Shown here: one piece after another, positions 1-38,132 of the stretch
Position numbering within the stretch: position 1 is the first letter of the stretch
Layout: every line of letters starts with the position of its first letter
NCBI GenBank assembly: GCA_943327315.2
Contig: CALPWQ020000011.1
Span: 1 to 38,132, forward strand
Reading direction: 5' to 3'
Length of the DNA: 38,132 nt
DNA from: Chitinophaga pinensis
Lineage (GTDB): Bacteria; Bacteroidota; Bacteroidia; Flavobacteriales_D; Crocinitomicaceae
Position numbers and translations under genes: made by a program
The notes under the pieces: model-generated
What the model was told of the DNA's origin: nothing
The model's input: the letters and a program-made list of their open reading frames with translations, nothing else
The model's database searches: none

Positions 1-687
1 CACAAGCCGATGACCGAATTGTACCGCAAGGTCGATGCCCATCCGAAGGTGAAAAAGGCCTTTGTCGGTTCAGGGATTCGCTACGACTTATTGGTCGATG
101 ACTTTAACAAAAACAACGACGACGGCAATCACGACGAGTACATCGAGCAGGTGATTACGCGCCACATCAGTGGACGCTTGAAAGTCGCACCCGAACATAC
201 CTCCGACGCCACCTTGCGTGTGATGCGTAAGCCGTCCTTCAAGTATTTCCATAAGTTCAAAGAAAAGTACGACCGCATCTCCGAAAAGCACGGTTTAAAG
301 CAGCAGTTGATTCCCTACTTCATCTCCTCCCACCCGGGTTGTGAAGAAGAAGACATGGCCAACTTGGCTGCCGAAACCAAAGACATGGGATTCCAGTTGG
401 AGCAGGTGCAAGACTTTACGCCGACACCAATGACCGTGGCCGAAGTGATCTATTATACTGGCGTTCATCCCTACACCTTGAAGCCTATCAAGACCGTCAA
501 GACCAGAGAAGAGAAACTCAACCAAAATCGATTCTTCTTCTGGTACAAAAAGGAGAACCAAGACTGGATCCGCAAGCAATTGACGAAAGCCAAACGCCCT
601 GATTTGATTGATAAATTGTTGGGCGACCCTCTAAAAAGCAACGAAAAAACAGTTCCTAAGTGGCTGGAAGGCAGAAGAAAAAGATAA
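1..687 (+). CDS. ygiQ: YgiQ family radical SAM protein, C-terminal part (5' end outside window)
   Basis: The reading frame is open from the first base, so the gene starts upstream of the window; the last 228 residues are visible. The stretch with IPYFISSHPGC followed by EEDMANLA, the VQDFTPTPMT segment and the TGVHPYT segment are characteristic of the C-terminal half of YgiQ/UPF0313 radical SAM proteins, which are about 600-700 residues long. The N-terminal CxxxCxxC cluster-binding region lies outside the window. The molecular substrate of the family is not established. The tail is basic and ends in EGRRKR. Family membership is fairly sure; function is not. Confidence 0.85.
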   Translation, partial: HKPMTELYRKVDAHPKVKKAFVGSGIRYDLLVDDFNKNNDDGNHDEYIEQVITRHISGRLKVAPEHTSDATLRVMRKPSFKYFHKFKEKYDRISEKHGLKQQLIPYFISSHPGCEEEDMANLAAETKDMGFQLEQVQDFTPTPMTVAEVIYYTGVHPYTLKPIKTVKTREEKLNQNRFFFWYKKENQDWIRKQLTKAKRPDLIDKLLGDPLKSNEKTVPKWLEGRRKR

Positions 688-738
688 GCTGTTACAGTTC
701 AATTATAACCCTTGTTTTGCATCAAAGATTTTAATAAT

Positions 739-1032
739 TCAGTGTGTTAGATTCAACTGATTGAAATTGTAACATCTAAATTTTATTTTAGGAACAGAAA
801 AATAAACGGAACAAAAACTTAAGGTTCTTTCGTCAATATTTTTTATTTCTACGATAATAGATTTTCATTTTTCTATTCCAAAATAGTTTTTTAGAGATTT
901 GAAATCGTCTAATGTTCCTCTTGTGAGAACGCGCTCTGTAATGAATAGAGAATGGACTTGAGAATCAATGTCCTCAAAATTAACATCCCAAAAAAGTGAT
1001 TTGGTCAAACTATGTTTAACATCCTCCTGCAT
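739..1032 (-). pseudogene. Small antitoxin-like protein (DUF6922-like), interrupted by an in-frame TGA
   Basis: Translating the minus strand from ATG at 1030-1032 gives 55 residues (begins MQEDVKHSLTKSLFWDVNFE, contains ITERVLTRGTLDDFKSL, ends YFGIEK), then TGA at 865-867. The same frame continues for 42 more residues to TGA at 739-741, including DERTLSFCSVYFSVPKIKFR. Both halves match my memory of one roughly 95-residue family (FWDVDxxxLD, ERVLxRGT, then LSxxTLNFWxxYFxIP), often encoded beside AbiEii-like nucleotidyltransferase toxins and called DUF6922. The upstream half therefore appears cut from its C-terminal half by one nonsense codon. A perfect -7 box (TACATTTG) lies 4 nt before the ATG. 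The ATPase upstream is on the same strand; no nucleotidyltransferase partner is visible. Family name is from memory; the frame and stop are directly seen. Confidence 0.6.
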
Positions 1033-1036
1033 CACT

Positions 1037-1044
1037 CAAATGTA
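1037..1044 (-). promoter_or_regulatory. -7 box TACATTTG of the antitoxin-like gene
   Basis: On the minus strand TACATTTG is a perfect match to the Bacteroidota -7 consensus TAnnTTTG. Four bases separate it from the ATG at 1032, so transcription would start at or next to the initiation codon. No clear -33 TTG is seen. Confidence 0.45.
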
Positions 1045-1104
1045 GGATAATTTTCTAAATAATTAGATGTTTCTAGATTTCAACCTTAAATCTTGGGCCA
1101 GTCA

Positions 1105-2256
1105 TTATCCCCCAATAAAATCAAGGTAATTGTCGGAATGAATGATATTGAAACTAGCTTCTGGATAAGCTTTTTTCCACGCACCAGGAACCTTCACTTT
1201 ACGGTTTGAATTCCACTTAAACTCGAATGCAGACAAAACTCCAGCTTCCTCCTCAATTAAATCAATTTCTTGTTGGTCGTATGTCCGCCAGAAATAGGTG
1301 TTCACCCTTCTCTTTGCATAGCCATTGTATTTCATGCGCTCACTCATCAGGTAATTCTCAAACAAGGCGCCTGTATCCGTGCGCATATTCAAGGTGCTAA
1401 AATTTCGAATAATGGCGTTTCGAATGCCATTGTCGTAGAAATACCATCGACTTGATTTCGTAATTTCTTTTCGTAGGTTCTTGCTAAAGCCCCGGACGTT
1501 GTAAATAATGAATACTTTGGACAAAAGGTCCAAATAACTTTCAACAGTATTGCGTGTTACGCCTTTCAAGTTCACTGCCAATTCGTCTATGCTTACCTCA
1601 TTGCCCACTTGAAATGCCAATAGCCGAAGTAAATCCATGATCTTGTTGGATTTCCGAATGCCTTGATAGGCTAAAATATCCTTCAACAAGTATGAATTAA
1701 CGATTTGCTCCAAATAATCTGCCTTATCGTTCCAATCGTCATATTGCTCCAATTCAGGATAACTTCCAAAAATAAGCCGGTCTTCCAACTTGCCATTTGT
1801 TTCCAAATAGGATTCGTGGGCTTTTAATTCCATTTGCGCTAATGGATAAAGAAGGATTGTAGTTTCCCTGCCGACCAGAGGTTCTCCCAAGGTATTGGAT
1901 AGATCAAACATAGAAGAACCCGTAGCAATCACAGATACGTCCTTCATTTCATCGACAATGAGTTTCAATTTCATTCCGATATCCGGCACTTTCTGCGCTT
2001 CATCAATGACCAATAACTTGCATGTTCCCAGAAGTCGTTTGTAATTTTCAACTGAACGATAGGCCATCAAATCAATTGTCTTCTGATCTTCACCATTGAG
2101 CAAGAAATACGCATTCGGCTGTAGCGTATTAAGGTAACTATGAATCAATTCACTTTTACCTACACGTCTTGCTCCGAGTAAAATCAAAACTTTGGCTGGT
2201 TTTATTGCCCTTGATAATGAATCAAACACAGCGCGCCGAATGGTAATTTGTGACAT
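1105..2256 (-). CDS. AAA+ ATPase with DUF4143 C-terminal domain
   Basis: A 383-residue protein. The N-terminal AAA_14-type ATPase has a Walker A loop GARRVGKS near residue 30 and a Walker B segment LLVIDEAQ near residue 90, followed by IATGSSMF (sensor-like). The C-terminal DUF4143 half contains RWYFYDNGIRNAI and a PD-(D/E)xK-like pattern EIDLIEEEAG...AFEFKW. Such ATPases are widespread, often accessory, and of unknown function. The open frame could extend to a TTG at 2277, but the first ATG (2254-2256, MSQITIRR) is preferred because the TTG lies inside the promoter box. Two 21-bp direct repeats lie just upstream. It is downstream of a repeat-rich region and upstream of the broken antitoxin-like gene, so this looks like an accessory locus. 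Confidence 0.85.
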   Translation of the reverse strand: MSQITIRRAVFDSLSRAIKPAKVLILLGARRVGKSELIHSYLNTLQPNAYFLLNGEDQKTIDLMAYRSVENYKRLLGTCKLLVIDEAQKVPDIGMKLKLIVDEMKDVSVIATGSSMFDLSNTLGEPLVGRETTILLYPLAQMELKAHESYLETNGKLEDRLIFGSYPELEQYDDWNDKADYLEQIVNSYLLKDILAYQGIRKSNKIMDLLRLLAFQVGNEVSIDELAVNLKGVTRNTVESYLDLLSKVFIIYNVRGFSKNLRKEITKSSRWYFYDNGIRNAIIRNFSTLNMRTDTGALFENYLMSERMKYNGYAKRRVNTYFWRTYDQQEIDLIEEEAGVLSAFEFKWNSNRKVKVPGAWKKAYPEASFNIIHSDNYLDFIGG

Positions 2257-2274
2257 GTTTCGTTTTCTATTCAA

Positions 2275-2282
2275 CAAATTTA
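2275..2282 (-). promoter_or_regulatory. -7 box TAAATTTG of the ATPase gene
   Basis: TAAATTTG on the minus strand matches TAnnTTTG and ends 18 nt before the ATG at 2256. It overlaps the proximal copy of a 21-bp direct repeat, so a protein bound to the repeat would cover the promoter. A TTG lies upstream at 2308-2310 but the 25-nt spacing is somewhat long. Confidence 0.45.
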
Positions 2283-2329
2283 CATTAATTCATTGAACAT
2301 ACTGAAGCAATTTACATTAATTCATTGAA
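2277..2329. repeat. Two 21-bp direct repeats upstream of the ATPase (operator candidate)
   Basis: Identical 21-bp copies lie at 2277-2297 and 2309-2329, core TTTACATTAATTCATTGAA. Start-to-start distance is 32 bp, about three helical turns, so bound proteins would face the same side of DNA. The proximal copy overlaps the -7 box of the ATPase. An operator role is inferred; the repeat itself is seen directly. Confidence 0.6.
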
Positions 2330-2349
2330 TAAAAGGGGTGAAAAGATGT

Positions 2350-2446
2350 TACGACAACTTCTTCGCTCTTTGAGCTGCGAAGTTTGAAAGACAAAAGTTT
2401 CGTCAGCAGCGGCTGACTGAAGGACAATAGACACTTCTTCGCTCTC
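2350..2446. repeat. Degenerate dispersed repeat, inverted relative to the copy at 14041-14095
   Basis: Contains ACTTCTTCGCTCTTTGAGCT (2357-2376) and GACACTTCTTCGCTCT (2430-2445), with AGGACAATAG between. The reverse complement of 14053-14095 carries the same words (GACACTTCTTCGCTCTTTGA and TTCGAAGGACAA). The stretch also holds a short CAGC/GCTG hairpin. No credible gene is present; open frames here only translate the repeat. The rest of 2257-2520 shows nothing beyond the promoter and direct repeats. Confidence 0.5.
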
Positions 2447-2520
2447 ATTCTCACTCTGTCACTGATAAAGATGGGTTTCCGAAGGAAGTCTAGTACCCAC
2501 CCCACCAAAATTCTAGGCAC

Positions 2521-2547
2521 AAAAAAACCCCGAGTTTCGTCGGGGTC
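2521..2547 (-). terminator. Rho-independent terminator of prs-rplY
   Basis: Read on the minus strand: an ACCCCGA stem, CGAAAC loop, TCGGGGT closing stem, then seven T. It starts about 20 nt beyond the rplY stop codon and is a textbook intrinsic terminator. Confidence 0.9.
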
Positions 2548-2567
2548 CTTGATTTGTTTGAAAAATC

Positions 2568-3158
2568 TTATGCTTCTTCCTCCTCATCGTCATCGTCGTC
2601 TGCTGGTTTCGTTGCTCCACGAGCCATTTTAACCGAAACAACAACTGCACTTGCAGGATCAAGGAATTTCACACCAGGGATGTCGATAGATCCAACACGG
2701 ATAGATTTACCAATTTTCAATTGTGTGATGTCCAAAACAATTGCTTCTGGAAGTTCTTGTGCAAGACCTACACACTGCAATTTACGGAACACTTGAAGCA
2801 ATTTACCTCCAGCCATAACACCGCGTGATGAACCCGTCAAACGAACAGGCAAAGAAATGCGGATAGGTTTTGAATCACTTAACTCTAGGAAGTCAACGTG
2901 CAATACATTGTCTTTCACTGGGTGCTGTTGCAATTCGCGGATAATTGCGTTGGCTTTTTTGCCATCGATATCCAATTCTACTTTGTAGACATCGGGAGAA
3001 AATACAAGCTTCTCAATGTCGTTACGCTTCACTGAGAAGTGAGTTTGCTCACCTTGTCCGTAAAGCACACAAGGAACCATGCCTGCATTGCGCACGGCAG
3101 CAGCGTCCTTTTTCCCTACGTTCGTTCTAGTCGAACCGCTCAATTGTGCTGTTTTCAT
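2568..3158 (-). CDS. rplY: 50S ribosomal protein L25/Ctc
   Basis: A 196-residue long-form L25 (general stress protein Ctc family), which binds 5S rRNA in the large subunit. The N-terminal L25 domain begins MKTAQLSGSTRTNVGKKDAA and includes RNAGMVPCVLYG; the C-terminal TL5 domain includes VDFLELSDSKPI and the SIRVGSIDIPGV segment. The protein ends in a hyperacidic tail, DDDDDEEEEA, encoded by a near-repetitive GAC/GAT/GAA run. It follows prs with a 10-bp gap, the prs-ctc arrangement known from many bacteria, and is closed by a strong terminator. Start ATG at 3156-3158. Confidence 0.95.
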   Translation of the reverse strand: MKTAQLSGSTRTNVGKKDAAAVRNAGMVPCVLYGQGEQTHFSVKRNDIEKLVFSPDVYKVELDIDGKKANAIIRELQQHPVKDNVLHVDFLELSDSKPIRISLPVRLTGSSRGVMAGGKLLQVFRKLQCVGLAQELPEAIVLDITQLKIGKSIRVGSIDIPGVKFLDPASAVVVSVKMARGATKPADDDDDEEEEA

Positions 3159-3168
3159 ATGTATTTGT

Positions 3169-4104
3169 TTAAGAAATTACGTTTTGTGAACTGATGGACT
3201 GGTTGTTTACGGTACAATGAATTGCGGTAGCAAATAAATCCGCGACTGTTAACACACGAATTTTGTCGCTATGCTGCTTCAAAGGGATCGTATCCGTAAC
3301 AATCAATTCAGTCAGTTTTGAGTTTTCGATCCGCTCGTATGCAGGACCAGACAATACCGCATGTGTGCAGAAGGCACGCACACTAAGTGCACCTTTCTCC
3401 ATGAACAAATCGGCTGCTTTTGTTAAGGTACCTGCTGTGTCGCACATGTCGTCAATCAAGATGACATCTTTGCCCGCTACATCACCAATCACGGTCATTT
3501 CAGCGACTTCATTTGCTTTTTTGCGTTGTTTGTGGCAGATGGCAAGACCTGTATCGAGTTTCTTGGCGTATGAATTTGCACGCTTGGCACCGCCCGCATC
3601 TGGCGCAGCCATGATTAAGTTGCCATTGTTCAACTTTTCCAATTCAGAAAAGAAAATGGTTGAGGCAAACAAGTGATCGACGGGAACTTCAAAGAATCCC
3701 TGAATTTGATCTGCATGTAAATCCATGGTCATCAAGCGATTCACACCAGCAGCCATCATCATATTGGCGACCAATTTTGCGCCAATGGCCACACGTGGTT
3801 TGTCCTTACGGTCTTGACGTGCAAAACCAAAATAAGGAATCACCGCGATAATTTTTCGGGCTGAGGCACGTTTTGCAGCATCTACCATCAACAGCAACTC
3901 AAATAAATTGTCGCTTGGCGGCATGGTTGATTGAATGATGAAGACATCTTGACCACGCACAGAATCTTCAAATGATGGCTGAAATTCACCATCGCTAAAC
4001 TCAAGAACTTTAACGTTTCCAAGGGAAATCCCATAGCTCATGGCTATATTTTCCGCTAGGTCACGGGAAGCTCTACCCGCAAATAATTGAATACCGTTCG
4101 TCAT
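3169..4104 (-). CDS. prs: Ribose-phosphate pyrophosphokinase (PRPP synthetase)
   Basis: A 311-residue class I PRPP synthetase, which makes PRPP from ribose 5-phosphate and ATP for nucleotide, histidine and NAD synthesis. Seen: RDVFIIQST-type N-terminal region, PYFGFARQDRKDKPR (ATP-binding flexible loop region), MDLHADQIQGFF (conserved metal/ATP-binding region), and the PRPP-binding loop VILIDDMCDTAGT near residue 220. Length is normal. First gene of a two-gene operon with rplY; a perfect -7 box lies 21 nt before the start. Confidence 0.97.
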   Translation of the reverse strand: MTNGIQLFAGRASRDLAENIAMSYGISLGNVKVLEFSDGEFQPSFEDSVRGQDVFIIQSTMPPSDNLFELLLMVDAAKRASARKIIAVIPYFGFARQDRKDKPRVAIGAKLVANMMMAAGVNRLMTMDLHADQIQGFFEVPVDHLFASTIFFSELEKLNNGNLIMAAPDAGGAKRANSYAKKLDTGLAICHKQRKKANEVAEMTVIGDVAGKDVILIDDMCDTAGTLTKAADLFMEKGALSVRAFCTHAVLSGPAYERIENSKLTELIVTDTIPLKQHSDKIRVLTVADLFATAIHCTVNNQSISSQNVIS

Positions 4105-4125
4105 TGTGCATGCTTAATGAGGTGC

Positions 4126-4133
4126 CAAATTTA
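4126..4133 (-). promoter_or_regulatory. -7 box TAAATTTG of prs-rplY
   Basis: The minus strand reads TAAATTTG, a perfect TAnnTTTG, 21 nt before the prs ATG at 4104. No convincing -33 TTG at the expected distance. Confidence 0.5.
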
Positions 4134-4210
4134 TGCATTTTTTTTCGATTGGGCTGCTTACTTAATCGTTAAATTGGGCTGAAAGTCAAAATAATGTTTC
4201 GATTTTCTGC

Positions 4211-4218
4211 TAAATTCG
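4211..4218 (+). promoter_or_regulatory. -7 box TAAATTCG of the SRAP gene
   Basis: One mismatch to TAnnTTTG. It is followed by CCCC and the ATG at 4223, i.e. a 4-nt gap, the same placement as for three other genes in the window; this predicts a leaderless mRNA. Confidence 0.4.
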
Positions 4219-4222
4219 CCCC

Positions 4223-4933
4223 ATGTGTTACAGCAATGCTTCCACGTCAAAAAATATTGACCTCTCAAAACGCTACAAAAAAGCGGTGCCTCCTGGACTC
4301 GACGAAAGCCCTATTTTCTTGGCTTCAGGCTTCACTTTTCCGCAGTGGCGGGTGATCACAGCGAAAGAAGAAATTCAAGTGATGAACTGGGGATTGATTC
4401 CTTCTTGGTTCAAAGAGCCCACGCCCAAAGACATTGCTGCCAAGACCTTAAATGCACGCATTGAGACCCTCGGAGAGAAAGCAAGTTTTAGGCATCTTGT
4501 CGCCCGAAATAGATGTATCGTTCCCTCGACTGGATTTTTTGAATGGCAAACAAACGGCACGCGAAAAACCCCTTTTTTCATCCACCCTCACGAACATGAA
4601 TTGTTCTCCATGGCAGGCTTGCATGACCAGTGGTTGAATCCTTTGGACGGTCTTGTGCGCTCCACCTTTACCATCATTACCTGTCCTGCAAATGCCTTGA
4701 TGGAAGAAATTCACAACACAAAAAAACGCATGCCCTTGATTTTGCATACTTCTCAGGAAAATGATTGGTTGAATGGGACACTCACCCTTACTAAACTCTC
4801 CCCGACACTAAGCGATAATTCGATGTTGGCCCACGAAATTGATCCGCGCATTGTTTCAGGGAAAAATCCCAATTGTCGAGAGGTACAACTGCCTTTCCAC
4901 AACCCCTACTTCGAGCAAGGTTCGCTCTTTTGA
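4223..4933 (+). CDS. SOS response-associated peptidase (SRAP, YedK/HMCES-like)
   Basis: A 236-residue SRAP protein. This family forms a stable thiazolidine crosslink to abasic sites in single-stranded DNA through the Cys that follows the initiator Met. Seen: MCYS (catalytic Cys2), NWGLIPSWFKE, NARIETLGEK (DNA-binding Asn/Arg region), FRHLVARNRCIVPSTGFFEW (catalytic Glu in FFEW), and IHNTKKRMPLIL, which carries the conserved His and RMP motif. In most homologues His is directly followed by D/TRMP, so the HNTKKRMP spacing is slightly long. It has its own promoter-like box, is divergent from prs, and ends 1 bp before the stop of the convergent gene. Confidence 0.93.
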   Translation: MCYSNASTSKNIDLSKRYKKAVPPGLDESPIFLASGFTFPQWRVITAKEEIQVMNWGLIPSWFKEPTPKDIAAKTLNARIETLGEKASFRHLVARNRCIVPSTGFFEWQTNGTRKTPFFIHPHEHELFSMAGLHDQWLNPLDGLVRSTFTIITCPANALMEEIHNTKKRMPLILHTSQENDWLNGTLTLTKLSPTLSDNSMLAHEIDPRIVSGKNPNCREVQLPFHNPYFEQGSLF

Positions 4934-4934
4934 G

Positions 4935-5495
4935 CTAGTTGTTGCGGTCTTGAAAAAGCTTTTTATTGCCTTTCTTCACCTCTGTCTTTCGGTTGTTGAT
5001 CAATACAACGCGCAAACTCACGAAATAGGAATTCGTTTCCATATTAAATCCCTTGTTGCTCGGTGCAAGAAAATGATAGCCCGTCTGCAAGTGAAGCAAA
5101 GAAAATTGGTAACCGATAACGGGAACAAAACCCACTTTGGTTCGATCAAAATCTGTCCGCATCACGAGATTCAAGCCATAAGTGAGTCCCACTCGCGTTG
5201 GTTTCACCCAATACCCGATGTCGTAGCCCAAGACATTGCGCCCGAAATTGTAATTGAATCCCAAGTGGATCCCATGCGTTCGTGCGGTCGACAACTGGAT
5301 GCGTTTCCATTGACGTTCCACTCCCAGTTCCATTACGGTATACTTCCCGCGTTGAATGCCGATGTATGGCCCCGACTTTTTCACGTACATGTTGAGACGG
5401 TCTTTTTTATCGGCACTGATTGGACTCAATTGTCCAAAGGCATTCAAGGCAAAAAAAACCAAAAGCACACTACTTATTTTTTTCAATGTATTCAT
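4935..5495 (-). CDS. Secreted protein of unknown function, probable outer-membrane beta-barrel-like
   Basis: I do not recognise a family. The preferred start is ATG 5493-5495 (an adjacent ATG at 5496-5498 is equally possible), giving 186 residues with a clear signal peptide, MNTLKKISSVLLVFFALNAFGQ. A longer frame to 5534 would put MTRTTRKK before the signal and is unlikely. The mature part is rich in alternating hydrophobic/aromatic strands (GYDIGYWVKPTRVGLTYGL, FVPVIGYQFSLLHLQTGYHF), suggesting a small periplasmic or outer-membrane beta protein. The C terminus is basic (KKGNKKLFQDRNN). It overlaps the 3' end of the CvpA gene by 26 bp, so the two are probably translationally coupled. Confidence 0.75.
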   Translation of the reverse strand: MNTLKKISSVLLVFFALNAFGQLSPISADKKDRLNMYVKKSGPYIGIQRGKYTVMELGVERQWKRIQLSTARTHGIHLGFNYNFGRNVLGYDIGYWVKPTRVGLTYGLNLVMRTDFDRTKVGFVPVIGYQFSLLHLQTGYHFLAPSNKGFNMETNSYFVSLRVVLINNRKTEVKKGNKKLFQDRNN

Positions 5496-6114
5496 CATGA
5501 ATTCGTTTAATTTCTTTCGCGTCGTTCGCGTCAATCCCTAGACTATCCGCCACTTCTTTGGCACGTACAATTTGTTCTACCGAAAGGCCCGTACTATCCG
5601 CCTCTGGCTTTAACGCATTCTTCAGAAAAATGGTACTAGAGGCCACGCCAGGCACAGTTGATGTGGACACTTTCTTGATGGGATAATACAGCAGTGATTC
5701 TTTCTTTTTTTCTTCAGGAAAGAAATCTCCTCGTTCGTCGTACGAATCGATCAACACAATAACGACACTTACGATGTAGATCATTTTCAAAAGGGCAAAA
5801 AATACTCCCAGAAACTTATTTACTGGAGAAAGGCTTGCCGCGCGAACGATTCTTTCTAGTGCTTTGCCTGCAAAATAAACCATAGCACCTACGCCTAAAA
5901 AAACGATGGTAAATGAAATAACGGGCAACCAATCCGATTTCCACCCGAAAGATTTCTTCATAAAATCTGAGGCAAAATCCGAGAAATGAATGCCCGCGTA
6001 CAAACCGAGAACGAGCGCCATCAAGGTAAAAACCTCGATAATCAACCCGTGTTTAAATCCGCGGTAAGCAGCATAGCCAAGCGGAAGAAGAATCAGCGCA
6101 TCTAGGAAATTCAT
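5470..6114 (-). CDS. cvpA: CvpA family inner-membrane protein
   Basis: A 214-residue protein with the CvpA pattern: MNFLDALILLPLGYAAYRGF, then four transmembrane helices (about residues 5-20, 25-48, 62-85, 103-122), including GLIIEVFTLMALVLGLYAG and the loop RAASLSPVNKFLG. CvpA proteins are linked to colicin V production and envelope stress tolerance; their biochemical role is unknown. The soluble C-terminal third (residues 125-214) is charged. A near-perfect -7 box (TAAATTTC) is 4 nt before the ATG. Confidence 0.85.
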   Translation of the reverse strand: MNFLDALILLPLGYAAYRGFKHGLIIEVFTLMALVLGLYAGIHFSDFASDFMKKSFGWKSDWLPVISFTIVFLGVGAMVYFAGKALERIVRAASLSPVNKFLGVFFALLKMIYIVSVVIVLIDSYDERGDFFPEEKKKESLLYYPIKKVSTSTVPGVASSTIFLKNALKPEADSTGLSVEQIVRAKEVADSLGIDANDAKEIKRIHDEYIEKNK

Positions 6115-6118
6115 TGGG

Positions 6119-6126
6119 GAAATTTA
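6119..6126 (-). promoter_or_regulatory. -7 box TAAATTTC of cvpA
   Basis: One mismatch to TAnnTTTG on the minus strand, followed by CCCA and the ATG at 6114. The 4-nt gap would make the transcript leaderless. Confidence 0.35.
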
Positions 6127-6131
6127 CCATT

Positions 6132-6180
6132 AAAAAAGCCCACCAAAACATGTGAGCTTTTCATTTCTTAACGGTGGGTT
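6132..6180 (-). terminator. Probable terminator of the YceI gene
   Basis: Read on the minus strand: AACCCACC at 6180-6173, a 28-nt loop, then GGTGGGC and TTTTTT ending near 6132. The stem is perfect but the loop is long, so this is a moderate call. It lies directly after the YceI stop codon. Confidence 0.6.
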
Positions 6181-6187
6181 GTTAACC

Positions 6188-6811
6188 TTACTTGCAGGTC
6201 TTCTGAAGAACTGTTGTGAACGACAAGTCCACTTCAGACCACAATTTAGACACTCCATCAACTCCTGTATGTAAGTCTTTACAAATGGCGTTCAATGCCG
6301 CGATTCCGCCACCTGCGTTCCAGTCGACCACATCAATGGCCGCTTTAAAGACAAATGTTCCTGCATTGAGTGTATAGTCACCCGAAACATCTTTACTGAC
6401 TCCATTCATCTTTATGGCGATAATGGCTTTTCCATTTTTGCCCAAGGACTTGACCTCTCCAGTAATGTTTTCTGTAGAAATGGTGCCAAAGAATTGCTTT
6501 GAAATTTTGCCATTGCGTTCTGGATTTTCCGTTTCAACGCTTGACGTTGGAATTGAAAATGAAAGCGATTCAATCAATGTTTTAGGATCTTCAGAAGAAG
6601 CCATTCCATCGATGTTGATTTCACGGAAAGTCCCTGTCACACCTTTGCGTTCAGTAAACTTAAACGCCGTCCATTCCAATGTGCAATTTTCATTGACCAC
6701 CGAATACGTGCATTTCTCAGAAGAAGATTTGTTTGTTTTGTCACCATTTCCACCGCAAGAAAAAAGCAATCCGGTGAGAAGTGTGGCGCTGAGTAGCATG
6801 TGTTTTTTCAT
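6188..6811 (-). CDS. YceI family lipoprotein
   Basis: A 207-residue lipoprotein. The signal MKKHMLLSATLLTGLLFSC ends in a lipobox (LLFSC) with the Cys at residue 19, followed by GGNGDKTNKSSSEK, a Gly/Ser/Lys linker. The rest fits the YceI lipocalin-like barrel: CTLEWTAFKFTERKGVTGTF, then SFSIPTSSVETENPERNGKI and FGTISTENITGEV. YceI proteins bind polyisoprenoid-type lipids in known cases; the ligand here is unknown. Single gene, divergent from the 6910 gene, with a terminator-like stem after it. Confidence 0.88.
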   Translation of the reverse strand: MKKHMLLSATLLTGLLFSCGGNGDKTNKSSSEKCTYSVVNENCTLEWTAFKFTERKGVTGTFREINIDGMASSEDPKTLIESLSFSIPTSSVETENPERNGKISKQFFGTISTENITGEVKSLGKNGKAIIAIKMNGVSKDVSGDYTLNAGTFVFKAAIDVVDWNAGGGIAALNAICKDLHTGVDGVSKLWSEVDLSFTTVLQKTCK

Positions 6812-6909
6812 GGTCCTTATTTAGTTGTTATTGATAATTTTCAAATTGTTCGGTGAAATTACAAAAGTTTGTGCCACGAGCCCTTTCTCTTTCGTAATTT
6901 TACACCACT

Positions 6910-7272
6910 ATGGATTACGACATCGAACTGCGCTTTCAAAAATTAAAAACACACCTCGAAGAGAGTTTTGGAGGTGGAATGGATGTCCAGGCCATGTTGT
7001 TCCTCATCGGAGTCAATGAACTGGGCAATGGCTACAAGAACTTTACGAAAAGTGAAAAGACAGACCTTTTTCATATCTCCATCTGCACCTTGCTCGAGCC
7101 CTATGGGTATTACACCTTCGACGGACGTGACGCTGACAATTGGCCCCATTTCACCTTGAACAAAATGCTTCCTATATTGGATGATCGCGATCAACAGCAT
7201 TTAATCAAAGAAGCGATGCTCGACTATTTCATTCAAAACGAATACTATTCGGAGGAAAGTCCGACCGCATAA
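6910..7272 (+). CDS. Small cytoplasmic protein of unknown function upstream of rseP
   Basis: A 120-residue acidic protein without signal or membrane segment; I do not recognise a named family. It begins MDYDIELRFQKLKTHLEESF, contains the hydrophobic helix MDVQAMLFLIGVNELG, a possible phosphorylation-like or binding loop FTKSEKTDLFHISICTLLEPYG, and ends in a Glu/Ser-rich tail. It looks wholly alpha-helical. A weak -7 box (TAATTTTA, 6895-6902) lies 7 nt before the ATG with TTTG at 6868-6871. It ends 33 bp before rseP, which has its own box between, so co-transcription is possible but not required. Confidence 0.8.
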   Translation: MDYDIELRFQKLKTHLEESFGGGMDVQAMLFLIGVNELGNGYKNFTKSEKTDLFHISICTLLEPYGYYTFDGRDADNWPHFTLNKMLPILDDRDQQHLIKEAMLDYFIQNEYYSEESPTA

Positions 7273-7277
7273 AGCAC

Positions 7278-7285
7278 TATATTTG
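7278..7285 (+). promoter_or_regulatory. -7 box TATATTTG of rseP
   Basis: Perfect TAnnTTTG located between the stop codon at 7272 and the rseP ATG at 7306 (20-nt gap). No clear -33 TTG. Confidence 0.45.
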
Positions 7286-7305
7286 TATCTTATTTTTTAT
7301 TGCAC

Positions 7306-8640
7306 ATGGACTTCTGGATCAAAGCCGCACAACTCATTCTCTCTCTCTCAATTCTTGTTATTCTTCACGAATTCGGGCATTTTATTCCCGCACGACTTTT
7401 CAAAACGCGCGTCGAGAAATTTTACCTCTTTTTTAATCCTTGGTTTTCGCTTTTCAAGAAAAAAATAGGTGACACAGAATGGGGTATTGGATGGTTGCCG
7501 TTGGGTGGATATGTGAAGATTTCCGGCATGGTGGATGAGTCCATGGACAAAGAACAAATGGCTCAACCTGCCCAACCTTGGGAGTTTCGCTCGAAGCCAG
7601 CGTGGCAGCGTTTGATCATCATGATTGGTGGGGTAACAGTGAATTTACTTCTTGGAATTTTTATCTACATCTGTATCATGTTTGTTTACGGTGAGGAGCA
7701 GGTGCAGACGAAAGATTTGAAATCTGGATTGGCCATTCACCCGTATTTGGCAAAATATGACTTGCATTCAGGTGACAACATCTTGAAAGTTGAAGGCACT
7801 TCAGTAAAGCATTTCAACGACATCAACACCGATATCCTCCTCAATGAAGCGCATAAATTAACGGTGCAACATGCAGACGGTAAAATTGAAGAAATCACAC
7901 TTCCTGCTGGGATTGACTACAAGCTTTTCAAAGAAGGTGCTTTTCCAGCAACAGGATTGCGGCATAAATCAACCGTCGTTGATTCGGTAATGCCGAAGAC
8001 TCCTGCGATGAAAGCGGGACTGCAAAAAGGGGATCGCATTGTTTCGATCAATGGGACGGCCATTGAATTCTACGACCAGATTCAAAGCAGTTTGTATGAG
8101 GCCAAAGGTAAAAAAGCTTCGATTGTCATTCAACGCAAAGGCCTTGTGGACACGCTGATCAGCACTGTTCTTCCTGTCGGAACAATTGGATTTGCAGTGA
8201 AGAAAGAAAAATACTTCGACTTGAAAGCCATTCAAACCGTAAAATACAGCTTTGTGGAAAGCATCAGCCGTGGTACGGAACGCGGATTTAGTACCTTGAG
8301 CAATTATGTGGCGCAGATGAAGTTCGTCTTTACGGAAAAAGGTGCTTCGTCCATCGGTGGATTTGGCGCCATTGGGAATTTGTTCCCGCCAACGTGGGAC
8401 TGGCAAATCTTCTGGATGAATACCGCCTTGTTGTCCATTATTTTGGCCTTCATGAACATTTTACCGATCCCTGCGCTTGATGGTGGACACATTGTGTTCT
8501 TGCTGTACGAAATGATTACCGGTCGCGAGGCACCTCAAAAAGTATTGGAATATGCGCAATATGTTGGATTCATCTTGCTGATGGGCTTGCTGTTGTACGC
8601 GAATGGGAATGATTTGTACAGGTATTTTACTGGGGGGTAA
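7306..8640 (+). CDS. rseP: RIP metalloprotease RseP (site-2 protease)
   Basis: A 444-residue intramembrane zinc protease that cleaves anti-sigma factors and signal-peptide remnants in the inner membrane. Seen: HEFGH zinc motif at residues 21-25 in the first membrane helix, GYVKISGM after it, a membrane helix GVTVNLLLGIFIYICIM near residue 110, two PDZ-like regions (around residues 120-205, weaker, and 210-285, with MPKTPAMKAGLQKGDRIVSINGT), and the C-terminal NILPIPALDGGH motif whose Asp is the third zinc ligand. The frame could start at a TTG at 7300, but the ATG at 7306 (MDFWIKAAQ) is chosen. No obvious sigma/anti-sigma pair lies nearby. Confidence 0.96.
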   Translation: MDFWIKAAQLILSLSILVILHEFGHFIPARLFKTRVEKFYLFFNPWFSLFKKKIGDTEWGIGWLPLGGYVKISGMVDESMDKEQMAQPAQPWEFRSKPAWQRLIIMIGGVTVNLLLGIFIYICIMFVYGEEQVQTKDLKSGLAIHPYLAKYDLHSGDNILKVEGTSVKHFNDINTDILLNEAHKLTVQHADGKIEEITLPAGIDYKLFKEGAFPATGLRHKSTVVDSVMPKTPAMKAGLQKGDRIVSINGTAIEFYDQIQSSLYEAKGKKASIVIQRKGLVDTLISTVLPVGTIGFAVKKEKYFDLKAIQTVKYSFVESISRGTERGFSTLSNYVAQMKFVFTEKGASSIGGFGAIGNLFPPTWDWQIFWMNTALLSIILAFMNILPIPALDGGHIVFLLYEMITGREAPQKVLEYAQYVGFILLMGLLLYANGNDLYRYFTGG

Positions 8641-8641
8641 A

Positions 8642-8757
8642 AGAGTTACTAATTACGAGTTACGAATTACGAATTAGGTGGCTGAGGTACTCGAAGCCAC
8701 GAATTACTAATTACGAATTAGGTGGCTGAGGTACTCGAAGCCACGAGTTACTAATTA
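8642..8757. repeat. Two tandem 44-bp hairpin repeats with heptad-like flanks
   Basis: The core GTGGCTGAGGTACTCGAAGC plus CAC appears at 8678-8700 and again at 8722-8744, a 44-bp period. Each core can fold: GTGGCT pairs with AGCCAC and GAG with CTC. The cores are separated and flanked by units of ACGAATT, ACGAGTT and ACTAATT. The same flank units occur in the repeats at 9534 and 9838. Lies immediately after rseP and could serve as a transcription end or mRNA-stabilising structure. Confidence 0.75.
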
Positions 8758-8762
8758 ATTTA

Positions 8763-8866
8763 AATTGCGAAGCATCAAATTCAACAATTGCGAAGCATCA
8801 AATTGTTTAGAAATCCGCAGAGGCGGGCGAAGCACCAAATTATGAATTGCCAAAGGCATCAAAATA
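8763..8866. repeat. Short direct repeats AATTGCGAAGCATCAAATT
   Basis: Identical 19-bp copies at 8763-8781 and 8786-8804 (period 23 bp), followed by degenerate versions (GGCGAAGCACCAAATT and GAATTGCCAAAGGCATCAAA) up to about 8866. This fills the 5' region of the next gene, leaving about 6 bp before its ATG. No function is recognised. Confidence 0.65.
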
Positions 8867-8872
8867 AAAAAT

Positions 8873-9529
8873 ATGAAAAATCTACTTATCGCATTATTGA
8901 CATTAGTAACATTTTCTTTGAAGGCGCAGCTCACCGAAGGACACGTGGCGTATAAGATTGATTGTGTATCGGACAATCCGGACATGCAGATGGCAGTGAC
9001 TATGTTGCAAGGGTCGACCATGGAAATTTATTTCAACGAAGGACTCACACGTTCTGAAATGAAGATGGGTACGATGATGAACATCAGCACCTTGACCAAT
9101 GAAAAAACCGGTGATTTTCTGATGTTGATGAGCGGAATGGTGGGTAAAAATGCGATATTAACCACACTCGATGAGATCAACAAGGAAAAAGCAGAAACTC
9201 CTGAAATGGAGGTAACGCTTGTTGACGAAACAAAAACCATCATGGGGTATGTGTGCAAGAAAGCAATTATGACCTCTGAAGATGGCTCGGAGTCCGTGTT
9301 TTGGTACACCGAGGAAATTAAAGTTGCTTCAAAAGGTCAAAGTTATTTGAATGAAAAAGTCCCTGGTTTTCCTTTGGAATATGACATCAATAACGCTGGA
9401 TTTAAAATGGTCTTGACCGTTACAGAAATAGAGCAGAAAATTAAAAAAGCTGGAGATTTATTCGATTTTAAAATTCCTGAAGGTTACAAACAAATGACTT
9501 TGGAGCAGCTGAAGGGTATGGGAATGTGA
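8873..9529 (+). CDS. Secreted DUF4412-like protein
   Basis: A 218-residue protein with a signal peptide MKNLLIALLTLVTFSLKAQ and cleavage after KAQ. The mature sequence, with GHVAYKIDCVSDNPDMQMAV, STMEIYFNEGLTRSEMKMG, MGYVCKKAIMTSEDGSESVFW and EVTLVDETKTIMGY, resembles the DUF4412 family of periplasmic Bacteroidota proteins of unknown function. It is Met-rich (MKMGTMMN, MLMSGMVG), and ends MTLEQLKGMGM. The gene is bracketed on both sides by repeats, so its transcript probably begins or ends inside them. Family call is moderate; the secreted character is clear. Confidence 0.8.
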   Translation: MKNLLIALLTLVTFSLKAQLTEGHVAYKIDCVSDNPDMQMAVTMLQGSTMEIYFNEGLTRSEMKMGTMMNISTLTNEKTGDFLMLMSGMVGKNAILTTLDEINKEKAETPEMEVTLVDETKTIMGYVCKKAIMTSEDGSESVFWYTEEIKVASKGQSYLNEKVPGFPLEYDINNAGFKMVLTVTEIEQKIKKAGDLFDFKIPEGYKQMTLEQLKGMGM

Positions 9530-9530
9530 T

Positions 9531-9713
9531 TTAGTTACGAATGACGAGTTACGAATGACGAATGACGAATTACTAATGACGAGTTACCAATGACGAGTTA
9601 CGAATTATGAGACTGAGTTGCGCAGCCCTCGAAGTGAAAACCAAACAAATCGTAACTAGTAACTAGTAATTAGTAACTTTTTTAAAGTCTTTCAGCGAGG
9701 CGGTCTTTTGTCT
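9531..9713. repeat. Heptad palindromic repeat, complete copy
   Basis: Left arm 9534-9610 is eleven in-phase 7-bp units: GTTACGA, ATGACGA, ATTACTA and close variants. Core 9611-9649 reads GACTGAGTTGCGCAGCCCTC then GAAGTGAAAACCAAACAA. Right arm 9650-9677 is four 7-bp units (TCGTAAC, TAGTAAC, TAGTAAT, TAGTAAC), the reverse complement of left-arm units. Then follows AAAGTCTTTCAGCGAGGCGG and TCTTTTGTC to 9713. 9644-9713 matches 13985-14054 with about five differences. The whole could form a long imperfect hairpin. No coding potential. Confidence 0.8.
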
Positions 9714-9837
9714 TATAGCGCAGCGGCTTTTTCGCAGCGGAGGTGAGCGAACAAAACCTGAACATAATTCAAAATGACAAAAAATACACTGTGCAATTTA
9801 GATAAAACATAAACGTGGTTTTAGTCGGACAACAATG
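9714..9837. other. Intergenic stretch with degenerate repeat words
   Basis: Contains GCGCAGCGGCTTTTTCGCAG at about 9718-9737, where GCAGCGG recurs, then AT-rich sequence with no open frame or promoter that I can defend. It separates two copies of the heptad repeat. Confidence 0.4.
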
Positions 9838-9939
9838 ATGACGAATTACGAATGATGAATGACGAGTTACGAGTTACGAATTATGTGACTGAGTTGCGCA
9901 GCCCTCGAAGCGAAAACCCAATAACTCGTAACTAGAAAC
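9838..9939. repeat. Heptad palindromic repeat, second copy
   Basis: Left arm 9838-9886 has seven 7-bp units (ATGACGA, ATTACGA, ATGATGA, ATGACGA, GTTACGA, GTTACGA, ATTATGT). Core: GACTGAGTTGCGCAGCCCTC then GAAGCGAAAACCC, nearly identical to the copy at 9611. Right arm is short, ACTCGTAACTAGAAAC, ending about 9939. From there to 10030 the sequence is AT-rich with nothing I can name. Confidence 0.75.
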
Positions 9940-10030
9940 AATCAATCTTTAAAAATTCTAAAGGCGCATTGAATGAGTAATTAGTTCCTTTGGAGTTATG
10001 GGATTGTACAAAAAGCTAATTGATTTTAGG

Positions 10031-11200
10031 TTAATTTTTTTCAATTATTGGACTAATCACAAATTCATTTGGAGAGAAGCCTGTGCATTTTTTGAAAGCA
10101 ATAAAGAATGGGCTATATGATGAAAAACCAACATAAAAAGCCAAGGATTCAAGTGTGTTCGTTTTAAGATAACTTGCATGAATTAGTTGTTTTGCATCTT
10201 CAATTTTATGAATTGTTTTAAATTCAATAAAGCTTATTTTACAATGATACTTGAATAAGTAAACAACGTGGCTGACAGGAATTCCTAATTCATTAGCAAC
10301 GTCAGAAATTGTTATTTTTTGATTTCTAAAAAGTTTTTTTTCATTGGCAATAATTTCAATTTCTTCAATCAAATTTAGAGTTTTAGAACTTAATTTCTCC
10401 TTCAACCTAAGATCATTCTGATTACTAACTTTTGCGATGCTGTTATTCCAGAAATTATAAATGGCTTCGTTGTCATTTTCCAACTTTTTCAATTTCTCCT
10501 CTAATTTTGGCAAGCCATGAAGGATTTCTGGTGAAATAAGAATTTTACCAAAAACAATTAACCAAATTAAAGCTGGGATTATAGAAAAAGGATAACCATG
10601 AGCAATAGAGTTCGTTGAAAAATCGATAGTAAAAGAAATTATATTCCTAACTGTTAAAAGTATGGCTAGAACGAATAAAAAATTTGTCCAGTTTCTAATT
10701 AGTTTATATTTTTTTTCGTTGATCTTATGTTTTGATTGCCATAATTGAGTTCTAACCAATTGGAATATTTTTAACAAATACACTAATGAGAATACAATAA
10801 TGGCAGTATATTTTAATGTTAGAGGTAGAGCGAAAAAGTTCTCTGTAAATTGACTGTTTTTAAAAAAAGATAAAACAACTAAAAGAGGGAAAATAAAATG
10901 CAATACGTGTTTCCATTTGAACGATTTGCTATCGGTAACAATTGATTTAATATAAAAATAAAACAAGGGAATATTTATCAAAATAATCGCGTGATAGGGT
11001 TCTGGGATATCTTTCCCAAAAGTTTGCAATTTCATTTCATAGCTTCCAAGAAGCAACATCCTCAGACAAACAATTGAAAGAATCAAAAACAGGAAAATAT
11101 TTACCGATTTATTGGAACGAAAAGAAAAAGACAACAGAATCATCGTCATAAAACCAATTATTCCTGTTGTTATGTAAATACTGCTTTCTAAATAACTCAT
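10031..11200 (-). CDS. Membrane-anchored AraC family transcriptional regulator
   Basis: A 389-residue protein. Residues 1-225 hold about seven transmembrane helices (e.g. IYITTGIIGFMTMILLSF, NIFLFLILSIVCLRMLLL, AIILINIPLFYFYI, VLHFIFPLLVVLSF, IIPALIWLIVFGKILI). A charged linker follows (LEEKLKKLENDNEAIYNF). Residues about 290-385 are an AraC-type double helix-turn-helix: ITISDVANELGIPVSHVVYL and LESLAFYVGFSSYSPFFIAF, then KKCTGFSPNEFV. Membrane-bound AraC regulators are common in Bacteroidota. The gene is noticeably AT-rich, as are its two divergent neighbours, which it may control. ATG at 11198-11200. Confidence 0.88.
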   Translation of the reverse strand: MSYLESSIYITTGIIGFMTMILLSFSFRSNKSVNIFLFLILSIVCLRMLLLGSYEMKLQTFGKDIPEPYHAIILINIPLFYFYIKSIVTDSKSFKWKHVLHFIFPLLVVLSFFKNSQFTENFFALPLTLKYTAIIVFSLVYLLKIFQLVRTQLWQSKHKINEKKYKLIRNWTNFLFVLAILLTVRNIISFTIDFSTNSIAHGYPFSIIPALIWLIVFGKILISPEILHGLPKLEEKLKKLENDNEAIYNFWNNSIAKVSNQNDLRLKEKLSSKTLNLIEEIEIIANEKKLFRNQKITISDVANELGIPVSHVVYLFKYHCKISFIEFKTIHKIEDAKQLIHASYLKTNTLESLAFYVGFSSYSPFFIAFKKCTGFSPNEFVISPIIEKN

Positions 11201-11304
11201 TCAATCAATATGTAGCTTAGTAACGTTTTTTATTTCAAAAAATGAAAGCGATTTGTTTAGAAAAACCTAATTGCATTTTAATATTAGTCCACATAATTTA
11301 TTCG

Positions 11305-11312
11305 CAAATATA
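11305..11312 (-). promoter_or_regulatory. -7 box TATATTTG of the AraC regulator gene
   Basis: Perfect TAnnTTTG on the minus strand, 104 nt before the ATG at 11200. No clear -33 element. Confidence 0.35.
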
Positions 11313-11419
11313 CTTGTTGTTTTGCTGAAATGATTTTAAATGACTTGTTGAAAGGTTGAAATGTTTTGTTGAAATTGCAAATCCAATTTTTCGAATAAAG
11401 CAAAAAGAATACTGAATAA

Positions 11420-11427
11420 TATCTTTG
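11420..11427 (+). promoter_or_regulatory. -7 box TATCTTTG of the T9SS protein gene
   Basis: Perfect TAnnTTTG, 103 nt before the ATG at 11531. TTG words lie upstream but not at ideal spacing. Confidence 0.4.
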
Positions 11428-11530
11428 CGGACACCATTCTACTTTAATTATTGTGCTCAAAAATTAATTATTTATAAAGCCGAATCTATGGATACTCAAA
11501 TCACTATCAATCAAATCAGCATTCCTTCAT

Positions 11531-13033
11531 ATGTTTAATATAATTTACACTACGAAATTCAAATTTAATTGGAAATATTCTCTAGTTGTCATATGTTCTT
11601 TCACGTTGTTAAAAGCAAATGCTCAATTTTACATAAAAGGAATTTGCAGTGTTTCTGCTTCAGGTAGTATCTCTGTTTTTGAAAATAATTTTATTGCTGA
11701 GCCTACTGCTCAAATTATTAATGATGGTTCGATTCAAAACAAATGTGTTTCAACTTTCATGGGAGTTGGTGCAAGCTTTGCTGGATTAGGAATGTTAACT
11801 TTTTCTGCCGATGGTTTACAATCCATTGATGCAAACGGTGGAGCAATTGATTGTAACATAACGTTAAATAATGCAAGTGATTTATCGCTAACTACTTTGG
11901 CTTTGGGCTCAGCATTTAGTGTTACTAATAGTTTGTCTTTTGGCGGAAATTTTACTTTTCTTGCTGGAGATTTGATCACAAATTCAAGTGAAATTATATT
12001 TAAGGACCAAGCCACACATACGAGTTCTTCAAATGCGTCTCATATTAACGGATGGTGCTTTAAAAAAGGCAATGATCCCTTCGAATTTCCAGTTGGAGAT
12101 GGCATAAAATTACGTAAGGCTGCAATTTCAGCTCCTTCTTCCCTTACTGATGTCTACGCCTGTAAATATTTTAAGTCTAATCCTAATTTACAATATGACG
12201 TTGGATTGAAGGATCCTACTCTGTCTGTAATTTCGCTTTGTGAATATTGGCTACTGAATAGAATTACAGGAACATCTTCGGTTTCAATTTCTCTTTCTTG
12301 GGATAATTCCTATTCATGCGGCGTATCAAATCCATCCGAATTACTCATTGCGCGATGGAATGGAACGATGTGGAAAGATCATGGAAATGGAGGCACAACA
12401 GGAACACTGGCTGCTGGAACAATAGTTTCAGCAAGCACAATAAGTTCATTTAGCCCATTTACCTTAGCTTCAACAACTACAAATAATCCTTTACCTATAG
12501 AATTAATTTCATTTGATGCCAATTGTAATAATGCTGCTGTAGATGTGAAATGGTCTACAGCATCAGAACATAACAATTATTATTTTTCCGTTGAAAGGAG
12601 CTTGGATGGAGAGAGTTGGATAAATGTATTTATTTCTAATGGTGCTGGGAATTCAACCCAATTACTCAATTATTATTGGACAGATAATGAACCTTTTAGA
12701 CAAGAAAGATATTACCGTTTGAAACAAACTGATTTTGATGGTGCTACAAGTTATTCTAATATCGTTTTTGTTGATGGTTGTATTGGAAAAGAAAATGCCT
12801 TGCGAATTAGTCCAAATCCAGGAAATGAAAATGTTAATATCGATTTGATAAGTGAAGATATTATAGGTTTCCAAATTCTTGATTCAAAAGGAATAATTGT
12901 TTTATCAAAAACATTTATAGATCCTATTAGTTCTTTTTCAATTGATATAAACTCATTTAATTCAGGTGTTTACATTATTTTTCTCACCTCAAATTCCGGA
13001 AGTTTTACAGAAAAATTCGTCAAATTATTGTAA
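11531..13033 (+). CDS. T9SS-secreted protein with C-terminal sorting domain
   Basis: A 500-residue secreted protein. The signal peptide (residues 1-32) has a basic start, a hydrophobic core YSLVVICSFTLL and a cleavage site at ANAQ. Residues 33-320 are Ser/Thr/Asn-rich beta repeats with IINDGSI, FNVMLQS-like and LSFGGNFTFLAGDLITNSS segments, typical of surface adhesin-like proteins. NPLPIELISFDANC near residue 325 starts the module WSTASEHNNYYFSVERSLDG and YYRLKQTDFDGATSYSNIV, found just before T9SS tails. The end (about 425-500) is a type A sorting domain: ISPNPGNENVNIDL, GVYIIFL and FTEKFVKLL. The gene is AT-rich, followed 38 bp later by the DUF1566 gene and probably co-transcribed with it. 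The specific ligand is unknown. Confidence 0.85.
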   Translation: MFNIIYTTKFKFNWKYSLVVICSFTLLKANAQFYIKGICSVSASGSISVFENNFIAEPTAQIINDGSIQNKCVSTFMGVGASFAGLGMLTFSADGLQSIDANGGAIDCNITLNNASDLSLTTLALGSAFSVTNSLSFGGNFTFLAGDLITNSSEIIFKDQATHTSSSNASHINGWCFKKGNDPFEFPVGDGIKLRKAAISAPSSLTDVYACKYFKSNPNLQYDVGLKDPTLSVISLCEYWLLNRITGTSSVSISLSWDNSYSCGVSNPSELLIARWNGTMWKDHGNGGTTGTLAAGTIVSASTISSFSPFTLASTTTNNPLPIELISFDANCNNAAVDVKWSTASEHNNYYFSVERSLDGESWINVFISNGAGNSTQLLNYYWTDNEPFRQERYYRLKQTDFDGATSYSNIVFVDGCIGKENALRISPNPGNENVNIDLISEDIIGFQILDSKGIIVLSKTFIDPISSFSIDINSFNSGVYIIFLTSNSGSFTEKFVKLL

Positions 13034-13071
13034 TTAAAACACCCAAAAATTAATCTTAAAAAATCAAACTA

Positions 13072-13842
13072 ATGAAAAACAAATTGAATATTCTGTGCTT
13101 CGTTGCACTAAATTTTAGTGCTGTAAACGCAAATGCTCAAGTTGGAATTGGTACCTCAACTCCACATATATCCGCTGAACTAGATGTAACAAGTACAACC
13201 AAAGGTTTCTTGCCTCCGCGAATGACCGCTGCTCAAAGGGATGCAATAGTTTCTCCTACAGCTGGATTAATAGTATGGTGCACAAATTGCGGAACTAGCG
13301 GTGAAGCGCAAGTTTACAATGGTACACTATTTACGAATATGATTGGTGGCGCCGCTTCATTAGGAATTGGTCAAGCTTATCAAGGAGGCATATTAGCCTA
13401 TATTTTTGTAAGTGGAGACCCTGGTTATGTTGCTGGGCAAATACATGGTTTAATAGCAGCGCCGACGAATCAGGGCACATCCGTAGGATGGGGCTGTCAA
13501 GGAACTACTATTTCAGGTGCTGATGGAACCTTATTAGGAACGGGTAATCAAAACACTATCGATATTATGGCAGGTTGTGCTACAGCTGGTATCGCTGCTC
13601 GTTTGTGCGGGGATTTGGTTGTTGGTGTATACTCGGATTGGTATTTACCAAGTCTGAGTGAACTAAATAAATTGTATTTAAATAAGGTAGCGATTGGAAT
13701 GTCATTAAACATTATGTATTGGAGCTCAACTGAATACGCTGCTGGTGGGAACCATGCAATGAGAGAGAGTTTTGGTGATGGGAATCAGAATATTGGGGGT
13801 AAATCTGAAGTTTTCGGTGTCCGAGCAATTCGATCTTTCTAG
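13072..13842 (+). CDS. Secreted DUF1566 (Lcl-type) domain protein
   Basis: A 256-residue protein with a signal peptide ending in NANAQ. After it comes the Bacteroidota start motif VGIGTSTPHISAELDVTSTT and KGFLPPRMTAAQRDAI, common in surface and fibre-like proteins. The C-terminal half (residues about 110-256) fits DUF1566: GGILAYIF, YSDWYLPSLSELNKLYLNK, YWSSTEYAAGGNHAM and VFGVRAIRSF. This fold belongs to the formylglycine-enzyme/C-type-lectin-like group and is usually a binding domain. There is no T9SS tail. Lies 38 bp after the T9SS protein gene, sharing its low GC. The ligand is unknown. Confidence 0.85.
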   Translation: MKNKLNILCFVALNFSAVNANAQVGIGTSTPHISAELDVTSTTKGFLPPRMTAAQRDAIVSPTAGLIVWCTNCGTSGEAQVYNGTLFTNMIGGAASLGIGQAYQGGILAYIFVSGDPGYVAGQIHGLIAAPTNQGTSVGWGCQGTTISGADGTLLGTGNQNTIDIMAGCATAGIAARLCGDLVVGVYSDWYLPSLSELNKLYLNKVAIGMSLNIMYWSSTEYAAGGNHAMRESFGDGNQNIGGKSEVFGVRAIRSF

Positions 13843-13950
13843 ATTAAATTATTTTATTCTTTACTTGATGAATAAGGGGCTCTAATTGATTCAATTTGTG
13901 AGCTAAAAATTTCAGAATAACTTTCGGCTTTACACACTTTGTGCGAGACT

Positions 13951-14095
13951 ACCCTGAGCCTGCGCAGCCCTCGAAGTGAAAACCAAACAACTCGTAACTT
14001 GTAACTAGTAATTAGTAACTTCTTTAAAGTCTTTCAGCGAAGCGGTCTTTTGTCCTTCGAAGCTCAAAGAGCGAAGAAGTGTCTTTTGTCTTTTT
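13951..14095. repeat. Heptad repeat, right-half copy, with following module
   Basis: Core CCTGAGCCTGCGCAGCCCTC at 13953-13972, then GAAGTGAAAACCAAACAA and the right arm CTCGTAAC TTGTAAC TAGTAAT TAGTAAC. No left heptad arm is present. It continues as AAAGTCTTTCAGCGAAGCGG, TCTTTTGTC, and AGAGCGAAGAAGTGTCTTTT. Same orientation as 9531-9713. 13843-13950 just before is AT-rich, with a weak GCTC/GAGC hairpin at 13878-13903 but no T-run. Since it lies beyond the DUF1501 stop, its stem-loops may end that transcript. Confidence 0.7.
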
Positions 14096-15651
14096 CAATC
14101 TATTTTCGTCATCGAAATGGTTTCCTTGCCCGATTGCTTCATGACCGTAAGGAAATATTGCCCCGATTTCAATCCGTCCAATTCAAAAGGAATGTGGTGC
14201 ACACCCTGGGCGAGATTGCTGTCATACACCTGCTTGATTGGTCGACCATTGATGTCTGAAAGCTCTATTTTTACCCATTCACTTTGGCACTTGAATCGAA
14301 CCGTAGCATTGTTCATCGCAGGATTCGGATAGACAATGCCTTTATCACGTTCATCCACCAATTCATCTAGTCCAACATTGCAAGCTCCTAAAACTTGATA
14401 ATACGTGATTGTCTGCTCAAAAAGTGGTTGAATTTCAGATTCTGGCACTTCAAACCAATCTTTCAAAATGGAGGCATAGACATCCCTAAAATCAATTTGC
14501 ATGGGAACGGCATCTTGGGCATTCACCGCATTCGAGATGACTGGATTTGAACCGATGATGCCTGAGTTAATGCACGACCCAAAGAGGAACATCGGTGCTG
14601 CATCGCCGTGATCGGTCCCAAAACTTGCATTTGAGGCAATCTGTCGGCCAAACTCAGAGAAGGTAAATCCAGCGACACGATTGGAAATCCCAAGCAAACC
14701 AAGGTCATTTTGGAAAGCGCTTACTGCATCTGAAAGTCGTTTCAATAAATCTGCATGATTTCCTGTGACTGGACTGGTGGAGGAAACTTGAGAATCATGG
14801 GTATCGAATCCATCGATATTGAGGATATACACCTTTGTTTTCAAGCCACCCGAAATCATTTTTGCCACATTGCGCAACTGCATGGCTAACGGATTATTGA
14901 CATCATATAGTGTTGATAAGGACGAGCCTGCATTCGCTGCAGCGTTAATGGTATCCGCGTATTGATTCGTTTGATTGATCAAAATGGAAAGGTATTCCAT
15001 GTGAGAACCGTAATAGCTGCCATCGTTTGTCGTGCCCGTATTGACCAAATTGACTGCTGCAAAAGGGTCACTTACGGCATGCGAAAAATTCGCCATTAAA
15101 CCCTGACATGTCGAAGACACCTCATAACCCATGCTGATCGCAAAAGGATCTGGGTTTGTCGAATTTGGATATCCATCTGGATAATTGGGATATACGCCCT
15201 CGAAATAGCGACCTAACCAACCACGTGTTTCAGCCACATCCATCATTCCCGTTGACCAGATGTCCATGGATCGAAAATGCGAACGATTCTGTTCGGGGTA
15301 TCCCACATTCTGAATGATGGTCAAGGTACCTTCATTGAACATTGTATTCATGCCGGTCATGACGGGATGAAAGCCTAGCTCGGGTGTTACTTGAATGATG
15401 TTTGGTTGAGGGATTAGGACATTGGGGCGTTGAAGGAGCAAATTCTCATATTGGTCGAGAGGAATCACCGTATTTAATCCATCATTTCCCCCATTCAAGC
15501 GAATGATGACCAATACACGGTCCTCGGCTGACTTTGAATAATTGAATAACTTCTTGGCGATACCTTGATAATTCATGCCATTTAAGGCAAATGGAGCCGC
15601 AACGGACGCCATGGTCATGTTCTTTAAAAAATTTCTTCTTTTCATACTCAT
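14095..15651 (-). CDS. DUF1501 domain protein with Tat-like signal and T9SS tail
   Basis: A 518-residue protein. The N terminus MSMKRRNFLKNMTMASVAAP is a twin-arginine signal (RRNFLK). DUF1501 proteins resemble sulfatase/alkaline-phosphatase folds; seen are VLVIIRLNGGNDGLNTVIPL, MDIWSTGMMDVAETRGWLGR, VYILNIDGFDTHDSQVS and FTFSEFGRQIASNASFGTDH. The enzymatic activity is unproven. Residues about 440-518 are a T9SS type A sorting domain: GIVYPNPAMNNATVRF, GRPIKQVYDSN, LKSGQYFLTVM and ETISMTKID. It follows the DUF1800 gene by 5 bp, a standard pairing. ATG at 15649-15651 is taken; ATG 6 bp later (MKRRNF) is equally good. Confidence 0.9.
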   Translation of the reverse strand: MSMKRRNFLKNMTMASVAAPFALNGMNYQGIAKKLFNYSKSAEDRVLVIIRLNGGNDGLNTVIPLDQYENLLLQRPNVLIPQPNIIQVTPELGFHPVMTGMNTMFNEGTLTIIQNVGYPEQNRSHFRSMDIWSTGMMDVAETRGWLGRYFEGVYPNYPDGYPNSTNPDPFAISMGYEVSSTCQGLMANFSHAVSDPFAAVNLVNTGTTNDGSYYGSHMEYLSILINQTNQYADTINAAANAGSSLSTLYDVNNPLAMQLRNVAKMISGGLKTKVYILNIDGFDTHDSQVSSTSPVTGNHADLLKRLSDAVSAFQNDLGLLGISNRVAGFTFSEFGRQIASNASFGTDHGDAAPMFLFGSCINSGIIGSNPVISNAVNAQDAVPMQIDFRDVYASILKDWFEVPESEIQPLFEQTITYYQVLGACNVGLDELVDERDKGIVYPNPAMNNATVRFKCQSEWVKIELSDINGRPIKQVYDSNLAQGVHHIPFELDGLKSGQYFLTVMKQSGKETISMTKID

Positions 15652-15656
15652 GACAA

Positions 15657-17276
15657 TTAAATGGTTTGGAATTCAGGCATCTGAAATATTCTAGACAACA
15701 CCTGTTCCACTTTACTTTTTATCGGATTTGATACGTTTGCATTGGTTGGGTCGGCGGCATAGGCATCATAGTCTACGGTCCATTCGAAATCGGGCAATCC
15801 ACCTGTTAAAATAAACTTCAAGGTCAATTTCTGTGTGGACGAAATGGTCTTTGGAAAAAACACAGTACACAAATCATCGATGACCGCAACCGCATCATTC
15901 GGTGAAGAAAGTCCATTCACCAATGCAAGTGCATCTACTTTAAAATTTGATCCATTCACTGGCACTCCAGTAAAAAGTGTAATGTAATTCGCCAAGTCAA
16001 ATCGACTTTTTATGGTCGTAGAATTGACCCATAACTTTGAAAATGCTGGCGCTTGGTAATAGGCAATCCAGCCCGCCACACTTGGTGGAGTTCCGTAGGC
16101 CTGTCCCATCGTTTGTGCATAATAATACAAAGTCACATACATGTCTGAATTGGTCGACAAGGTGTAATTTGGCACCGCAGATGTTGGATTAAACATGCCA
16201 AAAACCACTTCTAATGGATTGCGAATGATTGCTCCCCGGATGGCTACATCATAAAAGTGCTGGCTTGTCAGAAGCTGCTGAAGAACAGGCAGCACATCAT
16301 AATTGTTATCGATCATGGTTTGCGCCATCACTGGAATGACATTCGTCTCTACATCTGTTGTTAGATCATAGTTGACGAAGTACCTGTACAATTTCGTACA
16401 CATGTATTGAGCGACTGCGGGCTGCTGAAAAATTACATCGATGTAGTCTGAATATTCATTGGCACCATTTGCTGCGATGGTTTGATTCCCGAAATGCACA
16501 GAAAGTTGCTTTGTAGTCTGGTCATGAAGCAAATCGTAATAGGTAGAACCAACCGAAGTCAGTGTAGTACTTCTGAGTCCTTCAACGATGTATCCTGTGA
16601 ATACTTTAGCCCCCGCTGCGACGTCTTCTTCTGTATAATTGGTATAATCACCTGGTCCAATTTGAGGACCTTTTCCTATGGTAAATAACTCGAGAATTTC
16701 ACGGGCATAATTTTCATTTGGGCTGTACAAGGTATTTGTGGCTCCATTCAAGAACAACAGCATCGTTGGATCGATGGTCATCTCTTTGACGAATTGCTTG
16801 AAATTGCCAAGGGCATGTGTGCGAATGAGTGTGTGATAGGTATAACTTGCCCGGGCATCTGGTGCCAAGGTTGCTGCAAAGTGATTTTGCCAGAACAAAC
16901 ACATCTTTTCTGCAATGGTGGTATTTTCCGTGTTGATTCGCTTCATCAACCATGCACCTAGAGACTTTATTCGTGCATTTTCATGCAGTTGCGCACTCGT
17001 CACATCTGCAGGATAAACACTATTGATCCACGTAGAACCTGCTGCAGAGATTGTCTCGTTTGGGTCGTAACTCAATGGAAGGCCTGTCGCTGGAATTTGC
17101 AGTAAGTTCGTTACCGTAGCATTCATTCCTGATGCTACAGCGTTCGTGATCTGCTGAAAGGTTGGGCCGAAGGTGCTTCTGCGTAAAAGGTGTGCGGCTT
17201 GCTCCTTTGTCCATGCGCCAATATAGGGATCCATGTTCGTAGACACTTCACCAACAACACTATTATCTGGAATCAT
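15657..17276 (-). CDS. DUF1800 family protein
   Basis: A 539-residue DUF1800 protein, usually paired with DUF1501 and of unknown function. Seen: AAHLLRRSTFGPTFQQI at the N terminus, KMCLFWQNHFAA, DPTMLLFLNGATN, NENYAREILELFTIGKG (the family's signature), VAAGAKVFTGY, VAQYMCTKLYRYFVN, and C-terminal SRIFQMPEFQ. No signal peptide is visible. The only in-frame ATG/GTG/TTG between the upstream TAA and the core is the ATG at 17274-17276, so a missed longer start is unlikely. If exported, it may travel with its Tat-signal partner, an inference. First gene of a two-gene operon with DUF1501. Confidence 0.88.
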   Translation of the reverse strand: MIPDNSVVGEVSTNMDPYIGAWTKEQAAHLLRRSTFGPTFQQITNAVASGMNATVTNLLQIPATGLPLSYDPNETISAAGSTWINSVYPADVTSAQLHENARIKSLGAWLMKRINTENTTIAEKMCLFWQNHFAATLAPDARASYTYHTLIRTHALGNFKQFVKEMTIDPTMLLFLNGATNTLYSPNENYAREILELFTIGKGPQIGPGDYTNYTEEDVAAGAKVFTGYIVEGLRSTTLTSVGSTYYDLLHDQTTKQLSVHFGNQTIAANGANEYSDYIDVIFQQPAVAQYMCTKLYRYFVNYDLTTDVETNVIPVMAQTMIDNNYDVLPVLQQLLTSQHFYDVAIRGAIIRNPLEVVFGMFNPTSAVPNYTLSTNSDMYVTLYYYAQTMGQAYGTPPSVAGWIAYYQAPAFSKLWVNSTTIKSRFDLANYITLFTGVPVNGSNFKVDALALVNGLSSPNDAVAVIDDLCTVFFPKTISSTQKLTLKFILTGGLPDFEWTVDYDAYAADPTNANVSNPIKSKVEQVLSRIFQMPEFQTI

Positions 17277-17324
17277 ACTCTTTTCTTCTAACTCAAAGAT
17301 GACAAATATTCCACTTGGGTTGCA

Positions 17325-18257
17325 TTAATCTTCTGTTAAAAACCGAATATTCCGTTGCAGTCCTTCGAACTTTGTACGCGAAATGGCACTTTTCTTAAAA
17401 TATCTGGTGAAGACTTCCTCTGTGATATGTGTCCAGTCGTCGGTCGACAGCTCCAATAATCCTTCCATAGGAGTAAAACGAGGCTCACTATGAGGAACCG
17501 AAAAACGATTCCAAGGACACACATCCTGACATATATCACAGCCAAACATCCAGTTGTCCATTTGTCCTTTGAATCCACCATCAATGACTGCCTCTTTCAA
17601 TTCAATCGTGAGGTAAGAAATACATTTTGATCCATCCAACAGATACGGAGCAACAATAGCTTCCGTCGGGCAGGCATCAATGCAGCGTGTGCATGTCCCA
17701 CAATAATCTTTGATAGGTCCATCTGGAATGAGGTCAAGATCAATGATCAATTCAGCAATGAAAAAGAAAGATCCCACACCTGGTCGAACGAGATTGGTAT
17801 GCTTTCCGATCCATCCAGCGCCTGATTTCTTGGCCCAAGCCTTATCCATTACGGGTGCAGAATCAACAAATACACGCCCACTGACCTCACCGATCTCTTG
17901 TTCTATGTATTCCATCAACTCAAAGAGTTTATCCTTGATCACGACATGGTAGTCTTCACCATACGCATACTTGGAGATTTTTGGCGCTGTTTCGTTAGTC
18001 GGCTTTTCGGCTGGGAAATAATTGTAAATTAGGGTGACCACTGATTTTGCACCCTCAACGAGAAGACGCGGATCTAAGCGTTTGTCAAAATTGCGTTCCA
18101 TGTACGACATCGAACCTTGATACCCCAAACGCAGCCATTCTTCCAATTTAGGGGCTTCCTCCGGTAAAAAGTCGGCTTTAGAAATTCCACAATACAAGAA
18201 CCCTTGATCGCTTGCCCTTTGCTTAATGAGTGCAGTGTATTTGTCTGCTGATGACAT
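17325..18257 (-). CDS. queG: Epoxyqueuosine reductase QueG
   Basis: A 310-residue cobalamin-dependent iron-sulfur enzyme that reduces epoxyqueuosine to queuosine in tRNA. The N-terminal part has [35 protein letters not shown] and [20 protein letters not shown]; two 4Fe-4S motifs follow, [12 protein letters not shown] (near residue 190) and [13 protein letters not shown] (near residue 240). Length matches the short QueG form, without the C-terminal HEAT repeats. It follows ruvB by 9 bp on the same strand and is likely co-transcribed with it. Confidence 0.95.
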
Positions 18258-18266
18258 CTACTCGAT

Positions 18267-19295
18267 TTAGAACAGTCCGCCTTGAGCCCAACCGAGGCTT
18301 TTACCGAAATGGCGCAATGCCTTCTCTGTGGCTTTCCGTCCACGCGGCGTTCGCATCAAAAAACCTTCTTGAATCAAGAACGGTTCATACACTTCCTCTA
18401 AGGTGCCCGCATTTTCTCCAATGGCTGTAGCGATGGTGGTCAGACCTACTGGGCCTCCACTAAACTTGTCAATGATGGCCTTTAGGATTCGGATATCCAT
18501 TTCATCCAGACCATTTTCATCCACATTGAGTGCTTTTAAAGCCACTTCAGTAATTTCCTCATCAATGACACCAGTTCCCTTGATTTGCGCAAAATCACGC
18601 ACTCTACGGAGCAATGCATTGGCGATACGAGGAGTCCCCCGACTTCGCGAAGCTATTTTATACGCAGCGGCTTCATCAATTGGAATGTTAAGAAGTCCAG
18701 ATGAGCGTTCAACAATACTTGTCAATGTTTTCGCATCGTAATATTCAAGGCGCGAATTAATCCCAAAGCGCGCCCTTAAAGGGGATGTCAAAAGTCCTGA
18801 ACGTGTTGTTGCTCCAATAAGGGTAAAGGGATTTAAGGTAATCTGAATGCTTCGTGCATTTGGTCCACTATCGATGAGAATATCGATGACATAATCCTCC
18901 ATAGCTGAATATAGGTACTCTTCAACAACAGGGCTTAGGCGATGGATTTCATCGATAAATAGCACATCCCCTTCATTTAGATTGGTAAGAAGTCCTGCTA
19001 AATCACCTGGTTTATCCAACACAGGGCCGCTAGTCACTTTAAATCCTACATTAAGCTCATTGGCAATGATATTCGCCAAAGTAGTTTTACCGAGTCCGGG
19101 AGGGCCGTGCAACAACACATGATCCAAAGGTTCTCCGCGAAGAGTTGCCGCCTTTACAAAAATCTCAAGGTTTTCAACAATGGAAGGTTGACCAGCAAAA
19201 TCAGACAGTTTCTTCGGGCGAAGCACCTTATCATATTCCTGTTCACCATTATTTTGTTCTTCCTGACGATAATCGAATGAGTCCTCTTCTTCCAA
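18267..19295 (-). CDS. ruvB: Holliday junction branch-migration helicase RuvB (TTG start)
   Basis: A 342-residue RuvB motor that drives Holliday-junction branch migration with RuvA. Seen: [20 protein letters not shown], Walker [19 protein letters not shown] near residue 65, Walker [33 protein letters not shown] (sensor), [16 protein letters not shown], and the C-terminal winged helix with [15 protein letters not shown]. The start is TTG at 19293-19295: the upstream frame hits TAA within five codons, and the first internal Met is inside the ATPase core. An unusual start codon for this gene. A -7 box lies 15 nt before it. Confidence 0.95.
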
Positions 19296-19310
19296 TGAAT
19301 TGCGTTTTTA

Positions 19311-19318
19311 CAAAAATA
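19311..19318 (-). promoter_or_regulatory. -7 box TATTTTTG of ruvB-queG
   Basis: Perfect TAnnTTTG on the minus strand, directly after the terminator of the upstream respiratory operon and 15 nt before the TTG start of ruvB. A -33 element would fall inside the terminator stem and is not clear. Confidence 0.45.
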
Positions 19319-19352
19319 CAAAAGCCTCTCGTTAAAAACGGGAGGCTTTATA
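19319..19352 (-). terminator. Terminator of the actABCDEF-coxBA operon
   Basis: Read on the minus strand: AAAGCCTCCCGTTTTTAACG then AGAGGCTTTTG; AAAGCCTC pairs with GAGGCTTT. The U-rich tail continues into the ruvB promoter. It lies about 20 nt after the coxA stop codon. Confidence 0.85.
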
Positions 19353-19369
19353 AGTATTATCAAGTTTGA

Positions 19370-21190
19370 CTAATGTTCTTCTTCACCTTCAGCCAAAGGA
19401 ACGTTTTGTGGAATGAAATCCTTCTCCGCTCCAGGCTTCGAATAATCGTACGGCCAACGGTAAACTGTAGGCAATTCACCTGGCCAGTTACCGTGAATAT
19501 GCTCTACTGGCGTTGTCCACTCCAATGTATTGGAATTCCAAGGGTTTTGAGGCGCCTTAGGGCCGCGGAAGATGCTGTAGAAGAAGTTAAATAAGAACAA
19601 GAGCTGACCAATAGCTGCAAAAATCGCAAAAACAGTAATGATTACGTTCAAGTCCATCATCATGTCCAAAGATCCTTGGTCAAATTCACCATATACTGAA
19701 TAATCGTAATAACGACGAGGTGCTCCTGCCAATCCCACGAAGTGCATTGGGAAGAATACACCGTATGCTCCGATGATTGTAATCCAGAAGTGAACATATC
19801 CCAAACGGGTATTCATCATTCGACCGAACATTTTAGGGAACCAGTGGTAAACACCACCGAACATTCCGAAGACTGCCGACATTCCCATTACAATGTGGAA
19901 GTGGGCAACAACGAAGTAGGTATCGTGCACGGCAATATCTAAAGCAGAATCCGCAAGGATAATTCCTGTAACCCCCCCAGTGATAAATGTTGAAACCAAT
20001 CCAATCGCGAACAACATTGCTGGAGTAAGGACCAAAGACCCTTTCCAAAGCGTTGTCAAGTAGTTAAATACCTTTACGGCTGAAGGAATCGCAATCAACA
20101 AGGTCGTAAATACGAACACACTACCTAAGAACGGATTCATTCCCGTTATAAACATGTGGTGACCCCATACAATGAAGGATAGGAAACCAATAGCCAAGAT
20201 AGAACCAATCATCGCACGGTAACCAAAGATCGGCTTACGTGAGTTCGTAGATATAATTTCTGAAGAAAGGCCCAAAGCCGGAAGGAGTACGATGTACACC
20301 TCAGGGTGACCTAAGAACCAGAACAAGTGTTGGAACAACAGTGGAGACCCACCGTGATTCGTTAACATCTCACCTTGTACAATGATGTCTGAAAGATAGA
20401 AGCTCGTTCCTGCCAAACGGTCCATGATCAACAATAAGGCTGCTGAAAGTAAAACCGGGAATGAAAGAACACCAAGAATAGCTGTAACGAAGAAAGTCCA
20501 GATGGTCAATGGCATGCGTGTCATCGTCATCCCTGCTGTACGCAAGTTCAATACTGTTACGATGTAGTTCAATGACCCAATCAACGATCCGGCAATGAAA
20601 ATAGCCATAGAGAACAACCACATAGTCATACCCAAACCTGATCCTGAAACCGCTTGAGGCAATGCGGAGAGAGGAGGATAAACTGTCCATCCTGCCATTG
20701 CTGGTCCTGTTTCAATAAACAAAGAACAGAACATTAAGATCGAAGAGATAAAGAAGAACCAGAACGAAAGCATGTTCAAGAAACCAGATGCCATATCACG
20801 CGCCCCCAACTGCAAAGGAATGAGGATATTCGAGAAAGTACCTGACAATCCACCCGTTAAAAGGAAGAATACCATGATTGTTCCGTGAATCGTTACAAGT
20901 CCAAGGTACATGTCTTCCTTCAAGACACCTTCTGGCGCCCAAGTTTCACCCAAGAAGAACGATAAGAAATCAGAACTCTCACCTGGCCAAGCCAATTGGA
21001 TTCTGAAAAGAATAGAAAGTAACATGGCGACAACTCCCATGAACACAGCGGTGATCAAGAATTGTTTTCCGATCATTTTGTGGTCATGACTGAAGATGTA
21101 CTTCGAAACGAAATGTTCTTCATGGTGCTCATGGTCGTGATGACCGTGTGCTTCGTGATGTCCGTGTTCTTCGTGCGCTATTGCTGACAT
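19370..21190 (-). CDS. ctaD: Cytochrome c oxidase subunit I
   Basis: A 606-residue heme-copper oxidase catalytic subunit of the aa3 (type A) kind, which reduces oxygen and pumps protons in the inner membrane. Seen: HGTIMVFFLLTGGLSG (heme a His), HPEVYIVLLPALGLSSEI (CuB His and cross-linked Tyr of the K-channel), WGHHMFITGMNPF (two CuB His), and HDTYFVVAHFHIVMGM (heme a3 and a His). About twelve helices. The N terminus is strikingly His-rich (HEEHGHHEAHGHHDHEHHEEH, residues 6-26), which may bind copper or other metals. Last gene of the act-cox operon, 31 bp after coxB. Confidence 0.97.
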   Translation of the reverse strand: MSAIAHEEHGHHEAHGHHDHEHHEEHFVSKYIFSHDHKMIGKQFLITAVFMGVVAMLLSILFRIQLAWPGESSDFLSFFLGETWAPEGVLKEDMYLGLVTIHGTIMVFFLLTGGLSGTFSNILIPLQLGARDMASGFLNMLSFWFFFISSILMFCSLFIETGPAMAGWTVYPPLSALPQAVSGSGLGMTMWLFSMAIFIAGSLIGSLNYIVTVLNLRTAGMTMTRMPLTIWTFFVTAILGVLSFPVLLSAALLLIMDRLAGTSFYLSDIIVQGEMLTNHGGSPLLFQHLFWFLGHPEVYIVLLPALGLSSEIISTNSRKPIFGYRAMIGSILAIGFLSFIVWGHHMFITGMNPFLGSVFVFTTLLIAIPSAVKVFNYLTTLWKGSLVLTPAMLFAIGLVSTFITGGVTGIILADSALDIAVHDTYFVVAHFHIVMGMSAVFGMFGGVYHWFPKMFGRMMNTRLGYVHFWITIIGAYGVFFPMHFVGLAGAPRRYYDYSVYGEFDQGSLDMMMDLNVIITVFAIFAAIGQLLFLFNFFYSIFRGPKAPQNPWNSNTLEWTTPVEHIHGNWPGELPTVYRWPYDYSKPGAEKDFIPQNVPLAEGEEEH

Positions 21191-21221
21191 TTGACTTTAT
21201 TTAAAGAGTTGTAAATCTTAA

Positions 21222-22484
21222 TTATTTAACGGGTGCAGGCATTGCCATTGTATCTATCACCACCCCTGTTGAATCTGCTGGTGTCATAGCTGCTGGTGCA
21301 GCTGGAGCTGGAGAGAATGTTGACTTGAACGTTTTCGCCTGCGCACCTTTCATCCATTTGTTGTATTCCTTTTCAGACAACACAACTACAATCATTTTCA
21401 TTTGGTAATGGGCACCACCACATATTTTGTTACACATCAACACGTAGTTGAATTTTGCGTCATTTTTCTTGACGCGCATTTCCTTCGTTGTGATGTCTGG
21501 GGTAAACTTAAATCGTGTTGTCATACCAGGCACGGTATTAATTTGAGCTCGGAAATGAGGGAAATATGCTGAGTGAAGCACATCTTTTGCACGGAAGTTA
21601 AATTCATATTCTTTATTCGCACAAAGGTACAATGTGTCTCTTTGAATGATATCATCTTCTGCAGCACGATCCATTTTCTTATCGTGATGTGCGCGCATTT
21701 GATACAACAAACGAATCAATCGCTCCTTACGAGAGAGATCAGTTTCCATTTTCTCACGTTCCTCAGGAACCAACATGATTTTACGGTTGTTCAATTTCGA
21801 CACTAAGGAATCAATTCCTGTTAAACCATGTTCCATAGCGAAGATTGCGCTATCGATCGTTGCCGTTGTCATAATGGCCAATTCATTCTTGTCTGTCGTC
21901 AATTTATAATCGAAACGACCAAGGATGTTATCGTACCCAGAATAACGCGCCGTCCAACCAAACTGCTTTGAGAACAGTTCCACACGAATCGCTTCATCAG
22001 AAGCTGCTGAAGTAGCATCGTTCCATTTCTTCAATCCAAGAATGATAATCACTGCAAGTACACAAGCTGGCACTACCGTCCAAAGCATCTCTAACTTGTT
22101 GTTGTGTGGGTAATAGAATGCTTTAACGCCTTCCTTACGCACATATCGGTACGTGAAATAAAACAACAATGTGTTTGTTAAAAGGAAAGCAGCAATGATT
22201 ACTATAAAGTTAACATTCAACAACCAGTCCGTTTCACGACCGATTGTAGATGCCGCTTCTCCTCGTCCTGTCCAACCGAAACGAAGAACTAGCCATAAGA
22301 AAAATACATACAAGGCAATAACAAACATGAACATCATTCGTCCATTGAAGTTATTGTCACGGTCTGTAATTTCGTGTTCGCCGCGGTTACGGAGCTTAGA
22401 CGACAATTCGTAAACACGAACCAATTGGGCGATTGCAACAACACCCAAAACGATTACGAGCAATGCGATTAATTTACTTAACAT
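21222..22484 (-). CDS. ctaC: Cytochrome c oxidase subunit II
   Basis: A 420-residue subunit II carrying the CuA electron-entry site. Three hydrophobic segments (residues about 1-22, 52-70, 93-115) precede a cupredoxin domain with FGWTARYSGYDNILG, VLHSAYFPHFRAQINTVPGM (CuA His) and CNKICGGAHYQM (two Cys, His, Met; Lys replaces the usual Glu whose backbone oxygen binds copper). A charged insertion of roughly 75 residues (about 195-270, with LNNRKIMLVPEEREKMETD and LIRLLYQMRAHHDKKMDRA) splits the domain. The C terminus is Ala/Pro-rich. Length is above the usual 250-350. Confidence 0.95.
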   Translation of the reverse strand: MLSKLIALLVIVLGVVAIAQLVRVYELSSKLRNRGEHEITDRDNNFNGRMMFMFVIALYVFFLWLVLRFGWTGRGEAASTIGRETDWLLNVNFIVIIAAFLLTNTLLFYFTYRYVRKEGVKAFYYPHNNKLEMLWTVVPACVLAVIIILGLKKWNDATSAASDEAIRVELFSKQFGWTARYSGYDNILGRFDYKLTTDKNELAIMTTATIDSAIFAMEHGLTGIDSLVSKLNNRKIMLVPEEREKMETDLSRKERLIRLLYQMRAHHDKKMDRAAEDDIIQRDTLYLCANKEYEFNFRAKDVLHSAYFPHFRAQINTVPGMTTRFKFTPDITTKEMRVKKNDAKFNYVLMCNKICGGAHYQMKMIVVVLSEKEYNKWMKGAQAKTFKSTFSPAPAAPAAMTPADSTGVVIDTMAMPAPVK

Positions 22485-22519
22485 CTTTAGTCAATTATCT
22501 GTGATAAAATAAATTCAAA

Positions 22520-23734
22520 TTATATTTCGTGGTGAACACTTTCATCCAAGAATGGGTGGTTCGCCGGTGTAAGTGGAGCCTTTGTCAGATTTACTAAAAT
22601 CATACGAACGAAGAATCCCAATACTGCGAGCACCATTCCCAATTCTAAGAATCCAAATTGAGCTTGCGCTCCAAGTGTTCCTGCAGAAACCATGATATAA
22701 ACATCCAACCAGTGACCTGTAAGAATGATTAAACCAACCAAGGTCAAGATTCCGGCATTTCTTTTTGCATCTCTTGACATCAAAATTAACATCGGGAATG
22801 CGAAGTTGATCAAGAACATAGAGAAATAAAGTATTTTAAAGTTCTCAATACGCATGATGTAATAAGCGACTTCTTCACCGATGTTTGCGTACCAAATCAA
22901 CATGAACTGAGAGAACCAAAGGTATGACCACAAGAATGAAGTTGCGAATGTCCATTTACCAAGGTCATGGATGTGACTATCGTTTACATTTGGCAAGTAA
23001 CCCAATTTTTTCAAATAAAGTGTTGTCAAAACAAGAACTACCATTGTTGAACACCACATTCCTGCGAATGTGTACCATCCAAACAAAGTAGAGAACCAAT
23101 GCACATCAATTGACATCAACCAATCCCAAGATGAAGTTGAGCTGAATACAGCAAAGCACACCAAGAACGTAGCTGCTTTTTTGTAGTTTTTGAAGTGAAG
23201 CTCTGTTCCTCCTATTGAATCTTCCAACAATGATCGCTTTCTAAAGCCCATCCAGAAGATGTAATAGATCGCCATATACACCAAGGTTCTAATCCAAAAG
23301 AAAATCTCATTTAAGAAAGGACGTTTACCTGCGATAATTGCATCGTAATGGTGACTCCCTTTTGTGTACATTGCTGGATCCATCCATGAGTAGATGTGGG
23401 CGCCATGCATAAACGTGATCGTCAACAAAGTCACCAACATAAGCATCATTCCATAAGGAAGGAAACCTGCTACTGCTTCAATAACACGCTTCACAGAAGC
23501 ATACCATCCTGTTTCAGTTGCGTATTGCAAGGCCAAGAAGAACAAAGCTCCTAGACCTAAAGCAAAAAAGAAGAAACTGTTGATCAGCCCATTTGCAAGC
23601 AAGCGTGTTGCAAAATGATGATCGCTCATACCGGTAAAGATGCCGATCGCTGTGAACAATAAACCGACAACGATTAATGCCAAGGTTACTGTTTTTGCTC
23701 TATTCGTAATTTTGAATTCCATGTTCGTAGTCAT
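22520..23734 (-). CDS. actF: Alternative Complex III subunit ActF
   Basis: A 404-residue membrane protein, the quinone-binding second NrfD-like subunit of Alternative Complex III (quinol:cytochrome c oxidoreductase). About ten transmembrane helices are visible, with MMLMLVTLLTITFMHGAHIY, LVYMAIYYIFWMGFRKRSLL, SSTSSWDWLMSIDVHWFSTL and LWFSQFMLIWYANIGEEVAY. The last two are highly characteristic of ActF. It is distinguished from ActC by its length and these motifs. Gap to actE is only 8 bp; start ATG at 23732-23734 (MTTNMEF). Confidence 0.93.
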   Translation of the reverse strand: MTTNMEFKITNRAKTVTLALIVVGLLFTAIGIFTGMSDHHFATRLLANGLINSFFFFALGLGALFFLALQYATETGWYASVKRVIEAVAGFLPYGMMLMLVTLLTITFMHGAHIYSWMDPAMYTKGSHHYDAIIAGKRPFLNEIFFWIRTLVYMAIYYIFWMGFRKRSLLEDSIGGTELHFKNYKKAATFLVCFAVFSSTSSWDWLMSIDVHWFSTLFGWYTFAGMWCSTMVVLVLTTLYLKKLGYLPNVNDSHIHDLGKWTFATSFLWSYLWFSQFMLIWYANIGEEVAYYIMRIENFKILYFSMFLINFAFPMLILMSRDAKRNAGILTLVGLIILTGHWLDVYIMVSAGTLGAQAQFGFLELGMVLAVLGFFVRMILVNLTKAPLTPANHPFLDESVHHEI

Positions 23735-23742
23735 TCAGATGA

Positions 23743-24489
23743 TTATTTCTTTGCCGCTGCTGTTGTATCTGCTGCAGCAGGAGCAGCCATGGCCAATCCG
23801 CTTGCATCAAACTTTCCATAATTTGGATCCTGGAAACGATTTACATAATGTACCAAGGTCCAAATTTCCTTTTTATTCAACTGAGATCTGTGTGATCCCA
23901 TTGCTCCTTTTCCGTAGTAGATTGAGTAGAACATTTGTCCGTCAGAAACGGCTGCACGATCCTGGTAATTCGGAACACCCGCATAAGCCCCACTCAATAC
24001 CATAGGACCATTTCCGTCTCCTTTTTCACCGTGGCAGTGCTGACACATAGCAGTGTACAATTCTTTACCTGTTTTGAAAATCTCTTCAGAATTAGCAGCA
24101 GTAACTTTAAACGGATTCACATCCCCTGCTGCCAAGGTATATTCGTCTGTCGTTGTTAAATCTGCTCCATACATACCATGCGTTTCGCGGAAAGCAATGT
24201 TCGCTTTGCGGAAATAGGGCAACATCAATGAAACCGTTGCTGAATCTGTTCCGAAGTAAGGAATTGCTCCCGCAGGTGGAGTCATCGCTGACAAGGTCAT
24301 TTTCATGTTCATGTACTCTTTTCCGCGCACCTCACCATAATCCACATAAGGTTCTATCGCTGGTGAACGGTACATATCTGGCATGTATTCCAATCCGGAG
24401 CTGTCTGGGTTTGATGTACAAGAGCCAAGAATAAATCCTGTCGCTGCAATCATGGTCAAACCTGCTAATGCCTTGAAGTTCATTTTCAT
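23743..24489 (-). CDS. actE: Alternative Complex III monoheme cytochrome c subunit ActE
   Basis: A 248-residue lipoprotein cytochrome. The signal MKMNFKALAGLTMIAATGFILGSC ends in a lipobox (ILGSC, Cys at 24). YMPDMYRSPAIEPYVDYGEV is typical of ActE. The class I cytochrome c domain has CQHCHGEKGDGNGP near residue 150 and Met axial ligand candidates around GAMGSHRSQLNKKEIWTLVHYV. The C-terminal tail is Ala-rich (AAPAAADTTAAAKK). It carries electrons from the ActA hemes toward the oxidase. Located between actD and actF. Confidence 0.93.
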   Translation of the reverse strand: MKMNFKALAGLTMIAATGFILGSCTSNPDSSGLEYMPDMYRSPAIEPYVDYGEVRGKEYMNMKMTLSAMTPPAGAIPYFGTDSATVSLMLPYFRKANIAFRETHGMYGADLTTTDEYTLAAGDVNPFKVTAANSEEIFKTGKELYTAMCQHCHGEKGDGNGPMVLSGAYAGVPNYQDRAAVSDGQMFYSIYYGKGAMGSHRSQLNKKEIWTLVHYVNRFQDPNYGKFDASGLAMAAPAAADTTAAAKK

Positions 24490-24540
24490 CTGTCTAATAT
24501 ATTTTTTGTGTCAGACGCAGTATCTTACAATACCTGGCAA

Positions 24541-25077
24541 TTATTTAATTTCTTTTTGATCCAATTCGATCATTCCTGTTTCGCGAATCATTCCTTCCAA
24601 CTGCTCCGCAGAGAAGCTTGAATTTTCTGATAAGCGAATTTCCATCACAAATTTATCATCCGTTGTGCGTGGGTCAGGATTTTGCGCTGGCATACCAGGC
24701 AATGTTTTGTTTCTCAACAAATATGTAATTGCCATTCCGTGAGCAGCACACAATACAGTGAACTCAAACGTAATTGGAATAAACGCCAACATGTTGTCCA
24801 AATACGTGAAGTTTGGTTTTCCACCAATATTCATCGGCCAGTCTTCCACCATAAAGAAACGCATTCCATAGGTTGCCAACATGGTACCCGTAATTCCATA
24901 GATGAAGGCCAAAATTCCCAAACGGGTATTTTTAATACCGATGATTGGATCAATCCCGTGAATCGGAAACGGTGAAAATACTTCCGAGATTTTTACTCCT
25001 TTTGCAACCAACTTCTTTGCGCCATCTTTTAGCACATCGTCGTCGTCATACATTGCATATATTACTTTCTCTGCCAT
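24541..25077 (-). CDS. actD: Alternative Complex III subunit ActD (DUF3341)
   Basis: A 178-residue DUF3341 protein with two transmembrane helices (RLGILAFIYGITGTMLATYG and MLAFIPITFEFTVLCAAHGM). It starts MAEKVIYAMYDDDDVLKDGA, as ActD homologues do. An open frame reaches back to 25143, but that part is the tail of actC in another frame, so the ATG at 25075-25077 is chosen. ActD anchors the peripheral side of the complex without cofactors. The gap to actC is 10 bp. Confidence 0.92.
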   Translation of the reverse strand: MAEKVIYAMYDDDDVLKDGAKKLVAKGVKISEVFSPFPIHGIDPIIGIKNTRLGILAFIYGITGTMLATYGMRFFMVEDWPMNIGGKPNFTYLDNMLAFIPITFEFTVLCAAHGMAITYLLRNKTLPGMPAQNPDPRTTDDKFVMEIRLSENSSFSAEQLEGMIRETGMIELDQKEIK

Positions 25078-25087
25078 GATCCTAACA

Positions 25088-26488
25088 TTAATGGTTTGAG
25101 TGATTGTCGTGTGAATGATCCGGTGCATTCTTATAAGATTCACCTGAAGATTTCAAGATTGTTTTGATTTCGTTCAATGCAAGTACAGGGAAGTAACGGG
25201 CAAACAACAAGAAGAAGGTGAAGAACAATCCGATTGTTCCAATATAGATGGCAATATCGATGTGACTTGGGTAGTGCATACTCCAAGCCGACGGAAGGTA
25301 GTCGCGGTGCAAGGATGTCACGATAATAACGTAACGTTCGAACCACATACCGATATTCACGACAATGGAGATGATGAATGTAAACAACAAGCTTCTTCTC
25401 AAAGGACGGAACCACATCAACTGCGGGCTAATTACGTTACATGTCATCATTGACCAATATGCCCACCAGTAAGGACCAGAGAAACGGTTGATGAATGCAT
25501 ATGATTCATATTCCACTCCTGAGTACCATGAAACGAACAACTCTGTCAAGTAAGCAACCCCTACGATTGAACCCGTCACCATGATCACGATGTTCATGTA
25601 TTCCACGTGTTTCGTATGGATATATGCTTCAAGTCCCATTGCCTTACGCATCACCAAAAGTAGTGTTTGTACCATCGCGAATCCAGAGAACACAGCACCT
25701 GCCACAAAGTAAGGAGGGAAGATTGTTGTATGCCAACCAGGAATTACTGAGGTGGCAAAGTCAAAGGATACGATCGAGTGAACCGAGAACACTAGTGGTG
25801 TAGCGAGACCCGCCAAGACCAAAGAAACCAATTCGAAACGGTTCCAATGTTTTGCGCGGCCAGACCATCCAAAAGCCAAGATCGAGTACATTTTCTTAGA
25901 CAAGGGCTTCTTCGCACGATCGCGAATAGTTGCGAAGTCAGGAATCAAACCAATGTACCAGAAAACCAATGATACAGAAAGGTATGTCGAAATCGCGAAA
26001 ACGTCCCAAAGTAGTGGTGAGTTGAAGTTTACCCACAACGAACCGAATTGGTTTGGCAAAGGCAAAGTCCAGTAACCAACCCATAGTCGACCCATGTGAA
26101 TCAATGGAAACAATCCCGCCATGAATACCGCGAAGATTGTCATCGCTTCTGCTGAACGGTTAATCGCCATTCTCCATTTCTGGCGGAACAACAAGAGCAC
26201 CGCTGAAATCAAGGTTCCGGCGTGACCGATACCTACCCACCATACGAAGTTTGTGATATCCCAAGCCCATCCAATGGTTTTGTTCAATCCCCAAACACCG
26301 ATGCCGGTACCTAGAAGATACAAGATACTACCTACTCCGTACAAGCCAATGATCAATGCAATCCCGAAAAGGATATACCACATACGTGGCGCCTTATCCT
26401 CAATAGGCTTACATACATCCTCCGTAACATCGTGGTAGGTCTTGTGACCTAAGATGAGGGGCTCTCTAATTGCTGCTTCCTTATGCAT
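25088..26488 (-). CDS. actC: Alternative Complex III subunit ActC (NrfD/PsrC family)
   Basis: A 466-residue polytopic membrane protein of the NrfD/PsrC family, the main quinol-binding subunit. It begins MHKEAAIREPLILGHKTYHD, then about ten helices, including WDITNFVWWVGIGHAGTLIS (conserved in the family), FPLIHMGRLW, SIVSFDFATSVIPGWHTTIF, and YWWAYWSMMTCNVISPQLMW. The His and Asp residues in these segments line the quinol site in known structures. A His-rich C-terminal tail (DHSHDNHSNH) is present. Located between actB and actD. Confidence 0.95.
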   Translation of the reverse strand: MHKEAAIREPLILGHKTYHDVTEDVCKPIEDKAPRMWYILFGIALIIGLYGVGSILYLLGTGIGVWGLNKTIGWAWDITNFVWWVGIGHAGTLISAVLLLFRQKWRMAINRSAEAMTIFAVFMAGLFPLIHMGRLWVGYWTLPLPNQFGSLWVNFNSPLLWDVFAISTYLSVSLVFWYIGLIPDFATIRDRAKKPLSKKMYSILAFGWSGRAKHWNRFELVSLVLAGLATPLVFSVHSIVSFDFATSVIPGWHTTIFPPYFVAGAVFSGFAMVQTLLLVMRKAMGLEAYIHTKHVEYMNIVIMVTGSIVGVAYLTELFVSWYSGVEYESYAFINRFSGPYWWAYWSMMTCNVISPQLMWFRPLRRSLLFTFIISIVVNIGMWFERYVIIVTSLHRDYLPSAWSMHYPSHIDIAIYIGTIGLFFTFFLLFARYFPVLALNEIKTILKSSGESYKNAPDHSHDNHSNH

Positions 26489-26507
26489 TACAACAGATTT
26501 TTATCAA

Positions 26508-29500
26508 TTAATGATGTTTCTTTTTATTCCCGTGACCTTTCGCTGCATCGTGTCCTTCCGCAACTTGCAAAGCATCCAACACATCGTTTTTCTCATTGCG
26601 CACTTTCACTTTGTACCAGATATTCGGACGAACACCTACTTCTTCTAGTGCTTGGTATGAACGCTTGTCATCAGCACTTGAGCGTACCATAGATTTCAAA
26701 TCATTCCAGTCCCCAACAGTGATTGCGTTTGTAGGACAAGCATCCACACATGCAGAAGCGAAATCACCATCCATCACTGGACGAGACTCTTTTTTCGCCA
26801 CAAGCTTACCTGCTTGTATACGCTGAACACAGAATGAACATTTCTCCATGACACCACGTGTACGAACAGTAACATCTGGATTCAATACCATTCTACCTAG
26901 GTCATCCTGTGCAGGATTCACTTCAGTAAACTTCTTGTATGATGGGTAGTTGAACCAGTTGAAGCGACGCACTTTGTACGGACAGTTGTTCGCACAGTAA
27001 CGTGTACCGATACAACGGTTGTAAGCCATTTGATTCAATCCTTCATTGCTATGTGTTGTTGCTGCCACCGGACAAACAGTCTCACAAGGAGCGTGGTTAC
27101 AGTGGTGACACAACATTGGCATGTGAACTACCTTTGGATTCAATGCAGCAATTTCTGCCTCATCAAAGCTAAAGGTCTCTGCATCTTTACGCGTTCCAAC
27201 AGCTGCTTCTTCTTCTGATGCAAAATAACGGTCGATACGCAACCAGTGCATTTCACGACCTCTTCTTACCTCATCTTTACCTACAACGGGTACGTTATTT
27301 TCAGATTGACAAGCGATTAAGCAAGAACCACAACCAATACAAGATGAAAGGTCGATTGTCATTCCCCAACGGTGTCCAATTTTTTCTACAGGATGTGCAT
27401 CCCATAGGTCAAATTCACTAATCGGACGTTCAACATGGTTGCCATCCTTATCCAGCTTTTTAAGCATGTGCGCAGGATTGTACGCTTCCTTGTCCTTGTT
27501 TGTAAATGTATCTAATGTTGTTTCACGAACAATGGAGAAACGACCCATCACCGTGTGGTGAATTTGTGTCGCTGCAATGCTGTATGTTCCTTCTGCTTTC
27601 TTGATCGAACCAGAAACTTCATACGCCATGGTTCCATTTTCATTTTGAACGAAACGGAAAACGTTGGCGCCGATTGGAATCAATTTCCCATCCTCAGATG
27701 CTGCGTAACCTCCGTATTCTTTTGTTTGAAACGCCGCTTTACCGATTTGTTCACCGTTTTCACCACGACCATATCCAAGTGCGATACCTACAGTACCCGG
27801 CGCTTGACCAGGAAGAGGATAAACTGGCAATGTCACAGATGCACCTTCAACAGTAACTGTCGCTAGGTTCAATCCGTGCTCTTGATCGTATGTTGTTACG
27901 TAACCACCTTTCTCCATTTCAGATGGATTCATGGTGATGTAGTTGTCCCAAGTTACTTTCGTCATTGGATCTGGCAACTCTTGCAACCAAGGGTTGTTTG
28001 CTTGCGCACCAATTCCGATTCCTGTTTTTTGATACAAGGAGATCTCCAATCCAGATGCAGTTGGAACAGCTCCAATCTTCGCATCCGCAAATACCAATGG
28101 TACAGCATCAGTCGCTTGTGGTGCAGTTACACAGCTATTGTGCACTGCCATATTCCAGAAGTTAGTCAAATCTGCCACACCTTCAGCTGTCGTCAAAAGT
28201 GGTGAAGTCTGCCAATTCGAACGAATAAACTCGTGTGCTGTTTTTGAATCTTTTCCACCACGCGAAGCTTTACCCGCCCAAACCAACATTGTTTCCAAAG
28301 CCGAAGCTGTGTTGAACAATGGTCGGATCGTTGGTTGCGCTACAGCGAAGTGAGAAGTTGTAGGGTTATAATCAGCCCAAGATTCCAATGCGTGATGATC
28401 TGGAGCACTGTATTTACAATGAACTGCTGTTTCATCTGCATGTGAAGAAAAAGAAATCGAGAGTTTCACTTTCTTCAAGGCTTCACCAAATGCTTTTCCA
28501 TTTGACAAGGTATAAACAGGATTAACGCCCAAGAAAAGAACGGCATCTGAAGCTCTACCTCCAATGACATCTTTCACAAAAGCGTTCATCTTCGCGTCTT
28601 CAGACTTAAACAAGTTCACCTTTTCATTCAGGTCAATTGTTGTTCCGTATGCGCCAAGAACATTGTTCAATTTATTGGCAAGAAGTTGTACGGATTTATT
28701 GTTCGATCCCGCAACAACGATTGATTCACCTTTCGATGCTTTCAACGCTTTCACTGCAGCATCCGCAATTTTCGCTGCATCTGCAGAAAGTGTTGTTGAC
28801 ACTCCCGTTGACACATTGAATGCCTTTAAGATGTAAGCCAATACATTTGCTTGTTCAGACGGCTTAATCATTCCACGGTAATCCGCATTCGATCCAGTCA
28901 CTGACATGTTAGATTCAAATTGGAAGTGTTTAGACATCCAATCTCCATCAGGATTTCTTCGCATACCATATTGCGTAGCAAACGCCGTTGGCATCAACCA
29001 TGTAGACAAGAAATCAGCACCAACACTAACGATTGTTTTCGCTTTCGCGAAATCATACGAAGGAATAATTTCAGCGCCAAAGTTGTCTTTGTTCGCCAAG
29101 CGCATTCCAGCATAGGAAACTGCGTCGTATTGGATATGGTTTACTTTTCCATTTTCAGGAGTTGCTCCAATCGCTATTGCCAATTGATCAACCGCCGCTT
29201 TAAAAGAAGGGCTGATGATCGTATTTGTAACGATGGTCACTTTGTTTGCCGACTTCAATCCAGCCATTACAGCCGAATCCAACTGTTTCCATGACGTTTC
29301 AGAACCACTGTACATTGGTCCTTGAAGGCGGGCACTGTCATACAAACCAAGAACTGACGCGATAATTTGCGCGTTTGTTCCTCCGTTTGTCATTCCAAAG
29401 TCTTTGTTTCCTTTGATATAGATCGGACGACCTTCACGCGTTTTAACAAGGATGCTTGCGTATGATTGACCATCATAATATGTAGACGCATACCATGTCG

Positions 29501-29771
29501 GCATACCTGGCGTTACATCTTCAGGTTTGTTTACGTAAGGAATTACCTTAGTTACTGGTGCTTCACACGCTGCAACAGTTGCTGCCGCTACACTAAAGCC
29601 CAGAAATTTAAGGAAGTCGCGACGTGCTGTAGAAGTCTCTTTCAGATTCTCATCCGACAAAAAATCTTCCACTGACATTTGTGAAGGAAACTCTTGTTCT
29701 TTCGACTTGAGGAACTCGGGGGTCTCTTTCAACTCTTCAAGACCTTTCCAATATTTTCTTGTCATTCCCAT
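26508..29771 (-). CDS. actB: Alternative Complex III subunit ActB (molybdopterin-oxidoreductase-like plus Fe-S domains)
   Basis: A 1087-residue fusion. The N-terminal leader (residues 1-70) contains a TAT-variant segment [22 protein letters not shown]. Residues about 70-760 are a molybdopterin oxidoreductase-like domain, which in ActB carries no molybdenum cofactor. Residues about 760-1040 are an iron-sulfur B domain with four cysteine sets: [47 protein letters not shown] and CSFCVQRIQ...[10 protein letters not shown]. The fourth residue of the third set (T in CIGTRYC) replaces Cys, consistent with one 3Fe-4S centre. The tail is His/Lys-rich (GHGNKKKHH). Start MGM at 29771 or the Met two codons later. 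Gap to actA is 28 bp. Confidence 0.95.
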
Positions 29772-29799
29772 ATGATTTTCGACTACTTCGATTCGTTAA

Positions 29800-31146
29800 T
29801 TAATAGTGGCATTTAGCACATTCCCAACCACCAAGTTCACTTACGGATACAATTCCATCCTCCAAATACTGGCCATAAAGTGCTTTCGCCTTTTTGTTTT
29901 GCAGCAATCTTCTGTGGATTTCATCATAGTATCCATCTTTCTTCGTATCCAGGGCACCTAAAGAAATCTCTTTCTTGGAGTGACACTCGATACACCATCC
30001 CATGGTCATGGTAGGTTTTGTCAATGGAATGTTTCCTTCGATTTTGTTGAGCTCAGAAACAGGTTGAACTTTTACCGTTTCAACTTGCTTCGTCATGTCA
30101 CCGTGACACTGCTTACAATCTACACCTCCAACAACGACGTGCTGAGAGTGATTGAAGTAAACGTGATCAGGAAGAACGTGTACCTTGTTCCAAATGATAG
30201 GCTTCACTTTGCCAATATATTTTCCGGCACCGCTTGGATCCCATCCTGCCGCATCATACACCTTCGCGATTTGTTCTTGCTGAGCTGGCGTACGGCCGTT
30301 CACCTGTTTGTGACAGTTCATACACACATTGACTGAAGGAATCCCTGCAGACTTGGATTTCGTCACTGAGCTGTGGCAATACTTACAATCAATTCCATTC
30401 ACACCTGTATGGATGGCATGCGGGAAAGCAATGGGCTGTGACGGCTGATAATCTTCGATCACACCAATTTGATACAAACTCAAGAAAAGAGAAACAATGA
30501 TGCTGATCACAATGACCAAAGAACCAAGTCCAACATACAAACGGTATTTCCAAGCCCACGTCTTGAACTCTTCACCGTAAGTCATACCTTCTTTCACATC
30601 TTCACCATTGGCATCCGAAGAAGCAATGTTCAATTGACGGCGAACACCACCAACAGCAAGAATAATGGTGAAGAAAATCACGCCTAGAATGATCCAAATC
30701 CATCCAAAACCTTCCTCTTCCGCTGCTGCACCATCTGCTGGAGTCATCCCATCGGCTGGTGCCGCGCCATCTGCAGCTGCTGCCCCTGGCTCTGGTTGTG
30801 CGTCCACCCAATCCATAATTGCGTTGATGTCCTCCTTCTTCAATTCTGGGAAGGCGCTCATCGCTGTTGGGGACCATGTAGATACTGATTGCGCATACGA
30901 ATCGCTCGCCGCTGCTGCTTGCCAGTTGTTCACCCACTGATAGATAGAACCTTCTTTCGCTCCCCCATCTGCCCATTTCTGACGCACCTTGAAAAGCTTC
31001 GGTCCAGTACCATTTTTATGAGGTTGGTGACAACTCGAGCACTTTGCTTTAAAAAGTGCTTCACCCTGTGCATGTGATGTAAAACTTCCGGCCAGAAATA
31101 CTAGCGCAAGAGTACCATAACACCAATTTTTTAAATTTCTAAACAT
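29800..31146 (-). CDS. actA: Alternative Complex III multiheme cytochrome ActA (six CxxCH)
   Basis: A 448-residue protein with six heme-binding CxxCH motifs: CSSCH, CKYCH, CMNCH, CKQCH, CIECH and CAKCH. The first belongs to an N-terminal class I cytochrome c domain (residues about 25-120, probable Met ligand in TAMSAFPEL), followed by an Ala/Asp-rich linker and two membrane helices (GWIWIILGVIFFTIILAVGG and LGSLVIVISIIVSLFLSLYQ). The other five form the usual ActA pentaheme domain, ending in CAKCHY. The frame reaches back to 31200, but ATG 31144-31146 (MFRNLKNW) gives a proper signal peptide ending SHAQ. First gene of the operon. Confidence 0.93.
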   Translation of the reverse strand: MFRNLKNWCYGTLALVFLAGSFTSHAQGEALFKAKCSSCHQPHKNGTGPKLFKVRQKWADGGAKEGSIYQWVNNWQAAAASDSYAQSVSTWSPTAMSAFPELKKEDINAIMDWVDAQPEPGAAAADGAAPADGMTPADGAAAEEEGFGWIWIILGVIFFTIILAVGGVRRQLNIASSDANGEDVKEGMTYGEEFKTWAWKYRLYVGLGSLVIVISIIVSLFLSLYQIGVIEDYQPSQPIAFPHAIHTGVNGIDCKYCHSSVTKSKSAGIPSVNVCMNCHKQVNGRTPAQQEQIAKVYDAAGWDPSGAGKYIGKVKPIIWNKVHVLPDHVYFNHSQHVVVGGVDCKQCHGDMTKQVETVKVQPVSELNKIEGNIPLTKPTMTMGWCIECHSKKEISLGALDTKKDGYYDEIHRRLLQNKKAKALYGQYLEDGIVSVSELGGWECAKCHY

Positions 31147-31213
31147 CTGACTAATAGATATTTTAGTGTAAAAACGTTCGTCTAAGGTCAAATTAGACAC
31201 TATTTGACGGTTG

Positions 31214-31221
31214 CAAATTTA
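31214..31221 (-). promoter_or_regulatory. -7 box TAAATTTG of the act-cox operon
   Basis: Perfect TAnnTTTG on the minus strand with a TTG 16 nt further upstream (31238-31240 as CAA). It implies a leader of about 60 nt before the actA ATG. Confidence 0.5.
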
Positions 31222-31380
31222 GAAGAATCAATACATTCAATGACAGTTTTATGACAATTTTCGAGTTCGACCGTTTAATTTAAAATGATTCTAAATAAGG
31301 CGTCATTTAAGTTCGCACAACATTCACCTAAAAACGCCGTATCATTCGCTTAATTTTCTTCGTACTTTGGAACAAATTGT

Positions 31381-31388
31381 TACTTTTG
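31381..31388 (+). promoter_or_regulatory. -7 box TACTTTTG of the SPOR-rnpA-ctpA group
   Basis: Perfect TAnnTTTG, 9 nt before the ATG at 31398, so the mRNA leader would be only a few nucleotides. Divergent from the act operon promoter, about 160 bp away. Confidence 0.45.
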
Positions 31389-31397
31389 AAAAGTATT

Positions 31398-31805
31398 ATG
31401 AAACAGTATTTTCTCATTTTCACCGCATTTTTTGTTTGCTCTTTGCAAGCTTTGGCTCAAGAGGGTGAAGTAACCATCATCAAAGATGCGCGCATCGATG
31501 CCATGGTGAGAAAACAGGGCGCTCCTATTCCTCCGGCCAATGCGCCCCAGATGGTCGGGTACCGTGTTCAACTTTTCTTTGATTCCGACAAGCAATTGGT
31601 TGATGAAGCGCGCAGCAAGTTTATAGCTCAATTTCCAAAAGTGGATACGTACATTGTTTTTACAGGACCAAACTTCGTGTTGAAGGTAGGCGATTTTCGC
31701 TCGCTCTTGGAGGCCGAGCGGGTTCGAGAAACATTGCTTCGCGAATTCCCAACAAGCTTTGTCATCAAAGAGCTCATTAACCTGCCGCGTATTGATCAGG
31801 AGTAA
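31398..31805 (+). CDS. Secreted SPOR domain protein
   Basis: A 135-residue periplasmic protein with signal peptide MKQYFLIFTAFFVCSLQALA. The mature part has a SPOR-type peptidoglycan-binding domain: GYRVQLFFDSDKQLVDEARS, YIVFTGPNFVLKVGDFRSLL and EAERVRETLLREFPTSFVIK, matching the (Y/F)xVQ...GDF...A pattern of the family. The frame could start at a TTG at 31377, but the ATG at 31398 starts the signal peptide and sits just behind the -7 box. It is followed by rnpA after 10 bp, presumably in one operon. Confidence 0.88.
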   Translation: MKQYFLIFTAFFVCSLQALAQEGEVTIIKDARIDAMVRKQGAPIPPANAPQMVGYRVQLFFDSDKQLVDEARSKFIAQFPKVDTYIVFTGPNFVLKVGDFRSLLEAERVRETLLREFPTSFVIKELINLPRIDQE

Positions 31806-31815
31806 TGCCGAACAC

Positions 31816-32205
31816 ATGGATCAATCATTTGGTAAGGAATATAAACTGTGCAGTAAAAAACTGATTGATTCCCTCTTTGCTGAAGGAAAATCTGTTAAGG
31901 CATTTCCCTTTACGCTCTTCTTCCTCCTTCATGAAAATTCAGAAAATGTCCCTTTTCAACTGGTTATTTCTGCACCGAAAAGAATAAATCGTCACGCACA
32001 TGACAGAAACCGCATCAAGCGCATTGTTCGTGAAGCCATTCGAAAGAATAAATTTATCTTAGAGGACTTTTTAATAGAAACAAACCAACAGATTGCTCTC
32101 TTTCTGGTGTATACAAGCAAGGAAGAATTGACTACAGACCAATTGGATAAAAAATCAAAGAAGCTATTCACCCAACTCATTGAAAAATTACAAAATGATC
32201 ATTAA
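31816..32205 (+). CDS. rnpA: Ribonuclease P protein component
   Basis: A 129-residue RNase P protein, partner of the catalytic RNA in 5' tRNA processing. Starts MDQSFGKEYKLCSKKLIDSL, with the family motif RNRIKRIVREAIRKN at residues about 72-86 and FQLVISAPKRINRHAHDRNR before it. A longer frame from 31759 is in the coding part of the SPOR gene and is rejected; ATG at 31816 fits family length. Unlike in most bacteria it is not beside rpmH; this order (rnpA next to an S41 protease) is seen in Bacteroidota. Overlaps the next gene by 11 bp. Confidence 0.94.
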   Translation: MDQSFGKEYKLCSKKLIDSLFAEGKSVKAFPFTLFFLLHENSENVPFQLVISAPKRINRHAHDRNRIKRIVREAIRKNKFILEDFLIETNQQIALFLVYTSKEELTTDQLDKKSKKLFTQLIEKLQNDH

Positions 32206-33841
32206 TTCTCTCTTCCGTCAACTGTTTGCCCTTGCTGTGGCTTGCATTCTTTCCGTTCAAGTTTTTGCTCAATCCAATGGCTTCGAAGTCATTAAGAATA
32301 TGGAGCTGATGGATCAAATCTATCAGCAACTGGAAATGTATTATGTGGATGAGCCACAAGTTGGAAAATTGGGCAAAACGGCGATTGATGCGATGTTGAA
32401 GGAACTGGATCCCTACACCGTATATTACCATGAGTCAAACATCGAGGACTATCGACTCATGACCACAGGCCAATACGGTGGAATTGGGGCACTCATTCGC
32501 AAGATTGGAGACTACACCTTTATCGCTGAACCTTACGAAGGAAATCCTGCTCAAAAATATGGGCTACAAGCGGGGGATAAGATTATTTCTGTGGATGGAA
32601 AGGACATGTTTAAAAAGGAATCGGATGATGTATCCAGTGCATTAAAAGGGCCAAAAGGAACAACCATTGTCATTGAAGTGGAACGCGAAAATGAAGGGAA
32701 AAAGAAAATTTCCGTGACACGTGATGAAATTAAACTGCCCGATGTTCCTTACTCAGGCATGGTCAATGGCACAGTTGGCTATATTAAACTGAACAGTTTC
32801 ACACAAACGGCGGCATCTGATGTACGTGCTGCGTTTCTTGATTTAAAATCACAAGGAATGAAAGAGGTCATCCTTGATCTTCGTGGCAACGGCGGTGGCT
32901 TGCTCATTGAAGCAGTTAAAATCGTAAACATGTTCGTGAAAAAAGGCGAAACCATTGTCACAACGAAGGGTCGTGTGGCCGAAGAAAATCGCGTGTACAC
33001 AACACTTGAGTCGCCCCTTGACACGGAAATCCCACTCACCATATTGATTGACGAGGGTTCGGCTTCTGCGAGTGAAATTGTTGCAGGAAGCATTCAAGAC
33101 CTCGATCGCGGCGTTGTGATTGGTGAAACATCTTACGGAAAGGGACTTGTTCAACGCACTTATGACTTAAAGTACGGGTCAAAAGTGAAGTTGACCATCG
33201 CCAAATACTACACACCTTCTGGTCGTTGTGTACAGCGCTTGGAATATTACGAAAAAGAAGATGGCGAGCGTCCAAAAGAAATTGCAGACTCCTTGCTTAA
33301 GGTGTTTAAAACAAAGAATGGCCGCGACGTCATCGACGGCAGAGGGATTGAGCCCGATGTGAAAGTAGAATTGGAGAACCTCAGCCGTTTGACCGCTACT
33401 ATTTATGCCAACAATTTGATTTTTAACTATGCCACACGCTATCACACTGCCCATGCAAGCATCGCGGAAGCAGGTAAATTCGTGTTGACAGATGCAGAAT
33501 ACGACGAATTTAAAAAATACGTGTTGTCCGAGGAGTTCACCTATTCCACCGCCTCCGAAGAAATGCTCAAGAAAATGAAGGAGACCGCAGAAAAGGAAGG
33601 ATTTTATGAAGATTCCAAAGCTGAATACGAAGCCTTGATGGCCCGGGTTGTTCCATCGAAGGAACGCGACTTAGAAAAATTCCGAAGCGAAATCAAATAC
33701 TTGCTGGAGAATGAGATTATATCCAGGTATTACTATCAAAAAGGCCGTGCGATGGACGCTTTTCGGAATGACTTATATGTCGAAAAGGCCTTAGAAATTT
33801 TAAAGACCCGCAGCACCTACAATACTATTCTGGGAATTTAA
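32195..33841 (+). CDS. ctpA: C-terminal processing protease (S41 family, CtpA/Prc)
   Basis: A 548-residue periplasmic serine protease. The signal peptide runs MIINSLFRQLFALAVACILS to VFAQ. A PDZ domain (residues about 85-180) has PAQKYGLQAGDKIISVDG. The S41 catalytic part has GYIKLNSFTQTAASDVRAAF, VILDLRGNGGGLLIEAVKI, DEGSASASEIVAGSIQD (nucleophile Ser) and GETSYGKGLVQRTYDL (catalytic Lys). The C-terminal third (residues 400-548) is charged and helical. Start is ATG 32195, overlapping rnpA by 11 bp, which suggests translational coupling; a TTG 15 bp earlier is rejected. Such proteases trim envelope proteins; the substrate here is unknown. Confidence 0.95.
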   Translation: MIINSLFRQLFALAVACILSVQVFAQSNGFEVIKNMELMDQIYQQLEMYYVDEPQVGKLGKTAIDAMLKELDPYTVYYHESNIEDYRLMTTGQYGGIGALIRKIGDYTFIAEPYEGNPAQKYGLQAGDKIISVDGKDMFKKESDDVSSALKGPKGTTIVIEVERENEGKKKISVTRDEIKLPDVPYSGMVNGTVGYIKLNSFTQTAASDVRAAFLDLKSQGMKEVILDLRGNGGGLLIEAVKIVNMFVKKGETIVTTKGRVAEENRVYTTLESPLDTEIPLTILIDEGSASASEIVAGSIQDLDRGVVIGETSYGKGLVQRTYDLKYGSKVKLTIAKYYTPSGRCVQRLEYYEKEDGERPKEIADSLLKVFKTKNGRDVIDGRGIEPDVKVELENLSRLTATIYANNLIFNYATRYHTAHASIAEAGKFVLTDAEYDEFKKYVLSEEFTYSTASEEMLKKMKETAEKEGFYEDSKAEYEALMARVVPSKERDLEKFRSEIKYLLENEIISRYYYQKGRAMDAFRNDLYVEKALEILKTRSTYNTILGI

Positions 33842-33874
33842 TCGTTTCTCCACCGGAACTAACTGTATTTAACG

Positions 33875-35482
33875 ATGGCATTGCTCCGTTCCGGATCTTC
33901 ATTTCACACAAACTTCCATTTCTTTGGGGCCGTCGTCTTGGCGATTGGAATTCCCTGCAGCACGGTGCTGATGTCCATTGGCACGATGATTCTGGCTCTG
34001 GCTTTCATTCTTGAATGGAACTGGAAAAAGAAATTGGAGCACTTGCGTATGAACATGCAGGTAACTTTTCCAGCTCAAAAAGTCAATGGTGGAAATGTGT
34101 TGATTCCTCTATGTCTTGCGTTTTTTGCACTTCATCTCATTGCCCTTTCCTATTCCCACGACTTGAGTTATGCTTTGAACGACATCAGGATAAAATTGCC
34201 TTTGCTCGTGCTACCCTTAGTGCTTGGTGCACGAACTCCGTTTGACGCAAAACAGCTTAGGATCCTTTTGCTCTTGTACGTCCTAACGCTTTTTGTCACT
34301 TCTATCATTAACTTTTTATCCTATCAGCACATTCTAGGAAACAGGACCTATGACGACATCAGAGGCATGTCGCAGTTTGGCTCACACATACGCTATGGCA
34401 TACAAATCGGATTTGCTGCTGGGTTATCGTTCTATTTTATTCGCATTTTCTCGAAAAAATGGATTCTTTTCTGGATTCTACTGATTCTCTGGTTTGTGTT
34501 TTACACCTATTACAGTCAGATTCTTTCCGGAGTTATTTCACTCTTGATCTCAGTTGGCATGATGTCCTTCGAATTTCTGCGCAAGCGAAGTAAGAAATTA
34601 GCCATCGCCTGCCTGACTTTGTTGGCTTCTTTGATTGTCATTCCTGTTGTTTACATCTTAATCCCTGTAAAAAAAACCCATTATTCTTTAGAGAAATTGG
34701 ACAAATTCACGGCCCTTGGAAATCCATACACCCACGACTTGAGATCAGACATGTTTGCGGAAGGCAAAGCGATAGCCGTCTATGTTTGTGAAAAAGAATT
34801 GCGCAGTTCGTGGAATTCACGCGCAGAGGTCAAGTACGACAGTCTAGATCTGAAAGGTTATCCCGTTAAATTCACCTTGATGCGGTACCTAACTTCCCGC
34901 GATTTGCGAAAGGATGCCGAGGGAGTTTCACATTTATCAAACAACGACATTCACGACATTGAAAAGGGCATTGCCAGCGCAGCAGAATCGAAATCGGGTT
35001 TACTCGGACGCATTGAAGGCATCCGATACCAGCTGCATCATCCCGGCGAAGCCAATGGCCACTCCTTGTGGCAGCGTATTGAATACTGGAAGACGGGGGT
35101 TCGCATTCTAAAAAAGCATTGGTTGATTGGGGTAGGAACTGGGGATGTTCAACATGCCTTTGACCAACAATATGCTGCCGATCATTCACGCCTCCTGCCA
35201 GAAAATCGTCACCGAGCACACAACACCTACCTCACGGCTTGGATCAGTTTCGGCGTGTTGGGATTCTTACTCTTCTTATGGATGATTGCCTTGTTTTTAC
35301 GCATTCAATGGCGTACACACTACTTTCCTGGTCTCGTGTTTATTCTAATCAGTATCGTGACTTTTCTCATCGAAGACAGTCTAGAAACGCAGATGGGCGC
35401 GACCTTCTTTGCGACCTTCTTTGCGCTCTTTATGATTCCACCGCAGGAACCAGATCCTTCTCATCCTGATCCATCCGCTTAA
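33875..35482 (+). CDS. O-antigen ligase family membrane protein
   Basis: A 535-residue polytopic protein. About ten to eleven helices: residues 15-45, 75-95, 105-120, 125-145, 165-190, 195-215, 220-240, and a cluster at the end (GVLGFLLFLWMIALFLRI, HYFPGLVFILISIVTFLIED). Between them is a long soluble loop (about residues 270-440). The loop ends in RAHNTYLTAWISFGVLG, the HNTYL motif of Wzy/WaaL-type O-antigen ligases and polymerases. The donor and acceptor are unknown. It follows ctpA by 33 bp, and its last 53 bp lie over the end of the convergent antiporter gene. Confidence 0.8.
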   Translation: MALLRSGSSFHTNFHFFGAVVLAIGIPCSTVLMSIGTMILALAFILEWNWKKKLEHLRMNMQVTFPAQKVNGGNVLIPLCLAFFALHLIALSYSHDLSYALNDIRIKLPLLVLPLVLGARTPFDAKQLRILLLLYVLTLFVTSIINFLSYQHILGNRTYDDIRGMSQFGSHIRYGIQIGFAAGLSFYFIRIFSKKWILFWILLILWFVFYTYYSQILSGVISLLISVGMMSFEFLRKRSKKLAIACLTLLASLIVIPVVYILIPVKKTHYSLEKLDKFTALGNPYTHDLRSDMFAEGKAIAVYVCEKELRSSWNSRAEVKYDSLDLKGYPVKFTLMRYLTSRDLRKDAEGVSHLSNNDIHDIEKGIASAAESKSGLLGRIEGIRYQLHHPGEANGHSLWQRIEYWKTGVRILKKHWLIGVGTGDVQHAFDQQYAADHSRLLPENRHRAHNTYLTAWISFGVLGFLLFLWMIALFLRIQWRTHYFPGLVFILISIVTFLIEDSLETQMGATFFATFFALFMIPPQEPDPSHPDPSA

Positions 35483-36689
35483 AGGCCCATTTCAGCAGGA
35501 ACGGTGTCGTCAAGGTCGTCACCAATCCCATAACCACGAGCATCGAGAAGATTTCTACATTGATCAATCCGGCTCGGAACGCGATGTTGGCAATCACCAA
35601 TTCCATAATTCCTCGCGCATTCAAACCAAAACCTAAGGTTACGGCCTGGCGGTGATTCAATCGTGCAAATCGTCCGCCCAAATACCCACCGATGATCTTT
35701 GAAGCAAAAGAAACAGCGATGATTGAAGCGAGTAGCCAATAATTTGTAATCGAACCAAACTTGAATTCTAGACCAATTCCTGCAAAGAAAATCGGCGCCA
35801 AGAAGCCCATCGCCATGCTGTTGGTGGTCTTATGAAAAGTTTCTAAGTGTTTTTCTCCTACCAAATCTTTGCTGAGTAACATCGACGCGAAGAAGGCACC
35901 GATGATAAAATGCAAGCCAATAGATTCCGTCAATGTAGAGAACAAAAGGATGAACACGAAGAATATCGCAAACAAGGACTCTTTACCGCGCAATACCAAA
36001 AGCAATTTATTGAGTTGCGATTCAATAAAATTCTCCCGCTTCGCAAAGCTTTTGATGATGCGGTACACAATGGTCACCACCACTAAAAACAAGACCAATT
36101 TGATTAAGGAGAAAATGGTTGCTTGCGTAATTGCTGCGTAAGTCTTGTCCACATCTTTCAAGGCCAACAATACCCCTAAAATAGACAAGGCAAGTACATC
36201 ATCAAAGATGGCCACACTAATGATCCGTTTCCCAATCGGACTGTTCAACTGCTTTAAATCCATCAACATACGCACACTGACTGGCAGTGCCGTAATGGCA
36301 ACACACAAGCCAATAAAAATCGTTGACATGACATCTTGACCAAAAGCCTGTCCGACTAAAAATCCACAACCGATGGGTAAGAAAAATGCCAAAAGCGAAA
36401 TGACCATGCTTCGGCCACGCACTGATTTGAGGATATCATCGAAATTGATTTCAAGTCCTGCGATGATCACCACCAAGAAAACTCCGAGGTCAGAAATCAC
36501 CTTTAAATCCTCAGTGCGGTGAATGTAATTCAACAAGGTTGGTCCAAGGATCACCCCGGCAAGGATTTCGCCAATCATTGCGGGTTGCTTAAACCGCTCA
36601 AACACCTCACCCAATACACGAGCTAAAACCAACAGAATCAGCAAGTTTGCGAAGAAAGGCAGCTCTAAAGAAGGTACATCCAAATCCAT
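35430..36689 (-). CDS. Cation:proton antiporter, CPA2 family
   Basis: A 419-residue Na+/H+ or K+/H+ exchanger-type membrane protein with about 12-13 helices. Seen: GEVFERFKQPAMIGEILAGV (typical CPA2 opening), LGVFLVVIIAGLEINFDDIL, VAIFDDVLALSILGVLLALK (the conserved ASP-ASP type transport motif) and FGLNARGIMELVIANIAF. No TrkA/RCK regulatory domain follows, so this is the short form. A perfect -7 box is 4 nt before the ATG. The stop codon lies within the 3' end of the ligase gene on the other strand. Confidence 0.9.
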   Translation of the reverse strand: MDLDVPSLELPFFANLLILLVLARVLGEVFERFKQPAMIGEILAGVILGPTLLNYIHRTEDLKVISDLGVFLVVIIAGLEINFDDILKSVRGRSMVISLLAFFLPIGCGFLVGQAFGQDVMSTIFIGLCVAITALPVSVRMLMDLKQLNSPIGKRIISVAIFDDVLALSILGVLLALKDVDKTYAAITQATIFSLIKLVLFLVVVTIVYRIIKSFAKRENFIESQLNKLLLVLRGKESLFAIFFVFILLFSTLTESIGLHFIIGAFFASMLLSKDLVGEKHLETFHKTTNSMAMGFLAPIFFAGIGLEFKFGSITNYWLLASIIAVSFASKIIGGYLGGRFARLNHRQAVTLGFGLNARGIMELVIANIAFRAGLINVEIFSMLVVMGLVTTLTTPFLLKWAFKRMDQDEKDLVPAVES

Positions 36690-36693
36690 GGAG

Positions 36694-36701
36694 CAAAAGT
36701 A
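36694..36701 (-). promoter_or_regulatory. -7 box TACTTTTG of the antiporter gene
   Basis: Perfect TAnnTTTG on the minus strand; CTCC separates it from the ATG at 36689. With transcription starting about five bases after the final G, the A of ATG would be +1. Confidence 0.5.
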
Positions 36702-36840
36702 TTCGTTTTCTCAATTCAAGATATCGTTTTAAGCGAAATAAAAATGAAAGTTTTGTCACCAGAAAATTAAGTTTTGACCCTTCCTCAGGGCCGCCCATTT
36801 TGCCGCCGGAAAAAAAAGCAACCTTCCTTTCTGTTTTCCG

Positions 36841-36848
36841 TATCTTTG
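36841..36848 (+). promoter_or_regulatory. -7 box TATCTTTG of mgtE
   Basis: Perfect TAnnTTTG, 13 nt before the ATG at 36862. Upstream TTTCTGTTTTCCG gives no clear -33 TTG. Confidence 0.5.
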
Positions 36849-36861
36849 CAAAAAATTTGAG

Positions 36862-38132
36862 ATGCGTTTCGAACTGAACAAAGAATTCCTCGAGAAGCTC
36901 CGCGAAAAGATTGCGGCTGGGGATACTGCGTGGATCAGTGAGAACGTATTGGAGCTCCACTACGCCGATATTGCCGAAATTCTCGATCGTTTAAACAACG
37001 ACGAAGCCAAGTATATCTACTTCCAAATGGAAGAAGAAGTGCAAGCGGATGTATTGATGGAGCTCGATGAAGATGTGCGTGACCGCTTCTTGGCATCTCT
37101 CTCCTCAAAAGAAATTGCCGATCAGCTCGAAAATCTCGATTCTGATGATGCAGCTGACATCCTTGGTGACCTCTCGGAGGAGAAAATCCAAGAGGTCATC
37201 TCACAAATGGAGGATGACGAAGCCGCGGAAGACATCGTTGACCTCCTCAACTACGACGAAGATACGGCGGGTGGACTCATGCAAAAAGAGTTCATACGTG
37301 CTAAGCTCGATTGGCCTGTCAACCGTTGCTTGGTGGAATTGCGCCGTCAAGCAGAGGACGTCGAAAAAGTCTATACCATTTACGTCGTAGACGATTTGAA
37401 TAAACTCGTGGGTGTACTTTCCCTCAAGCGACTCCTCTTTGCCAGTCCAAAAACGAAGATTGTCGATTTGTACCAAGGGAAGAACATCATTTACATGAAG
37501 ACCAACGACAGCAGTGAGGAAGTGGTGAAGATCATGGAAAAGTACGACTTGGTATCCATTCCCGTGGTCGATTTACAAAACAAACTCGTTGGCCGCATCA
37601 CCCTCGATGACGTGGTCGACATCATCAAGGAAGAAGCCGATAAAGACTTCCAGTTGGCATCCGGGATCTCCGAGCGGATTGAATCCACCTTTAGCGTTTG
37701 GCGAATTACCCGCGCGCGCATACCGTGGTTGTTCATCGCCATGTTGGGTGGAATTGTAGGCGCGCAAGTGATCTCTACCTTCAAAGGAGGCATCACCCAA
37801 GTTCCCGCCCTGGCCTTTTTCATTCCTCTGATCACAGCGATGGGTGGAAATGTTGGTGTTCAATCCTCCGCCATCGTGGTACAATCCCTCGCCAAAGACA
37901 ATGGTCACTTTGACAGCATCTTGCAAAAGCTCTTGAAGGAAGCCCTCGTTGCCTTGGTCAATGGACTCATCCTATCCGCCTTCATCTACGGCATCGCCTA
38001 TTACTTTGAGAACGCCACCTTGGGCATGGTGGTAAGTATTTCACTCTTCTGCGTGATCATCTTTGCCGCAATCTTCGGCACTATGATCCCACTCGTCCTC
38101 AACCACTACAAGATCGATCCCGCCTTGGCTAC
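36862..38132 (+). CDS. mgtE: Magnesium transporter MgtE (3' end outside window)
   Basis: An open frame of 423 codons runs from ATG 36862 off the window end. It starts MRFELNKEFLEKLREKIAAG; residues about 20-130 are the superhelical MgtE N domain (ISENVLELHYADIAEILDRL, LDSDDAADILGDLSEEKIQE). YDEDTAGGLMQKEFI begins the CBS pair (residues about 140-255, with LVGVLSLKRLL and LVGRITLDDVVDIIKEE). The plug helix and membrane part follow, including PLITAMGGNVGVQSSAIVVQ (conserved pore region). MgtE gates Mg2+ uptake by intracellular Mg2+ binding to the CBS and N domains. Two membrane helices and the end are missing. Confidence 0.96.
   Translation, partial: MRFELNKEFLEKLREKIAAGDTAWISENVLELHYADIAEILDRLNNDEAKYIYFQMEEEVQADVLMELDEDVRDRFLASLSSKEIADQLENLDSDDAADILGDLSEEKIQEVISQMEDDEAAEDIVDLLNYDEDTAGGLMQKEFIRAKLDWPVNRCLVELRRQAEDVEKVYTIYVVDDLNKLVGVLSLKRLLFASPKTKIVDLYQGKNIIYMKTNDSSEEVVKIMEKYDLVSIPVVDLQNKLVGRITLDDVVDIIKEEADKDFQLASGISERIESTFSVWRITRARIPWLFIAMLGGIVGAQVISTFKGGITQVPALAFFIPLITAMGGNVGVQSSAIVVQSLAKDNGHFDSILQKLLKEALVALVNGLILSAFIYGIAYYFENATLGMVVSISLFCVIIFAAIFGTMIPLVLNHYKIDPALA

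Follow-up and report, generated by a model that had tools for sequence, protein, structure and literature searches.

Behind a GLPGLI-like gene in the stretch of DNA analysed here lies a run of 7-bp units, a short core and a run of the same units in reverse complement, and the locus raises the question of whether such a palindrome is one element or a meeting of several repeats. The window is this whole stretch, a complete contig of 38,132 bases (C11) from a genome of 3.04 Mb in 178 contigs, 97% complete, which is called G000 below. A preliminary description took the palindrome for a non-autonomous element whose heptad arms expand while its core stays fixed. What the analysis finds is a real, clade-restricted mosaic of heptads, sense-biased behind stop codons, and a REP-like hairpin; on balance, the palindrome in the window is probably a pair of facing clade-specific 7-bp arrays around a decayed hairpin core and not one palindromic transposon.

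The features of the locus are collected in Table 1. All the parts first described are present: the eleven heptads, core and four reverse heptads, the half copy near 13.9 kb and the 44-bp units near 8.7 kb (8655–8757, within the array behind the RseP-type gene). A second copy exists as well, its distance of 230 bp being approximate, with 276 bp from core start to core start. Nine of the left-arm units are strict RTKACKA and the other two are GTTACCA and ATTATGA. By eye, the outer stem is missing from the core in the window, which does retain CTGAG...CTCGAAG. The second and third core copies bound a stretch of about 4 kb, and 13961–14054 is 96% identical to 9619–9712. The GLPGLI-like gene has matches in 13 of the 16 genus members searched, and in the relative G010 its convergent partner is the DUF1501 gene (G010 sequence, compared by eye only). 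A terminator scan found none in the window at the site behind the GLPGLI-like gene, and the sole Rfam match, to sR5 inside this gene, scored 25.5, below the gathering score of 40.

Table 1. Features of the palindrome locus and its surroundings, in window coordinates.
Feature	Position	Strand	Evidence and remarks
RseP-type site-2 protease gene	7300..8640	+	ORF; TIGR00054 222 bits (cut-off 147.6); stop codon precedes first heptad island
Heptad array with two direct short-hairpin copies (8677-8700, 8721-8744)	8646..8757	+	
GLPGLI-like gene, directly upstream of palindrome	8873..9529	+	TIGR01200 36.5 bits (below cut-off 50); PF22252 33.9 bits (above its cut-off)
Left arm, 11 in-phase heptads	9534..9610	+	Starts 4 bp past GLPGLI-like stop codon
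Core CTGAGTTGCGCAGCCCTCGAAG	9613..9634	+	Resembles degenerate REP-like hairpin CTGAG-N10-CTCGAAG
Right arm, four reverse heptads	9650..9677	-	
Second copy: heptads, core (9889-9910), right arm of about two units	9838..9935	+	
Stretch of mostly low GC content (26-44% per 500 bp) encoding an AraC-type regulator, a T9SS-tail protein and an Lcl_C-like protein (score below cut-off)	9936..13953		
Half copy: core (13954-13976), reverse heptads (13992-14019), then following module	13954..14054		
T9SS-tail DUF1501 gene	14095..15651	-	Pfam

A genome search with 17 bases of the core, TTGCGCAGCCCTCGAAG, allowing up to two mismatches, returned three matches (two exact, one with one mismatch; control 0), all of them in the window. 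The core was therefore rejected as a dispersed family. The heptads are not bound to the window: the triple RTKACKARTKACKARTKAC matches 442 times across the 3.04 Mb (236 + 206; reversed control 0 + 0). An assembly artefact is unlikely because the composite of hairpin and heptads, CTCGAAGCCACGARTTACGARTT, occurs in four other MAGs: a search of 84,980 species, a set in which G000 itself may not be represented, located it in 32 stretches, and the four assemblies concerned bear the titles Flavobacteriales, Flavobacteriia, Cryomorphaceae and Chitinophaga pinensis. Some of the sampled contigs end near heptad or hairpin repeats, so that copy numbers in these MAGs may be lower bounds.

The units follow the consensus RTKACKA and are arranged head to tail at many intergenic sites, as in tandem heptamer repeats. 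Middle units between two strict units were themselves strict in 235 of 273 cases, and variation is mostly A/G at position 1, T/G at position 3 and G/T at position 6, positions favoured by this test in that the flanks could vary at those three only. Changes at these positions convert the triplets KAR and TKA between stop codons and their single-base neighbours; 116 of the 235 strict units, about half, are free of stop codons. The unit length was also assessed independently of any consensus, as the bases per kb that lie inside 18-of-21 repeats. In G000 this measure was 13.5 for period 7, 11.3 for period 14 and 0.9 for period 8, with 0.0 at periods 3–6, 9–11 and 13 and at most 1.5 at 12 and 15–20. 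Stretches of G010, G015 and G024, mostly chosen by their hairpins, gave a profile of the same shape. In 118 kb from control relatives the values were 0.0 at periods 4–20 and 0.6 at period 3, these stretches having been chosen by genes and those of the G000 clade for heptads or hairpins; 92 kb of distant loci encoding Y1 transposases gave 1.4 at periods 7, 11 and 14. A unit size of seven is common to several different heptad sequences. Other repeat words, such as octads AAGAYDTY and heptads GGACAAA, were seen at five sampled loci, often beside the dispersed hairpin.

This hairpin, GGTGGCTGAG...CTCGAAGCCAC, is REP-like and bulged, and the core in the window resembles it. The likeness to TGAG...TCGAAG palindromes remarked on earlier is borne out by a TGAG...TCGAAG hairpin that forms, together with heptads in register, a dispersed family. 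In 117 copies read from four genomes, the left flank is most often GARTTT or GARTTA (44 of 117) and the right flank GARTTAC (53 of 117). The register relative to the heptads is preferred on both sides: where heptads are present on the left (80 copies), the last one stops four bases short of the hairpin in 48, and where they are present on the right (71 copies), the first begins two bases past it in 63, with 37 of the 117 hairpins lacking a consensus heptad on the left and 46 on the right. The commonest short forms fold into a stem GTGGCT/AGCCAC, a GA bulge, GAG/CTC and a variable loop or inner stem; the short form measures 24–35 nt, and a longer form exists too. A loop swap from TGC...GCA to TTCC...GGAA in 12 of the 117 copies keeps pairing and is the only such case, and the RNAalifold consensus of the hairpin contains no compensatory pair. 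Invariance of the outer stem proves nothing because it was fixed by the search pattern. An extragenic hairpin of 20–40 bp in high copy number (up to 88 copies of the pattern) is what is expected of a REP; the REP tag GTAG or CGTC at one end was not seen among the 117 copies. According to a script classification, heptad words run in the same direction on both sides of 45 of the 117 hairpins, which speaks against one element with palindromic arms.

Position and orientation relative to genes are biased. The 102 stretches surveyed, from four genomes, contain 115 arrays of 18 nt or more, two of them inside called ORFs. Fifty-seven arrays are flanked by called genes on both sides and come within 60 bp of a gene end; 50 of them lie in sense orientation behind a stop codon, gene ends being those of a simple ORF caller in stretches selected for heptads or hairpins, in which orthologous islands are not independent. 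A second script, applied to G000 alone with arrays of at least 24 nt, a slightly looser unit and heptad-made ORFs dropped, gave 57 arrays, 27 of which are within 60 bp of a gene. Of these, 23 are sense behind a stop (18 start no more than 10 bp past it), four are at 5' ends and none is antisense at a 3' end. Both orientations occur together in nine of 74 islands; eight of these point inward (+-) and one is +-+, and six lie between convergent genes, one between co-directional genes and two at stretch ends. The polarity is not strict, since the 29 islands between co-directional genes comprise 19 with sense arrays only, nine with reversed arrays only and one with both, and five islands lie between divergent genes.

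The repeats are restricted to one clade. Among 79 genomes, G000 included, the heptad triple occurs 442 times in G000, 254 in G024, 220 in G004, 217 in G010 and 110 in G015, and at most 31 times in each of the other 74. The genus, with these five repeat-rich genomes and 21 members that have no more than ten triples each, is a natural experiment. Copies of the hairpin, counted with the pattern TGAGGN{2,25}TCGAAGCCAC, number 88 in G000, 39 in G024, 24 in G004, 25 in G010 and 31 in G015; elsewhere among the 79 genomes there are one to four in six and none in 68.

Comparison of orthologous sites shows that arrays, hairpin and core can be present separately. Behind the RseP gene, G000 has heptads and two hairpins, G010 has heptads and one hairpin, G004 has heptads without a hairpin (in the 160 bases to the contig end) and G024 has heptads without a match to the hairpin pattern; by eye, the other genus members printed have no heptads in the first 420 bases. 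At the site of the palindrome itself, behind the GLPGLI-like gene, G010 carries two kinds of heptad and then reverse heptads, with no core between them, and the array of G024 runs into foreign-looking sequence, which resembles the start of an insertion sequence. At the same place a hairpin with a T-run was seen by eye in six of the eight other relatives printed (G002, G005, G008, G011, G021 and G023), and a scan of G021, the only relative scanned, identified a terminator-like site. In G013 and G018 inspection by eye shows no heptads and no terminator there, and the neighbouring sequence is a different one. The arms without a core in G010 and the heptads without a hairpin behind RseP in G004 do not agree with a single element.

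Similar heptads occur far outside the clade. A heptad triple is present in 26 of 247 Bacteroidota genomes, and, apart from G000, at least 50 triples are found only in G212 (183, reversed control 12), G189 (116), G177 (91) and G197 (74), with GTGACRA units common in these distant heptad-rich genomes. Some GTGACRA arrays in their stretches begin at or just past stop codons, and one array has inverted arms. The polarity is weak: of 21 arrays in 18 stretches, ten are sense behind a stop, two antisense, one at a 5' end, seven inside ORFs and one far from genes, and in six of the ten sense cases the called ORF terminates within the array, which itself supplies stop codons. Four cyanobacterial plasmids also match the heptads; in a Dolichospermum plasmid (NZ_CP051207.1) the arrays lie inside an annotated DNA methyltransferase gene.

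These observations are best accommodated by a two-repeat mosaic. A process particular to the clade would make and renew 7-bp tandem repeats, many of which would start a few bases past stop codons and read with the gene, and the arrays would lengthen and shorten in 7-bp steps, most simply, we infer, by slippage during replication or repair. Where genes converge, two arrays would come to face each other and so look like the arms of a palindrome. The REP-like hairpin with its two-base GA bulge would be embedded in many arrays, at a favoured position within the heptad, and may have multiplied together with its heptad flanks, in the manner of REP/BIME units. The palindrome in the window would then consist of two facing arrays around a hairpin core that has decayed, and would afterwards have been duplicated and interrupted by some 4 kb of other DNA. 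That its arms are two facing arrays is argued by the islands of mixed orientation, which mostly point inward and in the majority lie between convergent genes. Slippage alone leaves unexplained both the sense bias and the presence of a nearly identical heptad in distant Bacteroidota families and cyanobacterial plasmids. A single unit length, the tie to stop codons and the mostly gene-wise orientation are likewise unexpected from plain slippage.

The alternative that survives best, though an unlikely one, is that a single-copy Y1 (HuH) transposase mobilises the hairpin and its heptad flanks in trans, as a REP, the whole forming a REPtron of TnpA_Y1 subclass 1.2. The preliminary description had proposed looking for such a transposase, and the stop codon of the only Y1 transposase gene in the genome is indeed followed directly by the hairpin and heptads. 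The Y1_Tnp gene of G000 encodes 144 residues with the motifs DHVH, VWQ and YIYCQKKHH; G010, G015 and G024 have one match each, and the locus is the same in all four genomes. The protein shows the features of subclass 1.2 (Y---Q--HH, HuH, WQ, length and low copy number) and scores 76.6 bits with the IS200 model NF033573 (cut-off 55), but its 31.9 bits with NF047646 (REP_Tyr_transpos) fall below the cut-off of 80. Hairpin and heptads follow the Y1 stop codon in G000 and G024, heptads alone in G015 and different heptads (AATTAAG) in G010, and the dispersed hairpin is absent from the Y1 locus of the last two; as a rough estimate, moreover, about 2% of genes would have this dispersed hairpin behind them by chance. 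The gene neighbouring Y1 is present in 13 of 16 genomes (G004, G013 and G018 are without it), and within the fetched 1.5 kb around it a Y1 gene with the motif was found in four of four heptad-rich genomes and in none of nine other relatives; the absence of Y1 from G004 is uninformative because the neighbouring gene is missing there too. In a tree of 24 Y1 rows, built from relatives' sequences only, the rows from the four heptad-rich genomes form one clade (support 97/97).

Hairpins are often found beside Y1 genes with the Y---Q--HH motif. The flanks of 24 Y1 loci, those of 30 in which the script recognised the Y motif, contain 68 stems of at least 6 bp compared with 8.2 expected from shuffles, and 14 of the 24 exceed all 20 of their shuffles, an excess that was measured against shuffles as the only control and not against other intergenic regions, so that terminators would count as hairpins too. 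For one hairpin, eight of ten genomic copies in G005 and three of three in G023 lie at the Y1 gene; the clustering is weaker in G021 (one of three) and absent in G007 (none of two). Hairpins seen at such loci include GTCCC..GGGAC, AACCCTGAAGGGGTT, GAATCCGGAGGATTC and others. Another, TCCCCCTCGTTGAGGGGGA, is present at the Y1 locus in G010, G015 and G024, is absent in G000 and occurs nowhere else in the sampled stretches; it looks like a local repeat belonging to the Y1 locus itself, which weakens the case for mobilisation in trans. By way of background, and given no weight here, IS608 inserts behind TTAC. The Y1 protein is a candidate mobiliser only. A role as general heptad maker is not supported, since the Y1 loci fetched from distant heptad-rich genomes hold no heptads; the best Y1 matches in those genomes are weak in G212 (27.6 bits) and G177 (43.0 bits) and strong in G189 (85.4 bits) and G197 (90.7 bits). 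Among 30 Y1 loci fetched from 16 genomes, a set that covers about half of the listed Y1 matches, the heptads matched at a single locus, once, in G240.

It is rather improbable that the arrays are maintained at the RNA level, with sense arrays in 3' untranslated regions binding an RNA-binding protein or replacing terminators and selection keeping their orientation and consensus. The sense bias behind stop codons and the confinement of unit variation mainly to three positions that toggle stop codons in KAR and TKA would be expected in this case, although the middle-unit test let flanks vary at those same positions only, about half of the strict units hold no stop codon and different heptad sequences can occupy the same place. 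The reversed-only islands among co-directional genes also speak against it. A terminator-like site is present in G021 at the orthologous place at which the window has none, and across gene ends such sites were found at one of 65 with heptads and ten of 100 without (p 0.05). This difference is marginal, and at convergent ends the counts are one of 40 and two of 46; heptads as replacement terminators were not retained.

A broader proposal, which we regard as quite improbable, is that a genome-wide system adds or keeps units of exactly 7 nt behind stop codons, mostly in sense orientation. It would have arisen or spread several times, in this Flavobacteriales clade, in at least two other Bacteroidota families and in cyanobacteria, and the consensus RTKACNA would be almost identical each time, its three variable positions acting as on/off switches for stop codons. 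If this were true, the system would require either an enzyme dedicated to copying the unit or something that reads a 7-nt code at the RNA level.

There is very little probability that the islands mainly serve as portable homology, with recombination between hairpin or heptad copies moving or inserting gene cassettes: the mostly low-GC 4-kb stretch between copies of the core and following arm, which was not seen behind the orthologous GLPGLI-like gene in G010, would fit such a role, but it is one case and could be an ordinary insertion into a repeat-rich spacer. Least probable of all, and rejected as the main reading, is a single non-autonomous mobile element with expanding arms and a fixed core, since the two copies with the same order of left arm, core and right arm and the half copy at 13.95 kb are matched by no core outside the window, and the arms exist without a core and tend to follow the orientation of neighbouring genes, as at the islands flanked by convergent genes; what stands of the palindromic-element reading is the dispersed heptad and hairpin family.

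The two-repeat mosaic can be set beside several known systems. Tandem heptanucleotides are termed STRR. They are described in Calothrix (PMC4692102), and passages of PMC4679880 report intergenic TAACTGA heptamers from Beggiatoaceae, Cyanobacteria and some Bacteroidetes, the majority of those in the BOGUAY genome lying just before start codons, and differences between two Cyanothece strains that are mostly in 7-nt steps. The heptads of the G000 clade are like the TAACTGA repeats described there in being 7-bp tandem units at many intergenic sites per genome, in a class that spans Cyanobacteria and Bacteroidetes, and unlike them in their clade sequence RTKACKA, in lying mostly behind stops (23 of the 27 near-gene arrays in G000, with four at 5' ends) and in being mixed with a repeated hairpin. 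The earlier statement that no description of such repeats was known accordingly holds for the RTKACKA form, which was not found in open-access papers on heptamer repeats or by its spelled strings, and not for intergenic heptamers as a class; spellings of TGAG...TCGAAG and of the heptads and their peptides matched no open-access papers either.

Elements of the REP/BIME/REPIN type, with their RAYT (TnpA_REP) transposases, offer the second comparison (PMC3733652, PMC8266576). As far as these accounts go, the clade hairpin agrees with REP/BIME sequences in being short and extragenic, in tens of copies, with a bulged irregular stem as in E. coli REPs and in tandem and mosaic clusters, and departs from them in having no GTAG/CGTC tag, in being often embedded in heptads at a preferred register and in a transposase link that is candidate only. 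TnpA_Y1 subclass 1.2 is characterised in PMC6006769 by DH[VI]H, WQ, Y---Q--HH, about 148 residues, low copy number and occurrence in Bacteroidetes and Cyanobacteria, and the Y1 protein of G000 shares these motifs, the size class and the low copy number, as matched to the published motif description. The REP entry for this subclass in Table 1 of that paper is 'no'; unlike this entry, 14 of the 24 loci with the Y motif exceed every shuffle in flanking hairpins, suggesting that genes with the subclass 1.2 Y motif often do have hairpins alongside. The present locus would be a first candidate context for a subclass for which that Table names no REP. The tandem repeats of archaeal Borgs, with perfect units of 18, 20 and 21 nt in the examples given in PMC9879509, are similarly fast-changing, confined to some genomes and in many cases intergenic, and the heptads of the window's clade differ from them in having one unit length, in being imperfect and in lying on a bacterial chromosome. 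The kinds of repeat are already known, as heptamer repeats and REP mosaics, and the form found in the window's clade is a variant of them.
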